Source of the DNA: Bdellovibrio sp. GT3 | Lineage (GTDB): Bacteria; Bdellovibrionota; Bdellovibrionia; Bdellovibrionales; Bdellovibrionaceae | Reading direction: 5' to 3' | NCBI RefSeq assembly: GCF_037996765.1 | Contig: NZ_JBBNAD010000006.1 | Coordinates: forward strand, 124,001 to 188,000 | DNA length: 64,000 nt | In this document: positions 1-64,000 of the stretch, piece by piece | How positions within the stretch are numbered: the stretch's first letter is position 1 | Layout of the letters: each line of letters starts with the position of its first letter | Translations under genes and position numbers: made by a program | The notes under the pieces: generated by a model | The model's input: only the letters and a program-made list of their open reading frames with translations | What the model was told of the DNA's origin: nothing | Database searches by the model: none

Positions 1-71
1 GGTTTTGTCGATCTTCTTGGCCCTGTGCATTTGACTAGAACTCACCCACGCAGCCCTGTACCATTCTCAAT

Positions 72-1100
72 ATGAAACATTTTGAGACGCTTTCAAATCT
101 CCGTGCTTATGAAGTTCATAACTTTCAAATTGAGACTTTGCAGATTCGCAGTGAAGTTCTTAAGAACAATCCACTGAATGATTCCGCAGTCCGCTTCAAT
201 CCTTTGTTATTACCAAAAAACAACGGACCTTGGCCAGTTGTCTTGGTGCTGGGGGGCTTCAGCGGCAATGCGCCTTTTTATTTCAATCCCAAGTTCAATG
301 AACAAAACACAATTCAAGTGATTGATCAGGCCTGCACCCGTGGCGAAGCACCTGAGGCTCTGTATGTTTTCGTGGATGCACTCACCACCTGGGGTGGCTC
401 GCAATTTTTGAACTCGTCAGCCGTGGGGAACTATGAAGACTACATCATGACGGAACTTGTTCCGGCACTTTCACACTACTCTGTTTCAAAAAATCCTGCC
501 GACTGGTGTGTGATGGGAGGCTCCAGTGGCGGCTATGGTGCACTTCATTTATCAAGTAAGTATCCTGATGTGTTTGGTTTGTGCGCCGCTATCGCTCCGG
601 ATTCATTTTTTGATGCGAGCATCATCAATGATCTTTATCAGGCCCTGCCCGTGTGGGAAAAATACGGACAATCGGGATTGCGAGTTCTGGAAGAACTTCG
701 CAGCGGCAAGCTTACCAAGTTTCGCAATTGGCATTCATTACTGAACGCCTTTGGGATGTCAGCGTGTTATTCACCGAAAGGCTCCTCAGGTGACTTTCAT
801 TATCCGCTGGATCCGCGCACAGGAAATAAAAATATTGAAATTTGGCAGCAGTGGCTTGAAAAAGATCCTGTTCACTTTTTGTCAAAACGTCTGACCGAGG
901 TTCGTAAACTTGATGGCCTCTATCTGGATGTTGGCACAAAGGACAACTTCCATTTGCAGTATGGGGCTCGCCAGATTTCTAATTTACTGAAAGAAAACAG
1001 CGTGCCTCATGATTATGTCGAATTTGATGGAAATCACTTCGACATCGGGGATCGCCGACCGGAAGTCTGGAAATGGTTAACGACATTCTGGCGGAAATAA
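72..1100 (+). CDS. alpha/beta-hydrolase, esterase D-like
   Basis: A 342-residue putative serine esterase of the esterase D/feruloyl esterase-like type. The strand VVLVLGGFSG near residue 57 could supply the oxyanion hole. The nucleophile elbow GGSSGGYGAL is near residue 150. GTKDNF near residue 290 offers an acid and GNHFDIGDR near residue 322 the catalytic His. No signal peptide is seen, so it is probably cytoplasmic. The substrate cannot be told from sequence. It ends 15 bases before the CoA-transferase on the same strand, so the two are probably co-transcribed and may handle acyl groups together (inference). Confidence 0.8.
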   Translation: MKHFETLSNLRAYEVHNFQIETLQIRSEVLKNNPLNDSAVRFNPLLLPKNNGPWPVVLVLGGFSGNAPFYFNPKFNEQNTIQVIDQACTRGEAPEALYVFVDALTTWGGSQFLNSSAVGNYEDYIMTELVPALSHYSVSKNPADWCVMGGSSGGYGALHLSSKYPDVFGLCAAIAPDSFFDASIINDLYQALPVWEKYGQSGLRVLEELRSGKLTKFRNWHSLLNAFGMSACYSPKGSSGDFHYPLDPRTGNKNIEIWQQWLEKDPVHFLSKRLTEVRKLDGLYLDVGTKDNFHLQYGARQISNLLKENSVPHDYVEFDGNHFDIGDRRPEVWKWLTTFWRK

Positions 1101-1115
1101 ACGACTGAGGGATTT

Positions 1116-2603
1116 ATGCACCACGACCGCATCGCCGAAAGATTTCGTAGTAAAATTACTTCCGCTGAAAACGCTGCGGAGTTAATCAAAGACGGAATGG
1201 TCGTGGGAGCCAGTGGATTCACAAAGGCTGGCGACCCCAAAGCCACCTTGAAAGCTTTTGCAGCAAAGGCGCAAAAGAATCCACTAAAAATCAATCTGAT
1301 GACCGGTGCTTCCTTAGGCCATAATCTGGATGGATTGCTGGCTGAAGCCAACGCTATTTCCCGTCGCATGCCATTCCAAGCTGACTCCTTGTTGCGCAAA
1401 AAAATCAACAACGGCGAAGTCATGTTCACCGATCCACATTTGGGTGAAACAGCAGAGCTGTTGGCCTACGGTTTTTTACCGGCCGTGGATATCGCCGTCA
1501 TTGAAGTCGCTGCCATTTATGATGACGGCACTGTGCTCCCGACAACTTCTGTCGGCAACAATCTAACCTATGCCCGTCATGCGAAGAAAATTATCCTGGA
1601 AGTGAATACCACCATTCCACTCGAGATCCGTGGCTTCCATGATATTTTTGCGACAGGTTTATCCCCCCAGCGCCAAATCATCCCGGTCACTGAAGCTAAC
1701 ACGCGCATTGGAACAGAAACTATGCCCATGGATCCGGATAAGATCGTCGCCGTAGTGGTGTCGGATCTTAAGGACAGCCCCATAGAGCTAAGCTCAGTGG
1801 ATGATAAAACCCAGGCGATTTCCAACCACCTCATGGATTTCTTTGGCAACGAAGTCAAGAAAGGCCGCCTGACTTCTCAATTGCCACCTCTGCAAACAGG
1901 CATTGGAAATATCGCCAATGCCGTCTTCAGTGGATTTAAAAATGGCCCCTTCGAAAACTTGCAAATGTATTCAGAGGTTTTACAGGACAGCACATTTGAA
2001 CTTTTGGATTCTGGGAAAATGAGCTTTGCCTCGGCTTGCTCTTTTGCCGTGACAGAGAAATGCTACGAAAACTTCTTTGCCAATCTGGATAAATACCGGG
2101 GCAAAGTTCTGCTACGACCTGAAAAAATCAGCAACTCGCCCGAGGTCATTCGTCGCCTGGGAGTGATTGCCATTAATACCGCTATCGAGTTTGATCTTTA
2201 CGGCAACGTCAATAGCACCCACATTGGTGGCACTAAAATGATGAACGGCATTGGCGGCTCCGGGGATTTTGCTCGCAATTCTTACTTAAGTATTTTCGTG
2301 ACTCAGTCGGCTTCCAAGAACAATTCAATCTCCCACGTGGTCCCGATGGTCACTCACGTGGATAGCAACGAGCATGATGTGGATATCTTGGTTACTGACC
2401 AGGGGTTGGCCGATTTACGTGGCCTAGCTCCCCGTGAACGCGCACTGCGAGTGATTGAAAACTGCGTTCATCGCGAATATCGCGATCAACTGAATGCCTA
2501 CTACAAAGAGGCCCTCGCTCGCGGCGGGCACACTCCACACATTATTGAGCGAGCTTTTTCATGGCATCAGAACTTTAACGAGCGCGGGACGATGAAGCTT
2601 TAG
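1116..2603 (+). CDS. acetyl-CoA hydrolase/transferase family protein (succinyl-CoA:acetate CoA-transferase-like)
   Basis: A 495-residue protein of full length for the Ach1/Cat1/AarC family, which moves CoA between acyl-CoA and acetate or succinate. The family signature GIGNIANAV is near residue 270. YSEVLQDS near residue 285 carries the Glu expected to form the glutamyl-CoA intermediate. The C-terminal GGSGDFARNS and GLADLRGLAPRERA segments are also typical. GAGGGATTT precedes the ATG. In bacteria with an incomplete succinyl-CoA synthetase step this enzyme detoxifies acetate or completes a TCA variant; which applies here is unknown. The stop overlaps the convergent phosphodiesterase stop inside a small palindrome (AGCTTTA/TAAAGCT, 2596-2610). 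Confidence 0.88.
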   Translation: MHHDRIAERFRSKITSAENAAELIKDGMVVGASGFTKAGDPKATLKAFAAKAQKNPLKINLMTGASLGHNLDGLLAEANAISRRMPFQADSLLRKKINNGEVMFTDPHLGETAELLAYGFLPAVDIAVIEVAAIYDDGTVLPTTSVGNNLTYARHAKKIILEVNTTIPLEIRGFHDIFATGLSPQRQIIPVTEANTRIGTETMPMDPDKIVAVVVSDLKDSPIELSSVDDKTQAISNHLMDFFGNEVKKGRLTSQLPPLQTGIGNIANAVFSGFKNGPFENLQMYSEVLQDSTFELLDSGKMSFASACSFAVTEKCYENFFANLDKYRGKVLLRPEKISNSPEVIRRLGVIAINTAIEFDLYGNVNSTHIGGTKMMNGIGGSGDFARNSYLSIFVTQSASKNNSISHVVPMVTHVDSNEHDVDILVTDQGLADLRGLAPRERALRVIENCVHREYRDQLNAYYKEALARGGHTPHIIERAFSWHQNFNERGTMKL

Positions 2604-3526
2604 TAAAGCTCGCAGAGCTCTTCGCGGACTTTATAAAACCGCTCTGGGAAGTCTGTGATAATGCCATCAGCGCCGGATTCGATGACGTGATGAATTTCAC
2701 TTTCCAGGTTCGGAGTCCAAACGATGGCTTTGATGTTTTTCTTATGCAGATTGAAAATCAACTCCGGCGTTACCTGCCAGAAGCCAGGATTCGCCATCTT
2801 CGCCCCCAGATCCAGGGCGGCTTTTTCAGCGTTTCGTGCATCTCCAACCAGAGGGACAATTTCAATATCGGATACTTTAGACTTAAAAGACTTTAAAAAG
2901 TCGTGATTGAAGGACTGAACGAAATAGCGATCTTGATTCCATCCACTTTCGCGCAGCACCTGCAATATTAAATCAATATATTCGGACTCCGGTGGATAGT
3001 ACTGCGCTTGATCCTTGAAGTATTTCACTTCGATATTTAAGCGCAGCGGTTTTCCCGAGCTTGCCTTGACGTGTTTAAATGCTTCAAGAACTTCACTTAA
3101 CTTGGGAAATGGTTGCAGGTTTTTTTCGGTGTATTCTTTGATTCCACAGCGAATTTTACTGACGTCAGAGTAATTCAAATCAAAAAGCGCTGCCTTCTGT
3201 AAAGACTTGCCATCAACTCCGCAACGATCCGTGCCCACATTGGGAATCGCATCATGACCTACAATCACGACTTTGTCTTTGGTCACCTGAAGATCCAACT
3301 CGATGGCATCCACGCCCGCAGTCACGGCGGCCTTAAAGGACTGAAGTGTGTTATCCGGATAACCATTCATCCCGCGATGACCGTGAACTTCCATTTTTTT
3401 CGCAAACAAACATGCCGGAGTCGACAACCCCACGCTGGCCAGACCTCGCCCCTTTGCTGTTAACGTGCTTGAATAAGCTATTGAGATAAAAAATGCTGAT
3501 AAAAGAATAATAGAAGGCAATCGCAT
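2600..3526 (-). CDS. exported glycerophosphodiester phosphodiesterase
   Basis: A 308-residue GDPD-family TIM-barrel enzyme that splits glycerophosphodiesters into sn-glycerol 3-phosphate and an alcohol. HGHRGMNGYPDNTLQSF near residue 48 gives the catalytic His-Arg and acidic site, ELDLQVTKD near 77 the metal-binding acids, and VGHD near 89 the second His. The C-terminal GADGIITDFPERF is also classic. An N-terminal hydrophobic segment suggests export, where it could use prey or self phospholipid head groups. The ATG at 3526 sits directly against AAAGG with no spacer. A TTG two codons later (3520) has better spacing and may be the true start. Confidence 0.88.
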   Translation of the reverse strand: MRLPSIILLSAFFISIAYSSTLTAKGRGLASVGLSTPACLFAKKMEVHGHRGMNGYPDNTLQSFKAAVTAGVDAIELDLQVTKDKVVIVGHDAIPNVGTDRCGVDGKSLQKAALFDLNYSDVSKIRCGIKEYTEKNLQPFPKLSEVLEAFKHVKASSGKPLRLNIEVKYFKDQAQYYPPESEYIDLILQVLRESGWNQDRYFVQSFNHDFLKSFKSKVSDIEIVPLVGDARNAEKAALDLGAKMANPGFWQVTPELIFNLHKKNIKAIVWTPNLESEIHHVIESGADGIITDFPERFYKVREELCELY

Positions 3527-3538
3527 CCTTTAAGGATG
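3524..3538. promoter_or_regulatory. palindrome over the GDPD start codon
   Basis: Arms CATCCTT and AAGGATG with a one-base centre. They cover both the Shine-Dalgarno-like AAAGG and the annotated ATG of the phosphodiesterase. This could be an operator or simply a self-complementary ribosome binding region. The role is inferred only. Confidence 0.3.
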
Positions 3539-3582
3539 ACGTGGCTTGCCCCTATTTTCCAATTATTTTGCTTAAAACAGGT

Positions 3583-3909
3583 CTATTCTACAAACTTAAG
3601 ACCAAGAATGCCCGCAATGATCATCCCCAAAAAGAACAATTTCATCAGGGACAATGGTTCTTTGAATATCAAAGTACCCATAATCACTGCACCGACGGCA
3701 CCAATTCCCGTCCACACTGTGTAGGATACGCCGACCGGCAGCACCCTCATGGATAACGATAAAAGATAAAAACTGATCCCCATCGTAACGAGCGTGAAGA
3801 TCGACGGTACCAGTTTGGTAAATCCTTCGGAATACTTAAGGCCCGATGCCCAGATAAATTCCAAAATTCCTGCAACAATTAAAACAATCCAAGCCGTTGT
3901 AGTTGTCAT
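3583..3909 (-). CDS. small multidrug resistance family transporter, SugE/Gdx-like
   Basis: A 108-residue protein with four predicted membrane helices, the usual SMR length. The helix 1 motif GILEFIWASGLKYSEGF carries the essential membrane Glu and resembles SugE/Gdx members, which export guanidinium in exchange for protons, more than EmrE drug exporters. SYTVWTGIGAVGAVIMG in helix 3 is the family signature. It probably acts as an inner-membrane dimer. No partner SMR gene is adjacent. I looked upstream for a guanidine riboswitch and did not recognise one. It is followed by the GDPD gene on the same strand after 56 bases. Confidence 0.85.
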   Translation of the reverse strand: MTTTTAWIVLIVAGILEFIWASGLKYSEGFTKLVPSIFTLVTMGISFYLLSLSMRVLPVGVSYTVWTGIGAVGAVIMGTLIFKEPLSLMKLFFLGMIIAGILGLKFVE

Positions 3910-4095
3910 AACTCAACTATCCCCTTCGCTTCTGCGTTTATTTTTTTGCAAGTCGTTGCTGTGAAAACAGAGGGAGACTTTAAGATCCCGACACCAAGAA
4001 GAGATGTCCGATAAAAAAATCTTCTCACACATTGGAGCTTGAGAAAAGACTAAATTTGCTTGCGACAAAAAACACATAAGACGACACTATCCCGT

Positions 4096-5055
4096 ATGAA
4101 ACACACTCTACTTCTTCCCTACCGTGCGCCCCAAAACGTTACCATCCTCGCAAACCAGCGCTTTGAGGCCACCGTTGCCGACAGCGAACTGAGCGTGGAC
4201 GAAATTGTTGCTCTGGCTCACGAAAAAAGAGCAGAAGGCATTGTTGTCGTTCCAAAACAGAAAATCACAAAAGATGTCATCAATAAGCTTCCTGACTCCG
4301 TCAAAGTGATTGCAACCTGCAGTGTGGGCTTTGATCATCTGGATATACCTGCCGCAAAAGCTCGTGGAATTTTTCTGACTAACACTCCCGATGTCTTAAC
4401 AGAATGCACAGCGGACATCGCAATGCTTTTATTATTGAATGCCTGCCGCCGGGGCCGCGAATATATGGAAATCATGGATTCCGGCTGGCGAAAAGCCTAC
4501 AGCCAATCCGAAATGCTGGGACTGAAAGTCAGTGGTAAAACCTTGGGTATTTACGGCATGGGACGTATTGGTCAGGCCGTGGCCGATCGTGCGCGGGGTT
4601 TTGGAATGAAGATTGCTTACTGCAATCGCCGTCGACTGCCGCCGGAACAGGAAAAAGGCGCCACTTATTTTGCTAATCTTCACGACATGCTTCCGCACTG
4701 TCAGATTCTGTCCTTGAATGCTCCGGGCACTGCTGACACCAAACACATTATCAATGACGAAACATTGGCTTTGCTACCAAACAACGCGGTCTTCATTAAC
4801 GTCGCCCGCGGAAGTCTGGTCGACGAGGCCGCGCTGATTCGTGCTTTGAAATCAGGAAAATTATTTGCCGCAGGATTGGATGTGTTCGAAAACGAACCCG
4901 CCTACAACTTGGAGCTTAAAGAATTCCACAACGTGTTTTTGACTCCCCACATGGGCAGCGCCACCCAGGAAACCCGCGATGCCATGGGGTATCGCGCCCT
5001 GGAAAACGTCGAACAAGCCCTGCGCGGCGAACGCCCGCAAGACGCCCTGTGGTAA
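4096..5055 (+). CDS. D-isomer-specific 2-hydroxyacid dehydrogenase (glyoxylate/hydroxypyruvate reductase-like)
   Basis: About 319 residues from the ATG at 4096; an in-frame TTG at 4060 would add 12 unlikely residues. The Rossmann fingerprint GIYGMGRIGQAVA lies near residue 150. The catalytic set is present: Arg in NVARGSLVDE, Glu in DVFENEP and His in TPHMGSATQETR. It should reduce a 2-keto acid such as glyoxylate or hydroxypyruvate with NAD(P)H. The exact substrate is not decidable. It is a cytoplasmic, single-gene unit; the next gene has its own promoter 30 bases downstream. Confidence 0.88.
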   Translation: MKHTLLLPYRAPQNVTILANQRFEATVADSELSVDEIVALAHEKRAEGIVVVPKQKITKDVINKLPDSVKVIATCSVGFDHLDIPAAKARGIFLTNTPDVLTECTADIAMLLLLNACRRGREYMEIMDSGWRKAYSQSEMLGLKVSGKTLGIYGMGRIGQAVADRARGFGMKIAYCNRRRLPPEQEKGATYFANLHDMLPHCQILSLNAPGTADTKHIINDETLALLPNNAVFINVARGSLVDEAALIRALKSGKLFAAGLDVFENEPAYNLELKEFHNVFLTPHMGSATQETRDAMGYRALENVEQALRGERPQDALW

Positions 5056-5058
5056 TTA

Positions 5059-5077
5059 ATTCGATATCCATCGAAAT
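5059..5077. promoter_or_regulatory. upstream operator half of a repressor-site pair
   Basis: An imperfect inverted repeat with the arms TTCGAT and ATCGAA, separated by a short spacer. It matches the core of the perfect palindrome at 5101-5120 and lies just upstream of the -35 box. Probable second site for the ArsR-type regulator encoded at 5517. Confidence 0.55.
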
Positions 5078-5084
5078 ATACCCA

Positions 5085-5113
5085 TTGACACCCTCGGTCT
5101 GTTTCGATATTAA
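5085..5113 (+). promoter_or_regulatory. sigma70-type promoter of the 5136-6056 operon
   Basis: TTGACA at 5085-5090, a 17-base spacer, then TATTAA at 5108-5113. The -10 box lies inside the palindrome at 5101-5120, so a bound repressor would block RNA polymerase. Confidence 0.65.
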
Positions 5114-5120
5114 TCGAAAC
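5101..5120. promoter_or_regulatory. perfect palindromic operator over the -10 box
   Basis: Perfect 8-bp arms GTTTCGAT and ATCGAAAC around a 4-base centre. The site overlaps the -10 element and ends just before the ribosome binding site AAAAGGAG (5123-5130). The shape fits a winged-helix dimer. The obvious candidate is the ArsR-family protein two genes into the same operon (inference). Confidence 0.65.
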
Positions 5121-5135
5121 AGAAAAGGAGTTCCT

Positions 5136-5516
5136 ATGTTCAATAAGGACGTTTTTAAAAACAACATTCAAAAAATTCAAACCGAAATGAAGACTTCATT
5201 TCGTGGTGAAATCGATTCAAAGATTGAATCACGAGTTATTGATGAGCTATCCAAAATTTTCCTGACCGTTGCTGATAATTTCGCAACATTGGCAGAAAAA
5301 GGTTTCCCTAGTCAGCCAGCACTTGCGATCTACCCGCAAGAACAGCGTGCATTTTACGCCCTTCAGGACTTGATTGAGCGCATGGAACTGGATTTTACGC
5401 AAAAGTTCGTTATGAATGTAAAACACGACTTGGAAAAGGAAATCGAAATAGGAAAGATTCAGATTTCATTCCTCGATAGCGTGCGCAGAAACCTTAATGG
5501 CAGCAAAGTTCAATAA
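5136..5516 (+). CDS. small helical protein, unknown, first gene of ArsR operon
   Basis: A 126-residue protein of unrecognised family. The ATG at 5136 is chosen because AAAAGGAG precedes it and longer versions would run through the promoter. It is charged and predicted mostly helical (FKNNIQKIQTEMKTSF, then RNNL-type amphipathic segments), with no signal peptide or membrane segment. Its overall look is faintly phasin-like, but this is not enough to name it. It directly abuts the ArsR-DUF2087 gene, so the regulator probably controls it. The function is unknown. Confidence 0.75.
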   Translation: MFNKDVFKNNIQKIQTEMKTSFRGEIDSKIESRVIDELSKIFLTVADNFATLAEKGFPSQPALAIYPQEQRAFYALQDLIERMELDFTQKFVMNVKHDLEKEIEIGKIQISFLDSVRRNLNGSKVQ

Positions 5517-6056
5517 ATGAAAAGTCTGATTTTACTAAAAGCACTTGCCGATGAGTCCCGCATCAATATATTTCGCCTTTTGTTGGAGCGAGACGCCTAT
5601 ATTGAAGTTATCTCTGAACGCTTAAAACTCGCCCCCTCCACAGTTTCTTTTCACCTGAAGAAACTGGTGGAGGCGGGACTGGTGTCCTCCAAGAAAGATC
5701 AGTATTACACAATTTATTCAGCCGTTTCTAATTTTGCGGAAATGACTCTAAAGGATTTGGTGTTAGAAGCCGGAGTTAAGCTTAAAGAACAAGACAAAGT
5801 CGAAGAACAATACAAAGACAAGGTGCTTAAATCCTTCTTCAAATACGGCAAACTGACTAAAATCCCTTCGCAAAAAATGAAGCGTGAATGGGTATTGGAT
5901 CGAGTGGCCGAAAGTTTGGCTCCAAATAGAGGATATACTCTTATCGAACTGAAAGAACTACTGACAGAGATTTACCCGGACCCAGGAATTCTGGTAACCG
6001 AAATGACAACTGCGGGCCTGATAGAAGTTCAGAACCACAAATACAAACGCACCTAA
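5517..6056 (+). CDS. ArsR-family regulator with C-terminal DUF2087
   Basis: A 179-residue protein. The winged helix-turn-helix spans residues 1-85 (LLKALADESRINIFRLLLER, then APSTVSFHLKKLVEAGLV as the recognition helix). Residues about 105-178 match DUF2087, with GKLTKIPSQKMKREWVLDRV and a second small helical bundle. No cysteine metal-binding motif is seen in the recognition region, so it is not an obvious metal sensor. The ATG follows the previous stop immediately, implying translational coupling. Two palindromes at 5059-5077 and 5101-5120 suggest it represses its own operon. Confidence 0.85.
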   Translation: MKSLILLKALADESRINIFRLLLERDAYIEVISERLKLAPSTVSFHLKKLVEAGLVSSKKDQYYTIYSAVSNFAEMTLKDLVLEAGVKLKEQDKVEEQYKDKVLKSFFKYGKLTKIPSQKMKREWVLDRVAESLAPNRGYTLIELKELLTEIYPDPGILVTEMTTAGLIEVQNHKYKRT

Positions 6057-6113
6057 CGACGCACTGGAAAACCGAACGGTTCTGCACAGCAGTACAAAAA
6101 GGGAACTGTTACC
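6055..6113 (+). repeat. intergenic element, copy 1 (see 58943-59003)
   Basis: A 59-base sequence whose last 37 bases are identical to those of the copy at 58943-59003. It contains the potential hairpins AACCG/CGGTT, CTGC/GCAG and AGCAGT/ACTGTT. It starts within the ArsR stop codon, so it could form the 3' end of that mRNA. Confidence 0.75.
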
Positions 6114-6239
6114 CCGGGACATTTTTCACGGTTGGCTAGGCGGCACCCACTGTTTTTCGTCTGCAAATGAATAGGTTTGATATGGGGCTGGAACGATCCT
6201 CGCAATGCTCTTTTCGGTTCATTTTAATCGGAGAGTCCC

Positions 6240-7133
6240 ATGATGAGTAAATCCATGATTTGCGGCCTGTTCGCAGCCATTCTAACAATGACCGGCATCA
6301 GCGCCTCCGGCCTCTCCACCCATACTCCCCACTCCGGCCACCTGTGCGCAGGATTGGTACCGGAAAACAATCTGCAAATTCCCGCGAATATGTTCGCCGC
6401 AGGCGGCATCACCAAGAACCAATTCAATCAGGTGATTGAGCGCGTGAAATCCATCTACGAACCAGAAATTAGATCCATGGGTGGATCTCTTACCATCAAC
6501 GGTTACTGGGATGACAGCACGGTGAACGCGAACGCCGTAAAGTTTGGAAACGATCGCGTGATCAATATTTACGGAGGATTGGCTCGCTTTTACTCCGTCG
6601 ATGTTGAGGGCTTGGCATTGGCCGTGTGCCACGAGCTGGGTCACCATTTGGGTGGCGGCCCCAAGTATTCCGAACCCAACGACTGGGGCGGTCTTGAAGG
6701 AACAGCAGACTATTTTGCGACGTTGAAATGCCTTCGCCGTTATTTTGCGAGCGAAGACAATGAAAGAGCCCTTGCTGGCAAGAAAATCGATCCCACAGCG
6801 AAAGCCGCTTGCGAGGCCCAATACCCCAATGCCCGCGAGAAGTTCATTTGCTTGAGAGCCTCCCTTGCCAGCGAGCAACTGGCGGAAATGTATCAGATGA
6901 TCACACAATCTGGTGCGAAGCCAAAATTCAACACACCTGAAACCTACCAGGTCACGGAACTGTACGAAGAATATCCGACACCACAATGTCGAATGGATAC
7001 TTACCTGCAAGGCATGCTTTGCCGCGAGAACGAGTACACTCGCATGAGTGACACGGATTTCAAGCAGGGTTCCTGCTACGCCCCACGCGATAAAGTCGGC
7101 GCCCGCCCCGGCTGCTGGTTCGTCGCGAACTAA
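6240..7133 (+). CDS. secreted zinc metalloprotease, HExxH type
   Basis: A 297-residue protein with an N-terminal signal peptide (about residues 1-24). The zinc site HELGHHLGG is near residue 131, followed by GLEGTADYFAT, where the Glu/Asp could be the third ligand, as in M48-like gluzincins. Ten or more cysteines in the mature part suggest disulfide stabilisation outside the cytoplasm. A GGAGAG box precedes tandem ATG codons at 6240 and 6243, and the second has the better spacing. It is probably exported and might digest prey or envelope protein (inference). The family is not the standard M48 chaperone type, as it lacks membrane helices. Confidence 0.75.
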   Translation: MMSKSMICGLFAAILTMTGISASGLSTHTPHSGHLCAGLVPENNLQIPANMFAAGGITKNQFNQVIERVKSIYEPEIRSMGGSLTINGYWDDSTVNANAVKFGNDRVINIYGGLARFYSVDVEGLALAVCHELGHHLGGGPKYSEPNDWGGLEGTADYFATLKCLRRYFASEDNERALAGKKIDPTAKAACEAQYPNAREKFICLRASLASEQLAEMYQMITQSGAKPKFNTPETYQVTELYEEYPTPQCRMDTYLQGMLCRENEYTRMSDTDFKQGSCYAPRDKVGARPGCWFVAN

Positions 7134-7191
7134 ATTGTATTTGTTTTATAGTATCAAGCTGACACCTCATCCGGTGGCACAGCATCTGCAA

Positions 7192-7251
7192 TGCCCCATC
7201 TCGCCACTGGGGCAATTAATGCCCCAAATGTCACTGGGGAGGGGCATTAAT
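7192..7251 (+). promoter_or_regulatory. mutually exclusive leader hairpins over the ribosome binding site of 7253
   Basis: Four complementary blocks lie in the 5' leader: TGCCCC at 7192, GGGGCA at 7209, TGCCCC at 7220 and GGGGCA at 7241. Block 3/4 extends to a perfect 11-bp stem (7215-7225 with 7241-7251) that ends one base before the start codon region and takes in part of the Shine-Dalgarno GGAGGGG. Block 2/3 forms a competing 7-bp hairpin with a 5-base loop, and 1/2 a third. This topology fits a translational switch. No known riboswitch class was recognised. Confidence 0.5.
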
Positions 7252-7252
7252 C

Positions 7253-7939
7253 ATGAAAACACCACTACTGTTCGCATTCAGCGTACTTACGCTTTTTATC
7301 TGCCAAAATTCAAACGCAATGGCAAAGCGTCCATATATAGACTCAGAGATTTTGCACGAAGCCGAAGTTCAACAATCATTTCAACTTACCGCAAAAGACG
7401 GATCCAAAGTCAGCTATCAAAAACATCAGAACATCCTGGCACCGACGGTTTCATTTTCTCTGGATAAGAAAAAAGGAAATTTCCTGATCTTCAAAGATCG
7501 CAATAAAGAAATGGCTTTCAAAATTCTGGGCTCCGTCGAGAACATTAAAGAGATCACTGATCTTAACAAACTGCAAATCCTGCAAAATTCTTCAGGCCAG
7601 GGTTTAGCCATCAAGTTCAGAACAATCTCCAGAGATCACTCGATGGGGGAAGATAAAGAATACACCGAAAGCTGCAGCATCGAAAAAACCGCACGTCGCT
7701 GCCGTGACGAGTACGACCACGACAGAGAAACGAAAAAGAGATACTACCGTGGTGAGGCTTGTGAAACTATCACGATTTCTGAACCCGGGATTCGTGATGT
7801 CAGAAAAACTGAATTCACCACTGTCACAAATGTCTTAGTGGAGTTTGTCGACAACAGCATGCGAACTGTATTATCGGCTCACATCACTGACTACAACGTG
7901 TGGGGTCCGGAAACCAAGGGCCTGTGCATGTCGCGATAA
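7253..7939 (+). CDS. exported protein of unknown function
   Basis: A 228-residue protein with a signal peptide (MKTPLLFAFSVLTLFICQNSNA). The mature part is rich in beta-type alternation and has a central acidic/basic region (DRETKKRYYRGE) around a pair of cysteines, CSIEKTARRC, with later Cys at EACETI and GLC. No family is recognised. GGAGGGG lies about 10 bases before the ATG, within a set of alternating hairpins that could control translation. It is likely periplasmic or secreted. A shared terminator separates it from the convergent infC. Confidence 0.7.
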   Translation: MKTPLLFAFSVLTLFICQNSNAMAKRPYIDSEILHEAEVQQSFQLTAKDGSKVSYQKHQNILAPTVSFSLDKKKGNFLIFKDRNKEMAFKILGSVENIKEITDLNKLQILQNSSGQGLAIKFRTISRDHSMGEDKEYTESCSIEKTARRCRDEYDHDRETKKRYYRGEACETITISEPGIRDVRKTEFTTVTNVLVEFVDNSMRTVLSAHITDYNVWGPETKGLCMSR

Positions 7940-7947
7940 TTGGAAAT

Positions 7948-7980
7948 AAAAAAGGCTGCCTTTGGGGCAGCCTTTTTTTT
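7948..7980. terminator. bidirectional terminator between 7253 gene and infC
   Basis: Stem AAAGGCTGCC/GGCAGCCTTT with a 5-base loop, with A and T runs on both sides. It serves the + gene ending at 7939 and the - operon thrS-infC ending at 7979. Confidence 0.9.
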
Positions 7981-8653
7981 AGTCTTCGTCGTCGACTTCG
8001 ACTTCTTTAAGTTCGTCGAGTTCTTTTGAGTCCTGTTTAGACTTGTTCGGATGAGCTTTTTCGTATTCTTTGATTTTCAAAGGATCCGGAGCCAGCATCA
8101 GGAACATTTGCTTACCTTCCATTTTTGGTTGGGATTCAACCATGGCAAGGTCGTCAACGAATGCGATCGCTTTTTTGATCACATCCATACCAACTTCCTG
8201 ATGGGCCAATTCACGACCCATGAAACGCAATGAAACTTTCACTTTGTCGCCTTCAAGAAGGAAACGACGAGCGTGATTCATCTTGGTTTCAAAGTCATGT
8301 TGGTCCGTACGAGGACGCATTTGCACTTCTTTGATAGTCACAACAGTCTGTTTTTTACGAGCAGCAGTTGCTTGTTTCTTTTTCTCGTACTTCCACTTGC
8401 CGTAATCCATGATTTTACAAGTAGGAGGAGTTGCTGTTGGAGCAATCTCAAGAAGATCCAGGCCACGATCTTCAGCAATACGTAACGCCTCAGGCACAGT
8501 CATAACACCCAACATGTTACCTTCATCGTCGATAACACGAATTTGTTGGGCACGAATCTCACGATTCACTCTCAAAGAGTCTTTAGAGTCCTTCTTGTTG
8601 CGATCAAAACGACCGCCACCGCCGCCTCCAAAATTTCCTGAAAACTTGCTAAT
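7979..8653 (-). CDS. infC: translation initiation factor IF-3 with AUU start
   Basis: About 224 residues. The N-domain opens RVNREIRAQQIRVIDDEG, and the C-domain has KEVQMRPRTDQHDFETKM and RFMGRELAHQEVG, all diagnostic of IF-3. It binds the 30S subunit and rejects non-canonical initiation. No ATG, GTG or TTG gives a good start. An in-frame ATT at 8653-8651 lies 6 bases after a strong GGAGG (8664-8660) and adds SKFSGNFGGGGGGRFDR. The AUU start is the known basis of IF-3 autoregulation in other bacteria. A TTG at 8575 would give a 198-residue version. The acidic tail ELDELKEVEVDDED is longer than usual. The partners rpmI and rplT are not next to it. Confidence 0.92.
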   Translation of the reverse strand: MSKFSGNFGGGGGGRFDRNKKDSKDSLRVNREIRAQQIRVIDDEGNMLGVMTVPEALRIAEDRGLDLLEIAPTATPPTCKIMDYGKWKYEKKKQATAARKKQTVVTIKEVQMRPRTDQHDFETKMNHARRFLLEGDKVKVSLRFMGRELAHQEVGMDVIKKAIAFVDDLAMVESQPKMEGKQMFLMLAPDPLKIKEYEKAHPNKSKQDSKELDELKEVEVDDED

Positions 8654-8664
8654 GGTAAACCTCC
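8651..8664 (-). promoter_or_regulatory. infC ribosome binding site and AUU start codon
   Basis: GGAGG with a 6-base spacer and then ATT, read on the minus strand, in frame with IF-3. The rare start codon would make infC translation depend on free IF-3 level. Confidence 0.75.
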
Positions 8665-8703
8665 GGGGTTTAGTTAAGTACCAGAGTCACTTAAGTGTGA
8701 CGT

Positions 8704-10668
8704 CTAGTTTGTGCTGGCAGACTTCGCAAGAGAGCTCTGCAAGCTTCGGTTTTTAATATCTGTCGTAATCAAAGTCATTACCTGATCCACGGTCATACCC
8801 TTGTGTTCTGAACCGTCTCTCAAACGCAATGATACCGTTCTGGATTCCGCCTCTTTATCCCCCACGATAATCATGTAAGGAATTTTTTGAAGCTGAGCCT
8901 CACGGATTTTATAATTCAATTTCTCGTTACGGCGGTCAAACTCCACACGAACGCTGTGTCCTTTCAAAGAGTTTTGCAACTCCTCACAGAACGCATTCAC
9001 ACGGTCCGTAACATTCAGGATCGCCACCTGCACTGGCATCATCCATGGAGGCAAATGCCCCGCTGTATGCTCCAGATAAACGCCGATAAAGCGCTCCAAG
9101 GATCCCAGGATCGCACGGTGAAGCATCACCGGACGATGTTCCTTATTGTCCTCGCCAGTGTATTTCAAATCAAAGGCTTGCGGCAGATTTGGATCCACTT
9201 GTAGTGTACCCAATTGCCAAGGACGATTCAAAGCATCGACGAACATGATATCCAACTTAGGTCCGTAAAACGCACCATCACCTGGATTCAATTCAAATGG
9301 CAAATTCAGGGACTTCAAAGCTTCCGCCAAAGCACCCTCTGCCATATCCCAATATTCCTCTGTCCCCATACGGTTGTCCGGACGAGTGGAAAGGAAGATT
9401 TTGTAATTGCTCATACCCAGTTTGTCGTAAACACGGTTTAGCAAGTTCATGAACTTGGCGATCTCTTCCTGCAACTGATCCAAACGGCAGAAGATGTGGG
9501 CGTCGTCCTGGCAGAACGTACGCACACGAGTCAAACCGTGCATCGCGCCCGATTTCTCGTAGCGATGCAAACGACCGAAGTCCGCCATTTTGATTGGCAA
9601 ATCACGGTAAGAGTATTTCTCAGAGTTATAAAGCAAACAGTGAGAAGGACAGTTCATTGGTTTGGAAGCGAAATCACGCTCGTCCACTTTCGTGAAGAAC
9701 ATGTTTTCTTTGTAGTTCTGATAGTGACCGGAAGTATGGAAAAGGTTCACGTCGAAAATTTGCGGCGTGATCACTTCCTGGTAACCCGTTTCGAAATACA
9801 ATTCACGCAGGTAAGTTTGCAAAGAGTTGTAAACCGTCGCGCCCTTGCCTGTGAAGAACGGAGAACCTGGAGCCAGTTCATTGAAATAGAACATGCCCAA
9901 TTCTTTACCCAACTTACGGTGGTCGCGTTTTTTCGCTTCCTCGATATTGTGCAGGTAAAGATCCAGATCTTTTTTATCGTTGAATGCTGTCGCGTACACG
10001 CGCTGAAGTTGTGCGTTTTTCTCGTCACCTCTCCAGTAAGCCCCCGCCACGCTCAAAAGCTTGAACGCTTTGATCTGACCTGTGGATTGAATGTGCGGAC
10101 CACGGCAAAGGTCAAACCAGCTGGTACCATTGAAATAGATACCAACAACAGTTTCGCCCTTTTTCGCAAGGTCTTCGATCAATTCAACTTTGAAGCGCTC
10201 GTTCATTCCTTTGAATGTTTCGATGGCTTTTGCGATCGGCCAGTCTTCACGATGAATCGGAAGATCCTTGGACACGATCTCAGTCATTTTCTTTTCGATT
10301 TTTTCGAAATGCTCTTCGGTGAAAGCAAATGGTGAATCGAAGTCATAGTAGAAACCATTGTCGATCACCGGACCGATTGTCACTTTAACTTCAGGCCAGA
10401 TATCCTGGATCGCTTGAGCCATGATATGCGCGCATGAGTGACGAACAACCTCAACTGATTCAGGGGATTTGGTGGTGACCAGCGCCACTTTCGTTTGATC
10501 TTTCAAAACAGTGCGAAGATCAGAAATTTCAGTTGATCCATTAAGTTTTGCACCAAGAGTTTCTTTGGCCAAGCGAGGGCCAATGGACTGCGCCACTTCC
10601 AGCGCTGTCGGTTCATGGTCAAAAACCTTCGTCGAGTTATCCGGCAGAATAATTGTAATTTGTGACAT
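8704..10668 (-). CDS. thrS: threonyl-tRNA synthetase
   Basis: A 654-residue class II synthetase that charges tRNA-Thr. The TGS domain is at residues 1-62. The editing domain at about 65-225 has HSCAHIMAQAI and the later CRGPH. The catalytic core has zinc ligands at MNCPSHC, DDAHIF and VMLHRAILGS; motif 2 is near FGRLHRYEKSGAMHGLTRVR. The anticodon-binding domain starts about residue 550 (PVQVAILNV). It is full length. The gap to infC is 50 bases, and both probably form one operon, as in many bacteria. Confidence 0.97.
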   Translation of the reverse strand: MSQITIILPDNSTKVFDHEPTALEVAQSIGPRLAKETLGAKLNGSTEISDLRTVLKDQTKVALVTTKSPESVEVVRHSCAHIMAQAIQDIWPEVKVTIGPVIDNGFYYDFDSPFAFTEEHFEKIEKKMTEIVSKDLPIHREDWPIAKAIETFKGMNERFKVELIEDLAKKGETVVGIYFNGTSWFDLCRGPHIQSTGQIKAFKLLSVAGAYWRGDEKNAQLQRVYATAFNDKKDLDLYLHNIEEAKKRDHRKLGKELGMFYFNELAPGSPFFTGKGATVYNSLQTYLRELYFETGYQEVITPQIFDVNLFHTSGHYQNYKENMFFTKVDERDFASKPMNCPSHCLLYNSEKYSYRDLPIKMADFGRLHRYEKSGAMHGLTRVRTFCQDDAHIFCRLDQLQEEIAKFMNLLNRVYDKLGMSNYKIFLSTRPDNRMGTEEYWDMAEGALAEALKSLNLPFELNPGDGAFYGPKLDIMFVDALNRPWQLGTLQVDPNLPQAFDLKYTGEDNKEHRPVMLHRAILGSLERFIGVYLEHTAGHLPPWMMPVQVAILNVTDRVNAFCEELQNSLKGHSVRVEFDRRNEKLNYKIREAQLQKIPYMIIVGDKEAESRTVSLRLRDGSEHKGMTVDQVMTLITTDIKNRSLQSSLAKSASTN

Positions 10669-10679
10669 TATGATTGCGT

Positions 10680-10693
10680 GCTCGTGAACGAGC
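10680..10693 (-). promoter_or_regulatory. leader hairpin just upstream of thrS
   Basis: GCTCG and CGAGC around a 4-base loop, 11 bases before the thrS ATG. On the + strand it is followed by a T-rich run, so it could also be a weak terminator remnant. It is not a recognisable mimic of the tRNA-Thr anticodon arm. The rest of 10694-10949 shows nothing I can identify. Confidence 0.3.
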
Positions 10694-10949
10694 TATTTTT
10701 TAGAGAGATAAATGATGATTCAAGTGCGATTTTTTGCATCACATTATTAGTAATCCCCGGTGCCGGAAGGGTCAAGTGTTCTCGCCCCCGACAGCGCCCA
10801 AAAGACACCTGGCGCTATGTGTTATTTCGCATGCAAACCGCTACAAGTAACTCACAAACCGCCACTTTGTCTAAAATTTCTGGCCTTTGCGACTCCATAA
10901 GCCCGAAAAACGATCATCATTAATTATATAACCCACAAGGAGGTTCTCT

Positions 10950-11258
10950 GTGAAAACCCTCTTAACCAGCATAGGAATTGCCTTTACCGCATCCATGGCG
11001 ATCGGGGCGACAACGACATCCAACCCTTCCAACCCCGGCAACCAGACCACTGTGACAGCACCAACCAGTTCAAAAGTTCCAAATTCAACGGCCACTCAGG
11101 AAACGGGCCCCAATACATCCCGCGTACCATTTCCATCCAACAGACCGGCAATTACCGATCCCACAACAACGAATCGGCTGCCTTCTGAAAGTGAACGTGC
11201 TCAGCAATCACTTCCAGAAAACGTCAACACACCCACAACTCCACCAGAGAGATATTAA
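10950..11258 (+). CDS. small exported Thr/Pro/Ser-rich disordered protein
   Basis: A 102-residue protein starting at GTG, with AAGGAGG well placed upstream. Residues 1-20 are a signal peptide (TSIGIAFTASMAIGA). The remainder is almost all Thr, Ser, Pro, Asn and charged residues with no aromatic core, so it is probably intrinsically disordered in the periplasm or outside the cell. There is no recognised family. An 11-base imperfect hairpin (about 11258-11280) follows it at the convergent junction with the barrel gene. Confidence 0.65.
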   Translation: MKTLLTSIGIAFTASMAIGATTTSNPSNPGNQTTVTAPTSSKVPNSTATQETGPNTSRVPFPSNRPAITDPTTTNRLPSESERAQQSLPENVNTPTTPPERY

Positions 11259-11293
11259 AGCAACACTTAAAGTGTGCTTCGTATGTATCCATC

Positions 11294-12463
11294 TTAAAAA
11301 GCCTGGTTGACGGAGACATAAGTGGCCCAATCGTCTCCGTAGGCCACGTCCACCCTGAAATCCACGGGATTTTGACGAGCCATCCGAAAACGAATCCCCG
11401 TCCCTCCGGCCCACAGCAAATTAGTTAAAGTTAATTCTGAAGCTTTCCCAACAACATCCCCGAATCCCCCAAAGACAACAAATCCCCAACGGTCCGTAAA
11501 ACGCTGTCGGTACTCTGTTTGAGCAGCCCATAAAATATTGTCGCGATATTGACCCGCTTTATAGCCCCGCATATCTCGACCACGACCAAACACCGCCATT
11601 TTATAAAAAGGCACATCCCCGACGTTGGCTTCTGTCGCCACACGAACAGCCAAAGCACTTTCGGTGAACATTCCAAAGTACTGACTGTAGTTCAGACGAT
11701 AGCGTTGAAAGGTGTGACCACCCCCCAGATTCTTGTCATAAAACTGCCCTTGGAAATTCGAGAAAATCCCTTGAGTCGGATAAAAGGTATTGTTGCGACT
11801 GTCATACTGACCTTTGAATCCGGGCAACCAGCTATCATCATCTAACTTAATGTCGGGGGTCACACCCGAAGGCAACGGATCCGCATCAAAGGATGTTTCC
11901 ATTTTACTGTAGCCGACCGTGAGTCCCAGATAGAACCCCTCGGTCAAGCGAGGCATCCACTGAGCATTTACAAAGGTCACATTCTGATGCATTAAAACGG
12001 ACTGATCCCGTTCTGCAGCTGCCTCACCGACACCGTAAAAATCTGAATTGATCCTTACGTAGCCGCCAAAAATATTCAACCGCCAACGATCTTCGTTCAT
12101 CCGGCCCAGATAGCCCGCCATCGCGCCATAGCTTTCCTTCTGAGTTCCAAATATCGCAGCAAACCCCGTTGAAGGTTTCACTCCGGGAGTTGTCGAAAAG
12201 ATATTCTGCGCCATCAAGGCCAATCCCCACCCTTGGGCAGGGTTGTAATTGGGAATGGGAGCCACCACGAGCTCATTCTTGGTTTTTTGCGGTTTGTATT
12301 CCAAGGGCGCTCTTTGCGATGGATCCGGCGCCGGGGGATTGTGCTCATCAAAATCATCAACATCCGACCCGTAATCCCCGGAATCTGTATCTTTTTCCTG
12401 ACCAAAGGACGCACCGGCCACCAAAAAGAAAGTCAAAAATAGTGCAATGAATTTTACCGACAC
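11294..12463 (-). CDS. outer-membrane barrel, BamA/TamA (D15)-like, no POTRA
   Basis: A 389-residue protein. The signal peptide is about residues 1-21, followed by an acidic disordered stretch (TDSGDYGSDVDDFDEH) and then a 16-strand-type barrel domain. The D15/surface antigen pattern is seen in QYDSRNNTFYPTQGIF and in GRGRDMRGYKAGQYRDN, which resembles the lock-loop region of Omp85 proteins. It ends in the aromatic residue F, the usual outer-membrane insertion signal. No POTRA domains are present, so it is a short Omp85 relative of unknown substrate. It overlaps the end of the upstream Cys-rich gene by 10 bases, implying coupling. Confidence 0.75.
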   Translation of the reverse strand: MSVKFIALFLTFFLVAGASFGQEKDTDSGDYGSDVDDFDEHNPPAPDPSQRAPLEYKPQKTKNELVVAPIPNYNPAQGWGLALMAQNIFSTTPGVKPSTGFAAIFGTQKESYGAMAGYLGRMNEDRWRLNIFGGYVRINSDFYGVGEAAAERDQSVLMHQNVTFVNAQWMPRLTEGFYLGLTVGYSKMETSFDADPLPSGVTPDIKLDDDSWLPGFKGQYDSRNNTFYPTQGIFSNFQGQFYDKNLGGGHTFQRYRLNYSQYFGMFTESALAVRVATEANVGDVPFYKMAVFGRGRDMRGYKAGQYRDNILWAAQTEYRQRFTDRWGFVVFGGFGDVVGKASELTLTNLLWAGGTGIRFRMARQNPVDFRVDVAYGDDWATYVSVNQAF

Positions 12464-13041
12464 AGCTCTGTCACTCTTCGCATATCGCTGATGTCATCAC
12501 ATTCAAATCTTCCGAGCTGGGAACAAATCCTGTTGATACAACTCGCATCCGGAACGTCGTAGCACATGCGGGCTATGTTAAAGAGCTCACGCTTTTCATC
12601 ACAATCGAAGCGATCCAACTGATTGCAAACAGCAGTCACACACTCCCCGTTTACACCGTCACACTGACAGGCAATGTCTTTGATTTTGCTGTCGCTATTA
12701 CAATTCAAGTTTGGCATTTGATCACAAACCGCACGCACACAGCGGGCCGTCTCTGGTTCACGAGGATTGCAGTATGGGGGCTGGGGCTTTGAGGGAGGCT
12801 GTGGTTTTGGAGAATGCGGAGGAGGAGGTGGAGCCGGTTCCGGCTGAGGCTCCCCTTGACCAGGATCATCCGGCAGAGGCAACGGCAACGAGAAGGTACT
12901 CCGGGTTAACTGTTCATAGAGTTGCAACTTCTGATAATTAGGGCGAATGGGACGACTGTCGGCATCCGAGGCTTTTGCCTGCATACCAAAAACCACCAAA
13001 AACAAACTCAATAACTTTGGAAACGAACTGATTGAATTCAT
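12454..13041 (-). CDS. exported Cys-rich three-repeat protein
   Basis: A 195-residue protein. After a signal peptide (about 1-24) comes a Pro-rich linker (residues 58-92). Three repeats of about 33 residues then follow the pattern C-x3-[VI]-C-x-Q-x3-[LF]-x-C, with a later Cys (CVRAVCDQMPNLNC, CVTAVCNQLDRFDC, CINRICSQLGRFEC). The even cysteine spacing suggests disulfide-linked small modules outside the cytoplasm. No family is recognised. The stop overlaps the start of the barrel gene, so the two products may work together at the outer membrane (inference). A strong palindrome covers its ribosome binding site. Confidence 0.7.
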   Translation of the reverse strand: MNSISSFPKLLSLFLVVFGMQAKASDADSRPIRPNYQKLQLYEQLTRSTFSLPLPLPDDPGQGEPQPEPAPPPPPHSPKPQPPSKPQPPYCNPREPETARCVRAVCDQMPNLNCNSDSKIKDIACQCDGVNGECVTAVCNQLDRFDCDEKRELFNIARMCYDVPDASCINRICSQLGRFECDDISDMRRVTELCR

Positions 13042-13046
13042 CCTGT

Positions 13047-13074
13047 ACCTCTGTTGAATAATTTCAACAGAGGT
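13047..13074. promoter_or_regulatory. perfect 12-bp-arm palindrome over the ribosome binding site of 12454-13041
   Basis: Arm ACCTCTGTTGAA and its exact complement around a 4-base centre, 5 bases before the ATG at 13041. On the mRNA the second arm contains the Shine-Dalgarno AGAGG, so folding would hide it. It could be a protein operator or a translational hairpin. Confidence 0.6.
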
Positions 13075-13143
13075 CTAGAACGCAGGGCAACCTAGCTCCT
13101 TTCCTATTGGAAAAAAGCAAGGATCTGTCGCCAGGCAATGGGA

Positions 13144-13686
13144 CTATTTATCGTCCTCTGCGACGGGAGCCGCCGTCTTTACAGCAGGAGCCTCTGCTTG
13201 TGGAACATTTGAATTTTTAAACAACTCAGCCAGAATTCTGGGACTTCCTGCTGCATCGAAATCATAGACTTTGCCACCATCGTAACCGCGCAGATGGTTG
13301 CATTCGTAACTAAGGGCATAGTCATAGACTTTACCACCCTTAAGCACGCGGATCCCATAACGGGGATTAAAACACCCTGGCAACGCCAAACCCTCTTTGT
13401 AGGATTCGGCTGCATCTTTGAACTCCAAAGCGGCTTCGTTCACATCCTCAGGTTTCAATTTGATTTCACCCAGAATTTTAAAACCATGAAAATCAGTGGC
13501 GCCACTGCCCTTTTGAGCGGGATCCAATGAATACACAGTTGCCGACTCCGGCTCCTGCAGGTTGTTAAGAAAAGTCATCTCAGCTTTGACCGCTTTGATT
13601 TCTTTCGTCGCCTCCAAAGAGTCATACTTAAAATCACAAGCAGCAACAACCGCCACAACAATCAAAGTGCAAATAAAATATCTCAT
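13144..13686 (-). CDS. predicted lipoprotein of unknown function
   Basis: About 180 residues from the ATG at 13686, preceded by GGGAG. The N-terminus MRYFICTLIVVAVVAAC ends in a lipobox with Cys 17, so it should be lipidated and anchored in a membrane. The mature part has a repeated GGKVYDYALSYECN / GGKVYDFD pattern and an Ala/Pro-rich tail. No family is recognised. It stands alone downstream of the Cys-rich gene on the same strand. Confidence 0.7.
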   Translation of the reverse strand: MRYFICTLIVVAVVAACDFKYDSLEATKEIKAVKAEMTFLNNLQEPESATVYSLDPAQKGSGATDFHGFKILGEIKLKPEDVNEAALEFKDAAESYKEGLALPGCFNPRYGIRVLKGGKVYDYALSYECNHLRGYDGGKVYDFDAAGSPRILAELFKNSNVPQAEAPAVKTAAPVAEDDK

Positions 13687-13745
13687 CAAAAACTCCCACA
13701 CCCGCCCCCAAAAGGCAGATGTAAAATTCTACAATGTATGAAACG

Positions 13746-13774
13746 ACAAAAGCCACCGCGTGGGTGGCTTTTGT
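13746..13774. terminator. terminator of the alternative complex III operon
   Basis: Perfect 12-bp arms (ACAAAAGCCACC and complement) around a 5-base loop, with T-rich arm ends on both strands. It ends the act operon from the right and could serve either direction. Confidence 0.85.
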
Positions 13775-13812
13775 TAAGAGTCCAGCGTTATGCTTACTCC
13801 GGCTAAACCAGA

Positions 13813-15012
13813 TTAGTAAGCAACGTGGTGATTCAAAGCCTCGTGCATACGAGGGTCTTTGATTGGCACCAGATTGTGCTTCGCCCAGAAACCCATCACA
13901 CAGTGAAGGAACAAGCCCGCAAAACCAGCAAAGATACCGATTTCCCAGAACCCGAACACAACGTGACCGTGATTAAAGTTTGGATAAACCATCCAGTAGA
14001 TATCCACGTATTGCATTACCAATACAAGAGTGGAAATCAACAATACGTTCGTGTCATTTCTTTTTGCATCACGAGGAAGCAAAGCCAGGAAAGGAACCAC
14101 GAAACGGAAGATCAAAAGACCCACAGAGATTGGCATCCAACCATCCAAAGATCTCATGATGTAGTACTCAGTTTCCTCTGGGATATTCGCATACCACATA
14201 AGCATGAACTGAGAGAACGCAATGTAGGCCCAGAAGATTGAGAAGCCTTTTAGGTACTTCACAACGTCGTGTTGGTGCTCAACTGTCACATAGCCTTTTA
14301 CAAGGCCAGAACGTCTCATGAACACGATCACGATAGCCAGGAAGGCCATACCCGCCTGGAACATACCAGAGAAGCAGTAGATACCGAAGATCGTCGAGTA
14401 CCAAGTTGGCAACAAAGACATCAACAAATCCACAGAGAAGAATGAGAATGCCAAAGCAAAGAAACAAATGAAACCAACAGCCGGACTTACGTTTTTGTGA
14501 GTCAGGTTTTCGTCACCAGTTTGATCTTGCTTGATGGAATTTCCAACCATGACCCATTTGAAAATCATGCAACCAACAACGAAGATCAACAAACGAATCA
14601 CGAAGAAAGTCGGATTCAAGTAAGCTGTTTTCGCAGCGATCACAGGGCTTTCAGCGATCACTTTAGGATCTGCCCAAATGAACAGGTTTTTGAAACCGAA
14701 CAACATGATCAAACCGAACACCAGGATGTACGGAATGAAGGATGTCGTTGCTTCAGCGAAACGACGAATTGAAACCGACCAACCTGCTTTCGCAGTGTTG
14801 TTAAGCGCAATCCAGAAAAGTCCGCTCAAACCCATGCAAGAAAAGAAAAAGAAAGCTACCAAGTAAGAAGTCCACAAACGGTCCTGGTTTTTAAGCAAGC
14901 CCACTGCGAAAGTGATCAAGCCGATCGCCATCAACACAAAGCTCAAAGTTTTAAGCTTTTGTGGTGCTTCAAATTTACCCAAATGTAGATCTACGTGTTT
15001 ATGTTCACCCAT
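13813..15012 (-). CDS. actF: alternative complex III subunit ActF (quinol-site membrane subunit)
   Basis: A 399-residue integral membrane protein with about 10 predicted helices. It is a smaller relative of the NrfD-like ActC and is usually assigned a second quinone-binding role in alternative complex III. The N-terminus is soluble and His-rich (MGEHKHVDLHLGKFEAP). The HQHDVVKYLKGFSIFWAYIAFSQFMLMWYANIPEE region (helix about 6-7) is typical of the family. It is the last gene of the operon and is closed by the terminator at 13746. No cytochrome oxidase genes follow, unlike in several other bacteria. Confidence 0.88.
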   Translation of the reverse strand: MGEHKHVDLHLGKFEAPQKLKTLSFVLMAIGLITFAVGLLKNQDRLWTSYLVAFFFFSCMGLSGLFWIALNNTAKAGWSVSIRRFAEATTSFIPYILVFGLIMLFGFKNLFIWADPKVIAESPVIAAKTAYLNPTFFVIRLLIFVVGCMIFKWVMVGNSIKQDQTGDENLTHKNVSPAVGFICFFALAFSFFSVDLLMSLLPTWYSTIFGIYCFSGMFQAGMAFLAIVIVFMRRSGLVKGYVTVEHQHDVVKYLKGFSIFWAYIAFSQFMLMWYANIPEETEYYIMRSLDGWMPISVGLLIFRFVVPFLALLPRDAKRNDTNVLLISTLVLVMQYVDIYWMVYPNFNHGHVVFGFWEIGIFAGFAGLFLHCVMGFWAKHNLVPIKDPRMHEALNHHVAY

Positions 15013-15020
15013 ACGTAATC

Positions 15021-15599
15021 CTATTTACCATCACGCTTCTCAAGGAAGCGAATGTAGTTAACAACCTGCCAACGATATTGTTGTGGAATGTGAGAAGCAT
15101 ACGGACCCATCACACCTTGCCCCATCGTGATCACGTGGTACAAGTGAGCATCCGGCCAGCCTTTTACTTTATCACTCAACATTGGAGGTGGCTTCAAAGC
15201 CATTTTTGATGAAACAACAGACTTCGCAGCCTCGCCGCCTTCACCTTTATAACCGTGGCAAACTGCACAGTTAGTTTCGTAGTATTTTTGACCTACCAAC
15301 AAAGTCTCTTCATCCATTTTGCCAGCCAATGGATTTCTCAGGTTCTTAATAGCCCCTTCCAAATCAGTAGCGTAACGGTATGGTTCGAAACCTTGAGGCA
15401 CAGTTCTCTCAGGAGGAACACGCATGCCAGAATGATGAGGAGCACCTTCGTCATAGGACTGAGCCTTAACTGCAGGAGTCACCATCATGTCTTGGATGAT
15501 TTCAACGTTTGGTTTGTTGCCGCGAGGACCACAGCTTGTCAGCGCAATTGCCGACAAACCTGCTGCTACAACTAGAGTCATATTAACAAGACTTTTCAT
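15021..15599 (-). CDS. actE: alternative complex III subunit ActE, monohaem cytochrome c lipoprotein
   Basis: A 192-residue protein with a lipoprotein signal (LSAIALTSC, Cys at about 23) and one c-type haem site, CAVCH, near residue 113. A distal Met is likely in TMGQGVMGPYASHI. It should relay electrons from the complex to a periplasmic acceptor. YDEGAPHHSGMRVPPERTVPQGF in the first half is conserved among ActE proteins. It lies 3 bases after ActD and 8 before ActF. Confidence 0.9.
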   Translation of the reverse strand: MKSLVNMTLVVAAGLSAIALTSCGPRGNKPNVEIIQDMMVTPAVKAQSYDEGAPHHSGMRVPPERTVPQGFEPYRYATDLEGAIKNLRNPLAGKMDEETLLVGQKYYETNCAVCHGYKGEGGEAAKSVVSSKMALKPPPMLSDKVKGWPDAHLYHVITMGQGVMGPYASHIPQQYRWQVVNYIRFLEKRDGK

Positions 15600-15601
15600 T
15601 T

Positions 15602-16125
15602 CTAGTACTCCGTCTTCTTCACTTCAACGGCGCCCAGCTCTTTGAACATGTTCGTAAGCTTGGCTTCGTCATAGATAGAGTCATTGTGTGGAACAAAAAT
15701 CGCAAATTTATGGCAGCTTAGATCCGGATCAATGATCGGTGGATCAATGCGTGGCATTTTGCATGCATAGAACAAAGCACCTACAGAAGAAAGAGCTGCG
15801 AAAAGAATCGTCAACTCGAACATGATAGGTACGAATGCTGGAAGAGAGAAAAACGGTTTACCACCGATATTCACAGCCCAGTTTACTGCGGAAGTCCAAT
15901 AAGTCAGACCCAAACCAGCAGCCAAACCCACGCAACCAGCAACGAAAGTCACATAAGGAATCCAAGAACGTTTGATACCGCAAGCTTCTTCCATACCATG
16001 TACGGGATATGAAGAAATAGCTTCAAACTTGTTGGAACCAGATTCACGCATCTTGCGTGCAGCCTTTAGGATTTTTGCTTCATCCAAAAAGATGCCAGCA
16101 ATACCTTTAGTATATTGAGCAGCCA

Positions 16126-16126
<1 letters not shown>
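15602..16126 (-). CDS. actD: alternative complex III subunit ActD (DUF3341)
   Basis: A 174-residue protein with two membrane helices (about 58-80 and 100-120) and soluble ends, matching the DUF3341 subunit. The GIAGIFLDEAKILKAARKMRESG start and the HGMEEACGIKRSWIPYVTFVAG loop into helix 1 are family features. It is structural, with no cofactor motif. Its ATG overlaps the ActC stop by one base, so the two are translationally coupled. Confidence 0.9.
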
Positions 16127-17483
<1,357 letters not shown>

Positions 17484-17487
<4 letters not shown>

Positions 17488-20400
17488 GAGTGCTCACCTT
17501 GTTTTGCAGTACCGTGACCGTGATCATGGCCACCAGTTGATTCTTTATCATTGTTACGGATTTTGGAAAGATAGCGAACAGATGGTTTAGCATGCCATTC
17601 TTCTAGCAACGCGTAACCACGCTCTTTCTCTTCAGCTTTCCAGATTTTTGCAACTTGTGATTCTGGATCATTCAAGTCACCAAACACGATACCGCCCGTT
17701 GGGCAGGATGTTTGACAAGCCGTTTTGATATCGCCGTCTTTTACCTGGCGTTTTTCATTACGAGCTTGAGTTTTACCGTCTTGGATTCTTTGTACGCAGA
17801 ACGTACATTTTTCCATCACCCCGCGCACACGAACACCCACAGATGGATTCAAAGCCATGTGCATTGGTTTTTCGATCAGCTTCGCATAGTTGAACCAGTT
17901 GAAACGACGTACTTTGTACGGGCAGTTATTCGCACAGTAACGAGTTCCCACGCAACGGTTGTAAACCATGTCATTCAGACCTTCATCTGAGTGAGCTGTC
18001 GCGATAACCGGACATACAGTCTCACAAGGAGCGTTGTCACAGTGTTGGCACATAACCGGTTGGAAGATCGCTTCTGCGTTTGCGATATCACCTTGGTAGT
18101 AACGGTCGATACGCAACCAGTGCATGATACGACCTTCAAGAACGTACTTCTTACCAACAACAGAGATGTTGTTTTCAGATTGGCACGCCACCACGCAAGC
18201 TGAACAGCCTGTGCAAGTGTGAAGATCTACAGCCATACCCCATTTGTGACCGGAGTATTGGTGACCAGACCAGATGTTCCAAGTGTTGTGTCTGTGGATG
18301 CCAGCGGATTTATCTTTATTGTAGTCCTTCAAAGACGCTTCAGCAGCGATTTGACGACCTTCCATAGAGAAGTTTCCGGAAGTACCCGCTAGATCATATT
18401 TTTTACCAAGCTTAGTGAATGTCGCTGATTGACCAGAGAAGATAACTTTCCCGGCTTTATCTACAGCGATGAACTCATTCATGTTTTTACCAACGCCGTT
18501 CGCCACTTTACCAGCGCGAGTGCGTCCGTAACCAACTGCTACAGCCATAACCTCGTCATGAAGACCTGGTTGGATGTAAGTTGGAAGATCAACAGACTTG
18601 TCACCCACTTTAAGAGTGATCATAGAACCGGTTTTCAAACCGTTCTTTTCAGCCATGCCGATAGAGATCATTACGTAGTTGTCCCAAGTCAGCTTCGTCA
18701 CTGGATCTGGTAGCTCTTGCAACCAACCTACGTTGGCAAGAGAGCCATCCATTATCGCCACTTTAGGGTAAAGAACAAGTTCCATACCTTCTTGAGCTTT
18801 AGCTGGCTTGATGGATGTGAACGCGTCCACTTTGAATGAACGAGCGCCAGATCCACGAACCACGTCACCGACATAACCTTTTTGAAGAGCTTCCAACCAG
18901 AAATCTTCAAAGCCTGCGCCTTTACCGTATTTCGGGTGGATGTCTGATTTCCAGTAAACTCTCAAGTAGTCATAGAACGTTTCGTAGTCGCGAAGACGTG
19001 CTGGACCTTGTTTCGCCATGAACGCCCAAGTCATCAAAGACAACTGGAACGAACGAGTGTCGTACATAGGACGAATTGCAGGTTGGCAGATGGAGATAAC
19101 ACCTTTACCAACTTCCAAATCATTCCAGGATTCCAACGCATGGTTGTCTGGAGTGATGTAATCTGCGAACACACCTGTTTCGTCAACGCGGTCACCAGTG
19201 TAGACAACCATTTTAACTTTTTTAACAGCTTCTGCGAAACCCATTGCTGTTGGCAAAGAGTAACCAGGGTTCACTTTGTGCATGATCAAAGTTTGAACTT
19301 TGCCGTCTTTCATATCCTGGATCAACTGAGCCATGTCAGCGTAAGACGCTGTCAAAGCAGAGTTGCCGGATTTGGAATCAACAGTTTTACCGTCATTTTC
19401 CAAAACGGAGTTCAACATGTTCACTGCAACTTGAAGCTCAACTGCTTTGTCAGTCAAAGTCGTGATACCACCGGCAACAACCAGTGACTCACCTTTGTTC
19501 GCCCAAAGATCAGATGCAACTTTTGCAAACATCGCAGCGTCGATACCCAATTTTTTTGCAGTGTCTGCAAATGGCGCCAACGCAGACTTCACATTGCCGT
19601 TACCAGCGTATGAAGAAAGACCTTTAACCACGATGATCTCGTGAAGAAGGCCCATAACAACGTCAAGTTGTTGTGAAGGCTTGATTTTGAAACGGATATC
19701 AGAGTTTGCACCCGTCAATGAGTAGTTGGAATCGAAAGAAACCATACGGCTCATGTTTTTAATGTCTTTACGACCTTGAGTGAACTGATGAGTGTAAGCC
19801 GTTGGATTGATCCAAGTACCCAAGAAGTCCGCTTCAACAGATACGATCATCTTAGCTTTGTCGAACCAGTACTGAGGCACAACATCGTCACCGTAAGAAG
19901 CTTTTTGACCATCACGGATTTCTTCGTGAGCAAAAGCATCCCAAACCACAGTCTTAGCTTTGAAGCCTTGAGCGAAGTCTGAAACTACAGCGCGAGTTGA
20001 AGGAGAAGCGATGGGGCCGGAAAGGATGGCCACGCCACCTTTTGCCAATTGCTCAACAACTTTTTTATCCAGCTCTTCCCATTTCACGTCGATGATTTGA
20101 GAGTTGGATTTCTTTTCATTGAAAAGATTGCGCTTAGGACCTTGTAGTCTTTCAGGATCATAAAGGGACATCAAAGTCGCTTGAGAACGAGCGCTCAAAC
20201 CACCTTGAGTGAATGGATGCGCAGGATTTGATTCAATGTGAATCGGACGACCTTCACGAGTTTTGATAAGCAAGCCCATCGCATCGTTACCGTCGAAGTA
20301 TGCAGAAGAATAGTAATTCGCCTGACCTAGAGTCACCTCTTCAGGCATTTTGTTGTATGGAACGATCTTTTGCACTGGACGGCGTACGCAAGACGCAGTC

Positions 20401-20630
20401 GCCATAGCCAAAGAAGCACCCATCAACTTCAAGAACTCACGACGAGCCCAACCGTCCTCACTGTCGCTTTCACGAAGTGGAGAGGATTTAAACTCAGTCT
20501 CTGCTTTCTCTTGAAACTCAGGACCACCGATTTTTTCTTCGATCGTTTCCCAGAATTTCGTGTCACGCACGATTTTCGGGCGCAACGCTTTTTTTGCTTC
20601 TAATTCATTATCATGATGCATTTCAGACAT
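17484..20630 (-). CDS. actB: alternative complex III subunit ActB (molybdopterin-fold/iron-sulfur protein)
   Basis: About 1048 residues from the ATG at 20630, preceded by GGAAGG. A twin-arginine-like signal [15 protein letters not shown] is near residue 54. The middle 600 residues match the molybdopterin oxidoreductase fold, which in this family has lost the cofactor. The C-terminal part carries ferredoxin-type cysteine clusters ([39 protein letters not shown] and CQTSCP), enough for several Fe-S clusters. A His/Gly tail ends the protein. It conducts electrons from ActC quinol oxidation to the haems of ActA and ActE. Confidence 0.93.
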
Positions 20631-20647
20631 AATACCTTCCGAAACCC

Positions 20648-21196
20648 TTAGTAGTGACAAGTTGAGCAGTTAATTGGAGCTTTGTTCTCTGGTTGGCGGT
20701 GACAGTTCACACACCAGCCCATGGAAAGGTCAGAGAATTGCTCCACACGTTTCATCGTTTCGATCGGACCGTGACATGTTTGACAGTTCACGCCCTTCGC
20801 GATGTGTGCGCTGTGATTAAAGTGTACGAAATCAGGAAGCATGTGAACGCGAACCCACTCAACCGAGCCGCCGCTGTCGTAAGCTTCACGAAGTTTTTGA
20901 ATTTCCGGTTTGTCTGTCGCTACTTGCAAGTGACAGTTCATGCACGTTGATAGTGCTGGAATATTCGAGTGTTTACTTCTTTCCACTTGATTGTGGCAGT
21001 ATTGACACTGAATCTTGTTCGTCCCCGCATGCAGCTGGTGATCAAACGCAATTGGCTGCTCTGGAGCATAGCCTTTGTTGTAACCCCAACCTGGTTGGAA
21101 TTTACAACCCGTGAGAAGTGTTGAAAAAATCATGAGCGCGCTCAAACAAGCTAACACGCCCGCCGTCGTACTTCTAAATACCCGATGCATAATCAT
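20648..21196 (-). CDS. actA: alternative complex III subunit ActA, pentahaem cytochrome c
   Basis: A 182-residue protein with five CxxCH haem sites (CQYCH, CMNCH, CQTCH, CVNCH, CSTCH), the exact number of ActA. A lipobox LLTGC follows the signal segment, so it may be lipid-anchored. It is the first gene of the operon. The third codon (21190) is also ATG and sits better behind AAAAGG than the first, so the protein may begin two residues later. Its haems need the ResB/CcsA-type maturation pair encoded directly upstream. Confidence 0.93.
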   Translation of the reverse strand: MIMHRVFRSTTAGVLACLSALMIFSTLLTGCKFQPGWGYNKGYAPEQPIAFDHQLHAGTNKIQCQYCHNQVERSKHSNIPALSTCMNCHLQVATDKPEIQKLREAYDSGGSVEWVRVHMLPDFVHFNHSAHIAKGVNCQTCHGPIETMKRVEQFSDLSMGWCVNCHRQPENKAPINCSTCHY

Positions 21197-21324
21197 CCTT
21201 TTGCTAAACTCCTATCCTCTTGTTGTAATTGAGGATTGAGGCCAACAACGCTGTCCTATATTTATTTTGCCCTTATTTAATGACTTAAAAGTCCAGTTGT
21301 CCATATTCTTTTTGCAAGCATATT

Positions 21325-21355
21325 GAAAAAGCGAGAGGCTTTGGGCCTCTCGCTT
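21325..21355 (-). terminator. terminator after the ccsA-like gene
   Basis: Stem AAGCGAGAGGC and complement with a 5-base loop; on the minus strand it ends in a T run. It separates the cytochrome maturation pair from the act operon, so actA must have its own promoter in 21197-21325. I could not assign one firmly. Confidence 0.85.
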
Positions 21356-21396
21356 AGTTTTTATGCAGATCAAATTTCCTACGAACTCTACTCTTC

Positions 21397-23055
21397 TTAG
21401 GAATTTTTTGCCGATTTCTTACTGCGGCCTTGGCGCAAAACCCACACGTACAGCGCAAATAACAAATGTGCAGCCACAAAAGCAGACACATATTCAACGC
21501 CGCCCGCGCCGAATCCGTAAGAATGAAGCCCCGCACCAAGAACGAAGTTCACACCGTACCAAGCCATGATAACTAAAGAGAAAGTGATAATCGCTGTCAC
21601 TACCATGCCGAAATTTTTGATCATCCCCGCATATCTTGCGTGTAGAACTGCCAAATAACCAAGAAGCGCAATCAACGCCCAAGTTTCCTTTGGATCCCAT
21701 CCCCAGAATCGGCCCCATGAATAGTCAGCCCAAATACCACCCAAGATAATTCCCGGCGCCAAAAATGCGACGCCGATTTGCATGGATCTGTAAATAGCTG
21801 TCACGACCGCGCGAATTTTCTCGTGGTTTTTTTCTTCGCCCTTAAGATAGTAAAACAGACCAAGGTCGCCCAATCCGAACGCCAAAAAGAATGCGGCGTA
21901 ACTGATAGTGATAGTCATCACGTGAATCGTCAGCCAATAATTGCTGCGTAGCACTGGTTCAAGCGGTTGCAAAGTAGGATCCAAAACTGCTGGCGCGAAG
22001 TCAGCAATCACCAATCCAAAAGCAGCAACCAACGTTCCCGCAAATAAAACAATGCGGAACTTATAGATCAGCTCAAGGATCGCAGCGAAAAACACGGTTC
22101 CCCATGCTACCCACACCACCGTCTCATACATATTTGAAACAGGAGCTCTCTCCATAATATACATGCGAATCGCAAAACCATATGTATTCAGGATGAAACC
22201 AATCGCCAGGAACACCCAGGCCGCTTTCATCAAAGACTCTTTAGAAAGAGCCCACACCAAAAGAATGGCAATTGCCGCAAGGATATAGAACACATAAGCC
22301 CAGCGGAACGGATGGAAACTGTTGTAGTGAACTTCCGCGTGAATTCGTGCGCTGTGATCATAAAGCGCAGGATTCTCCGCACGCGCTGCTGTTTCAAACG
22401 CGATGATCGATTCATCAAGCTTCGTTGCCGCTGCATCGATGTCTGCCTGGTTTGCACCACTTGCCACACCACCGATATAACTCACAAACGCCGTCGTGAT
22501 GCCCATAAATTTTTGTTGAAACGCCTCTGGCAAATCGGCCACAGCAATCCAGTTATCCCCCTCTTTCGGAGGAAGAACTTTCAACATACGTCCTGCTGCC
22601 ACTTCTTGAAAAACGAAGTACTGATTTTCCAGACGTTGCAAGGCCTGGAAGTACGGATTCAATTTTTCTTTGGCATCACGCTTTGCCTGAAGCTCCTGAC
22701 GAAGCAAAGCAAAACGATCGCTGCCGAACAGCTCCTGGCCATTAAAGTATCTTTGATCCTTTGGAAGCTTCATCGCCTCCAAAACCTGGTGATTGCGAAC
22801 TTCAAAGATCTTTTTGTCAGCCCATGCTTGAGGCGACAACATCCACGTCAGGATAATTTCTGTGGCTTTACGTCCCTCGTAGGAACTTTTCCCGTAGACA
22901 ATCTCCAACATTTCCTTGGCAAAACTGTCGTAAGGCTTCAGTCGCCCGCCATCCTGAACCGGCAAATACTTCAGTTGGTCCCCGGGTTTCGCATAAGCAA
23001 CCACACCAGAAAGGGACACTAAAACCGCTGTCAAAAAGAGTAAAAACTTTTTCAT
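21397..23055 (-). CDS. system II cytochrome c maturation, CcsA/CcsB (ResC)-type haem handling protein
   Basis: A 552-residue protein. It has an N-terminal signal-like helix, a periplasmic region of about 220 residues starting PVQDGGRLKPYDSFAKEML, then about 8 membrane helices. The WWD-type haem motif WGRFWGWDPKETWALIALLGY is near residue 445, and conserved His residues flank it (NYWLTIHVMT, LHARYAG). It moves haem across the membrane for attachment to CxxCH sites. It starts one base after the ResB-type gene ends. It carries the same extra N-terminal region seen in CcsB of some Bacteroidetes (recalled, not searched). Confidence 0.9.
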   Translation of the reverse strand: MKKFLLFLTAVLVSLSGVVAYAKPGDQLKYLPVQDGGRLKPYDSFAKEMLEIVYGKSSYEGRKATEIILTWMLSPQAWADKKIFEVRNHQVLEAMKLPKDQRYFNGQELFGSDRFALLRQELQAKRDAKEKLNPYFQALQRLENQYFVFQEVAAGRMLKVLPPKEGDNWIAVADLPEAFQQKFMGITTAFVSYIGGVASGANQADIDAAATKLDESIIAFETAARAENPALYDHSARIHAEVHYNSFHPFRWAYVFYILAAIAILLVWALSKESLMKAAWVFLAIGFILNTYGFAIRMYIMERAPVSNMYETVVWVAWGTVFFAAILELIYKFRIVLFAGTLVAAFGLVIADFAPAVLDPTLQPLEPVLRSNYWLTIHVMTITISYAAFFLAFGLGDLGLFYYLKGEEKNHEKIRAVVTAIYRSMQIGVAFLAPGIILGGIWADYSWGRFWGWDPKETWALIALLGYLAVLHARYAGMIKNFGMVVTAIITFSLVIMAWYGVNFVLGAGLHSYGFGAGGVEYVSAFVAAHLLFALYVWVLRQGRSKKSAKNS

Positions 23056-24465
23056 CTAATTTTTCCCGCCGTCTTTTTTCTTAGCTATCTTGAAATCCAA
23101 ATGTTTAAACCACATCAAAAGAACGATACCCAGACTTAAAATCAGGGAACCCAGATACTTCCACGATCTGCCCGGATCTGCATTCACCGAAAAGATGGAC
23201 GCCACAGGATGACCATTCTCCTCCTGGAAAGAGGCCTGGTAAATCGTCAGTCCTTTGTATTTTAGGGGCTCATTCATGGAGATCTCAATCTCTCCCAAAT
23301 CCGGAACTTCAACCACACTCTTGTAAGCCGCAGCTCGCATCGTGCCCTGATAACGATCCACCACAAATGACTTCAGTTGAATTGGAAAACCGATATCGAT
23401 ACGACGGTTGCCGTAAGTCAGAAGATAAACCGCATTATCTGTGAATAATTTCACCATATCGTTCAACAACACCCAATGAGGCTTGTCCTGGAAAATAATT
23501 TTCACAGCGGATGTTGTCATCGGTGTAGGACGATCCATATCCTGCAGTTCCCAATCTTCCAAAGCCGATGGCAGGTATCTTAGAACACGGAAATCCAAGG
23601 CCATCTTAAATCCTGGGTCAAAAACTTCACCCTCTTTGATGAATCCGGATTTGCCGACTTTTTCAGAATCTTTGTAAAAGACAGCGTAGCGCAAGCCGCC
23701 TTTTTCTTTCACAGGCTCCAGGTAAATTTCATTGCGCATTTGCCCCTTTGCAGGGATCGGCCCCAGATGAACCTGAGCCGGACCGAAATCATGCGTTTGC
23801 AAAGTGCCAGCTTTTTTCTGAACCAGCCACTCGATCACATTGACGTTGGGATTTTGCACCTGGAAACGCAAACCGGAGCCTGCTTTGCCACTTTCATCAG
23901 CGATGACTTTACGAGAAGGCAGAACGTACTTTTTATACTCGACGATTTTGATATCGCCGGCATACACCGGGATCACCGTCGGCTTTTTTTCCGTTGGAGG
24001 TTTGACGAAGAAGTCCACTTCCTGCTCAAGGGTTTTCGTGTAACGATCCCCATCGAAAGAGCTGTAAACCACCAGATCGGTTTCAGATGTCTGCACCAGA
24101 TTGTTTTTTTGACTGATATCGATTCGCATCGAGCCATCCAAGCCATACTTCATGGTCAAAAGACCACCGAACAACAAAATGATAATTCCGATGTGAGCCA
24201 ACACGAAAGCCACGTGACGTTTTTTCCATGGCAGACGATCCACCATCACCGCAATCAAGTTGATCACTAGCATGCCCATGACAGTGTACATATACCAAGT
24301 ATCGTAAACGAGCTTTTTGGCAGCGTAAGCATCGTACTTGGCTTCGACAATAGTCCCCACAGCTGTGATGACGGCAATTGAAATGATAATGAAAACCGCG
24401 AGCTTCAAACTTGCCAGCGGTCTATTCAGGCGCTTAATAACGGACTTCAAAGAAACATTTACCAT
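23056..24465 (-). CDS. resB: system II cytochrome c maturation, ResB/Ccs1-type protein
   Basis: A 469-residue protein. Helix 1 is in LASLKLAVFIIISIAVITAVGTIVEAKYDAYAA, the classic ResB opening. Helix 2 is near residue 57 and helix 3 near 85-105 (HIGIIILLFGG). A large periplasmic domain (105-435) follows, then the last helix about 437-457. It pairs with the CcsA-type protein to form the cytochrome c synthase that serves ActA and ActE. It heads a two-gene unit, 60 bases after the amidohydrolase gene. Confidence 0.88.
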   Translation of the reverse strand: MVNVSLKSVIKRLNRPLASLKLAVFIIISIAVITAVGTIVEAKYDAYAAKKLVYDTWYMYTVMGMLVINLIAVMVDRLPWKKRHVAFVLAHIGIIILLFGGLLTMKYGLDGSMRIDISQKNNLVQTSETDLVVYSSFDGDRYTKTLEQEVDFFVKPPTEKKPTVIPVYAGDIKIVEYKKYVLPSRKVIADESGKAGSGLRFQVQNPNVNVIEWLVQKKAGTLQTHDFGPAQVHLGPIPAKGQMRNEIYLEPVKEKGGLRYAVFYKDSEKVGKSGFIKEGEVFDPGFKMALDFRVLRYLPSALEDWELQDMDRPTPMTTSAVKIIFQDKPHWVLLNDMVKLFTDNAVYLLTYGNRRIDIGFPIQLKSFVVDRYQGTMRAAAYKSVVEVPDLGEIEISMNEPLKYKGLTIYQASFQEENGHPVASIFSVNADPGRSWKYLGSLILSLGIVLLMWFKHLDFKIAKKKDGGKN

Positions 24466-24525
24466 AGAGCGGATATCTTTAGATGAAACCCTGCCCTGTG
24501 ACTATGCTTTTCGGCCTTCGACACT

Positions 24526-25335
24526 CTACGTTAGGTGCTGCAAATTGTTGCGGATATAGCTGAGTGCAAAGCTGATTTTCTCCTGCACTTTTTTAGCTTC
24601 TTCAGGCTTCAGCTTCTTGGTCTTCTCATCCATGTAAAGTTCGCGATTCATTTCGACCTGCAAAGTATGCATTTCTCGCGTTGGATTGCCGTATTGCTCT
24701 GTGACGCGACCGCCAAAATACGGCCAGTTGTATCCAACTTTGAATCCTGCGGTCACATAGGCTGCGATCACCAGATCCTTGAATCTTGGATCACAGCTTT
24801 TCCCTTTGCTGTCGCTCACGACGATATCAGCGCGACGCTCTCCTGGATCACGGTGCTCACTGGTGCCGACTGAAGGCATGCTGTGCGCATCAATGTGATA
24901 AGTTTTAGTGTAACCTTTTGCGTGAAGTTTCGCGTAAAGGTCGCGGATATTACTATGGAAAGGCTCATACACCAAATTCACCAGCTCATCGTGTGATTGC
25001 TGACTCATTGGCTCTTTCATCAACTGATGTTTGTAGGTTGTGATGACCCAGTGAAAACCACGGTTGTGCATTCCTGCAGGATTTCCGTTACCGATCACAG
25101 AGCTCGCATCCACGTCCTCGGGAACACGATTCATATCAGCCGCATAACGATGCCACTCGGTTTTAACATAGGGAATCTGCAGTTTGTGCAGAGTGGGCTC
25201 ATACAAAAAGTCAACGTAACGATCCACATCGCACATAACGATTTCTTCTGGCAGCGTATTCAACCAGGGAGTCTGTGGAGGGATTTTCTCTCCAGAATGC
25301 GGAATTGTTACCATCAACGGTGCTGTGATTTCCAT
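24526..25335 (-). CDS. N-formylglutamate amidohydrolase family protein
   Basis: About 269 residues from the ATG at 25335, which follows AGAGG (a longer frame to 25374 is unlikely). The family pattern is clear: TIPHSGEKIPP at the start, CDVDRYVDFLYEP, the core YHIDAHSMPSVG with likely metal ligands, and the late EMNRELYMDE. These enzymes hydrolyse N-formylglutamate (histidine breakdown) or related N-acyl amino acids. No hut genes are nearby, so the substrate is open. It is divergent from the adenosyltransferase gene across about 60 bases. Confidence 0.85.
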   Translation of the reverse strand: MEITAPLMVTIPHSGEKIPPQTPWLNTLPEEIVMCDVDRYVDFLYEPTLHKLQIPYVKTEWHRYAADMNRVPEDVDASSVIGNGNPAGMHNRGFHWVITTYKHQLMKEPMSQQSHDELVNLVYEPFHSNIRDLYAKLHAKGYTKTYHIDAHSMPSVGTSEHRDPGERRADIVVSDSKGKSCDPRFKDLVIAAYVTAGFKVGYNWPYFGGRVTEQYGNPTREMHTLQVEMNRELYMDEKTKKLKPEEAKKVQEKISFALSYIRNNLQHLT

Positions 25336-25397
25336 AGGAACCTCTCTTGACCCCTTAACAGTAAAACGCGACACTTAAATTGAAAAGGGCAAAAGTT

Positions 25398-25973
25398 ATG
25401 ACGACACCTCCCAAAGCTAAGATCTATACACGTACTGGCGACAAGGGCACGACCCGTTTGGTGGATGGCTCCTGCGTCGAAAAGTTCAATCCCCGCGTCG
25501 AGGCTTATGGCACCGTGGATGAGTTGAACAGTTATTTGGGCGTCTGTCGGTCCTCATTGCGCGATTATCCGATCCTGCTTTCTTTGGATGACATCCTTGA
25601 AAAGATTCAAAATGAACTTTTCAATATCGGAAGCCTGCTTGCCACCGAAAAAGACGAAGTCTTCAAAATGTTGCCACCCATCACCGCAGAACAAATTCGC
25701 GTGGTGGAGCTAAAAATTGATGAATTGACAGCGGACCTGCCGGAATTGCGCAATTTTATTTTGCCTGCCGGCCACATCGTCGCCTCCCACTTGCATGTGG
25801 CGCGCACCTGCTGCCGCCGTAGTGAACGTCGCTCTGCTGAAATTGCAGTGCGCGATGAACGCTACGCCATGGCTTTGCAATACCTGAATCGCCTGAGTGA
25901 TTTTTTATTTGTCGCTGCTCGCTGGGCCAACATGAAAATGGGACAGACCGAAGTCCTTTGGAAACAAACTTAA
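25398..25973 (+). CDS. ATP:cob(I)alamin adenosyltransferase, PduO type
   Basis: About 191 residues from the ATG at 25398 (a TTG at 25380 is in frame but weaker). The ATP-binding N-terminus YTRTGDKGTTRLVDG and the signature FILPAGHIVASHLHVARTCCRRSER are diagnostic. It makes adenosylcobalamin from cob(I)alamin and ATP and works as a cytoplasmic trimer. No B12 synthesis or B12-dependent mutase gene is in the window, which suggests use of scavenged cobalamin (inference). It ends 10 bases before the next gene. Confidence 0.92.
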   Translation: MTTPPKAKIYTRTGDKGTTRLVDGSCVEKFNPRVEAYGTVDELNSYLGVCRSSLRDYPILLSLDDILEKIQNELFNIGSLLATEKDEVFKMLPPITAEQIRVVELKIDELTADLPELRNFILPAGHIVASHLHVARTCCRRSERRSAEIAVRDERYAMALQYLNRLSDFLFVAARWANMKMGQTEVLWKQT

Positions 25974-25983
25974 AGGTCCATGA

Positions 25984-27111
25984 ATGAAACTTGAGATTGC
26001 ATCACCTGAAGACTCCGCGGCCCTGGTTGAATTTTACAAAAGCTTCCCCTTGGACGGTCCTTTGCAGATCAAAATCGATCGCAATAAGGATTTTTTCGAG
26101 CCCTATGAAATCCATGGCGAAAAAGCCCTGACATACATCCTTAAAGACGAGGAAAAACTGGAAGGCATGGCAAGTTTTGTCGTGCGCGACGTTTTACTGA
26201 ACAACAAAGTCCAAACCGTGGCCTTCGGTCGCGATCTGCGTATTGCCCAAAATCGTAAAGCCATTTTGGAATGGGGTCAGCACTTTTTGCCGGTCATGAA
26301 TGAAGTCTCCTCTGTGCTTGATGCAAAATATTTCTTCACGGTGATGAGTTTGAACGAAGCCAAATCAATGAACGCCTTCGTTCGCCAACGCAACACCAAG
26401 CGCTCCCTGCCCCGCTATTATCTGTTCCGTCGACTGAATATGATTTCCCTGCACGGTCGCTTTCCGTGGGCGAAAAACCCACTTCCGCATCTGCGCATGC
26501 GCCATGGGAACGCTTCGAATGTCGATGCTTTGATTTACTATATTTCGCAAAAGTCCCGCTCTAAAGATTTGGCCACTGTTTGGGATGCACAAAGCTTCCA
26601 CGATAAATTGGATCGCTGGCAGGGTTTGAAACTGGAAGACTTTATTATTGCGATTGATAAAAACGACAACATCGTCGGTTGCTGTGCGCCTTGGTCTGCA
26701 GAGGGCATGCAGGACTTCATCCCGATGACTTACAATTTGAAGGCCCATAATTTTAGGCAGTTCTTAAAGTTTGGCAAGATGCTGGGTTGGACCCGCACGA
26801 TGACCAAGCCTTTTTCGCGACTGAAAATTGAAGCGAGTTTGAATTTTAAATATTTAAATTTCCTGCACGCAGATAACGGCGATATTTTTGAAGCCTTGCT
26901 ATGGAAGGCCTTTGACGATGCCCGCGAAAATGAATTCCTGGTTTATAATCAAATGCGCTCGGAGTTTATCTATCGCAGGCCTATGGATTGGGTGTCGGCG
27001 AAGCTGCCGTTTGGGGTTTATCTGATGTTGCCGCCAGATCAGGAACCACCGTCGTTTCTGCATCCTTCCAACGAGCGCCCAATTGAAATGGAGCCGTTCT
27101 TTACTTTCTAA
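25984..27111 (+). CDS. uncharacterised GNAT-like protein
   Basis: A 375-residue cytoplasmic protein. The first 130 residues have a GNAT-like layout, with a strand-rich EGMASFVVRDVLLNNKVQTVAFGRDLRIA segment, then MSLNEAKSMNAFVR. A second similar half follows (EDFIIAIDKNDNIVGCCAPWS). It may therefore be a two-domain acyltransferase-like fold. No clear acetyl-CoA loop (R/Q-x-x-G-x-G/A) is visible, so activity is uncertain. It is probably co-transcribed with the adenosyltransferase. Its stop codon runs directly into a repeat element. Confidence 0.65.
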   Translation: MKLEIASPEDSAALVEFYKSFPLDGPLQIKIDRNKDFFEPYEIHGEKALTYILKDEEKLEGMASFVVRDVLLNNKVQTVAFGRDLRIAQNRKAILEWGQHFLPVMNEVSSVLDAKYFFTVMSLNEAKSMNAFVRQRNTKRSLPRYYLFRRLNMISLHGRFPWAKNPLPHLRMRHGNASNVDALIYYISQKSRSKDLATVWDAQSFHDKLDRWQGLKLEDFIIAIDKNDNIVGCCAPWSAEGMQDFIPMTYNLKAHNFRQFLKFGKMLGWTRTMTKPFSRLKIEASLNFKYLNFLHADNGDIFEALLWKAFDDARENEFLVYNQMRSEFIYRRPMDWVSAKLPFGVYLMLPPDQEPPSFLHPSNERPIEMEPFFTF

Positions 27112-27162
27112 AGGTACGGCCTTACTTTTTGGATTTTAACGCGACTCTTCTTGGTAGCGCGG
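27110..27162 (+). repeat. GNAT-flanking element, copy A
   Basis: It begins AAAGGTACGGCCTTACTTT (27110-27128) and ends CTCTTCTTGGTAGCGCGG (27145-27162). It shares both blocks, in the same order and orientation, with copy B at 28497-28558. It starts on the last base of the preceding stop codon. The first block is a partial inverted repeat. Confidence 0.75.
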
Positions 27163-27184
27163 TAACTAAATCACACCCGACACA

Positions 27185-27736
27185 TTACAGCGTCTTGATC
27201 ATTATTATTTCATCGCAGAACGTACCATCGGGCTGCCTGTACGCCCGCGGCCTGCGCCCGCACTCTTGAAAACCGACTTTTTTATATAGCTGATAGGCTG
27301 AGTGATTTTCACTAAAAAGACTCAACTCCATTTGCGTGAGTCCTTCAATTTTTCGAACTTCTGATAGCAACTTTTGAAAAATCAAATACCCCAAACCCTC
27401 ACCACGCATATCGGAATGAAGAGAAATACCCAAAGAACCCCGGTGTTTGGTTTTCGCACTTTTGCCGCCATTAAAATTTAGTATCCCGATAGTCTTGTTT
27501 TCATATTCTGCAATAATGACCAGACCTCGAAGGTCATCGTTGTGCTTTTGTATCCAGGCTTGCTCTTCTTCGACAGTTTTCTTTTTAAAGTCCTCGACTG
27601 AGCCAATAATATGCGGAGACGTTGCGGCGATTTCGACCATCGCTTGAATCATTCCCAGAGCGTCCTCTGAATTGGGGGACCTTAGCAGAACTTGTTTTTG
27701 TTTTTTTGTACTGACGACTTCTGAGGAAATTCGCAT
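27185..27736 (-). CDS. GNAT family N-acetyltransferase
   Basis: About 183 residues from the ATG at 27736, which follows AAAGGAG. The acetyl-CoA-binding motif A is MRGEGLGYLIFQKLL near residue 125, and the C-terminal NHSAYQLYKKVGFQECGRRPRAYRQPDG matches the RimJ/RimL-type GNAT group. It is clearly a paralogue of the next gene (similar length, with matching WIQKH/WIKRY, RGSLGIS/RGHLGMS, LYKKVGF and ECGR segments). The substrate is unknown. The pair is bounded by related repeat elements. Confidence 0.88.
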   Translation of the reverse strand: MRISSEVVSTKKQKQVLLRSPNSEDALGMIQAMVEIAATSPHIIGSVEDFKKKTVEEEQAWIQKHNDDLRGLVIIAEYENKTIGILNFNGGKSAKTKHRGSLGISLHSDMRGEGLGYLIFQKLLSEVRKIEGLTQMELSLFSENHSAYQLYKKVGFQECGRRPRAYRQPDGTFCDEIIMIKTL

Positions 27737-27842
27737 GGTGACTCCTTTGGATATCGTCACACTGGATAAGGAGCTCTGTCAAACTTCAGGTGTTGGCCTT
27801 CCCGCGCACTGACTCAATATTTCGGTATAGCGCGAACGCGCA

Positions 27843-28394
27843 CTACACCGTCACATACATCGAAATTTCTTCAGCAAAAGTTCCGTCTTCAAGACGGAAC
27901 GCATTTGGTTTTCTGCCGCACTCCATGAAGCCGACCTTTTTGTACAGATTGTAAGCCGGAGTATTCGGATGCATAACACTCAATTCAATTTGCGTGATTC
28001 CCTCTGCTCGCGGAACTTCTGCGAAAAGCTTTCTCAGCAACAACTCCCCGATACCGTCACCGCGCAGAGATGGCGCAATAGACATTCCCAAGTGACCGCG
28101 ATGCAGATTCTTAAAGCGAATCCCCGTACTGAAATCCAGATTGCCAACGATTTTACCATCACATTCGGCCAATATGATCATATCCCGATTGGATTCTTGG
28201 TAGCGCTTGATCCAATTCTGCTCGGAGTCCTCGGACTTGGATCTGAAATCATCCGCAGTACTCAATATATACGGAGCCGTTTCCGCGACCTCGACCATGA
28301 ATACCCGTAGCGCCTTGGCGTCCTCGATGGTTGGCGCGCGCAACGTGATAGTTTTACCTGTCTTACTTTTGGTGATTTCAGTTTTGATGTCCAC
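27843..28394 (-). CDS. GNAT family N-acetyltransferase (tandem paralogue)
   Basis: A 183-residue protein of the same build as its neighbour. ITLRAPTIEDAKALR is at the start, acetyl-CoA loop LRGDGIGELLLRKLF near residue 120, and NTPAYNLYKKVGFMECGRKPNAFRLEDG at the end. The two genes point the same way, with about 106 bases between them, and look like a local duplication that has diverged. It may acetylate a small amine or a protein N-terminus. The sequence does not decide. Confidence 0.88.
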   Translation of the reverse strand: MDIKTEITKSKTGKTITLRAPTIEDAKALRVFMVEVAETAPYILSTADDFRSKSEDSEQNWIKRYQESNRDMIILAECDGKIVGNLDFSTGIRFKNLHRGHLGMSIAPSLRGDGIGELLLRKLFAEVPRAEGITQIELSVMHPNTPAYNLYKKVGFMECGRKPNAFRLEDGTFAEEISMYVTV

Positions 28395-28496
28395 TTTGAC
28401 TCCTCAAAGTATTATCTTACCTTGATTCAAATTCCGTCAAACTTTGCATCCGAAGATAATTTTTATGGGAGACATAAGAAGCTAAGGGTCGTAGCT

Positions 28497-28558
28497 AAAG
28501 GTACGGCCTTACTTTCACATTCTCGTTTTAAATAACGCAGCTCTTCTTGGTCGCGCGG
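28497..28558 (+). repeat. GNAT-flanking element, copy B
   Basis: Same two blocks as copy A: AAAGGTACGGCCTTACTTT at 28497-28515 and CTCTTCTTGGTCGCGCGG at 28541-28558 (one base differs from A in the second block). The spacing between blocks is 9 bases longer. Copies A and B are direct repeats about 1.4 kb apart, enclosing the two GNAT genes. Confidence 0.75.
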
Positions 28559-28565
28559 TTTAGAA

Positions 28566-28940
28566 CTAATTGCCCGAGGTGAAGGTCTTATCCAGAACCA
28601 CGCCCTCTTTAAAATTTATGGCGCAGTGGTTTTTTGCAAAACTGACTGTGGCTACACCCTCGGTGAAGCCCGCTGATTTCGCTGGCGAAAAAGTTCCTTT
28701 ATTTGCTGCATTCACAACCTGACCTGTGGAATCCGTGAAGACCAGTTGTTCAAAAGCGGATGCGCCGATGAGTTCCATGACTTCAGAAATATTTTTCCCT
28801 GGCGTGATGGATTCACAAAAATTCTGAGCCTGTTCAAGGACCGCCTCGGATTTATTTTTATTATAATAAATACCTGCGATAACCACACAGACCACACCAA
28901 GAACCACTGCGATTTTTTTGAAAGCATTATTTGAATTCAT
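28566..28940 (-). CDS. membrane-anchored protein of unknown function
   Basis: A 124-residue protein. A single hydrophobic helix at about residues 8-26 (IAVVLGVVCVVIAGIYY) follows a short basic N-terminus, so the rest is probably periplasmic. The mature domain has two cysteines (FCESITPG and NHCAINF), which could form a disulfide, and a SmpA/BamE-like outline (TPGKNISEVMELIG). The BamE resemblance is weak and I do not assign it. It stands alone between repeats B and C. Confidence 0.6.
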   Translation of the reverse strand: MNSNNAFKKIAVVLGVVCVVIAGIYYNKNKSEAVLEQAQNFCESITPGKNISEVMELIGASAFEQLVFTDSTGQVVNAANKGTFSPAKSAGFTEGVATVSFAKNHCAINFKEGVVLDKTFTSGN

Positions 28941-29087
28941 ACGTTGATTGTTTTATTTCAGTTTAATTGAGTCAAGCAGCAAAAAGGTCGCTTCAGAAGT
29001 CTATTTGTCGTTTAAGTTGTCATTTAAAACTTTTGTGTCGGCCAATTACTCCGTTACGCCGATTTCTTTTTTCTTTTCTTGATTTCC

Positions 29088-29150
29088 TACTTCCTACTTC
29101 TTACTTCTTATTTCTTATTTCTTATTTCTTACTTCTTATTTTCTATTTCT
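29088..29150 (+). repeat. nine-unit heptanucleotide tandem array
   Basis: Nine consecutive 7-base units of the form TAYTTCY, with one unit slipped (TATTTTC), total 63 bases. It lies in the 491-base gap between the divergent genes 28940 and 29432. Such arrays can change length by polymerase slippage. A dubious reading frame runs through it, which I do not call as a gene. Confidence 0.85.
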
Positions 29151-29164
29151 CCTCTCCCGCTTTT

Positions 29165-29181
29165 CCGCGCTACCAAGAAGC
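29165..29181 (-). repeat. 17-bp repeat, copy C (inverted)
   Basis: The minus strand reads GCTTCTTGGTAGCGCGG, identical to copy D at 30204-30220 and sharing its last 15 bases with block 2 of element A. Confidence 0.75.
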
Positions 29182-29431
29182 ATCGCTTCAATTACTAAGA
29201 TATTAGACTATTCTTCTTGCCATGGTTTTCGTGTGTTTAAAATGCCCACTCATGCATTGTTTCTTTTGATTCGCGAGCGACCTCCTAGGGAATTTTATGT
29301 GTCGCCACAGCTAATCCTCGATGATTTCACTGCACATTAGCGTCTCCTTCAGAGTGCATTTGGGTTTACAAATATCGGTAAAATTCGCCTTTTAAAACCC
29401 GTGATACAACTCTTTCAACAAAGGAGTTGAT

Positions 29432-30451
29432 ATGAATTTATCTGCACTATCAAACGAAGAACTAACCGGACGACTTGAGAAGCTGGCGCACTCAGAACGC
29501 AAGATTACTCATTTGGTTTTGAATCATATTAACGAAATGGAATCGCGCCGTCTTTATGCCGAGCTGGGATTTGATTCCATGTTTCGCTATCTAACCAGAC
29601 ATCTAAAATACAGCGAAGATGCGGCCTATCGCAGATTAAGTGCCGCACGAATTTTGAAACAAGCACCCCAAGTGGCGGAAAAACTAGAAAACGGCACTTT
29701 AACGTTAACGCAACTGACGCAGGTTCAAAATGCTTTGAAGTTGGAAGCAAAAATCAATCCCAATACGACTTCAGTGAGTCTACTACCTACGGTACTTGAA
29801 AAAATCGAAAGTAAAACTTCTTTCGAGACTAAATCCACCCTGGCCAAGGACTTTAATCTACCAATTCAAATCGCCGACTCAATCACACCCCAAAAGGACG
29901 ATTCGGTTCGTTTTGAAATCACTTTAACTCAGGAACAAATGAAAACGCTGGAATCTGCGCGGGATCTTATGTCGCATCTAGTTCCAGACGGAAACTGGGC
30001 CGATTTACTAACTGTTCTTGCTGAAAAGCAGATTCACATAATTTTGGGTAAGGAACTTAGTAACCACGATGCCAAAAAAGAATTCACCAAGAAAACCAAT
30101 GCCACTGTTGGTTTTAGTGTCGATGTCGGCGCCGGCGGCCCACTTTCTGTTGCCACTACTGACTTGAGCAAATCATCCTGCGTGAAGCAAAACTCAACGC
30201 AAAGCTTCTTGGTAGCGCGGAAGCGTTCGCAAATTAAAATCACAGACAAACGCAACCTACTCACAACTGCTGACTACTGCTGTGAGTATCGAAGCGCTAA
30301 AGGAATCAAGTGCAACTCAAAGTATCAGTTGCAAATTGACCACATTCAGCCAATTGCTTTAGGCGGAAATAACGAACCACAAAACCTAAGAGTCCTATGC
30401 CGGGCGCACAACTTGACTGAGGCAAGAAGATTAGGGTTGATTGCTGACTGA
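29432..30451 (+). CDS. HNH endonuclease domain protein, DUF222-like N-terminus
   Basis: A 339-residue protein with AAGGAG before the ATG. Residues 1-110 resemble the helical DUF222-like part found before HNH domains in this group (SERKITHLVLNHINEMESRRLYAELGFDSMFRYLTRHL). The C-terminal HNH nuclease has Cys residues in YCCEYRSAKGIKCN and the active-site pattern QIDHIQPIALGG, then NEPQNLRVLCRAHN. Such proteins nick or cut DNA; the target is unknown. At residues about 258-264 the gene itself contains a perfect copy of the 17-bp repeat, giving FLVARK just before the nuclease domain. It is convergent with the barrel gene. Confidence 0.85.
   Translation: MNLSALSNEELTGRLEKLAHSERKITHLVLNHINEMESRRLYAELGFDSMFRYLTRHLKYSEDAAYRRLSAARILKQAPQVAEKLENGTLTLTQLTQVQNALKLEAKINPNTTSVSLLPTVLEKIESKTSFETKSTLAKDFNLPIQIADSITPQKDDSVRFEITLTQEQMKTLESARDLMSHLVPDGNWADLLTVLAEKQIHIILGKELSNHDAKKEFTKKTNATVGFSVDVGAGGPLSVATTDLSKSSCVKQNSTQSFLVARKRSQIKITDKRNLLTTADYCCEYRSAKGIKCNSKYQLQIDHIQPIALGGNNEPQNLRVLCRAHNLTEARRLGLIAD
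30204..30220 (+). repeat. 17-bp repeat, copy D, inside the HNH gene
   Basis: GCTTCTTGGTAGCGCGG in frame within the HNH coding sequence. It is the exact reverse complement of 29165-29181. Confidence 0.8.
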
Positions 30452-30466
30452 TTGCCAGGAGACTTT

Positions 30467-31588
30467 CTAGAAGTAATAACTCAGATTAACACCATAAGAA
30501 GTAGAGGTCGTCTTCGCCGGATACTTTTCACCATTCATGAAGATCGTGCTTTCTTCTTCTGTTTCAGCGGTGGATTGGGTGAAAAAGGCCGAATATGTAA
30601 TTCCCTTGTCGGAACCCCAGCCGAAGTTGAATGAAGTTTCCAAACGCTCATCACTGGCGGATAACTCACTGTAAAGTAAATTGGAAGGAATTAGATCTTC
30701 AAGATCGGCAAAATTACCCATAATCTGTCGAACACGAGCACCCAGGGACAATTTACCCAGACGCATTTCTCCGGCGACACTTAAACGTACTGATTCAGGT
30801 GGAGCCTTGATAAGTTCCAATGGATTCTCTTTCATCTCTAGATCCGATTGCGCCATTTTTTCGATACTGGCTTCGACTCTGAATTTTTTCGCCGTGAAAC
30901 CTGAACCCACTCCATAACCGGTACTTTTAGTTTCTGCGGGCCAAACTTCCGTAGACCCCGGAGCTCCAGTTTGCGGATCGTAGTAGGTGTAACTGTAATC
31001 AGCCGTGGCAACCCTTTGCATAACATAGGCACCCACCGTAAAGCCGTTGATGTTATAAGCTGAACCCGCTTTTAAAAGGGTGTAGTCAATTTCTGCTTTA
31101 AAGTCATTGGCCGATACATCTGGCGGCGATCCCACACGAAAACGATTGAACGTATCGTACTTGGCTTTCGCAAACCCCAAGCCGATCAAACCAAAATCAA
31201 CAATTCCCCCTCCGTACATGGACTTCGCGGAATTTGTGACATTGCGCAGTCCATAGGTTGTCGAATTGATGTGTTCCGTCTTCTCCCCGGTTTCATAGTC
31301 GAACATTCCCTCAAAAGTAACTTTACTCCCCTTGGTAGCACCAAAAAGAGTGTTCTTCTGTAGAGCAACATCTGTCTTCACACCACCCACGATTCCACCG
31401 GTAGTGATATCATGATTTTTATTAATATCCTTTTTACTGCCATCCAACGAAATCAAAGCCTGAGCTCGCAGATGAGCAACCCCGGGATTGATTGAACGCA
31501 CACTGGGAAAAAAGGAACTGCTGGCGATTTGCGCCCATGCAGAAGTACAAGTTGTTGAAATAATGAACGATGCAATCAGCCCCTTCAT
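30467..31588 (-). CDS. predicted outer-membrane beta-barrel protein
   Basis: A 373-residue protein with a signal peptide (MKGLIASFIISTTCTSAWA). The rest alternates aromatic and polar residues as in barrel strands and ends SYGVNLSYYF, with terminal Phe as expected for outer-membrane insertion. A TonB plug is absent. No specific family is recognised; a FadL-like or porin-like role is possible but not shown. It starts 3 bases after the end of the upstream orphan gene, so the two form an operon. Confidence 0.7.
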   Translation of the reverse strand: MKGLIASFIISTTCTSAWAQIASSSFFPSVRSINPGVAHLRAQALISLDGSKKDINKNHDITTGGIVGGVKTDVALQKNTLFGATKGSKVTFEGMFDYETGEKTEHINSTTYGLRNVTNSAKSMYGGGIVDFGLIGLGFAKAKYDTFNRFRVGSPPDVSANDFKAEIDYTLLKAGSAYNINGFTVGAYVMQRVATADYSYTYYDPQTGAPGSTEVWPAETKSTGYGVGSGFTAKKFRVEASIEKMAQSDLEMKENPLELIKAPPESVRLSVAGEMRLGKLSLGARVRQIMGNFADLEDLIPSNLLYSELSASDERLETSFNFGWGSDKGITYSAFFTQSTAETEEESTIFMNGEKYPAKTTSTSYGVNLSYYF

Positions 31589-31591
31589 CTA

Positions 31592-32161
31592 CTAAATGAA
31601 GGCTTGCTGATTATCGATGAAACTGTCGCGAACCTGTGGCCAGAACCAGCCAAGATTTGGATCAGCCGCGATGACGTCTTTAATTTGAACTTCGACGTCC
31701 TTGCGAGTTGTAACCTCACGACGCAGCCAGAACTCCACTTCGTCATAGCCAGGGCCGATGACAGTGATTTCGACTTTGTCCATAAAGTGCAATAGATGTA
31801 AATCTTTGGTAGCAACGGCATTACCCGCCACTTTGGCGTTGATAAAATTGTGCACGACGTTCTTTAGTTCATCTAAAGAACGATGATTGATTCTTCTCAG
31901 AATCAAATCCGCACGCTGATCCCGATTGACCCAGCGTTGGTGTAAGCCTCTTTGCACAAGGTTGATCAAAAGAGTGCGTAACACACTCGGTATCTGACGA
32001 AATTCATCATCAGACAGTGACATTACCTGCATTAAGTCTACGTAGCGCGCCTGCTCCTGGCCGCGACGAAGGGAGGTAAGCACTTCAGGAATCCGCAAAA
32101 CTGATTCGCGAATCCCCATTAGATCAATTCCTGCTCCATCCGTGAAGTAGAGAATTCTCAT
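31592..32161 (-). CDS. cytoplasmic orphan protein, operon partner of the barrel gene
   Basis: A 189-residue protein with no signal peptide or membrane helix. It is rich in charged and helical segments, including YFTDGAGIDLMGIRESVLRIPEVLTSLRRG and INHRSLDELKNVVHNFINAK. No family is recognised. The 3-base gap to the barrel gene suggests co-translation. The 157 bases upstream, before gspC, contain a palindrome GGACCATGGTCC (32213-32224) and no clear promoter. Confidence 0.65.
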   Translation of the reverse strand: MRILYFTDGAGIDLMGIRESVLRIPEVLTSLRRGQEQARYVDLMQVMSLSDDEFRQIPSVLRTLLINLVQRGLHQRWVNRDQRADLILRRINHRSLDELKNVVHNFINAKVAGNAVATKDLHLLHFMDKVEITVIGPGYDEVEFWLRREVTTRKDVEVQIKDVIAADPNLGWFWPQVRDSFIDNQQAFI

Positions 32162-32318
32162 ACTTCTATCATGGCCTATCTTCCGGGATTTTAAATGAAA
32201 ATCAGAGCGTTAGGACCATGGTCCAGCATGTATTTTTTGATGCAGCCCGCCCCCAGATTTGGTACGATAGTCCGAGGCCCAAGGACTAGGTGCCGGAAAT
32301 AACAAAGGATTTGCAACT

Positions 32319-33230
32319 GTGATTTCACGCAACCAGAAAAATCAGCGTCCACCATTTGAAAAATGGTATTCGTATATTTTATTTATCTTTATCGGTTACT
32401 GCGTGGCAGACTTGGCAATTCTTTCATATCGCGATCGCATGTTGCCACAAACAGCGCCACCGGCACACCCGAAAGCACCACCCGCATCCAGCTCTGTGAG
32501 CTCGGGCTTTTACAATAATATTACTTCCAGAAATATCTTCGCCTCCAATGGCCTGATCCCCGATCAACTCGTGGATAAAAACAAAGGCGTGGCAGAGCAA
32601 AAAGAAGCGGATCCGGTTCCGTCTCAATTGCCTTTAAATTTGATTGGTACACTTGTGCATTCCATTCCTGAAAAATCCATTGCGTCGATTGAGATCCGTG
32701 GAAAAAATCAGGTAATTTCTTATTCTGCAGGAAAAGAAATCGAAGGCATGGCGAACATCGTTCGCATCGAAAGACAAAAAGTGGTTTTCCGCAATCTGAA
32801 TTCAAACCGCTTGGAATATATCGAGATGAAAAAAGAAGGCGGCAAACTTAATTTCGCCGCTGCCAAAGCGCCAACCACTGCTGGTGAAGTCAAAAAAGGC
32901 AATGACAATACTTTCACATTGTCCCGCGCGACTTTGTTGAAATATACCAATGATCTTTCCAGTATTTTGATGCAAGCCCGTGCAGTTCCGAATCGTGAAC
33001 CAGGCACTGGCAACATCAACGGCTTCCGCGTTTTAGATATGCAACCTGGCAGTATTTATGAACAACTCGGCATCCAAAGAATGGATGTCATTAAGTCCGT
33101 CGACGGAAATCCTGTCGACAGCCCTGCCAAGGCGATGGAGTTGTACCAAACCCTGAAGAGCAACAATAAAGTTGTTCTTACGGTTGAGCGCAACGGCAAA
33201 AACGAAACGATGACATATAATATTCAATAA
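32319..33230 (+). CDS. gspC: type II secretion protein GspC
   Basis: A 303-residue protein starting at GTG, with AAAGGA upstream. It has a short cytoplasmic tail, one membrane helix (about 19-37, YSYILFIFIGYCVADLAIL) and a Pro-rich linker. The periplasmic homology region is at 95-170 (PLNLIGTLVHS, SYSAGKEI), and a C-terminal PDZ domain at 215-300 (GFRVLDMQPGSIYEQLGIQRMDVIKSVDGNPV). GspC links the inner-membrane platform to the secretin and helps select substrates. It is first of the gspC-N operon. Confidence 0.92.
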   Translation: MISRNQKNQRPPFEKWYSYILFIFIGYCVADLAILSYRDRMLPQTAPPAHPKAPPASSSVSSGFYNNITSRNIFASNGLIPDQLVDKNKGVAEQKEADPVPSQLPLNLIGTLVHSIPEKSIASIEIRGKNQVISYSAGKEIEGMANIVRIERQKVVFRNLNSNRLEYIEMKKEGGKLNFAAAKAPTTAGEVKKGNDNTFTLSRATLLKYTNDLSSILMQARAVPNREPGTGNINGFRVLDMQPGSIYEQLGIQRMDVIKSVDGNPVDSPAKAMELYQTLKSNNKVVLTVERNGKNETMTYNIQ

Positions 33231-33253
33231 ACTCCCTCAGGAGGAGAGAGCCT

Positions 33254-35539
33254 ATGAAAAAATCAGTCAGCTTAGGAATTGCGTCATTGATGACAGCACA
33301 GCTGGTTACACCTGCGGCCCAAGCGCAGTTTGAATCATTTCCGCCACCGCCACCTCCACCGGATTTCGGCAATCAGGACAATAGCGGTTTCGCAGCTCCT
33401 GATTCCGGAGAATCCTCTGGCGTCATGCACGGCGGAACAGCGTCTGGTTCTGGTGATGAAGCCGGACAAGTGCTAACAAAAGCACAGAAGGAAAAATTCG
33501 CCAAAGCTCCGACTGAGGACATCACCAATAAAAACTTCTCGCAAACCATCGAGTCCTTTGACTATCCGAATGTGGAAATCACAGAGCTGGTTAAAGCCAT
33601 GGGCGAGTTGACTGGTAAAAACTTTATCATCGATCCAGGCGTGCGCGGCAAAATCACGATCAGCGCACCTTCCAAGATCACAGTGGCAGAAGCTTACAAC
33701 GCTTTCCTGTCCGCTTTGGCCATCAACAGTTTCACAGTGGTTCCTTCTGGCGGCTTCCTGAAAATCAAATCCTCCAGAAATGCCCAACGTGACAATATCG
33801 ATGTTTACTCCGGTGCTTACTACCCTAACACCGACCAAATGATCACAAGAATCATCCACTTGAAGCACATCTCAGCGGCTCAAGTAAATCGTGATCTAAG
33901 AATCCTGCCATCCAAGGATGGCGAGATGAATATCTATGAACCAACGAACTCGATCATTATCTCGGACTACGGCGCAAATATCGACCGTGTGATGAGAATC
34001 ATCAGCCAGTTGGACGTTCCGGGATTTGAAGAACAACTTGAAGTTATCCCTATTAAGTTCGCGAAAGCCAAAGACCTAGCGGACCTGGTGGATAAAATCG
34101 TCAACAAAGGCAATAAGAGCCAGGGTTCTGCACCGGGCACATTTACCGCAGGCGTTCCAAGATTCTCCAGATCTGCCGGCACTTCCGCTCAACAGGGCGC
34201 AAGCTTCTTTATGGCGATCCCGGATGACAGAACAAACTCCATCATCGTGGTGGGTAACAAATCCGGTATCGTGCGTATCAAAAAACTGATCAGCCAGCTG
34301 GATTTCAGAATCCGCGCTGAAGATTCCGGTGGCGTTTACGTTTATTACGTTAAAAATGGTGATGCCGAGAAAATCGCTCAAACACTTTCTGGCGTAACCA
34401 AAGAGGCCGCTCCGAAACCTGGCACTGGTGCCCCAAGTCTTCTGTCACCAATTGGTGGCCAGATGCAGGCTCCACAGGAGATTTTTGGCGGCGACGTGAA
34501 AATCACAGCTGACAAAGCAACAAACAGCTTGGTTATCACCGCTTCCAAACAAGACTACGAAGTGGTTTTGAATCTATTGAACAAAATCGACATCGCCCGC
34601 GATCAGGTATACGTCGAAGCGATCATCATGGAGATGAGTGCTTCTGATATCGACACTTGGGGTGTTGGTTACTACCAATACGGCGACAATGGTTATGGTA
34701 AAGTCGGTTTCAATGGCGGTATCGATTTGGCAACAATGCTAAGTCCTACAGGAGGCTCCGGTGCGATCCTGGGCTTCGGTTCCGGAAAAGTGATCGAAGT
34801 AACTCCGATCACAGGTGGCACACCGATCAAGATTCCATCTTTGGTGGGCTTCATCAACTTCCTGAAACAGACCAAAAAAGCCAATATCCTTTCCACTCCG
34901 ACAATCATCGCTTTGGACAACAACGAAGCCGAGATCGAAGTGGGTGATAAAGTCGTGACTTCCATGCAGCAAAACGTGTCTGGCACGAGTGGCACTATCA
35001 CGACGACGCCAACAATGGAAGATGCGACGATCAAACTTCACATCAAGCCATTCATCAGCCCGTCTTCAAACTCGATCCGTATGGAAATCAAACAACAGGT
35101 GACGCAGCTTTCTTCAGCCGCGATTCCAAAGGATTTCCAAAACAACACGCAGCCGCTGGCAAAACGTTCGATCAACACCATGATCAACGTGAAGAATGGC
35201 GACACGGCGATTCTGGGTGGTTTGATCAAGGAAGATGACATTGAATCCGTAGTGAAAGTCCCTCTTTTGGGCGACATTCCGATCTTGGGCTGGTTGTTCA
35301 AATCCCGTGATATTCGCAAGACAAAAACGAACATGGTATCATTCCTGACTCCGAAAATCGTTCGCAATTCAGATGATATGAACCACGTTGTTTCCAAACG
35401 CTTGGATGATCGCATAGAATATATCAAAGGCACTGGCGGAAAAGACCCATATGGGTCTACTATTGATCCAATCTACAGACGAGCAAAAGGCCAGCTTCCT
35501 CCAGAAGCAGCCCCAGCAGACCCTGAAGACGTAGAATAG
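33254..35539 (+). CDS. gspD: type II secretion outer-membrane secretin GspD
   Basis: A 761-residue protein with a very strong AGGAGG site. It has a signal peptide (about 1-25) and an unusual proline run (residues 31-37). N0-N3 domains span about 100-420 (NVEITELVKAMGELTGKNFIIDPGVRGKITI is the N0 opening), and the C-terminal secretin domain about 440-700 (VEAIIMEMS, and LGGLIKEDDIESVVKVPLLGDIPILGWLFKS). It forms the multimeric gate in the outer membrane. No separate pilotin is seen nearby. Confidence 0.95.
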   Translation: MKKSVSLGIASLMTAQLVTPAAQAQFESFPPPPPPPDFGNQDNSGFAAPDSGESSGVMHGGTASGSGDEAGQVLTKAQKEKFAKAPTEDITNKNFSQTIESFDYPNVEITELVKAMGELTGKNFIIDPGVRGKITISAPSKITVAEAYNAFLSALAINSFTVVPSGGFLKIKSSRNAQRDNIDVYSGAYYPNTDQMITRIIHLKHISAAQVNRDLRILPSKDGEMNIYEPTNSIIISDYGANIDRVMRIISQLDVPGFEEQLEVIPIKFAKAKDLADLVDKIVNKGNKSQGSAPGTFTAGVPRFSRSAGTSAQQGASFFMAIPDDRTNSIIVVGNKSGIVRIKKLISQLDFRIRAEDSGGVYVYYVKNGDAEKIAQTLSGVTKEAAPKPGTGAPSLLSPIGGQMQAPQEIFGGDVKITADKATNSLVITASKQDYEVVLNLLNKIDIARDQVYVEAIIMEMSASDIDTWGVGYYQYGDNGYGKVGFNGGIDLATMLSPTGGSGAILGFGSGKVIEVTPITGGTPIKIPSLVGFINFLKQTKKANILSTPTIIALDNNEAEIEVGDKVVTSMQQNVSGTSGTITTTPTMEDATIKLHIKPFISPSSNSIRMEIKQQVTQLSSAAIPKDFQNNTQPLAKRSINTMINVKNGDTAILGGLIKEDDIESVVKVPLLGDIPILGWLFKSRDIRKTKTNMVSFLTPKIVRNSDDMNHVVSKRLDDRIEYIKGTGGKDPYGSTIDPIYRRAKGQLPPEAAPADPEDVE

Positions 35540-35558
35540 TAATTAAGAAGGAATTTTA

Positions 35559-37250
35559 ATGGCCACTGTGGATGTTCTGACAATTCTGTCCAAAGCTACT
35601 TCAATGACACAGGATCAAGTGCGTTCTGTGCTTGCCAACCCGTCGGTCGTAAGACCCGTGACCGTCGGGGAAGCTTTAAACCAGAAGGAATTCTCCACAG
35701 CGGATGAAGTCGTCAGTGATCTGTGCAAAGAGTTGGGATTGGATTTTATCCGCGACATCCCCGTTGCCGATATCAACGCCGACTTGATCCGGGATATCCC
35801 GATCAACTACGCAAAACAACATCAAGTCCTCCCCTACAAGGATGAAGCCGACCAAATGATTGCTCTTACCAGCAATCCGGTAAACCTTAAATCCCTGGAT
35901 GATTTGAAAGTTCTGTTTGGCAAAAAAGTCCGCCCTCTGGTTACAACCACGATTCGTATTCAGGATGCGATCAACAAAGTTTACGAAAAATCCACTGCGA
36001 ATCTTTCGGGCCTCGATGAAATCGACGAAGAGGATTACGATCTTGATGATCCGATCGTGGATCTTTTGGAAGCTGGCGAGGACGATGCGCCGGTGATCAA
36101 GATGGTGAACAGCCTTCTGTTCCGCGCGGTGAAAGAAAAAGCTTCGGATATTCATATTGAACCCTATGAAAAAGACATGGTCGTGCGCTTCCGTACGGAC
36201 GGTGTTTTGATGGATGTCTTTAAACCACCTAAAAAACTACAGAACGCGATCACCTCCCGTATCAAAGTTATGGCGAACTTGAACATCGCGGAAAAACGTC
36301 TTCCTCAGGATGGTCGTATTCCGTTGAAAGTCGGCGGTAAAGATATCGATATTCGTCTCTCCACTGTTCCGACGGCTCACGGCGAGCGTCTGGTCATGCG
36401 TATTCAAGACAGATCCTCTGTGATCCTGGAACTTGAGCAGCTGGGTTTCTCAAGAGAAAACCTGGATCGCCTGGATGATCTTTTGGCTCGTAATGACGGT
36501 ATCCTGCTGGTTACAGGTCCTACGGGTTCTGGTAAATCCACGACTCTTTATGGTTCATTAACGAAACTCAACAAGCCTGACGTGAATATCCTGACTGTTG
36601 AAGATCCGGTGGAGCAACGTATCCACGGGATTGGTCAGGTGCAAACCAACGCCAAGATCGGATTGACGTTCGCGGCGGGTTTAAGATCTTTCCTTCGTCA
36701 AGACCCCGACATCATCATGGTCGGTGAGATTCGTGACTTGGAAACTGCCGAACTTGCGATCCAAGCCTCCCTGACGGGTCACTTGGTTTTAAGTACTCTG
36801 CATACCAATGACTCTGCCGGTGCTTTCCCGCGTTTGATTGACTTTGGGGTTGAGCCTTTCTTGATCGCAACTTCAGTTATGGGCGTCGTGGCGCAGCGTC
36901 TGGTGCGTGTCCTTTGCCCACATTGTAAAGCTCCTTACGAGCCTACAGATTTCGAATTGTCACTGATTGGTGTCAGCCGGGAAGTTGCAAGCAAGAGCCA
37001 CATCTGCAAAGCCATGGGTTGCTCGGAATGCGGGCAAAAAGGTTATTCCGGTCGTACGACGATCAGTGAATTGATGGTTGTGACTGATGATATTCGTTCA
37101 TTGATCATGCAGCGTAAAGACGGTGCCACTTTGAAGAAACAAGCTTTGGCCAATGGAATGAAAACTTTCCGTGACCATGGTATTGCCAAAGTGCTGGCTG
37201 GTGTGACTACAATTGAACAGTTAACTACGAATACGCAACTGGATCTATAA
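35559..37250 (+). CDS. gspE: type II secretion ATPase GspE
   Basis: A 563-residue protein. The N-terminal GspE-N/MshEN domain is at about 10-150. The core has Walker A GPTGSGKSTT (near 325), Asp and His boxes (LTVEDPVE; LVLSTLHTNDS) and Walker B IIMVGEIRD (near 388). A CxxC zinc element (CPHC and CSEC, about residues 455-490) completes it. It is the cytoplasmic hexameric motor that drives pseudopilus assembly. Confidence 0.95.
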   Translation: MATVDVLTILSKATSMTQDQVRSVLANPSVVRPVTVGEALNQKEFSTADEVVSDLCKELGLDFIRDIPVADINADLIRDIPINYAKQHQVLPYKDEADQMIALTSNPVNLKSLDDLKVLFGKKVRPLVTTTIRIQDAINKVYEKSTANLSGLDEIDEEDYDLDDPIVDLLEAGEDDAPVIKMVNSLLFRAVKEKASDIHIEPYEKDMVVRFRTDGVLMDVFKPPKKLQNAITSRIKVMANLNIAEKRLPQDGRIPLKVGGKDIDIRLSTVPTAHGERLVMRIQDRSSVILELEQLGFSRENLDRLDDLLARNDGILLVTGPTGSGKSTTLYGSLTKLNKPDVNILTVEDPVEQRIHGIGQVQTNAKIGLTFAAGLRSFLRQDPDIIMVGEIRDLETAELAIQASLTGHLVLSTLHTNDSAGAFPRLIDFGVEPFLIATSVMGVVAQRLVRVLCPHCKAPYEPTDFELSLIGVSREVASKSHICKAMGCSECGQKGYSGRTTISELMVVTDDIRSLIMQRKDGATLKKQALANGMKTFRDHGIAKVLAGVTTIEQLTTNTQLDL

Positions 37251-37251
37251 T

Positions 37252-38472
37252 ATGCCAATTTTTGAGTACAAGGGCCTGACACGTGACGGAAGAAACACCA
37301 AAGGTGTGATCGACGCAGAAAATCTGCGTGCGGCCCGTACCAAACTCAAAAGAGATAATATTTATGTTGTTGATATTCGCGACAAGAAAAAATTAGACAC
37401 GAAAAAGTCCAAAGGCGCTCCCCGCGCCACCAAAACCGTTCAAGTTAAGGATCTTTCCCTGATGACTCGTCAGTTGGCGACTCTGGTAAAGGCGAATATC
37501 CCCTTGGTGGATGCATTAACTGCGATTGCTGAGCAGGTTGAAAATCCGACTCTTTCAGAAGCCATTGCCGACTGTAAGAATATGGTGAACGAGGGTTCCC
37601 CTTTCCACAAAGCCCTGCAAAAGTACCCGAATATTTTCACCAAGATTTATATTTCGATGGTAGAAGCCGGGGAAATGTCAGGAAGTTTGGACGTGATCCT
37701 GATGCGTCTGGCGGAGTTTACTGAAGCCCAGGCCGATCTTCGTGCCAAAGTTTCCAGCGCCATGACCTACCCGATTATCATGCTGGTTGTGACGATGGGT
37801 TTGCTTTCGTTCCTATTTATCTTCCTGATTCCTAAAATGGTCACAGTGTTCGAGTCCGCGCCAAACCTGGTGCTTCCTTGGTACACTGTCGCTTTGATCA
37901 ATGCCTCTCAATTCATGGTGAATTATTGGTACATTATCTTTGGTGCGATCTTTATTGCCATTGTGATGTTTAGAAATTGGAAATCCAGCCCAACGGGCCG
38001 CGCTCAATGGGATGCAATTTCTTTGAAACTTCCGATTGCAGGACCTGCGGTGCGCATGGTGGCGGTCTCCCGCTTCACTCGTACTTTGGCGACACTTTTA
38101 ACAGGCGGCGTTCCGATGCTGACCGCTTTGGATATCGTTAAGAACGTCGTGGACAACAGCGTTCTTTCCGTCGCGATCGAAGAGGCCCGCAACAATATCG
38201 CGGAAGGTGAATCGATTGCCGGTCCTTTGAAAAAATCCAACCAGTTCCCGCCGATCGTAATCCACATGGTTAACATTGGCGAAAAAACGGGTGACTTGGA
38301 GAACATGCTGACTCAGGTATCAGATGCCTTCGACTTCCAGGTTAAAAACAAGTTGGAATCCCTGACGTCTTTGATGACACCAGTCGTTACTGTTTTGATG
38401 GGTTTTGCGATTGCGATGATCGTATTTGCGGTCATGGTTCCGATGTTTGAAATGACCAATATCGCTGGTTAG
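37252..38472 (+). CDS. gspF: type II secretion inner-membrane platform protein GspF
   Basis: A 406-residue protein with two GspF/T2SSF domains (about 68-190 and 270-395) and three membrane helices (about 165-190, 220-240 and 375-400). It opens MPIFEYKGLTRDGRNTKGVIDAENLRAAR, typical of the family. It anchors the motor GspE. It begins one base after gspE ends and is followed by a hairpin-bearing gap before gspG. Confidence 0.95.
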   Translation: MPIFEYKGLTRDGRNTKGVIDAENLRAARTKLKRDNIYVVDIRDKKKLDTKKSKGAPRATKTVQVKDLSLMTRQLATLVKANIPLVDALTAIAEQVENPTLSEAIADCKNMVNEGSPFHKALQKYPNIFTKIYISMVEAGEMSGSLDVILMRLAEFTEAQADLRAKVSSAMTYPIIMLVVTMGLLSFLFIFLIPKMVTVFESAPNLVLPWYTVALINASQFMVNYWYIIFGAIFIAIVMFRNWKSSPTGRAQWDAISLKLPIAGPAVRMVAVSRFTRTLATLLTGGVPMLTALDIVKNVVDNSVLSVAIEEARNNIAEGESIAGPLKKSNQFPPIVIHMVNIGEKTGDLENMLTQVSDAFDFQVKNKLESLTSLMTPVVTVLMGFAIAMIVFAVMVPMFEMTNIAG

Positions 38473-38505
38473 TTCGGTCTTAAAAGTTTAATTTGAGACA
38501 TCCTA

Positions 38506-38536
38506 CAGGAAGTTAAAAGTTTACTTTAACTTCCTG
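38506..38536 (+). promoter_or_regulatory. hairpin between gspF and gspG
   Basis: Perfect 12-bp arms (CAGGAAGTTAAA and complement) around a 7-base loop, without a following T run. It may slow 3' decay of the gspCDEF part or attenuate transcription, while gspG could start from its own promoter. Confidence 0.55.
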
Positions 38537-38611
38537 GTCAAAATACCATCCTCTAAGGACAAATTCTGTAAGACAACAAGACAAAAGAATGTGCCAAGTC
38601 AGAAGCATCTC

Positions 38612-38640
38612 TTTACCACGACCTTGCGCTCTGTTAGTAT
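38612..38640 (+). promoter_or_regulatory. possible internal promoter for gspG
   Basis: TTTACC and TAGTAT separated by 17 bases, 25 bases before the gspG ATG. Each box matches four of six consensus bases. A separate promoter would suit the high copy number of the major pseudopilin, but the match is modest. Confidence 0.35.
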
Positions 38641-38665
38641 TTCATTCGGCAACAAGGAGTTTTAA

Positions 38666-39070
38666 ATGTTAGCTATCAATAACCGCAAGGGTATGACTTT
38701 GATCGAGATCATGATCGTCCTTGCTATCATCGGCGGTATCTCTGCACTTTTGCTTCCACGTCTGACTGGTTCCATGGACAAAGCTAAAGTTAAAGAAACC
38801 AAAATCCATATGGGTCAGATTTCCAATGCTTTGCAAATGTACTACACAGATTGCAACAAGTACCCGCAAACGCTGGAAGGTTTGACGACTCAAGATCCAA
38901 ACTGCAGCAACTGGGGTCCTGAGCCTTATATCAAAAACATCAAAGACCGTTGGGAACATGACTATGTTTACGAACTTAACGGCAGCGAAATTCATTTGAA
39001 ATCTTTCGGTAAAGATGGACGCGAAGGTGGCTCTGGCTACGACGCTGACATCTCTTTGGACGATCTTTAG
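38666..39070 (+). CDS. gspG: type II secretion major pseudopilin GspG
   Basis: A 134-residue protein with AAGGAG before the ATG. The prepilin leader ends NRKG, with cleavage expected before MTLIEIMIVLAIIGG; Glu is at +5 and Met, not Phe, at +1. The C-terminal part has DGREGGSGYDADI, matching the calcium-binding loop of GspG. It builds the pseudopilus shaft. It needs a prepilin peptidase (GspO/PilD), which is not in this window. Confidence 0.95.
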   Translation: MLAINNRKGMTLIEIMIVLAIIGGISALLLPRLTGSMDKAKVKETKIHMGQISNALQMYYTDCNKYPQTLEGLTTQDPNCSNWGPEPYIKNIKDRWEHDYVYELNGSEIHLKSFGKDGREGGSGYDADISLDDL

Positions 39071-39076
39071 TCCATT

Positions 39077-39673
39077 ATGAATCGTCGGGGCTTCACCCTC
39101 ATTGAGGTGATGATTGTACTTGCCATCATTGGCGGTTTGGTTGTCATTGGGGCCCCACGACTCTTTAAAGCACAAACGAATATCCGGGCCACCACACGTC
39201 AATTCATGGCTCTGACCAAAGATATTCGCAACAAAGCCCGCATCTACAATTCCACTTACCGCCTGGTTATTAATATCGATGGCGACAAAGCCGGCCAGTA
39301 CTGGGTTGAAAGAGCCAACGGCCCGACTCCGATTGATCCGGCAGCGGCAGAAAAAGAACGCGACAGAATGAAAAGCAGCTTCAAAGATGAAGATGCACCA
39401 CCGCCGAAATATGCGATGGACACTACTGTTTTGAAAAAAGAAGCGCAACTACCGGGCGCTTTCAAATTCGTACAAGTCGAAACGGTTTCAAGTAAAGATC
39501 CCATCACATCCGGAACCGCTTACATTCACTTTTTCCCGGAAGGATTTGTAGAGGCCTCTGCCATTCAGATTTCCGGGGCAAATAATTCCATTTGGACTCT
39601 TGTTTTTAATCCTTTAACGGGTCAAGCTGATATCATAGAGAAAGCTCAATCGTTAAAGGGACTTCAGCGGTGA
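39077..39673 (+). CDS. gspH: type II secretion minor pseudopilin GspH
   Basis: A 198-residue protein with leader MNRRG and cleavage before FTLIEVMIVLAIIGG. The length and C-terminal beta-sandwich pattern (GTAYIHFFPEGFVEASAIQI) fit GspH/FimT. An insertion with DDAPPPK at about residue 110 gives a flexible loop. It sits in the tip complex of the pseudopilus. It overlaps gspI by 4 bases. Confidence 0.88.
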   Translation: MNRRGFTLIEVMIVLAIIGGLVVIGAPRLFKAQTNIRATTRQFMALTKDIRNKARIYNSTYRLVINIDGDKAGQYWVERANGPTPIDPAAAEKERDRMKSSFKDEDAPPPKYAMDTTVLKKEAQLPGAFKFVQVETVSSKDPITSGTAYIHFFPEGFVEASAIQISGANNSIWTLVFNPLTGQADIIEKAQSLKGLQR

Positions 39674-40164
39674 AAAATAAAGGCTTTACATTGATCGAGA
39701 CCGTGCTCGCACTGGTCATCCTCTCCTCCGGGTTGCTGTTATTGGCAAATTCCTGGGGCGGAAGTTTCGCTTACGTTCGCAAAGCCCAATTCGCCACCGA
39801 AGTCACTGCCCTGCTTGAGCGAAAAATGGCCGAGATCGAAATTGAATACGCCGGCAAATCCCTTGATTCCATCCCTGAAGACAAAGAAGACGATTTTGGA
39901 TCCGAGTTTCCGCAATACTCATGGAAAATGGAATCCAAAGAATTTGAAGTCCCCGACATTTCAGCAACCCTAACTGCGCGTGAGGGCGGTGCCGATGAAA
40001 TGTCCCTGACGTTGATGAAGACGCTGACTCAGCATCTTTCCAAATCCATCAAAGAAGTAAAAGTCACAGTGATTTACAAAGGCAGCAAAAAGCCAATGAG
40101 CTTTTCTGCCACTCAGTACTTTGTCGACTATGATCGCGAAATCCCTCTACCAGGGGGCATGTAG
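39670..40164 (+). CDS. gspI: type II secretion minor pseudopilin GspI
   Basis: A 164-residue protein starting at GTG. The leader is MKNKG, with cleavage before FTLIETVLALVILSSGLLLL. It forms the tip core with GspJ and GspK. It overlaps gspH by 4 bases and gspJ by one, so translation is coupled. Confidence 0.88.
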   Translation: MKNKGFTLIETVLALVILSSGLLLLANSWGGSFAYVRKAQFATEVTALLERKMAEIEIEYAGKSLDSIPEDKEDDFGSEFPQYSWKMESKEFEVPDISATLTAREGGADEMSLTLMKTLTQHLSKSIKEVKVTVIYKGSKKPMSFSATQYFVDYDREIPLPGGM

Positions 40165-41051
40165 TGGTCACTTCGCGCCGTGGTTTTACGCTGATTGAAG
40201 TTCTGATCACCATTGCCATCCTGGGCACGATGACGGTTTTGGTCGCGCAATCAATTCAACAAAGTGTGAAAATGAAAAACAAAGTCACCACCCAGGTGGA
40301 TGATGTTTCCCATCTGCGCGATGCTGTTCGTTTGATTCAAAAAGATGTGAACCTGGCCTACCACTATCGCGATGTCGAAAAAGAACTCACAGATCTATTG
40401 GCTAAAAAAAGCCAGCCGACGCAAGCGCCGGCAACCCAGCCCGGTTTCCCAGGATTTGTTCAACCTGGAATGGCTCAGCCTTCTGCTTTTGAACAACAAC
40501 AGCAAAATCGCGAAGTTCCCCGCAAAAATCCCGAAACCCAATTCGTGGGCACAGAAGAGACTTTGAACTTCGTCACCATGAACAACGCGCGCACCATTCG
40601 CAACTCCCCGCAGGCGGATTTTATTGAAGTCGGTTATGAACTGAAAGAATGCAAAAGCCTGAATGAAGCTGGTGGTTCTTCCAAGTGTATCTGGAGAAGA
40701 TCCTCTCCTGTCGCAGATCTGGATGTCACCAAAGGCGGCCAGGAAACTGTTTTGCTGGAAAATGTCAGCGAGTTTAAATTCCGCTACATGGGTAAAGGCA
40801 AGCAGGACTGGGTGTCCTCGTGGCGTACAGATCAGGGCGGCGATGGCGCCACTAAAGGCAAATTCCCGCAGGCGGTGGAGCTTTCGATCACGGTGACCAA
40901 AAAAGAATCCGGCAAAGATCGCAAGTACTCGATGCAAGTGATCATCCCGATTCATTTCACCAACAATCCAGACGACACCAACACCGGACAAGCGACCCAA
41001 CAGCAAGGTGGCCAGGGTCAACAACCAGGTCAACCAGGAGGGGCTAACTGA
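40164..41051 (+). CDS. gspJ: type II secretion minor pseudopilin GspJ
   Basis: A 295-residue protein starting at GTG. The leader is MVTSRRG, with cleavage before FTLIEVLITIAILGTMTVL. It is longer than usual because of a Gln/Pro-rich insertion (about residues 80-120) and a Gln/Gly-rich tail (NTGQATQQQGGQGQQPGQPG). Both are probably disordered. It overlaps gspK by one base. Confidence 0.88.
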   Translation: MVTSRRGFTLIEVLITIAILGTMTVLVAQSIQQSVKMKNKVTTQVDDVSHLRDAVRLIQKDVNLAYHYRDVEKELTDLLAKKSQPTQAPATQPGFPGFVQPGMAQPSAFEQQQQNREVPRKNPETQFVGTEETLNFVTMNNARTIRNSPQADFIEVGYELKECKSLNEAGGSSKCIWRRSSPVADLDVTKGGQETVLLENVSEFKFRYMGKGKQDWVSSWRTDQGGDGATKGKFPQAVELSITVTKKESGKDRKYSMQVIIPIHFTNNPDDTNTGQATQQQGGQGQQPGQPGGAN

Positions 41052-42310
41052 TGAACATTTTTAAACCCCTTCGTAATAACCGAGGAATGGCGCTGATGAT
41101 TGTCACCGCCTGCTTGATGTTCATCATGTACTTCGCAGTTGAACTGATTGCCGAAACGCGCATTGAATACGAAATCAATTCTTCCGGCATGAATCGTATT
41201 AAAGCTTACTATGCCGCCAAATCCGGCATGCAGCTTTCCTTGTTGCGCGTGAAAATTTATCAGACAGCACAAAATAAATTCGGGCAGCAATTGGGCAGCA
41301 ACAGTCCGCTATTAAACATGATCTGGCAGTTTCCCTTTGCCTGGCCCATGCCGATTCCGGATGAGTTGACTGCAATTGACAAAGACAATTTCAAAAAGCT
41401 GGTTAAAGACTCCTCGATGGATGCAAGCTACATCACCACCATTGAGGATGAAGGATCCAAGATCGATATCAACGACCTGGTCTCCCCGTCTGAAACTTTG
41501 CGCAAGATCACCAAGCAACAGATTGTAAATGTCTTCCTGCAAAAAATGAAGGAAGACGAAAAGTGGGCCCGCGAAAATTCCAACACCAACTTTGAAAGCG
41601 TGGTCAATAACATCGCGGACTTTATGAGTGACAAATCCCAGTCGGCAAATGGCGGCGACAAACGCGCCACTTATTCGAGCATGAACTCTGAATTCCAGTC
41701 TGATTACTTTCCGCCGAATCGCAGTTTCCGCACGATTTCTGAACTGCATTTTGTGCCGGGATTAACCGACGAACTTTACGAGATTTTAGAACCACGAATC
41801 ACCATCTATGGCATGAAGGGTATCAACCCCAACATTGCGACCAAAGACGTTCTTAAATCCCTGGATCCCGGCATGACTGATGAAGCCGTGACTGAAATCA
41901 TCAAGCGCCGTGACGATCAAAATCAAGGTGGTCCGTTCAAGGACGCCGATGACTTCTGGAACTTTGTGACCACCAAGAATGTACGTCTTGAAGGAAAACC
42001 TGAAGACGTGCCATTGGTGTTTGATGCCGTATTCAACTTCCGCATTCGCAGCACCGGAGAGTTCGCACGCTCCACCAGCGAGATCACGGTCATCACGATG
42101 GATTTGAATAAAACTGTCGCAAAAATCAAAGACTACGTCGACAAAGACAAAAAGGCCCAAAACCCTGGTGCCGACACTGGGAATCCCGGTGGCTCCGGCT
42201 CTGGCGGCTCTGGTTCCGGCGGTTCAGCTGGTGGTGATGGCAAGACACAAGGCAAATCAGACCCGATTCCCAAAGGCCCTCCACGCATTGTATTTTGGGG
42301 TGAAAGATAG
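41051..42310 (+). CDS. gspK: type II secretion pseudopilin-like tip protein GspK
   Basis: A 419-residue protein. The leader ends NNRG, followed by MALMIVTACLMFIMYF, with no Glu at +5, which I recall as common for GspK. A long alpha-helical insertion domain (about 90-290) includes a DINDLVSPSETLRK and GSKIDINDL stretch with helix-hairpin-helix-like repeats. A Gly/Ser linker near the C-terminus (GNPGGSGSGGSGSGGSAGG) is unusual. It caps the pseudopilus tip. Confidence 0.9.
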   Translation: MNIFKPLRNNRGMALMIVTACLMFIMYFAVELIAETRIEYEINSSGMNRIKAYYAAKSGMQLSLLRVKIYQTAQNKFGQQLGSNSPLLNMIWQFPFAWPMPIPDELTAIDKDNFKKLVKDSSMDASYITTIEDEGSKIDINDLVSPSETLRKITKQQIVNVFLQKMKEDEKWARENSNTNFESVVNNIADFMSDKSQSANGGDKRATYSSMNSEFQSDYFPPNRSFRTISELHFVPGLTDELYEILEPRITIYGMKGINPNIATKDVLKSLDPGMTDEAVTEIIKRRDDQNQGGPFKDADDFWNFVTTKNVRLEGKPEDVPLVFDAVFNFRIRSTGEFARSTSEITVITMDLNKTVAKIKDYVDKDKKAQNPGADTGNPGGSGSGGSGSGGSAGGDGKTQGKSDPIPKGPPRIVFWGER

Positions 42311-42404
42311 CCTTAGGTCGAGCCCTTGCGAAGAGGAAAGATTTTACTTAAGTCCAAAGGCAACATATACTTAGACCATTATCTCGTTCATGGAGGAACG
42401 GTCT

Positions 42405-44075
42405 TTGAAATCACTTGGTATCGACATCGGGTCAAGCAGCATTAAAGTTGTTGAAATGCAATCGACGACGAAGGGCTTTCAAGTCATTCAGTTCTTCGAG
42501 CATGTTCTAAGCACCAATCCTCAAAGTGATTCCGAACTGGAGATCATCGAGTACTTGCGTGATCTTTTAGGCAAGTACGATCACTCACAAACCCGCTTCA
42601 TCATGGGACTTCGTCAGGATCGCGTGGCGATTCGTAACAAGTTCTTCCCATTCAGTGATCGCAATAAAATTTTCAAAAGTTTGGCCTTCGAGCTTGAGGA
42701 AGACCTTCCCTTCTCCAGCGACAACGCGGTCTTTGATGCGAAAATCATCCGTACGGTCGGCGGTGGTGCTGAAGTTCTGGCTTGTGCCGCTCCTAAAGTT
42801 CACGTTCAAAACCTGATCGACAGAGCCAAAGACATCGGCGTTGAGCCCTTTTTGATTTCTGCGGAAGGCACTGCTTTCGGCAATATCTTTGAACGCTGGA
42901 ATGAGGCTCCTCCGACAACAATCAGCAATCCACAAAACTACGACATCTCCGAATACAAACCCCTTCGCCACGTGCGCTTGGTTTTGAATATCGGTCATAC
43001 TCGCACTTTGGTTTGCGCGATCGAAGGCAACTCCCTGACGGGTGTGCGCTCCCTTCTTTGGGGCGGTAAGAACATCGCAGAAGCGATTGCGAAAAAATAC
43101 GAAATTCCTTATCAGGAAGCTTTGCGTGAATTGCAGACAAAGGCGTTCATCCTGACCAATAAACAGGGCGCAACTTTCGATCAAGTGACGTTCTCTGAGA
43201 CAATTGCCAAGTGCGTTCGCGAAATGACTCGTGATCTGCAACTTTCAATTTTGGAATTCAAAAGCGAATTCAATGCTGAGATTCTGAATATCGGATTGAC
43301 CGGTGGCACTTCGCAAATCCAGAATCTGGGTCCTTTCCTGACTCAGGCGCTGGAGATCCCGGCAAATCGCCTTTCCGTCTTGGATACAATTCCCAATGTG
43401 ACTTTCGAACGCTCCCAAGCCAACTCCGCAAAGTTGGGCGTGGCGGTCGGCCTTGCCATCGAAGGATTCAAAAAGCCCCGCAATCCTCCGATTAATTTCC
43501 TGCGTGGTGAGTTCGCCCGTCAAAACCATCAGTTCAAAGCTCTTTGGGAAAAATGGGGCCACACTGCCAAGATCGCAACAGCGGCTTTGGCGGTTTTATT
43601 CGTCTACTCTTACCTGCGTGAAGATTTCGCATTGAGCCTGGCTGAGCGTTCTCAGGAAGTATTAAAGACTCAAGCCAAGAACGTGGCGAACCTTAAAGGT
43701 CGCAATGCCACTGAGTCAGGAATCAAAAAGTATATTCTGGAAAACAAGAAACGTGCGACAGATCTAAAAACCCTGTCCAGCGTGGCCAACATGAATTCCG
43801 CCCTGGATATTATGAAGAAAGTGACCGACGCGACTCCTGCGAAAAACGCAGTGACTCTGGATGTTCGCACTTTCAACATCCGAGACACGCATGTGGTTTT
43901 GGAAGGCTACGTCAGCTCCCCGGCTGAATTAAACCTTTTGCAAAAATCACTTTCCAATATCACGGTGGATGGTCAGATTAAAAATCAGACATCGGGATTG
44001 GGATCGTTGCCAGGACGCCAGGCTTTCTCTTTCAGCTTTAACGTAGACCGCGGCATTCAGAAGGTGACTCGATGA
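42405..44075 (+). CDS. gspL: type II secretion GspL, PilM-like
   Basis: About 556 residues. I prefer TTG at 42405, which has GGAGGAA 6 bases upstream; the ATG at 42390 has no ribosome binding site and would place that box inside the gene. The cytoplasmic actin-like domain opens LGIDIGSSSIKVVEMQ, closer to PilM than to classic GspL. One helix (about 390-410) leads to a periplasmic domain with the GspL-type fold. It recruits GspE to the membrane. Confidence 0.85.
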   Translation: MKSLGIDIGSSSIKVVEMQSTTKGFQVIQFFEHVLSTNPQSDSELEIIEYLRDLLGKYDHSQTRFIMGLRQDRVAIRNKFFPFSDRNKIFKSLAFELEEDLPFSSDNAVFDAKIIRTVGGGAEVLACAAPKVHVQNLIDRAKDIGVEPFLISAEGTAFGNIFERWNEAPPTTISNPQNYDISEYKPLRHVRLVLNIGHTRTLVCAIEGNSLTGVRSLLWGGKNIAEAIAKKYEIPYQEALRELQTKAFILTNKQGATFDQVTFSETIAKCVREMTRDLQLSILEFKSEFNAEILNIGLTGGTSQIQNLGPFLTQALEIPANRLSVLDTIPNVTFERSQANSAKLGVAVGLAIEGFKKPRNPPINFLRGEFARQNHQFKALWEKWGHTAKIATAALAVLFVYSYLREDFALSLAERSQEVLKTQAKNVANLKGRNATESGIKKYILENKKRATDLKTLSSVANMNSALDIMKKVTDATPAKNAVTLDVRTFNIRDTHVVLEGYVSSPAELNLLQKSLSNITVDGQIKNQTSGLGSLPGRQAFSFSFNVDRGIQKVTR

Positions 44076-44758
44076 ATTTAGATGATTTAAAAGACAGATT
44101 TTCCTCTGAGTTTCGCTCAACCTGGGATCGCATCCAGGAAAGTGGCGCCTACAATCAAATGCGCGACCGCTACGAGAACATGACTCCCGGAATGCAAAAG
44201 CTGACCATCTATGGCGGCATTGCACTGGTGACGTTGATGGTTCTGTCTATTCCCTATGGATACTTCAGCGGCTCCAGCGAAGCCGTGGGTGAATTCGAAG
44301 GCAAGCGTATGACGATTCGCGAACTTCTAAAAGTTTCCCGCGAAGCTTCTGAAGTTCCAGCCATCCCTCAGGCTCCCCCGATGGACGCCATTCGCAGCAC
44401 TGTTGAAAACATGATTCAATCCGCTCACCTTTTACCTGAACAGGTCAAAGGCACGCAGTCCACGGGCGGCTCCAACTTGATTCCGACAAATTTAAGTGAA
44501 GGCGGCTTGCAAATCACTCTGGCAAAATTGAATCTGCGCCAGATTGTTGATTTGGGCTACAAATTCGCCAACATCTCCCCGAGTGTAAAAATGGCCGACA
44601 TGACGATGACCGCAAACCGCGAGGACAATCGTTACTTCGACGTGGTTTACAAACTTGTGGCCTTGGCAGTTCCCGCTCCTCCGGTAATTGCTGCCGAACC
44701 GGAACCTCCGGTAAAAAGAGGCAACCGTGGCAGAGCCCGCTCTGGATCGGATGAATAA
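44072..44758 (+). CDS. gspM: type II secretion GspM-like protein
   Basis: A 228-residue protein with a cytoplasmic N-terminus (about 1-45), one helix (about 46-64, LTIYGGIALVTLMVLSIPYG) and a periplasmic ferredoxin-like domain. The C-terminus is Pro/Arg rich (EPPVKRGNRGRARSG). Sequence identity to GspM is low, so the call rests on position between gspL and gspN, topology and size. It overlaps gspL by 4 bases. Confidence 0.75.
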   Translation: MNLDDLKDRFSSEFRSTWDRIQESGAYNQMRDRYENMTPGMQKLTIYGGIALVTLMVLSIPYGYFSGSSEAVGEFEGKRMTIRELLKVSREASEVPAIPQAPPMDAIRSTVENMIQSAHLLPEQVKGTQSTGGSNLIPTNLSEGGLQITLAKLNLRQIVDLGYKFANISPSVKMADMTMTANREDNRYFDVVYKLVALAVPAPPVIAAEPEPPVKRGNRGRARSGSDE

Positions 44759-45723
44759 TGGAATACATCATTAAGTTTTTCAAATCGCTCAAAGAAAACA
44801 AAGGACGTCTCTTCGTCATGGTTCTTTCTGCGATCATCTTTCTTTTTGTTCTTTTCCCGTTTGATGACTTGAGTGATTTGATTTCGTCTCAAGTGGCCAA
44901 ACTGAGCAATAACTCGGTTTATGTGACTTTTGACCGTTTGAAAATGAGCCTGGTCCCGCAACCTGGCGTTGAAATGGAACAAGTCTACATCGAGTCCATC
45001 AGCACACCGGCGTTGACCGCCAAAGAACTTACTATCACTCCGTCGATCCCCGGCCTGATTCAACAAAAGCCTTACGGTTCTGTTTCCGCAAAGGGCTTGC
45101 TCAAAGGTGACGTGCAAGTTTCCATGGGTAAAGGTTCTCGCAGTGACAACGGCGTTGAAAGACAGCGCATCGAAGTCAGCGCCAAGAAAGTGGCTTTGAA
45201 CGACGTTCGTGAATTGGCGAATCTTCCGATTCTTTTAAAAGGTCAGTTGAATCTTGAAACCACGGCTTTGGCTGATTTAACGTTCCAGGAACAACCTGAC
45301 GTTGAAGTGAACCTGACGATCAATCAATTCGAACTTCCGCCATCCAACGTGAATACTCCGATGGGGCCTTTGACCTTGCCAGAACTAAAACTAAGCGCTG
45401 TGGAGCTTAAAGGCCGCCTGGCAGCGGGTCGTTTCGTGATCGAGAGTGGAACCATCGGTAAACCTGGAGACGAGCTGCAAGGCACTGTTAAGGGCGATAT
45501 CGGCATTATGATTGTGAACCGTGGCGGCCGTTTTGGTCAGCAAATCGGCGCTTACAATTTCGAGATCGATTTGCGCGCGAAAAAGAGTTTCCAGGACAAG
45601 GCCACTCTGTTCCTGACTTTCATTGATGGCTATAAAACGCCAACCTCTGAAGGGGCTCAGTATAAGTTCAAATTATCGGCCGCAAATCCTATGATGCCGC
45701 CTAGTTTTGGCGCCGTGCGCTAA
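44758..45723 (+). CDS. gspN: type II secretion GspN
   Basis: A 321-residue protein with one N-terminal helix (about 19-37) and a beta-rich periplasmic part containing repeated AsmA-like strands (VYVTFDRLKMSLVPQPGVEMEQVYIESIS; GRFVIESGTIGKPGDELQGTVKGDI). It matches the gspN type found in deltaproteobacterial-like systems. Its role is accessory and not fixed. It starts within the gspM stop (TAATG) and closes the operon. No clear terminator follows. Confidence 0.82.
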   Translation: MEYIIKFFKSLKENKGRLFVMVLSAIIFLFVLFPFDDLSDLISSQVAKLSNNSVYVTFDRLKMSLVPQPGVEMEQVYIESISTPALTAKELTITPSIPGLIQQKPYGSVSAKGLLKGDVQVSMGKGSRSDNGVERQRIEVSAKKVALNDVRELANLPILLKGQLNLETTALADLTFQEQPDVEVNLTINQFELPPSNVNTPMGPLTLPELKLSAVELKGRLAAGRFVIESGTIGKPGDELQGTVKGDIGIMIVNRGGRFGQQIGAYNFEIDLRAKKSFQDKATLFLTFIDGYKTPTSEGAQYKFKLSAANPMMPPSFGAVR

Positions 45724-45816
45724 TCCGCATTTCAAACCGCTCCCCATCTCTATTTGATTATACCTGACACAGGGCTGTGCTTAAATGTTGCTCAGCTCCA
45801 AATCCAAATAAATTAA

Positions 45817-45845
45817 GGGAGTTGTCGACTGTTGACATAACTCCC
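45817..45845. promoter_or_regulatory. inverted repeat around TTGACA upstream of ssb
   Basis: GGGAGTT and AACTCCC flank a TTGACA (45832-45837). A second -35-like CTGACA (45849-45854) with TTATTT near 45873 is the better-spaced promoter candidate. The inverted repeat could be an operator or a weak end-of-operon hairpin for gspN. Confidence 0.4.
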
Positions 45846-45888
45846 AATCTGACAAAAAACCTTATGGTTATCTTATTTGGAGGGAACA

Positions 45889-46329
45889 ATGTCTGGAGTA
45901 AATAAAGTTATTATCGTAGGTCGTCTTGGTGCTGATCCAGAAGTGAAAGCAATCGGAAGTGGGAGCACTGTAGCTCGCCTTAACATCGCAACTAGCGAAT
46001 CATGGGTTAAAGATGGTCAACGTCAGGAAAAAACTGAGTGGCATCGTGTAACTGTATGGGGCAAATTGGCAGAAATCTGCGGCAAACATCTTGCTAAGGG
46101 TCGCCAAGTTTATGTTGAAGGTAAACTTCAAACTCGCTCTTGGGAAGACCAACAAGGTCAAAAACGTTACGCTACTGAGATCGTGGCGAACACAGTTCAA
46201 TTCCTGGGCGCTGCTGGTGCAGAAGCTGGTTCACGTTCTAGCAACAATTCAGGTGGTGGCGACGATTTCAATTTCAACGATTTCGGTCCAGAACCAAGCT
46301 TCAACTCTAATGACGAAATTCCTTTCTAG
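45889..46329 (+). CDS. ssb: single-stranded DNA-binding protein
   Basis: 146 residues from the ATG at 45889, behind GGAGGG. The OB-fold covers residues 1-108 ([58 protein letters not shown]). The linker is Gly/Ser/Asn rich, and the acidic tip DEIPF binds partner proteins. It is a normal-length SSB that coats ssDNA in replication and repair. It is monocistronic and followed by a large palindromic element. Confidence 0.96.
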
Positions 46330-46357
46330 GATTTTGTTTTAAACGTTGATTACGGTA

Positions 46358-46492
46358 CGGGCTTTTCCCCTCTGGGTGGAAAGCCCTGCTCCGCTCACCC
46401 GGCCATCCTGGCCTTGCCCGACTTGAATACCGCATCCTGCGGGTCGGGAGGATTCGCTTCTCAGGGCTTTCCACCCAGAGGGGAAAATCCCG
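46358..46492. repeat. 135-base inverted-repeat element with nested hairpins
   Basis: Arms of 31 bases (46358-46388 and 46462-46492) pair with one mismatch, and the inner 26 pair perfectly. Inside lie further complementary blocks: GGCC/GGCC, CCCGAC/GTCGGG and CCGCA/TGCGG. It has no open reading frame and no T run, so it is not an ordinary terminator. It resembles a MITE or REP-type element. The remaining 46330-46653 sequence is T/G-rich with no gene seen. Confidence 0.8.
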
Positions 46493-46653
46493 AACTTGTT
46501 TCTTCTTTAAAATAAATACTTCGAATGGAATTTCTCTTAGAATCTTGCTTGGGAGATTGTTGGGGAGTCGTACTTTGTTTTTTGTTGGACGAAGGGCTTG
46601 ATTGGGTTTGGGGTTTTGTTTTTGTGGCTGGGGGTCTTTATACTTAATGGAGT

Positions 46654-47064
46654 ATGAAGATTGCAGCTTTGGGTTTGATTTCATTTGTGTTTTTGGCGGG
46701 TTGTTCGGTTTATAAATCCGACGGTCGTAATCAGTTTGAGGCTGCGGCTCCGGCTAAAATTTCCACTTCGTCTGTGGATTCCTCTTCGCATATTTACAAG
46801 TTAACCGGTTGTCGCAATCAAAGCTTTATTGAAACCTGGTTTAATGATGAATTTCCTCGTGCCAATTATGAATTGGTGTTGATGGATAATGATCTTGAAA
46901 TCTGGCGCACCACTCAGCCGGGAGTTATTCAGGTTAAAGCCTTTCAACGTGACGATAAAGCGGTTCAATCCTGCTCCTATGAATTTGCCAGCGTGGCCGT
47001 ATGGGAGTTGTACAAAGATGAATTTATCCGCGAACTCAACAACAACCTGATGATCAGTGAATAG
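46654..47064 (+). CDS. predicted lipoprotein of unknown function
   Basis: A 136-residue protein with the signal MKIAALGLISFVFLAGC and a lipobox Cys at 17. The mature part has two further cysteines (LTGCRNQ and QSCSYEF) that could pair. No family is recognised. It ends 3 bases before the barrel gene on the same strand, and the two probably form an operon. Confidence 0.7.
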   Translation: MKIAALGLISFVFLAGCSVYKSDGRNQFEAAAPAKISTSSVDSSSHIYKLTGCRNQSFIETWFNDEFPRANYELVLMDNDLEIWRTTQPGVIQVKAFQRDDKAVQSCSYEFASVAVWELYKDEFIRELNNNLMISE

Positions 47065-47067
47065 CGA

Positions 47068-48012
47068 ATGAAAAAAACACTTCTCGCCTTTCTTGTCAGC
47101 ATTCTGTTTTCCCTCCCCGCCTTATCGGCCAATGTCACTGCCGTCAAAGGTGGTAAAGTCATGGTGGACCTACAGGGCGCGGAAGTTCAAGCTGGTGACG
47201 AGTTCTTTTTGATCAATCCTGCAACGGGTAAAAAATCTGCGATCATTCGCATGAAGCAAGTCAAAGGCGGTCGTGCCATTGCGGATGTGTTGCAAGGACG
47301 AGGCGCTGTGGGTGCCACACTTCAGGCCAAAGCAGCCACTACTAAAACAGCCAAAGCTTCCAAACCAAAATCCTCTGCCCCTAATGAAGCTCTGGCCAAG
47401 GCCTCCACTCCCGACGAGGAAGCTGCAGCCTTTGATAAAGCCCGCGACATGAGTTACCTGCGCACTCTGAAAAACTCCTACGGTGTATTTGGGCAATTCG
47501 GCATGGACTCGATGAAACCCACGATCAAAGAAAATCCAGCGATCAACCCCACTGAACAACCGCAACTCAAAGGCACGGGCCTGGGTGCCGGTGGTTTTTA
47601 TGAATGGGTTCTGACCAGAAATATCACTGTGAACACTTCCGGCGTCCTTGAACAGTTTAACGTCACGGGTAAGACCGACAGAAACGTTGGCTGCAAAGGC
47701 TCCACCAATTGTTCTGCAAACATCACTTATCTTTCCGGCTATGCCCTGGCGAAATACTATTTCACCACAACTGAAATCCGCTCTTGGGCGGGCGTCGGTG
47801 GTGGATTCCTGATTGCCATGTCCAAATCAGCAACGGCTCTGGATGAGAATCAAATCGCCACGAATCAGGTTCTGACTTTGGCAGCTGGTGGTGATTATCA
47901 ATTGAATCGCAAAAACTATATTCCATTCAGCGTGGAGTATGTCTACTTCCCGCCTTCCGACACAGTCACGGCAAGCGCCATTGTTTTTAAAGTCGGCTAC
48001 GCCTGGCAGTAA
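47068..48012 (+). CDS. outer-membrane protein with N-terminal FlgT-like/SH3-like domain
   Basis: A 314-residue protein with a signal peptide (about 1-20). A small beta domain (about 21-85: VTAVKGGKVMVDLQGAEVQAGDEFFLINPATGKKSAIIRMKQVKGGRAIADV pattern, seen in envelope proteins that sense surface or polymer) leads into an Ala/Lys linker and then a barrel-like region (residues about 150-314) ending AYVFKVGYAWQ-like. The stop lies 3 bases from the convergent histidine kinase stop. Confidence 0.68.
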   Translation: MKKTLLAFLVSILFSLPALSANVTAVKGGKVMVDLQGAEVQAGDEFFLINPATGKKSAIIRMKQVKGGRAIADVLQGRGAVGATLQAKAATTKTAKASKPKSSAPNEALAKASTPDEEAAAFDKARDMSYLRTLKNSYGVFGQFGMDSMKPTIKENPAINPTEQPQLKGTGLGAGGFYEWVLTRNITVNTSGVLEQFNVTGKTDRNVGCKGSTNCSANITYLSGYALAKYYFTTTEIRSWAGVGGGFLIAMSKSATALDENQIATNQVLTLAAGGDYQLNRKNYIPFSVEYVYFPPSDTVTASAIVFKVGYAWQ

Positions 48013-48015
48013 ACT

Positions 48016-50610
48016 TTAAGACGGCAACCAAATAACAAATCGGGTTTGTTTGGACTGAGCGTCCAGATAAAGGCGCCCTTTATGGGCTTCGACAATCCCC
48101 ACACTGATGCTTAATCCCAAACCAACACCTTTACCAACTTCTTTGGTGGTAAAAAATGGCTGCATCATGCGCTCGCGCACCTCTGCGGGAATTCCGGGAC
48201 CGGAGTCAGCCACACTGATTTCAACTCCACCTTTTTGGAACTGCGCCTGCACCGACACCTTCTTCACCGATTCGTGTTCAACGGCATCAAAGGCATTGTT
48301 CAAAAGATTCAATAAGACCTGGGAAATCTGATAAGGACGGCACTTCACAATCATTCCGGGCTCGACGGAAACCTGCAGTTGAATGTTCGCCAGTTTGAAT
48401 TTCTCATGACAGAACGCCAAAGTGTCATCCACGATCAAAGAAACTTCTGTCGACTCCAGTTCATCCAAAGCCGATTCATGGGCGTAACTTCTTAGGCCCT
48501 TTACGATCTTGGCAATACGGCCCACCATGGACTCCACAGAATCGATCCGCTTATTGAGCTCGACATCGTTGCCGAGTCCTTTGCTGTTCAGACTCTTGCG
48601 GATCACACTCATGTAACCACCCATGACCGCCAGAGGATTATTAATCTCGTGAGCAATGCCCGCAGCCATTTCCCCCAGCGAAGCCAAACGTGATGAGACC
48701 ATGACTTTTTCTTCGCGCTCCTTCAACAGACGCTCACGTTCTCTTCGTTGCGTGATATCCTCTCCCACAACCAGATACCCGTTTGTTTCGCCCTGCTCAC
48801 CGGAGACTCTATGCAGGGACAGCAGAAAATTAATTCTCTTGCCGGATTTTGATACGAAAACTCTTTCGTAACCGCTGGCATCACCAGATTCCAGAATGGC
48901 TTCCAAATAAGTGGGTCCCAACTGCAGCTGACGCTGAACCTTTTCTTCCATTCGACTGCGGTACATCAGGGCATCGGTATGCTCTGCCAAGGTGAACACA
49001 GGCCGACCCAAAAGATCCTGATCCGTATAACCCAATAGATCTGTCGTGGCTTTGTTCAAACTTAAAACATTTCCAGAACTGTCCAGCTGCAATAACAACA
49101 GCGAAACGCTGTCACGCCCTGCCTTATGCCATTCATTCAGTTCACGCATTTCACGCTCTGATTGCCGGCTTCGCAAAAAGAACACCAGACTAAGAGACAT
49201 CAAAATGGAAACACTAACGCCAAAAATTAAAAGTATCGTGGGAAGACTTGAAGAGTTGGTGCGAACCAAAGCGGGATCTGGTGTCAGCATAAACGTCCAA
49301 TTTGCGTTCAATGCATGATACTCCGCGGTCTCGGCCCAATCGTTCAGATAGTACTGCGGGATGTCCTTGTTTTCCATGAACAGATGACCGTCATCATCTG
49401 TGATTTGCACAAAATAGTCCGGCGCCTTCGCCGCGTTATTAAAAAATAAATTCGCATCCAGAGCGATACTCAACACCCCCAGAAGCTCATTGCCTCTGAA
49501 GACCGGATAGTACATCACCAGCCCCTCGCCCCCGGTTTTCAACGGAACCATATCAGAAATTGTGGGCTGTTTTGTGCTGATCACCTTATCAAAGAGCCCC
49601 AAGGAACCTGGCTGCTCGGAAAGCTTTAAACCATTAAAGTTAATATTCTCACTGATGGGATAATGCCACTTTACCAGTCTGTCATTACCAGCCCACATGA
49701 CCCTGCGAATGCCTTTGATCTCCTGGATAAACATTTTTGCATCCAACTGCCAGGAAGTCTCGCCCCGATAATCATTAAGGACGAACCTCTCTGCCATATT
49801 TGCCAGAGAGCTGTTCATAAAGCGAAATGTGGAATCAAAACCATCCAGCATGGCACTAAGACGAATCTGCGTGATGCTTCGATTTTTTTGATAGTCCTTG
49901 ATAATCAAAACCTGCTGAAAACCAATAGTGGCAAATACACCAATTACCAGCGCATAGTACGGACGAAACGATTTACGGTGATACCCCAAAGACAACATCC
50001 GGCTGCGCAGCTGCAGAACCAACGCCACTGACAAAAGAACAATACACACCGAGGTGTGAGGAGCCATTTTTGAAAAACTGCCCCAACCAAACTGTGAGTT
50101 GATGGAAAAAACATTTCCACTTAATCCGACAACGCCCACACAGCACACCATCGAAGCTACGGTCATTCTGACAAATCGGCACAGCAATGTCGTTTTATTA
50201 AAGAAGATTCCCAGCCCCAGCAAAAAAGCCGCAATACAGGTACTTGCTGCCGAGCGCCCCGGAAAGCGCGTTCGCAGGTTTTCAAAATCCCTGACGAAGA
50301 ATTCATCAATTCCAAAACTCTTGCCCAAGGGGTACTGCAAAAACATGGCACCGGCCAAAATCATCACCACGATGGCACAAGCCCGGCCCACTTTGAAGTA
50401 ATCCCGGTCTGAAAACAAAACTCCCAGGGAAATAAATGCCAACAGAAAAGCCGTATTAAACAGCATCGGAGTGTAGTTAAGTCCCAAGCGTATGGACCCA
50501 GTATCCTGCACCAGCCACCCCACCATCACAATGGCGGAAATGACCAGCACCACGAAACTTAGTAGATTGTGCGATTTAGGAAGATAATTACTGTATGACA
50601 CGTGTGACAC
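48016..50610 (-). CDS. membrane hybrid-sensor type histidine kinase (7TM, CHASE-like, PAS)
   Basis: An 864-residue protein. About seven N-terminal helices (residues 15-240) come first. A CHASE-like periplasmic domain (245-455: IKGIRRVMWAGNDRLVKWHYP, YYPVFRGNELLGVLSI) follows, then a helix near 465-485. The PAS domain is at about 505-620. The kinase core has the H-box SRLASLGEMAAGIAHEINNPLAV (near 650) and HATPase motifs N (LNLLNNAFDAV) and G (DSGPGIP, GVGLGLSI). The GTG start lies 8 bases after AAAGG and overlaps rsh by 23 bases, which couples them. No response regulator gene is adjacent. Confidence 0.88.
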   Translation of the reverse strand: MSHVSYSNYLPKSHNLLSFVVLVISAIVMVGWLVQDTGSIRLGLNYTPMLFNTAFLLAFISLGVLFSDRDYFKVGRACAIVVMILAGAMFLQYPLGKSFGIDEFFVRDFENLRTRFPGRSAASTCIAAFLLGLGIFFNKTTLLCRFVRMTVASMVCCVGVVGLSGNVFSINSQFGWGSFSKMAPHTSVCIVLLSVALVLQLRSRMLSLGYHRKSFRPYYALVIGVFATIGFQQVLIIKDYQKNRSITQIRLSAMLDGFDSTFRFMNSSLANMAERFVLNDYRGETSWQLDAKMFIQEIKGIRRVMWAGNDRLVKWHYPISENINFNGLKLSEQPGSLGLFDKVISTKQPTISDMVPLKTGGEGLVMYYPVFRGNELLGVLSIALDANLFFNNAAKAPDYFVQITDDDGHLFMENKDIPQYYLNDWAETAEYHALNANWTFMLTPDPALVRTNSSSLPTILLIFGVSVSILMSLSLVFFLRSRQSEREMRELNEWHKAGRDSVSLLLLQLDSSGNVLSLNKATTDLLGYTDQDLLGRPVFTLAEHTDALMYRSRMEEKVQRQLQLGPTYLEAILESGDASGYERVFVSKSGKRINFLLSLHRVSGEQGETNGYLVVGEDITQRRERERLLKEREEKVMVSSRLASLGEMAAGIAHEINNPLAVMGGYMSVIRKSLNSKGLGNDVELNKRIDSVESMVGRIAKIVKGLRSYAHESALDELESTEVSLIVDDTLAFCHEKFKLANIQLQVSVEPGMIVKCRPYQISQVLLNLLNNAFDAVEHESVKKVSVQAQFQKGGVEISVADSGPGIPAEVRERMMQPFFTTKEVGKGVGLGLSISVGIVEAHKGRLYLDAQSKQTRFVIWLPS

Positions 50611-52801
50611 CGATGATGCCTTTGATTTTTTGAATCTCGTAAATCGCTTGATTCAACTGGACCGCATCCTTTACGGACACTTCAAAGTTACACACGGCTT
50701 TTTTGTCTTTGGTCGTACGAATTTGCGCAGACTGGATGTTAATTCCTGACTGTGCAAAGGCTTCTGACATGGATTTCAACAATCCCGGATTATCCTGGGA
50801 TATGATTTTCAGGCGCACAATGCGCTCTTGCCCGTCACCGGCCACTTTCACGTTCCAGGTCACATCCACTTTGCGAAGCTGATCGAATTCAAAGGCTTTG
50901 CTGCAGTCACTGCGATGGATTGTGATACCGCGCCCACGACTGATAAAGCCCACAATAGGATCTCCTGGGATTGGATGACAGCACTTCGCGTAATGCACCA
51001 GCATGTCGTCCATACCATCCACAGAAACCAGGGAATTGGTTTTGCGGGTCTTGTGAGTTGCCGCCCGCATGACTCTTTCCATGAAAGTGGAGTCTTCGGT
51101 TTTTGCAGCTTCTTTCGCCAATCCCTCCGGCGAAAATTTTTCCACCAGATGACGGGTTTCAAGCTTTCCGTAACCCACGGTCACGAAAAGTTCTTCAAGA
51201 TCCTTCAAGCCGTTGTCTTTCAAATACTCTTCAAAGGCCGGGCCTTTTAGATATTTTGCAGCGGCCATTCCAAACTTACGGAATTCTTTTTCAACCAGCT
51301 CTTTGCCCAAAATGATGGAGCGACGACGCTGCTCTTCTTTAACGAAGGCGCGAATCTTGGCTTTGGCTTTATTGGTAACAACAAATTTCAACCAATCCTT
51401 GGAGGGCTCCTGCCCTTTACCAGTGATAATCTCCACTGTGTCGCCATTGGACATTTGGTGCTTCAGCGGAACCATCTTGCCATTGACGCGAGCACCGACA
51501 CACTTGTTACCAAGTTCGGTGTGCACGGCATAGGCGAAATCGACCGGTGTTGCACCTTCTGGAAACTCACGAACTTCACCCGTCGGAGTGAAAACGTAAA
51601 TTTCAGATTCAAACAAATCTGTTTTAACTGTATCCAGGAATTCATCGGGACTGCGCACTTGCTGATGCCAGGAAACCAGATCACGCAGCCAGTTCGCCTG
51701 CTGCAAATCATCGGATTCCATCTTGCCGCGCTCTTTGTACTTCCAGTGAGCCGCGATACCCATCTCGGCGACCAAGTGCATGGCACTGGTTCGAATTTGA
51801 ATTTCAATACGCTCCCCGCCCGGCCCGATCACCGTGGTATGCAGGGACTGATAGTTATTGGCCTTGGGCATGGCGATGAAGTCCTTGAAACGGCCTGGAA
51901 TCGGCTTCCACAGGGAATGCACCAACCCCAGGGCTGCGTAACACTCAGCCACGCTTTCAACGATCACGCGGAACGCAAGAACGTCATAAACCTGATCGTA
52001 ATCCAAGCTACGACTTTGCATTTTTCTATATACGGACCATAAATGCTTTGAGCGGCCAAAAACTTCAAACTTAAATCCAACTTTGCTAAGCTCTTTACCG
52101 ATAAGTGATTTCACGTCATCGATATAACGATTCTGCTCGGCTTCGGTCTTTTTGATTTGTTGTACCAGCTCATAGTACATGTCCGGGCGATAGTAACGGA
52201 AGCACAGATCTTCCAATTCAATCTTCAGGGAGCTGATACCCATGCGACCTGCGAGTGGGCAGTAAATTTCCAACGTCTCTAAAGCAATTCTCTCTTGCTT
52301 ATCGAACGGCATGAAATTCAAAGTGCGCATATTGTGCAGGCGATCGGCAAGCTTCACCAAAACCACGCGCACATCTTTACCCATCGCCACGATCATCTTG
52401 CGAATGTTTTCGCCTTGTTTCTCGTGGGAATTTTTGAATTTCATCTGACCGATTTTTGTTACACCATCAACCAGGTGTGCTACGGCATCGCCGAACTCAC
52501 GACGAATATCCTCGAGAGTCGCCTCAGTGTCTTCTACCGTGTCGTGCAGAAGCCCAGTTGCGATCGTATCCAAATCCAAATGTAAATCTGCGAGGATCGC
52601 CGCTACGGAAAGCGGATGAGAAATATACGGCTCACCACTACGACGGATTTGACCTTCGTGATGCTTCTCTGAGAAGTAGTATGCTTTTTCAATGAATTTA
52701 AGATCCGCATTCGGCCAATAGCTGCGAATGCGGTTTAGAAGATCATCAACTGTTTTGACTGGCTTGTGAGAGAGGCCAGTCTCTTTTTGGGGTTCCGCCA
52801 T
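50588..52801 (-). CDS. bifunctional (p)ppGpp synthetase/hydrolase, RelA/SpoT (Rsh) type
   Basis: A 737-residue protein, full length. The HD hydrolase has HEGQIRRSGEPYISHPLSVAA and LLHDTVED (residues 85-91). The synthetase has GRFKDFIAMPKANNYQSLHT (near 320), where RFKD is the form tied to bifunctional enzymes. TGS, helical, zinc-finger-like (HYAKCCHPIPGDPIVGFISRGRGITIHRSDC) and ACT domains complete it. It sets the stringent response. The gene order gmk-rpoZ-rsh matches gmk-rpoZ-spoT in E. coli. Confidence 0.95.
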   Translation of the reverse strand: MAEPQKETGLSHKPVKTVDDLLNRIRSYWPNADLKFIEKAYYFSEKHHEGQIRRSGEPYISHPLSVAAILADLHLDLDTIATGLLHDTVEDTEATLEDIRREFGDAVAHLVDGVTKIGQMKFKNSHEKQGENIRKMIVAMGKDVRVVLVKLADRLHNMRTLNFMPFDKQERIALETLEIYCPLAGRMGISSLKIELEDLCFRYYRPDMYYELVQQIKKTEAEQNRYIDDVKSLIGKELSKVGFKFEVFGRSKHLWSVYRKMQSRSLDYDQVYDVLAFRVIVESVAECYAALGLVHSLWKPIPGRFKDFIAMPKANNYQSLHTTVIGPGGERIEIQIRTSAMHLVAEMGIAAHWKYKERGKMESDDLQQANWLRDLVSWHQQVRSPDEFLDTVKTDLFESEIYVFTPTGEVREFPEGATPVDFAYAVHTELGNKCVGARVNGKMVPLKHQMSNGDTVEIITGKGQEPSKDWLKFVVTNKAKAKIRAFVKEEQRRRSIILGKELVEKEFRKFGMAAAKYLKGPAFEEYLKDNGLKDLEELFVTVGYGKLETRHLVEKFSPEGLAKEAAKTEDSTFMERVMRAATHKTRKTNSLVSVDGMDDMLVHYAKCCHPIPGDPIVGFISRGRGITIHRSDCSKAFEFDQLRKVDVTWNVKVAGDGQERIVRLKIISQDNPGLLKSMSEAFAQSGINIQSAQIRTTKDKKAVCNFEVSVKDAVQLNQAIYEIQKIKGIIGVTRVIQ

Positions 52802-52882
52802 ATTCTAGTCAGTTTACCTGAGAAGAAGAGGCGTCTCCAAATAGATTCGCTTGATAATTAAAATATATTAGTATTTTTAGGA

Positions 52883-52897
52883 ACTTAGGACCTAAGT
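52883..52897. promoter_or_regulatory. palindrome between rpoZ and rsh
   Basis: ACTTAGG and CCTAAGT around one base, with further partial symmetry outwards. The loop is too small for RNA, so if functional it would act as a DNA-binding site for the rsh-kinase part of the operon. The call is tentative. Confidence 0.35.
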
Positions 52898-52903
52898 CCT
52901 AGA

Positions 52904-53143
52904 CTATTTATTCAAATCTTTTTCGATTTGAAGTAGAGCGTCTTTAGGATCCATCGCCACTTCATAACCTACGTTACCGATCGCCACTTCACGAAGTGCA
53001 GATACGATGTATTTGTTGCTGCGAGTGGAAACAGTCGCTTCAGCACCTTTTAGAAGTTGCTTCGCTCTTTTAGCAACCATCAAAACAAGAGCAAATCTGT
53101 TAGGAACTTTTTCCAAGCAATCTTCAACGGTTACACGAGCCAT
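52904..53143 (-). CDS. rpoZ: DNA-directed RNA polymerase subunit omega
   Basis: A 79-residue protein, the usual omega length. [30 protein letters not shown] is diagnostic, as is the [15 protein letters not shown] end. Omega clamps beta-prime and takes part in (p)ppGpp binding to RNA polymerase in many bacteria. GGAGG precedes the ATG. It lies between gmk and rsh in a conserved order. Confidence 0.96.
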
Positions 53144-53194
53144 TCAATGCCTCCGGGCGCAATTAATTCATGAATTCAAAGGAGGAAATTACCC

Positions 53195-53752
53195 TTAACC
53201 TAGTAACTTTTCAATGATTTTCTTAAATTCGGCATAGGATTGCTCGAATTGGTCGTTGACGATCTGGAAGTCAAACTTGGAGGCCTCGGCAATTTCTTTC
53301 TCGGCATTGGCCATACGGACCTCGATATCCGCCGGCATCCCCCCGTCCCTCTTCTCGATTCTACGACGCAACTCGTCGATGGACGGCGGCAGAATAAAGA
53401 TGGTCTTGGCATCCGGATACTTGGATTTAAAGGTCAATACGCCCTGGATATCGATATCCATGATCGCGCACTTCCCCGCAGCCCACGTGGACTCCAAAGA
53501 CTCATAGGAAGTCCCATAGAAGTTGGTGTGAACCTTCGCCCACTCCACAAAGAAACCCTGCTCAATTTTGGCTTTGAATTCGTCATGGGAGATAAAGTGG
53601 TACTGCAAACCGTTCTTTTCACCCTTACGGATGTTACGCGTAGTGAACGTAATAATGTCCACGAGCTGAGGAATCTCCTCAATCGCTCTGGCAACAAAAC
53701 TACTTTTTCCTGCGCCGCTGGGTGCAGCGACAATTATCATACGCGTTTTCAT
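53195..53752 (-). CDS. gmk: guanylate kinase
   Basis: A 185-residue protein with P-loop APSGAGKSSF (residues 10-18), the GMP-binding TFTTRNIRKGEKNG, YHFISHDEF, and the late RMANAEKEIAEASKFDFQIVND. It converts GMP to GDP and feeds GTP and (p)ppGpp pools. It begins one base after yicC. Confidence 0.96.
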   Translation of the reverse strand: MKTRMIIVAAPSGAGKSSFVARAIEEIPQLVDIITFTTRNIRKGEKNGLQYHFISHDEFKAKIEQGFFVEWAKVHTNFYGTSYESLESTWAAGKCAIMDIDIQGVLTFKSKYPDAKTIFILPPSIDELRRRIEKRDGGMPADIEVRMANAEKEIAEASKFDFQIVNDQFEQSYAEFKKIIEKLLG

Positions 53753-53753
53753 A

Positions 53754-54635
53754 TTATTGAACGTTCTGTACCTGTTCTCTTAATCTTTCGATAAGGGTTT
53801 TCGCTTGTACCACGCTTTGAGTGATCTTGGCTACCTGAGACTTTGAACCGATCGTATTCACTTCACGCAGCAATTCCTGAGTGTAAAAATCAAGCTTTTT
53901 ACCCTCGGCCTGCTGGGAGGCGATCAATTGACGATAGTTTTTAATGTGCTCACTTAAACGACTTAATTCTTCGTTGATGTCGGCTTTTTCCAGCTGAATC
54001 ACGATTTCCTGAGTCATACGAGCCGGATCGATTTCGTTCCCCTTCATACGAGAGCGAATCTTGGTTTCATATCTCTCCTGAAGCTGCGCATTAGCCTCTT
54101 CACGAAGAGTGGTGATGACTTTGATTTCCTTATCCAAAGAAGCCAGAAGTTTTTCCAAATCCTTGCGCAAAGCTTTGCCTTCGCGCGCGCGTTCTTTATC
54201 GCAATTGCTGCAAGCATCAGCAAAGGCCTTTTTCAAAACCTTATCCTCGCCAGCGAACATCTCATAACTCTCTTCAAGTTTGATCACATCCGGCAAGCGC
54301 GCCATTGCTTCCAGGTGAACCTGATAACCAATGCCCAATTCTTTTGCCAGGTGTTTGTAAGCCGCTACGTACTTTTTAACCAAAGCATCGTTCACGGTCA
54401 TTTGCGCTTTTCCGGAAGAGGTGGCCTTCACTCTTCTGGAAACAAAAATATCCACGGTCCCACGGGACAAAGTTGCACCCAGAACTTTTTTAAGCTCCCC
54501 TTCCATCGCCACGAATTCGCGCGGCAAATGAAAGCGTGTTTCCAAAAAACGACCATTCACAGCACGAATGCTGACTTCCACAGTGACGTCTTTGGATTGA
54601 ACTTTTGCGGTGCCATAACCAGTCATACTTTTCAT
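53754..54635 (-). CDS. yicC: YicC-family endoribonuclease
   Basis: A 293-residue protein. The N-terminal MKSMTGYGTAKVQSKDVTVEVSIRAVNGRFLE and the C-terminal DINEELSRLSEHIKNYRQLI with GKKLDFYTQELLREVNTIGSKS match the YicC/YloC family. E. coli YicC is described as an RNase acting on small RNA (established for that protein, inferred here). It overlaps miaA by 4 bases and precedes gmk, a common arrangement. Confidence 0.93.
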   Translation of the reverse strand: MKSMTGYGTAKVQSKDVTVEVSIRAVNGRFLETRFHLPREFVAMEGELKKVLGATLSRGTVDIFVSRRVKATSSGKAQMTVNDALVKKYVAAYKHLAKELGIGYQVHLEAMARLPDVIKLEESYEMFAGEDKVLKKAFADACSNCDKERAREGKALRKDLEKLLASLDKEIKVITTLREEANAQLQERYETKIRSRMKGNEIDPARMTQEIVIQLEKADINEELSRLSEHIKNYRQLIASQQAEGKKLDFYTQELLREVNTIGSKSQVAKITQSVVQAKTLIERLREQVQNVQ

Positions 54636-55603
54636 ATAGATCCATTCTTGTCTTCGGGAGTAATTGTGGTCAAAGAGTTCAGAAAATTCTCGACCACGGC
54701 CCTCGCCTCATTGTACCCGCGAGCGCCATCAAACCAGTGAATGTCCCTGTCCCTTTGGAACCAGGTCTTCTGCCGCTTGGCGAGCTGGCGAGTATTTGTC
54801 GTAATTTGTTCCAACAACTGATCTTCATCAATTCGTCCGTGAACGAAATCAATGGTTTCCTTGTAGCCCACGCTGCTGAGTGGAGCCCATTGCTCCAGAC
54901 CCAAGTCCAGCAGCTTTTCAACTTCATCAACCAGCCCGTCTTTCAACATCTTGTGAGTGCGCAAAGCAATTCGCTCTCGCAACACATCACGATCCCATTG
55001 GGGACCGATTTTTAACAACGGATAAGCGAAGGGAGTTTTGAGTTCATCAAATTCCTTTTGAATTTGAGTGACACCTTTACCCTGAGTGCGGATCAACTCA
55101 ATACCGCGCCCGATACGGTAGTGATCAGCGATATTGATTTTTGCTGCGTACTCAGGATCCACATGAGTCAACTCAGCGTGCAGTTTTTCCGGCCCGCCAA
55201 CTTCAGCCATTTCACGGGCCACCTGATTCTTCATCTCTTCAGAGACTTCGGTCACTGGGTACATGCCTTTTTCAATGGCCATGAAATAAAATCCCGTACC
55301 GCCCACGACAAACACAGGTGTGCCATTCGGAATCTTTTCCATGGCTTCAGAAAAATCACGGCAGTAACTGCCAGCTGTGCTTTCTTCGTGAGGAGTCACA
55401 TATCCCACTAAATAGTGCGGCACGAGCGCAAGTTCTTCAGCCGTGGGCTTCGCCGCACCGATTTGCACATGGGAGTAACATTGAACCGAATCACAATTGA
55501 TGATGACGCCCTGGTATTCCTGCGCAAGTTTCAGCGCCCACTCGCTTTTGCCAGTGGCCGTGGAACCTACAACAAAAATAACCGGTTTGCTTTTTTTCAT
55601 CAC
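54632..55603 (-). CDS. miaA: tRNA dimethylallyltransferase
   Basis: A 323-residue protein. The P-loop GSTATGKSEWA (near residue 12), INCDSVQCY and the AKRQKTWFQRD element that contacts tRNA are all present. It adds the isopentenyl group to A37 of tRNAs reading UNN codons. It sits next to mutL, as in many bacteria, overlapping it by 4 bases. Confidence 0.95.
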   Translation of the reverse strand: MMKKSKPVIFVVGSTATGKSEWALKLAQEYQGVIINCDSVQCYSHVQIGAAKPTAEELALVPHYLVGYVTPHEESTAGSYCRDFSEAMEKIPNGTPVFVVGGTGFYFMAIEKGMYPVTEVSEEMKNQVAREMAEVGGPEKLHAELTHVDPEYAAKINIADHYRIGRGIELIRTQGKGVTQIQKEFDELKTPFAYPLLKIGPQWDRDVLRERIALRTHKMLKDGLVDEVEKLLDLGLEQWAPLSSVGYKETIDFVHGRIDEDQLLEQITTNTRQLAKRQKTWFQRDRDIHWFDGARGYNEARAVVENFLNSLTTITPEDKNGSI

Positions 55604-57510
55604 ACGATTCGCCCGAAGTCCTTTTCCAGTTTGTAGAAAGGATACTCCACGCTCACAGGACGACCGTGAGGGCAGAAACTGGAAAGCGGAAAGTGATCCA
55701 TCTCGCGCAACAGATTTTTCATTTGATCATGACTCAGTGCCTGTCCGGCACGAACCACGGAATGGCAGGCCATGGTCGCACAGATATCGCCGACAGCTCT
55801 TTCCAAAGAATAGCTGCCACCTTGATCCACAACCTCAGTCGCCATGCGATCCAAAACTTTTCCTAAAACAGCTTCCTTAATAAACAAAGGCGCCGCCTTC
55901 ACACCGACAGTTCCAGGCCCCAAAGGTTCAATGAAGACCCCCAGGCGTTCGATGTCCTTTGCCAGCAACAAAAGTCCTTCGACTTTTTCCGGTGACATAT
56001 CGATCGCCAATGGGAATAGGAAATCCTGAATGTCGATCTTACCGCCCTTCCAGGCGTTCATCAGTTTTTCATAGGCCACACGCTCATGGGCCGCATGCTG
56101 ATCGACGAAAACCATTTTGTCGCGATGTTGAGTTACGATATAGGTCAGATTGGCCTGCCCCAGCACTTCCAATGACGACCAGTAACCGCCACTGACGGGA
56201 GCCACGGCTTCCGTAGAGCTGTGCTCCTCGCGGGATTCCGCTGCATCCATCAGTGCATGATAGCCAACCTTGGGTTGTTGAACGGAAGACGCCGGGAACG
56301 AGAAATCTTTTTTCTGAAACTGCGTGGTTTTGAAAGTCGAATCCTGAAATGCCAGATTTTCTTTTGGCATTTCTGTAGGCACTCCGGCTTCACCGGAGTA
56401 GTTTGCAAAATTCGGCAAACCTTTCGCTGAAGGATAAGAGGCCGCAGGATCTGAATAATCCACGGTACCGCCCGCCTCACCAAACTGTGACTGCGAACGC
56501 AGCTGACCACTTTGTTGAATCCACGGCGCTTTCTCCAAAGTCGCACGCAACGCTCCCGCCACTGCACGGAACGCCAGGGACGGATCATGAAACTTCACTT
56601 GAGATTTAGTGGGATGAATATTGACGTCAATATACTCGGGGTCGGTTTCGACCCACACTGCTGCGATCGGGTACTCCCCGTGCATCAACAGACTGCGGTA
56701 GGCTTCATTGACAGCGGCTTGCAAACTGCGATCCTGAACCCAGCGGTTCTGTGCAAACAACCAGATATTTTTCGCGGTCTTGGCCACATTGTGGGGATCC
56801 GCAAACACAGCGTAAGCCTTCACGTATTCACGGGAAGCTTCGCCGACGAACAGCGGTTTGATTTCCAAAATTTGTTCCGCACGCTCTTTGCGGTCTTTGC
56901 AAGCGGGCCAAAAATTCACGAGCTTGCTGTTTTCCTGAATGCGGAACTCGACATCGTGATGAGCCAGAGCCATCGCTTTCAAAGTTGTTTTGATCGCCGT
57001 GTGTTCGGCGGCGTCGGATTTTAAAAACTTCAAACGCGCCGGCATATTTTCAAAAAGATTTTCCATCAGCACAGTCGTGCCCTGGGAACCACCGACGCGA
57101 TCGATGGGTTGTTTTTTGCCGTACTCGCTGATCAGTTGATAAGCTTGCTCATCCCCTGCTCTGCGTGTTGTTAAAGTCATTTTGCTGACAGAGGAAATAC
57201 TGGCCAAAGCTTCACCACGGAAGCCGAATGTTTTCAAACTCCACAAGTCATCGGATTTTGAAATCTTGCTGGTCGCGAAACGATCCAATGCTTTTGGCAA
57301 ATCCTCCGGAGACATGCCTTTGCCATTGTCGATGACCTTAACAATGCGCCCACCATCATAGAACTCGACATGCACGCGCGTAGCACCGGCATCGATAGAA
57401 TTTTCCACGAGTTCTTTTACAAGATGAGCAGGACGCTCGACCACTTCGCCTGCGGCAATTTGGTCGACTACTTCCGGGGATAAAACTTGAATAGACATGG
57501 GCAAAAACAT
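55600..57510 (-). CDS. mutL: DNA mismatch repair protein MutL, endonuclease-competent form
   Basis: 636 residues (632 if the Met at 57498 is used; that ATG follows a GGGCA/TGCCC hairpin containing the first ATG). The GHKL ATPase motifs are IAAGEVVERPAHLVKELVENSIDAGA, DNGKGM and FGFRGEALASI. The C-terminal domain has DQHAAHERVAYE (DQHA-x2-E-x4-E), ACHSVV, CPHGRP and terminal FGR, the complete set of motifs of nicking MutL proteins. This fits an organism without MutH. It is first in the operon with miaA, yicC, gmk, rpoZ, rsh and a kinase. Confidence 0.96.
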   Translation of the reverse strand: MFLPMSIQVLSPEVVDQIAAGEVVERPAHLVKELVENSIDAGATRVHVEFYDGGRIVKVIDNGKGMSPEDLPKALDRFATSKISKSDDLWSLKTFGFRGEALASISSVSKMTLTTRRAGDEQAYQLISEYGKKQPIDRVGGSQGTTVLMENLFENMPARLKFLKSDAAEHTAIKTTLKAMALAHHDVEFRIQENSKLVNFWPACKDRKERAEQILEIKPLFVGEASREYVKAYAVFADPHNVAKTAKNIWLFAQNRWVQDRSLQAAVNEAYRSLLMHGEYPIAAVWVETDPEYIDVNIHPTKSQVKFHDPSLAFRAVAGALRATLEKAPWIQQSGQLRSQSQFGEAGGTVDYSDPAASYPSAKGLPNFANYSGEAGVPTEMPKENLAFQDSTFKTTQFQKKDFSFPASSVQQPKVGYHALMDAAESREEHSSTEAVAPVSGGYWSSLEVLGQANLTYIVTQHRDKMVFVDQHAAHERVAYEKLMNAWKGGKIDIQDFLFPLAIDMSPEKVEGLLLLAKDIERLGVFIEPLGPGTVGVKAAPLFIKEAVLGKVLDRMATEVVDQGGSYSLERAVGDICATMACHSVVRAGQALSHDQMKNLLREMDHFPLSSFCPHGRPVSVEYPFYKLEKDFGRIV

Positions 57511-57535
57511 GCCCTACCAGAGGGATTAAATCAAA

Positions 57536-58123
57536 CTAGTATTGCGGACTTGGGCATTCGCCATTTTGCTGACATTTTAACAGCATCATACGCAAATGTT
57601 GGGTTTCCTTAAGCGTCAAATCCAACTCATAGGTCGCACCCTGCGCCACAGATCCTTGGGGACCCACGGTGTAAAAGGGCGTATTTAACGGAATCTGATC
57701 CACTGTGATGTTCGTGTCGCTGTCAGACGTAAATCGCAAGGAGTTCGGGTGCTTTTCAAGGTTCCAGAAAAAGCGCATCATTTGTGACTTCGCCTTCATC
57801 AGACCGTCTTCCATATTTTTCCAGCATTTGACTTCACCGAAAAGCACAACCTTATTGGTCACGCGATCAATCACGATGATATCCAGCTCGCCCACAGTTT
57901 CTTTACCAGTGCTGTATTCGATATCCCCGGTGATTAAAAACTTATCTGCGGGATAGCTTTGGGCCAAACGGACTCTTTCCAGTTGTTCGCACACGGCGCC
58001 ATCCGGATCAAAATCAGCGCCTGAATTCTTAATAGAATCAAATGCGGCGTTCAGATCACCGGCCAAGGCCAAAGAGGATACAACGAATGTGCTGACAAAA
58101 AAGAATGCTGCGGCTTTAAACAT
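57536..58123 (-). CDS. exported PD-(D/E)XK nuclease-like protein
   Basis: About 195 residues from the ATG at 58123. The signal peptide is about 1-21 (FKAAAFFFVSTFVVSSLALA). The mature part has GELDIIVIDRVTNKVVLFGEVKCWKN: an E-L-D core, a hydrophobic strand, then G-E-V-K. This is the pattern of the PD-(D/E)XK nuclease fold, as in NERD or YraN proteins, and is followed by KSQMMRF. Export of such a domain is unusual. A role in degrading prey or environmental DNA is possible but unproven. Two Cys near the C-terminus may form a disulfide. Confidence 0.6.
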   Translation of the reverse strand: MFKAAAFFFVSTFVVSSLALAGDLNAAFDSIKNSGADFDPDGAVCEQLERVRLAQSYPADKFLITGDIEYSTGKETVGELDIIVIDRVTNKVVLFGEVKCWKNMEDGLMKAKSQMMRFFWNLEKHPNSLRFTSDSDTNITVDQIPLNTPFYTVGPQGSVAQGATYELDLTLKETQHLRMMLLKCQQNGECPSPQY

Positions 58124-58336
58124 GGATGGCTTGTAACCCAATCGCGTCGAAACCGTCACTCATAATGCCACGTGTTATATGTTTTCAACTCCACCAACAG
58201 CCGGGCTCTCGCTCGACAACCTTCGAGCGTGATTAGGGATCATTAAATCCGTGGGTTGTTAAGCAGTTGATAGATTCAAAACCTTCCCTTGTTGACCGAT
58301 TTCTAAGATTTAGTAAAAACGTCACCAGAGGTATTA

Positions 58337-58858
58337 ATGAAATATTTATTTTTCGCTTTCATCGGCGCACTACTTCAATTTCCCTTGATTGGTCAGGCCA
58401 AGATGACTGACAAACAGATTTATGCCGTCAGCATGGAAAATGATGCGCAATTCATCGAGTGTGTTGGTAATATATTTCTTGGAGTCGCGAACTTTCAAAG
58501 GGTGATTTTGGAAGACTTAAAATGGGACTCATCAAATCCTGAATTTCAAAAAATCGATAAAACAAAAAAATCTTTCCAGAAAGCTTCTGAAAATCTAGAT
58601 TCGGCCGTAAAAAATTCTGATCTTTTACTAAAAGAACTATCGGATGAAAAAAAGAAGAAATTTGAAATGCAACTTAATGGATTTAAAAATCAGGTCAAAG
58701 ATCTCAACAAAAACCTTATATCCATTATTTCAGGTATTGATAGACATCAACTTCCGAAGACAGACGAAGTTCACCAGATAATAACAAAGGCTATTGCAGG
58801 TACTGGATTTGGCATGAATGTCTCAAAAAAGAATTCAGAGAAAAAATCCGAACTATAA
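58337..58858 (+). CDS. exported helical protein of unknown function
   Basis: A 173-residue protein with AGAGG upstream and a signal peptide (about 1-21, MKYLFFAFIGALLQFPLIGQA). The mature part is Lys-rich and helical with coiled-coil-like heptads (KKSFQKASENLDSAVKNSDLLLKELSDEKKKKFEMQL). It is more A/T-rich than its neighbours, which may point to transfer. No family is recognised. It is followed by its own terminator and by the second copy of the 60-base element. Upstream is a CGCTCGA/TCGAGCG hairpin at 58210-58229. Confidence 0.68.
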   Translation: MKYLFFAFIGALLQFPLIGQAKMTDKQIYAVSMENDAQFIECVGNIFLGVANFQRVILEDLKWDSSNPEFQKIDKTKKSFQKASENLDSAVKNSDLLLKELSDEKKKKFEMQLNGFKNQVKDLNKNLISIISGIDRHQLPKTDEVHQIITKAIAGTGFGMNVSKKNSEKKSEL

Positions 58859-58887
58859 CACTAGCCACTTATCCAAACTCACAATCA

Positions 58888-58921
58888 AAAAGCACTGACT
58901 TAAAAATCAGTGCTTTTGTTG
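58888..58921 (+). terminator. terminator after 58337 gene
   Basis: Stem AAAAGCACTGA and complement around an 8-base loop, followed by TTTTGTTG on the + strand. A good intrinsic terminator. Confidence 0.85.
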
Positions 58922-58942
58922 TTTCAAGGATATGCCAAGGTT

Positions 58943-59003
58943 AACAACGCACTGAGAAACCGATATCGGTTCTGCACAGCAGTACAAAAAGGGAACTGTT
59001 ACC
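58943..59003 (+). repeat. intergenic element, copy 2 (see 6055-6113)
   Basis: 61 bases, with the last 37 identical to copy 1. The first hairpin is the perfect AACCGATATCGGTT. Copy 1 keeps AACCG and CGGTT but loses two bases of the centre. It ends one base before the stop codon of the 59005 gene. Confidence 0.75.
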
Positions 59004-59004
59004 T

Positions 59005-59889
59005 TTAGAAATCAAGACCTAACGTCACCCCGTATCCGAAGTAACTTTCTTTTTCCCAATAGTACTTAATATCGGGACGGATGGAGACTTTTTTGATGCG
59101 ATAAGAAGCGCCCACATTGAAAAGCACTCCCAGAGTCATATCATCCGCAGAAAACCCATCCACCACGCCGGGCAATTGCAAATCAAAGTGCGAGTACTTA
59201 AGCATCGGACCGAAGCCGTAAAAGAAAATCAGATCCTTGCCTTTAGGAAGAACAGTCTGAAAAAGGAAATTCACAATGACGATGTAACCACTGCCCTCAT
59301 GCCCTGTGTACTCCTTGTAGTAAGAAGGAGCGCCGGAGTGAAAAAGAATATTACTCTCTGTATAGATGTCGCCGGAAAACAGAGTGTTGTAACCATGAAA
59401 GTTCAAACCCAAAAAAGAAGTCTGCGCGTTTCTGCGACCACCCATGGTGTCTTCGGCATAGTCGATAAAATTTAATGAAAGACCACGATAGCGGGAGGCG
59501 AAAAACGGCTTCTTCCCAGTGTAATTGGACTCGTCGGGATCTGCATTTTCCTGCAGCTCTTCGGGTGTGATCACTCCGGGATGAATCTCTGCATCAGAAA
59601 CCCATCCGGTCACTCCGGGCTTCAAACGGACCTTGTAGAAGGGCCCCTTTTTTCCTTTGGAGATGGCCAAAACCTGACCTTGCTTTAAGACTGTCATCAC
59701 CGGCGCATCAAAATCAGGATCTTTATAGACCTGGGCTTCGTCGGCAACGACAGTTCCACGCTGAGCCTGAGCAAGCCCTACACAAGGAAACAACAAGACT
59801 GCAAATAGAAATGCCGAAAGACCGCAAAACAAAGCGCGGTCCACGCATTTACTTAAAGCGAATAAGCCAAACACGCCAGAATGCCTCAA
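59005..59889 (-). CDS. outer-membrane protein with bacterial SH3 domain
   Basis: Up to 294 residues. An SH3-like domain (about 44-105: VVADEAQVYKDPDFDAPVMTVLKQGQVLAISKGKKGPFYKVRLKPGVTGWV pattern) follows the signal segment, then a barrel-like region ending GYGVTLGLDF with terminal Phe. The ATG at 59889 overlaps the upstream glycosyltransferase by 41 bases. A GTG at 59844, just past that stop, would start directly at a normal signal peptide (DRALFCGLSAFLFAVLLFP) and may be correct. Confidence 0.72.
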   Translation of the reverse strand: MRHSGVFGLFALSKCVDRALFCGLSAFLFAVLLFPCVGLAQAQRGTVVADEAQVYKDPDFDAPVMTVLKQGQVLAISKGKKGPFYKVRLKPGVTGWVSDAEIHPGVITPEELQENADPDESNYTGKKPFFASRYRGLSLNFIDYAEDTMGGRRNAQTSFLGLNFHGYNTLFSGDIYTESNILFHSGAPSYYKEYTGHEGSGYIVIVNFLFQTVLPKGKDLIFFYGFGPMLKYSHFDLQLPGVVDGFSADDMTLGVLFNVGASYRIKKVSIRPDIKYYWEKESYFGYGVTLGLDF

Positions 59890-60544
59890 TGACGATCTTC
59901 AAAGACATTTTGCTTTGACCCACGCGACGATCTTCAAAAACGATCGGAGACTCTGCTCCCTTGAAACCTTTTTTCAAGGCTTTGTACTTCAATTCAATTT
60001 GAAAGCTGTAGCCATTGCTGCCCACGGTTGAAAGATCAATTCCCAACAGAACTTCCTTCTTCCAGGCGTTGAATCCACCCGTCCAGTCATTCAATGGAAA
60101 ACCCAAAATCATACGGGAGTAAATCCCGCCACCACGAGAGATAATTTTGCGGATTATCCCCCAGTTCACAGTGCTTCCGCCTGCGACATAACGGGAACCC
60201 ACCGCGAAATCATTGTCTTTCAGCTTAGCCAAAAGAGGTCCCAAATCCTGTGGACGGTGGGAGAAATCCGCATCCATTTCAGTGATGGCTTCATAACCCT
60301 GATCGATCCCCCAACGGAATCCCGCGATATAAGCTTTTCCCAAACCCTGTTTACCAGGACGGGATAAAAGATGAAGATTTGGAAGAGACTTTTGCATTTC
60401 GCGAACAATGGCACCAGTGCCATCCGGAGAGTTGTCATCCACAACCAGAATATCAACGCCCAAATTTTGAGCAAACACTGCAGGCACAATGGTCTGCACA
60501 TTTTCTTTTTCATTGTACGTAGGAATTACGATCAGAGTTTTCAT
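59849..60544 (-). CDS. polyprenol-phosphate mannosyltransferase-like glycosyltransferase family 2
   Basis: About 231 residues from the ATG at 60544. The GT2 features are VIPTYNEKENVQ, DILVVDDNSPDGTG, the DxD-type EMDADFSHRP, and GSRYVAGGSTVNWGIIRKIISRGGG followed by NDWTGGFNAW, as in Dpm1. It probably transfers a hexose to a lipid-phosphate carrier on the cytoplasmic face. No C-terminal membrane helices are seen. The acceptor is unknown. Confidence 0.9.
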   Translation of the reverse strand: MKTLIVIPTYNEKENVQTIVPAVFAQNLGVDILVVDDNSPDGTGAIVREMQKSLPNLHLLSRPGKQGLGKAYIAGFRWGIDQGYEAITEMDADFSHRPQDLGPLLAKLKDNDFAVGSRYVAGGSTVNWGIIRKIISRGGGIYSRMILGFPLNDWTGGFNAWKKEVLLGIDLSTVGSNGYSFQIELKYKALKKGFKGAESPIVFEDRRVGQSKMSLKIVIEAFWRVWLIRFK

Positions 60545-60618
60545 GCCCCTAAATTGGCATAAAGCTCCCGGACTGGCAACGAACGCGCTGCATCCGGGCG
60601 GCATTGGAACTCAAATTT

Positions 60619-61059
60619 TTAGATAGAACGAGAAACCAACTTACCTTTGCCCTTGTTTTCCAAGGCATCGGCTTTTTTCGGTGTAATGGTTGGCAAATTT
60701 AACGGCTTGGTCAGCAAGTACTTTGGATCCTGCTTACGCACGTCCAACTGCACTTTCACCTTATCCGCGGCGGCGGCCGGGTCTTTCACGTAAAGAATCG
60801 GATCAAACCCGCAAGTGCGACACACCACTGACAATCGCCAGCGGATTTGCACGAACACTTCCGAGATCGCCAAACACACCACAAAGGCAATCATCACGCG
60901 AGGATCATACTCCTGCCAAATAGCGAACATGACCACGATAGAGGCCATGGCTGCGGCAATGATATTCATCACTCCAATATTTTTCTTGCGATAAATATTC
61001 CGCGGAGTTTTGCAAAAGGCGCAGTAGCAGTTGTGTTTGGATTTAAATAAAGAAAACAT
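60619..61059 (-). CDS. small membrane protein with two CxxC motifs
   Basis: About 146 residues from the ATG at 61059. It has CYCAFCKTPRNIYRKK, then two helices (about 31-48 and 53-72, MNIIAAAMASIVVMFAIW and MIAFVVCLAISEVFV), then CRTCGFDP. The paired CxxC elements could hold zinc on the cytoplasmic side. The tail is Lys/Pro rich. No family is recognised. It lies upstream of the glycosyltransferase on the same strand. Confidence 0.6.
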   Translation of the reverse strand: MFSLFKSKHNCYCAFCKTPRNIYRKKNIGVMNIIAAAMASIVVMFAIWQEYDPRVMIAFVVCLAISEVFVQIRWRLSVVCRTCGFDPILYVKDPAAAADKVKVQLDVRKQDPKYLLTKPLNLPTITPKKADALENKGKGKLVSRSI

Positions 61060-61138
61060 ATAACCAGTCTGCCAAAGACGTGGTCCAGATTGAAAGATCA
61101 TTTTTTGAGAAATGACAAAGCCTTGCTAGAATCAGCTT

Positions 61139-61792
61139 ATGACAAAACTAAAGACGTTCCAATTCGCTTTCGTTTCCCTTTTTACAATCTGCTCCTCAAC
61201 TATGGTCTGGGCTGCTTCCGGTTCTGAATATAAGGAAGTCAGCTATGACGACCTGGTGAACGAACTCAGCCAGAAGAAATCCTCCTTTGAGCAAGTTAAA
61301 AAAGACGCAAACGGCCCCCAATCCCACATCGGTATCGGCTACGTGAACGGCTTTACCAATATTTCTACGGAAGGCGAAAGCTTCAATCGCCGCACAACCG
61401 GCGTTCAGCTTTCTGCGGGTCGCGACTTGGGTTCACGCCAAACCTATGCAGAAGCGATCTTCCGCAACTATGGCTCCAATGATTCTTTCAACGATGAATT
61501 TTCCCTGCGCGAGCTGGAAGGCAAAGTGGGCTACACGAATCAAATTGAAGGGCTTTGGAATTACTCCATCAGCGGCGGTCTTTCCGCCCGTATGATGAAG
61601 TACGTCAACTCCTCCAAGGATTTGCATGTGGATGAAACAACTCCGGCCGTAGTGGTTTCCAGTGGTATCTTCGCACAACTTAGCAAGCATATTTCCATCG
61701 GCGTTGAAGGCAGTGCCCGCACAGCCCTGGTTAACAAACCATCCGACAAAGACTCCTTTGATTTCGCGTTTCGCTTGAACACTTCCCTGTAA
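61139..61792 (+). CDS. predicted outer-membrane beta-barrel protein
   Basis: A 217-residue protein with a signal peptide (about 1-25, FAFVSLFTICSSTMVWA). A short helical lead (YDDLVNELSQKKSSFEQVKK) precedes about eight strand-like segments such as GIGYVNGFTNIS, GVQLSAGRDL and AEAIFRNYG. It ends FRLNTSL, lacking the usual terminal aromatic. No family is recognised. It is divergent from the CxxC membrane protein. Confidence 0.65.
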   Translation: MTKLKTFQFAFVSLFTICSSTMVWAASGSEYKEVSYDDLVNELSQKKSSFEQVKKDANGPQSHIGIGYVNGFTNISTEGESFNRRTTGVQLSAGRDLGSRQTYAEAIFRNYGSNDSFNDEFSLRELEGKVGYTNQIEGLWNYSISGGLSARMMKYVNSSKDLHVDETTPAVVVSSGIFAQLSKHISIGVEGSARTALVNKPSDKDSFDFAFRLNTSL

Positions 61793-61809
61793 TTCGCAAT
61801 ACTGAGCGA

Positions 61810-62472
61810 GTGGACACACTCGCTCTTCTTCTTAGCTTATTCGTATTCCTTGTCGCCTTGGCCGTCTGGTCCAACAAAGCGCGATCCAAACAACACTACG
61901 ATTCAACTCTGACCCCCAATTGCCTGCTGACCCGCTGGCCGTTGTTATTTGTCACAGGTCCTCGCAGTTTTTTTTATTTCTCCAATTACTGGAACATCTA
62001 TCCTTCCTTTCTGGCCGAACACGGCTACGAGGTCTATCACCTGCGCCTGCCGTGGAGTGATTCCCTGCTAAGACAGACCCGTCTGACTGAGTTTTTAAAA
62101 TCCCAGGATGCAGCCAACAGACGCTTTCATATGGTTTTGGATTCGTACTCCCTGCAAGAACTGGAACCGGTCTTACGTGAACTAAAACCGGAATGCCTGA
62201 TGTCGATCACGGAAATTGCTGACACGGACAGCATCAAGCCCACCAGCCTGAAAGCCTCTTTCGTCCCTCAGGAAACTCTGCAAACCCTGCCCTCCAAGAA
62301 AGGCAGCTTCTTTGTTAAGTGGGCCTACGATCTGCATCGCTTGCTTCTTTTCGGTCGCCCCCTGCCGTCACTGAGCTGCCTCGGTGCCGCCAAGGCGACA
62401 CAACTCCAAAATGCCCGCCTGCTTTTGGAACGAGCACAGAACCTTGCCGAAATGGACCTGCGCGAAGGCTAA
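61810..62472 (+). CDS. membrane-anchored, probably inactive lipase-like protein
   Basis: A 220-residue protein starting at GTG. An N-terminal helix (about 2-20) anchors it. The remaining part looks like the first half of an alpha/beta-hydrolase of the triacylglycerol lipase type (PLLFVTGPRSFFYFSNYWNIYPSFLAEHGYEVYHL pattern). Where the nucleophile elbow GHSxGG is expected it reads VLDSYSLQE, so the catalytic serine context is lost. It may be a degenerate or binding-only relative. The fold call is moderate. Confidence 0.5.
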   Translation: MDTLALLLSLFVFLVALAVWSNKARSKQHYDSTLTPNCLLTRWPLLFVTGPRSFFYFSNYWNIYPSFLAEHGYEVYHLRLPWSDSLLRQTRLTEFLKSQDAANRRFHMVLDSYSLQELEPVLRELKPECLMSITEIADTDSIKPTSLKASFVPQETLQTLPSKKGSFFVKWAYDLHRLLLFGRPLPSLSCLGAAKATQLQNARLLLERAQNLAEMDLREG

Positions 62473-62542
62473 ACCAAATTCACTAGTTACTTGGGCGCGC
62501 TTACCACTTGCTAACGAACTCTTGTCGTGGTGCAATGAGCCT

Positions 62543-63106
62543 ATGAGTGACTACCGTGACGTAACACCAAATCAATCCCCACATCTACAAACCGCCAAAG
62601 AAGTTTTCAATTACATCATTGATTACCTTCGCCATCCGATTCAAAAGATCAAAAATCTGCCGGATTGGAAGTGGTCCACTTTGTTGATCACACTGGCTGT
62701 GGTTTCAATTATTTCTGGGGTTATTTCCGGATTGATCCCGCCCAATATCTACCGCATCGGCGCAGGAATTATTTTCGCCCCGTTCGTCGCGTTGGTGATG
62801 ACGTGGCTGGGTGCCGTCTTCATTTACTATTACTTTCAGGTGTTCGAAAAAAGAACCTGCTCACTGCGCTTGATCTTCACTTTGATCTTGTTCGCAAACA
62901 TTCCATTTTTTATTTTCCAGGCAGGCTCTGAACTGATTCCACCTCTGACCTTGGTGGGCTTTGCGTTCACAACAATGCTGATGGCTGTGGGCTTGACTGA
63001 AAACTTCCAAATGGAAAAACGCCGTTCCTTGCGCCTGGTGACTATCCTGTTTGCGATCGTTTTCTTCCTGTGGCTCTACAACCGCATCGAAGTCGCAAGA
63101 ATGTAG
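62543..63106 (+). CDS. Yip1-family membrane protein
   Basis: 187 residues from the ATG at 62543; the longer reading frame to 62384 overlaps the previous gene and is unlikely. Four or five membrane helices lie in the range about 47-187 (STLLITLAVVSIISGVISG, IYRIGAGIIFAPFVALVMTWLGAVFIYYYF). The layout fits the Yip1/DUF1282 domain. The function is unknown. No partner gene is obvious. Confidence 0.65.
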   Translation: MSDYRDVTPNQSPHLQTAKEVFNYIIDYLRHPIQKIKNLPDWKWSTLLITLAVVSIISGVISGLIPPNIYRIGAGIIFAPFVALVMTWLGAVFIYYYFQVFEKRTCSLRLIFTLILFANIPFFIFQAGSELIPPLTLVGFAFTTMLMAVGLTENFQMEKRRSLRLVTILFAIVFFLWLYNRIEVARM

Positions 63107-63298
63107 TTGCATGGTTCAGCCAACGCTTGTTACATCACGCTTGACGCTCGAACCATTCAAACAGTCTGATGCTCAGGATATTTTCAACTATGGGAACCAC
63201 ACACAACACTAGAGGCTTCAAAACAGTTTTTAAAAAAAAGCCTGATACTACAGGGCCAGGTAATTGATACCGCTCACTCGCCTTTGTAAAAGACTAAC

Positions 63299-63327
63299 TG
63301 CGGACGTCCGCACATCCGTATCGGATG
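63299..63327. promoter_or_regulatory. two adjacent palindromes in an otherwise empty gap
   Basis: TGCGGACGTCCGCA (63299-63312) is a perfect palindrome. CATCCG and CGGATG (63313-63327) form a second directly beside it. The 400-base gap 63107-63506 holds no gene I can support. Confidence 0.4.
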
Positions 63328-63396
63328 GAATAGTGCATTAATATCCGCGCGACTAAGAAATATGCGTCAGTTAAAACTCTAGGCGTTTCAAAAACA

Positions 63397-63430
63397 AAAA
63401 AGCCATGGCTGCTAAAACCATGGCTTTTTT
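63397..63430. terminator. bidirectional terminator between 62543 gene and dut
   Basis: AAAAAGCCATGG and complement with a 9-base loop, A and T runs on both sides, placed between convergent genes. Confidence 0.88.
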
Positions 63431-63506
63431 TTATTGGAGAAAGTAAGTCCGTACCTAAGCCTCCGGGCATTCAACACGCCGTTTACAGAAGTAGGACCGG
63501 CACCTT

Positions 63507-63956
63507 TTAAGCGCGGCCGGTGGAGCCGAAGCCGCCTGCGCCACGCTCTGTCTCAGTCAATTCCTGAGCCATTACGAAGTTTGCTTGGTAAACTGGAGCG
63601 ACTACCAATTGCGCGCAACGCTCTTGATCGCCGATCGTCACAGCTGCATCGCCCAAATTGATCACGATGATTTTAACTTCACCGCGGTAGTCAGCATCGA
63701 TGGTTCCCGGCGTGTTCAAAACAGTCAGACCGTTTTTTGCGGCCCAGCCGCTGCGAGGACGTGCCTGAATTTCGAAACCCATTGGGATTTCAAAGCTCAA
63801 ACCCGTTGGGATCATCGCACGTTGACCTGGCTCAAGAACAACTGGACCATCCAATTGCGCACGAACGTCAACGCCGGAAGCGCCCGCTGATTGATAAGCT
63901 GGCAATTCACCTTTGAAGTTTTCAAGAGTCTTAATTTTTACGTTTACTTTATTCAT
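63507..63956 (-). CDS. dut: dUTP diphosphatase
   Basis: A 149-residue protein, the usual trimeric dUTPase size. All five motifs are present: SAGASGVDV, PRSGWA, GTIDADYRGEVKIIVIN, RCAQLV and GAGGFGSTG. It converts dUTP to dUMP plus pyrophosphate, limiting uracil in DNA and supplying dTMP synthesis. Its ATG overlaps the stop of the gene upstream. Confidence 0.97.
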   Translation of the reverse strand: MNKVNVKIKTLENFKGELPAYQSAGASGVDVRAQLDGPVVLEPGQRAMIPTGLSFEIPMGFEIQARPRSGWAAKNGLTVLNTPGTIDADYRGEVKIIVINLGDAAVTIGDQERCAQLVVAPVYQANFVMAQELTETERGAGGFGSTGRA

Positions 63957-64000
63957 AGTTCAAACCCCTCCCACCAGTCTTTGAGTTCCTCAACACCAGT
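63953..64000 (-). CDS. 3' end of an unidentified gene upstream of dut
   Basis: The minus-strand frame entering the window ends TGVEELKDWWEGFEL and stops with TGA overlapping the dut ATG by 4 bases (ATGA). The overlap supports a real coding end in the dut operon. Fifteen residues are too few to name it. Confidence 0.5.
   Translation of the reverse strand, partial: TGVEELKDWWEGFEL

What the first reader, a model, noticed from the sequence alone, without database searches (positions are those of the whole stretch)
27110..30220. Short repeat family clustered around, and inside, an HNH endonuclease gene
The motif CTTCTTGGTAGCGCGG, or a near copy, occurs at 27145-27162, 28541-28558 (one mismatch), 29165-29181 (inverted) and 30204-30220. 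I noticed no other copies in the window. One copy lies in frame in the HNH gene, just before its nuclease domain. A nuclease gene surrounded by copies of a sequence it also carries recalls REP/RAYT-like or homing-type arrangements, but neither is shown. This is the best candidate here for an undescribed system.
Basis: partly seen in the sequence, partly recalled or inferred. Interest (0 to 1): 0.66.

Follow-up and report, generated by a model that had tools for sequence, protein, structure and literature searches.

The report
Nuclease genes bracketed by private repeats
In a predatory Bdellovibrio bacterium, most genes of one poorly understood DNA-cutting enzyme family (DUF222-HNH) are each bracketed by a short repeated DNA sequence found around that gene and almost nowhere else, which suggests that each enzyme has its own recognition site and forms a small mobile element.

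Summary
The repeat is real. CTTCTTGGTAGCGCGG (at most 1 mismatch) occurs four times in the 3.58 Mb genome, all within 3.1 kb. It is the core of a ~28-bp, non-palindromic motif, GACGCAGCTTTTCTTGGTAGCGCGGAA. Across 24 Bdellovibrio genomes the motif tracks one DUF222-HNH subfamily: of 40 significant copies, 31 lie within 1.7 kb of such a gene. Usual layout: an inverted copy ~240 bp upstream plus a copy in the disordered linker or just past the stop codon. The pattern extends further. In this genome 6 of 8 DUF222(-HNH) genes are bracketed by a short repeat, against 4 of 250 other genes (p = 1.5e-8); repeats of different genes differ, apart from two related versions of the window motif, and where checked each is confined to its gene's neighbourhood. 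Motif sequence co-varies with the protein. DNA homology to relatives breaks within 0-7 bp of the motif's outer edge at three loci, and different DUF222-HNH subfamilies occupy the same intergenic site in different species. Best reading: the repeats are cognate recognition or end sequences of small mobile elements whose only gene is the DUF222-HNH nuclease. Binding, cleavage and movement are inferred, not shown. It resembles REP/RAYT in layout but is not a member.

The parts
29432..30451 (+). DUF222-HNH gene, 339 aa
   Evidence: ORF; Pfam HNH E=7e-7, DUF222 E=1e-4, just below its cut-off; paralogue alignment
29162..29189 (-). upstream inverted copy of the motif, 243 bp before the ATG
   Evidence: same place in G011, G021, G022
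30196..30223 (+). in-frame copy in the linker between DUF222 and HNH
   Evidence: same place in G011, G021, G022
27138..27165 (+). solo copy just after gene 25984-27111
   Evidence: counterpart in G011 and G021
28534..28561 (+). solo copy, 1 mismatch in the 16-base core
27110..27128 (+). neighbouring GTACGG repeat of a separate dispersed family (not part of the motif)
28497..28515 (+). second GTACGG repeat beside the 28534 copy
27185..28394 (-). two GNAT acetyltransferase genes lying between the solo copies (possible cargo)
   Evidence: homologues beside the HNH gene in G011 and G022

Best explanation
Each repeat is the cognate DNA site of the DUF222-HNH protein it brackets, and gene plus repeats is a small mobile element of about 1.05-1.45 kb that inserts between genes. 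Shown: the repeats are real, mostly specific to one gene or subfamily, placed around the gene, co-vary with the protein, and coincide with insertion breakpoints at three loci. Inferred: the protein recognises the repeat (probably through DUF222) and nicks or cuts there with its HNH domain. Repair then copies the element, or just a short end, into nearby intergenic DNA, leaving solo copies and sometimes moving or deleting genes between copies.
For: Copies confined to one 3.1-kb region of the genome. Non-circular test: of 11 near-matches in relatives found with the 16-mer alone, 3 lie in or within 500 bp of a DUF222-HNH gene (binomial p = 8e-5). Genus-wide model: 40 matches with E < 0.005, 31 within 1.7 kb of a subfamily gene and 36 within about 20 kb. 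The two copies of one element resemble each other more than copies of other elements (13.5 against 11.8 of 16; no shuffle of 20,000 reached it). Motif similarity tracks protein similarity (Mantel r = 0.53, p = 2e-4). Breakpoints within 0-7 bp of the motif's outer end at the L068, L037 and L067 loci. Other DUF222-HNH genes have other repeats in the same places: 6 of 8 against 4 of 250 genes in this genome. The L040 repeat occurs only twice genome-wide, around its gene; the L042 repeat at four places within 34 kb; the L039 and L041 repeats essentially only around their genes in ~344 kb. Hotspot between genes 25984 and 31592 with different subfamilies in different species; different subfamilies at one site in own versus G011/G021/G022.
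Against: In the window type the right copy lies inside the ORF, before the HNH domain, so it cannot be a simple transposon end. In G007 both copies point the opposite way. Some elements use direct rather than inverted repeats (L040, L206). No target-site duplication was established, and no strain pair catches a recent move. Two DUF222-HNH genes of this genome (L038, L043) show no such repeat. Orthologous loci are not independent, and model R1 was built partly from HNH-adjacent sites.
Confidence: 0.5

Rival explanations
1. The repeats are local scars. The HNH gene lies in recombination-prone intergenic DNA, and repair of breaks (perhaps made by the nuclease without sequence specificity) copies short nearby pieces, producing repeats that have no role of their own.
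For: Repeats are local, differ from gene to gene, may be direct or inverted, and range from 19 to 188 bp. The 27110-27162 and 28497-28558 copies share the neighbouring GTACGG repeat, as if a longer piece had been copied. L061 has two unrelated repeat pairs.
Against: The window-type motif is conserved in sequence and position across several species and co-varies with the protein; scars should decay.
Confidence: 0.22
2. The repeats are operators: the DUF222-HNH protein, or another regulator, binds them to control the gene.
For: The upstream copy lies at a fairly fixed distance (~240 bp) before the gene and next to a conserved TTGACG-containing box.
Against: Copies also lie in the linker, after the stop codon and kilobases away, and coincide with homology breakpoints. 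A conserved -10-like TATAA sequence lies close to the start codon, far from the repeat.
Confidence: 0.1
3. Small independent mobile repeats (like REP or Rickettsia palindromic elements), moved by some other transposase, happen to accumulate near these genes.
For: Solo copies exist; some of the repeats (L039, L042, L118) are palindromic; Bdellovibrio has other dispersed repeats such as GTACGG.
Against: Repeats are absent elsewhere in the genome and only 4 of 250 other genes are bracketed.
Confidence: 0.12

Closest known systems
REP sequences and REP-associated tyrosine transposases (RAYT; TnpA-REP), e.g. PMC2817692, PMC8266576
   Same: A gene flanked by oppositely oriented copies of a short repeat specific to it; different genes have different repeats; solo copies exist.
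   Different: Protein is DUF222-HNH, not Y1 (HUH). Repeats are a few local copies instead of the usual high copy number genome-wide, and the window motif has no conserved hairpin.
REP13E12 / 13E12-family DUF222-HNH genes of mycobacteria (gene-conversion hotspots, PMC13061034; listed among repetitive elements, PMC10589994)
   Same: Same protein architecture, multicopy, recombination-prone, function undefined.
   Different: There the repeated unit is the gene region itself; I found no description of private short repeats bracketing each gene. Not tested here for mycobacteria.
Free-standing HNH homing endonuclease genes (general knowledge, e.g. phage T4 Mob and SPO1-type HNH enzymes)
   Same: Single nuclease gene near long asymmetric recognition sites; movement between intergenic sites.
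   Different: Here 2-4 intact copies remain around and inside the gene; no interrupted target site was shown.
Insertion sequences with terminal inverted repeats
   Same: One gene, ~1.2-1.45 kb, ~28-bp inverted ends at the insertion boundary in the after-stop type.
   Different: No known transposase domain; right copy inside the ORF in the window type; target duplication not seen.
Rickettsia palindromic elements (general knowledge)
   Same: Short repeat tolerated in frame inside a protein-coding gene.
   Different: Those are dispersed among many genes; these are specific to one gene family.

Membership tests
REP/RAYT | Gene encodes a Y1 HUH tyrosine transposase | tested here: not met
   Pfam and NCBIfam show HNH and DUF222 only
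REP/RAYT | Repeat is palindromic (hairpin) | tested here: not met
   No consensus structure for 36 window-type copies; other genes' repeats (L039, L042) are palindromic
REP/RAYT | High copy number, dispersed in the genome | tested here: not met
   6 significant copies in the own genome, all around two genes
REP/RAYT | Gene flanked by oppositely oriented cognate repeats | tested here: met
Insertion sequence | Terminal inverted repeats at the insertion boundary | tested here: inconclusive
   Met within 0-7 bp for the L068, L037 and L067 loci; not for the window type, whose right copy is inside the ORF
Insertion sequence | Transposase gene of a known class | tested here: not met
Insertion sequence | Target-site duplication | tested here: inconclusive
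   Junctions too diverged
HNH homing endonuclease gene | HNH nuclease domain with conserved catalytic-type residues | tested here: met
HNH homing endonuclease gene | Cuts a site that is interrupted or altered in the carrier allele | not testable with these tools
   needs biochemistry; intact copies remain beside the gene
DUF222-HNH (13E12) family | DUF222 domain N-terminal to HNH | tested here: met
   HNH clearly; DUF222 just below its curated cut-off (22.0 vs 24.4 bits) but the N-terminal region is conserved across paralogues
IscB / RNA-guided HNH systems | RuvC domain and guide RNA | tested here: not met
   Only the HNH part matches, far below cut-off; no Rfam hit

The most novel reading that the evidence does not exclude
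DUF222-HNH proteins are the enzymes of an undescribed class of minimal mobile elements, in which each nuclease recognises its own private 18-28 bp repeat bracketing its gene, copies it locally and uses intergenic hotspots; this would also explain the multicopy 13E12 genes of actinobacteria.
Probability: 0.3. Interest if true: 0.88.

Novelty: new variant of a known kind. Interest (0 to 1): 0.7.

Why it matters
DUF222-HNH proteins (the 13E12 family in mycobacteria) are multicopy and have no defined role. If each gene carries its own recognition site beside it, the target of every such nuclease can be read from its surroundings, which makes the family's function directly testable. It would also show a route by which a plain HNH nuclease, without a transposase, can drive a mobile element and reshuffle neighbouring genes.

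Tried and rejected
Rfam search of the region: nothing. Consensus RNA or hairpin structure for the window motif: none. The GTACGG repeat is a separate dispersed family, not part of the motif. A link to the purine operon was followed: in G011, G021 and G022 it lies between gene 25984 and the HNH gene, and the own genome lacks purF. Deletion between direct motif copies is possible, but the more distant genus members show no purine operon directly beside these genes in the flanks read, so the direction of change is undecided. Foldseek against PDB gave no match with E below 0.001; the best-ranked hits are HNH nucleases, and nothing matches DUF222. Viral contigs: no relative of the protein. The 63345 copy is not significant.

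Full report
Observation. The window motif CTTCTTGGTAGCGCGG is present at the four stated places, and these are the only copies with at most one mismatch in the 3.58 Mb genome. The window is G000:C6:124001-188000. The genome groups with Bdellovibrio: the closest named relatives found with the protein are Bdellovibrio MAGs. The gene at 29432-30451 encodes a DUF222-HNH protein.

Extended motif. In the three nearest relatives (G011, G021, G022) the gene before the region (25984-27111) is 90-91% identical, and the gene after it (31592-32161) is 93-94% identical. The HNH orthologue is only ~59-64% identical. All three carry an inverted copy ~240 bp before the HNH gene and a copy inside the linker. 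G011 and G021 also have a copy directly after gene 25984, while in G022 the first copy follows one further ORF. Aligning 36 copies gives a ~28-bp motif, GACGCAGCTTTTCTTGGTAGCGCGGAA, without a conserved hairpin.

Link to the nuclease genes. A first, non-circular test used the 16-mer alone. Of 11 matches with at most one mismatch in 40 genomes (own copies left out), three lie in or within 500 bp of DUF222-HNH genes: G022 inside the gene, G016 256 bp upstream, G007 459 bp upstream (p = 8e-5 if 0.8% of a genome lies that close; the 0.8% is my estimate from ~15 such genes per genome). A sequence model of the motif, which partly includes HNH-adjacent sites, then gave 40 matches with E < 0.005 in 24 genomes. 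By position, 31 are within 1.7 kb of a gene of this subfamily and 36 within about 20 kb. Typical placement is one inverted copy ~200-370 bp upstream, and one copy in the linker (window type) or from the stop codon to ~100 bp after it (L037, L067, L068, L070, L074, L075). The two copies of one element match each other better than chance pairing. Motif similarity tracks protein similarity.

The in-gene copy. In four orthologues the linker has 2% identical residues, yet the motif codons encode S-F-L-[VA]-A-[RQ]-K-R with TTC, TTG and GCG unchanged, whereas over the gene only 24% of identical residues keep the same codon. Paralogues whose second copy is after the stop codon lack this peptide. So the DNA, not the protein, appears to be conserved. 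The stretch lies at the edge of a predicted disordered linker, a place that tolerates insertions.

Other repeats around other genes. Testing each DUF222-HNH gene for any repeat shared between its upstream region and its 3' part or downstream region showed the same architecture with different sequences. Examples are L041 ACGCARAGCTTCGCSATCAAGA (upstream and linker), L039 TCACCGCCACNGTGGCGG (upstream, linker, downstream and one more upstream), L040 TTCACACCCGCTGCGGTGGTG (upstream and ORF end), L042 CCACYGCCATTTGGCGGTG (upstream and downstream), and longer repeats around L061, L112 and L206. In the own genome 6 of 8 DUF222(-HNH) genes pass the threshold against 4 of 250 other genes (Fisher p = 1.5e-8). 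Of those four, one is the tandem GNAT pair (its repeat is coding) and one is the neighbour of L039, bracketed by L039's own repeat. A partly overlapping set of 73 control genes from the window and relatives gave none. The L040 repeat occurs twice in the genome. The L042 repeat has four places, all within 34 kb. The L039 and L041 repeats are confined to their gene's surroundings in the ~344 kb examined, apart from one to two weak matches. The window and L037 genes share one motif family, in two versions.

Evidence for mobility. Outer flanks of four elements were searched in the genus. Homology to relatives resumes or stops within 0-7 bp of the motif's outer edge: right end of L068 (against own, G021 and G011), right end of L037 (against G011, G021, G022), left end of L067 (against G022). 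At the L037 site the relatives G011, G021 and G022 hold a DUF222-HNH gene of another subfamily, and several more distant genomes have too little room for one. The interval between genes 25984 and 31592 holds window-type genes in four species, other subfamilies in G010 and G014, and a truncated one in G015. The gene directly beyond the first solo copy differs between own, G011 and G021. The L070 element in G021 sits where its two flanks are far apart in G011 and G022. L078 and L040 are DUF222-only genes that end just after the repeat, as if the HNH part had been lost between copies.

Interpretation. The simplest reading that covers all this is that each DUF222-HNH protein has its own cognate site, and that gene plus sites behaves as a small mobile or homing-like element. 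What is shown is association, co-variation, placement and breakpoints. What is inferred is binding, cleavage and movement. The linker placement, the reversed polarity in G007 and the direct repeats in some elements mean that the copies are not simply transposon ends. Rivals are operators, repair scars and passive passengers. Operators do not explain the distant copies or the breakpoints. Scars do not explain long-term conservation and co-variation. Passengers do not explain why other genes lack such repeats.

Known systems. The layout recalls REP/RAYT (PMC2817692, PMC8266576) but fails its defining features: enzyme class, high copy number and, for this motif, the palindrome. DUF222-HNH genes are known as the 13E12 family, described in a 2026 preprint as gene-conversion hotspots lacking defined biological function (PMC13061034). 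I found no paper describing repeats of their own around such genes, in a library that lacks most subscription journals.

Limits. Genomes are one per species, so recent events are invisible. Orthologous loci are not independent. The subfamily count depends on the cut-off. Two of the eight genes (L038, L043) show no such repeat.

Noticed in passing
27110-27128, 28497-28515, 63440-63458: A dispersed REP-like family, GGTACGG[AC]CTTAC, with 31 matches at up to 3 mismatches in the genome, often as adjacent inverted pairs.
   Followed up: partly
own genome; L102, L103, L105: The own genome has no purF match above GlmS-like background, while G011, G021 and G022 carry a purine operon between gene 25984 and the HNH gene; possible loss of purine synthesis in a predator.
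   Followed up: partly
L194 (G021:C1:3233500-3237000): A DUF222-HNH element sits at a rearrangement junction: its two flanks are far apart in G011 and G022.
   Followed up: partly
L112: A DUF222-HNH gene bracketed by a 188-bp inverted repeat, which could allow inversion of the gene.
   Followed up: no
G000:C4:356989-359955 (L234, L235): L039's palindromic repeat also brackets a neighbouring 422-aa ORF with a Gly-rich C-terminal half, like cargo.
   Followed up: partly
upstream of DUF222-HNH genes, e.g. L067, L068, L042: A conserved inner box, GTAAT...TTTGACGTGGTTTTT, shared by elements with different outer repeats; role unknown.
   Followed up: no
window 32322-32349 (-): GACGCTGATTTTTCTGGTTGCGTGAAATCACAG, weakly like the motif and conserved near the start of gene 31592-32161 in G011, G021 and G022.
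   Followed up: no
29065-29160: Pyrimidine-rich CTTCTTATTT-type imperfect repeat tract just upstream of the inverted motif copy.
   Followed up: no
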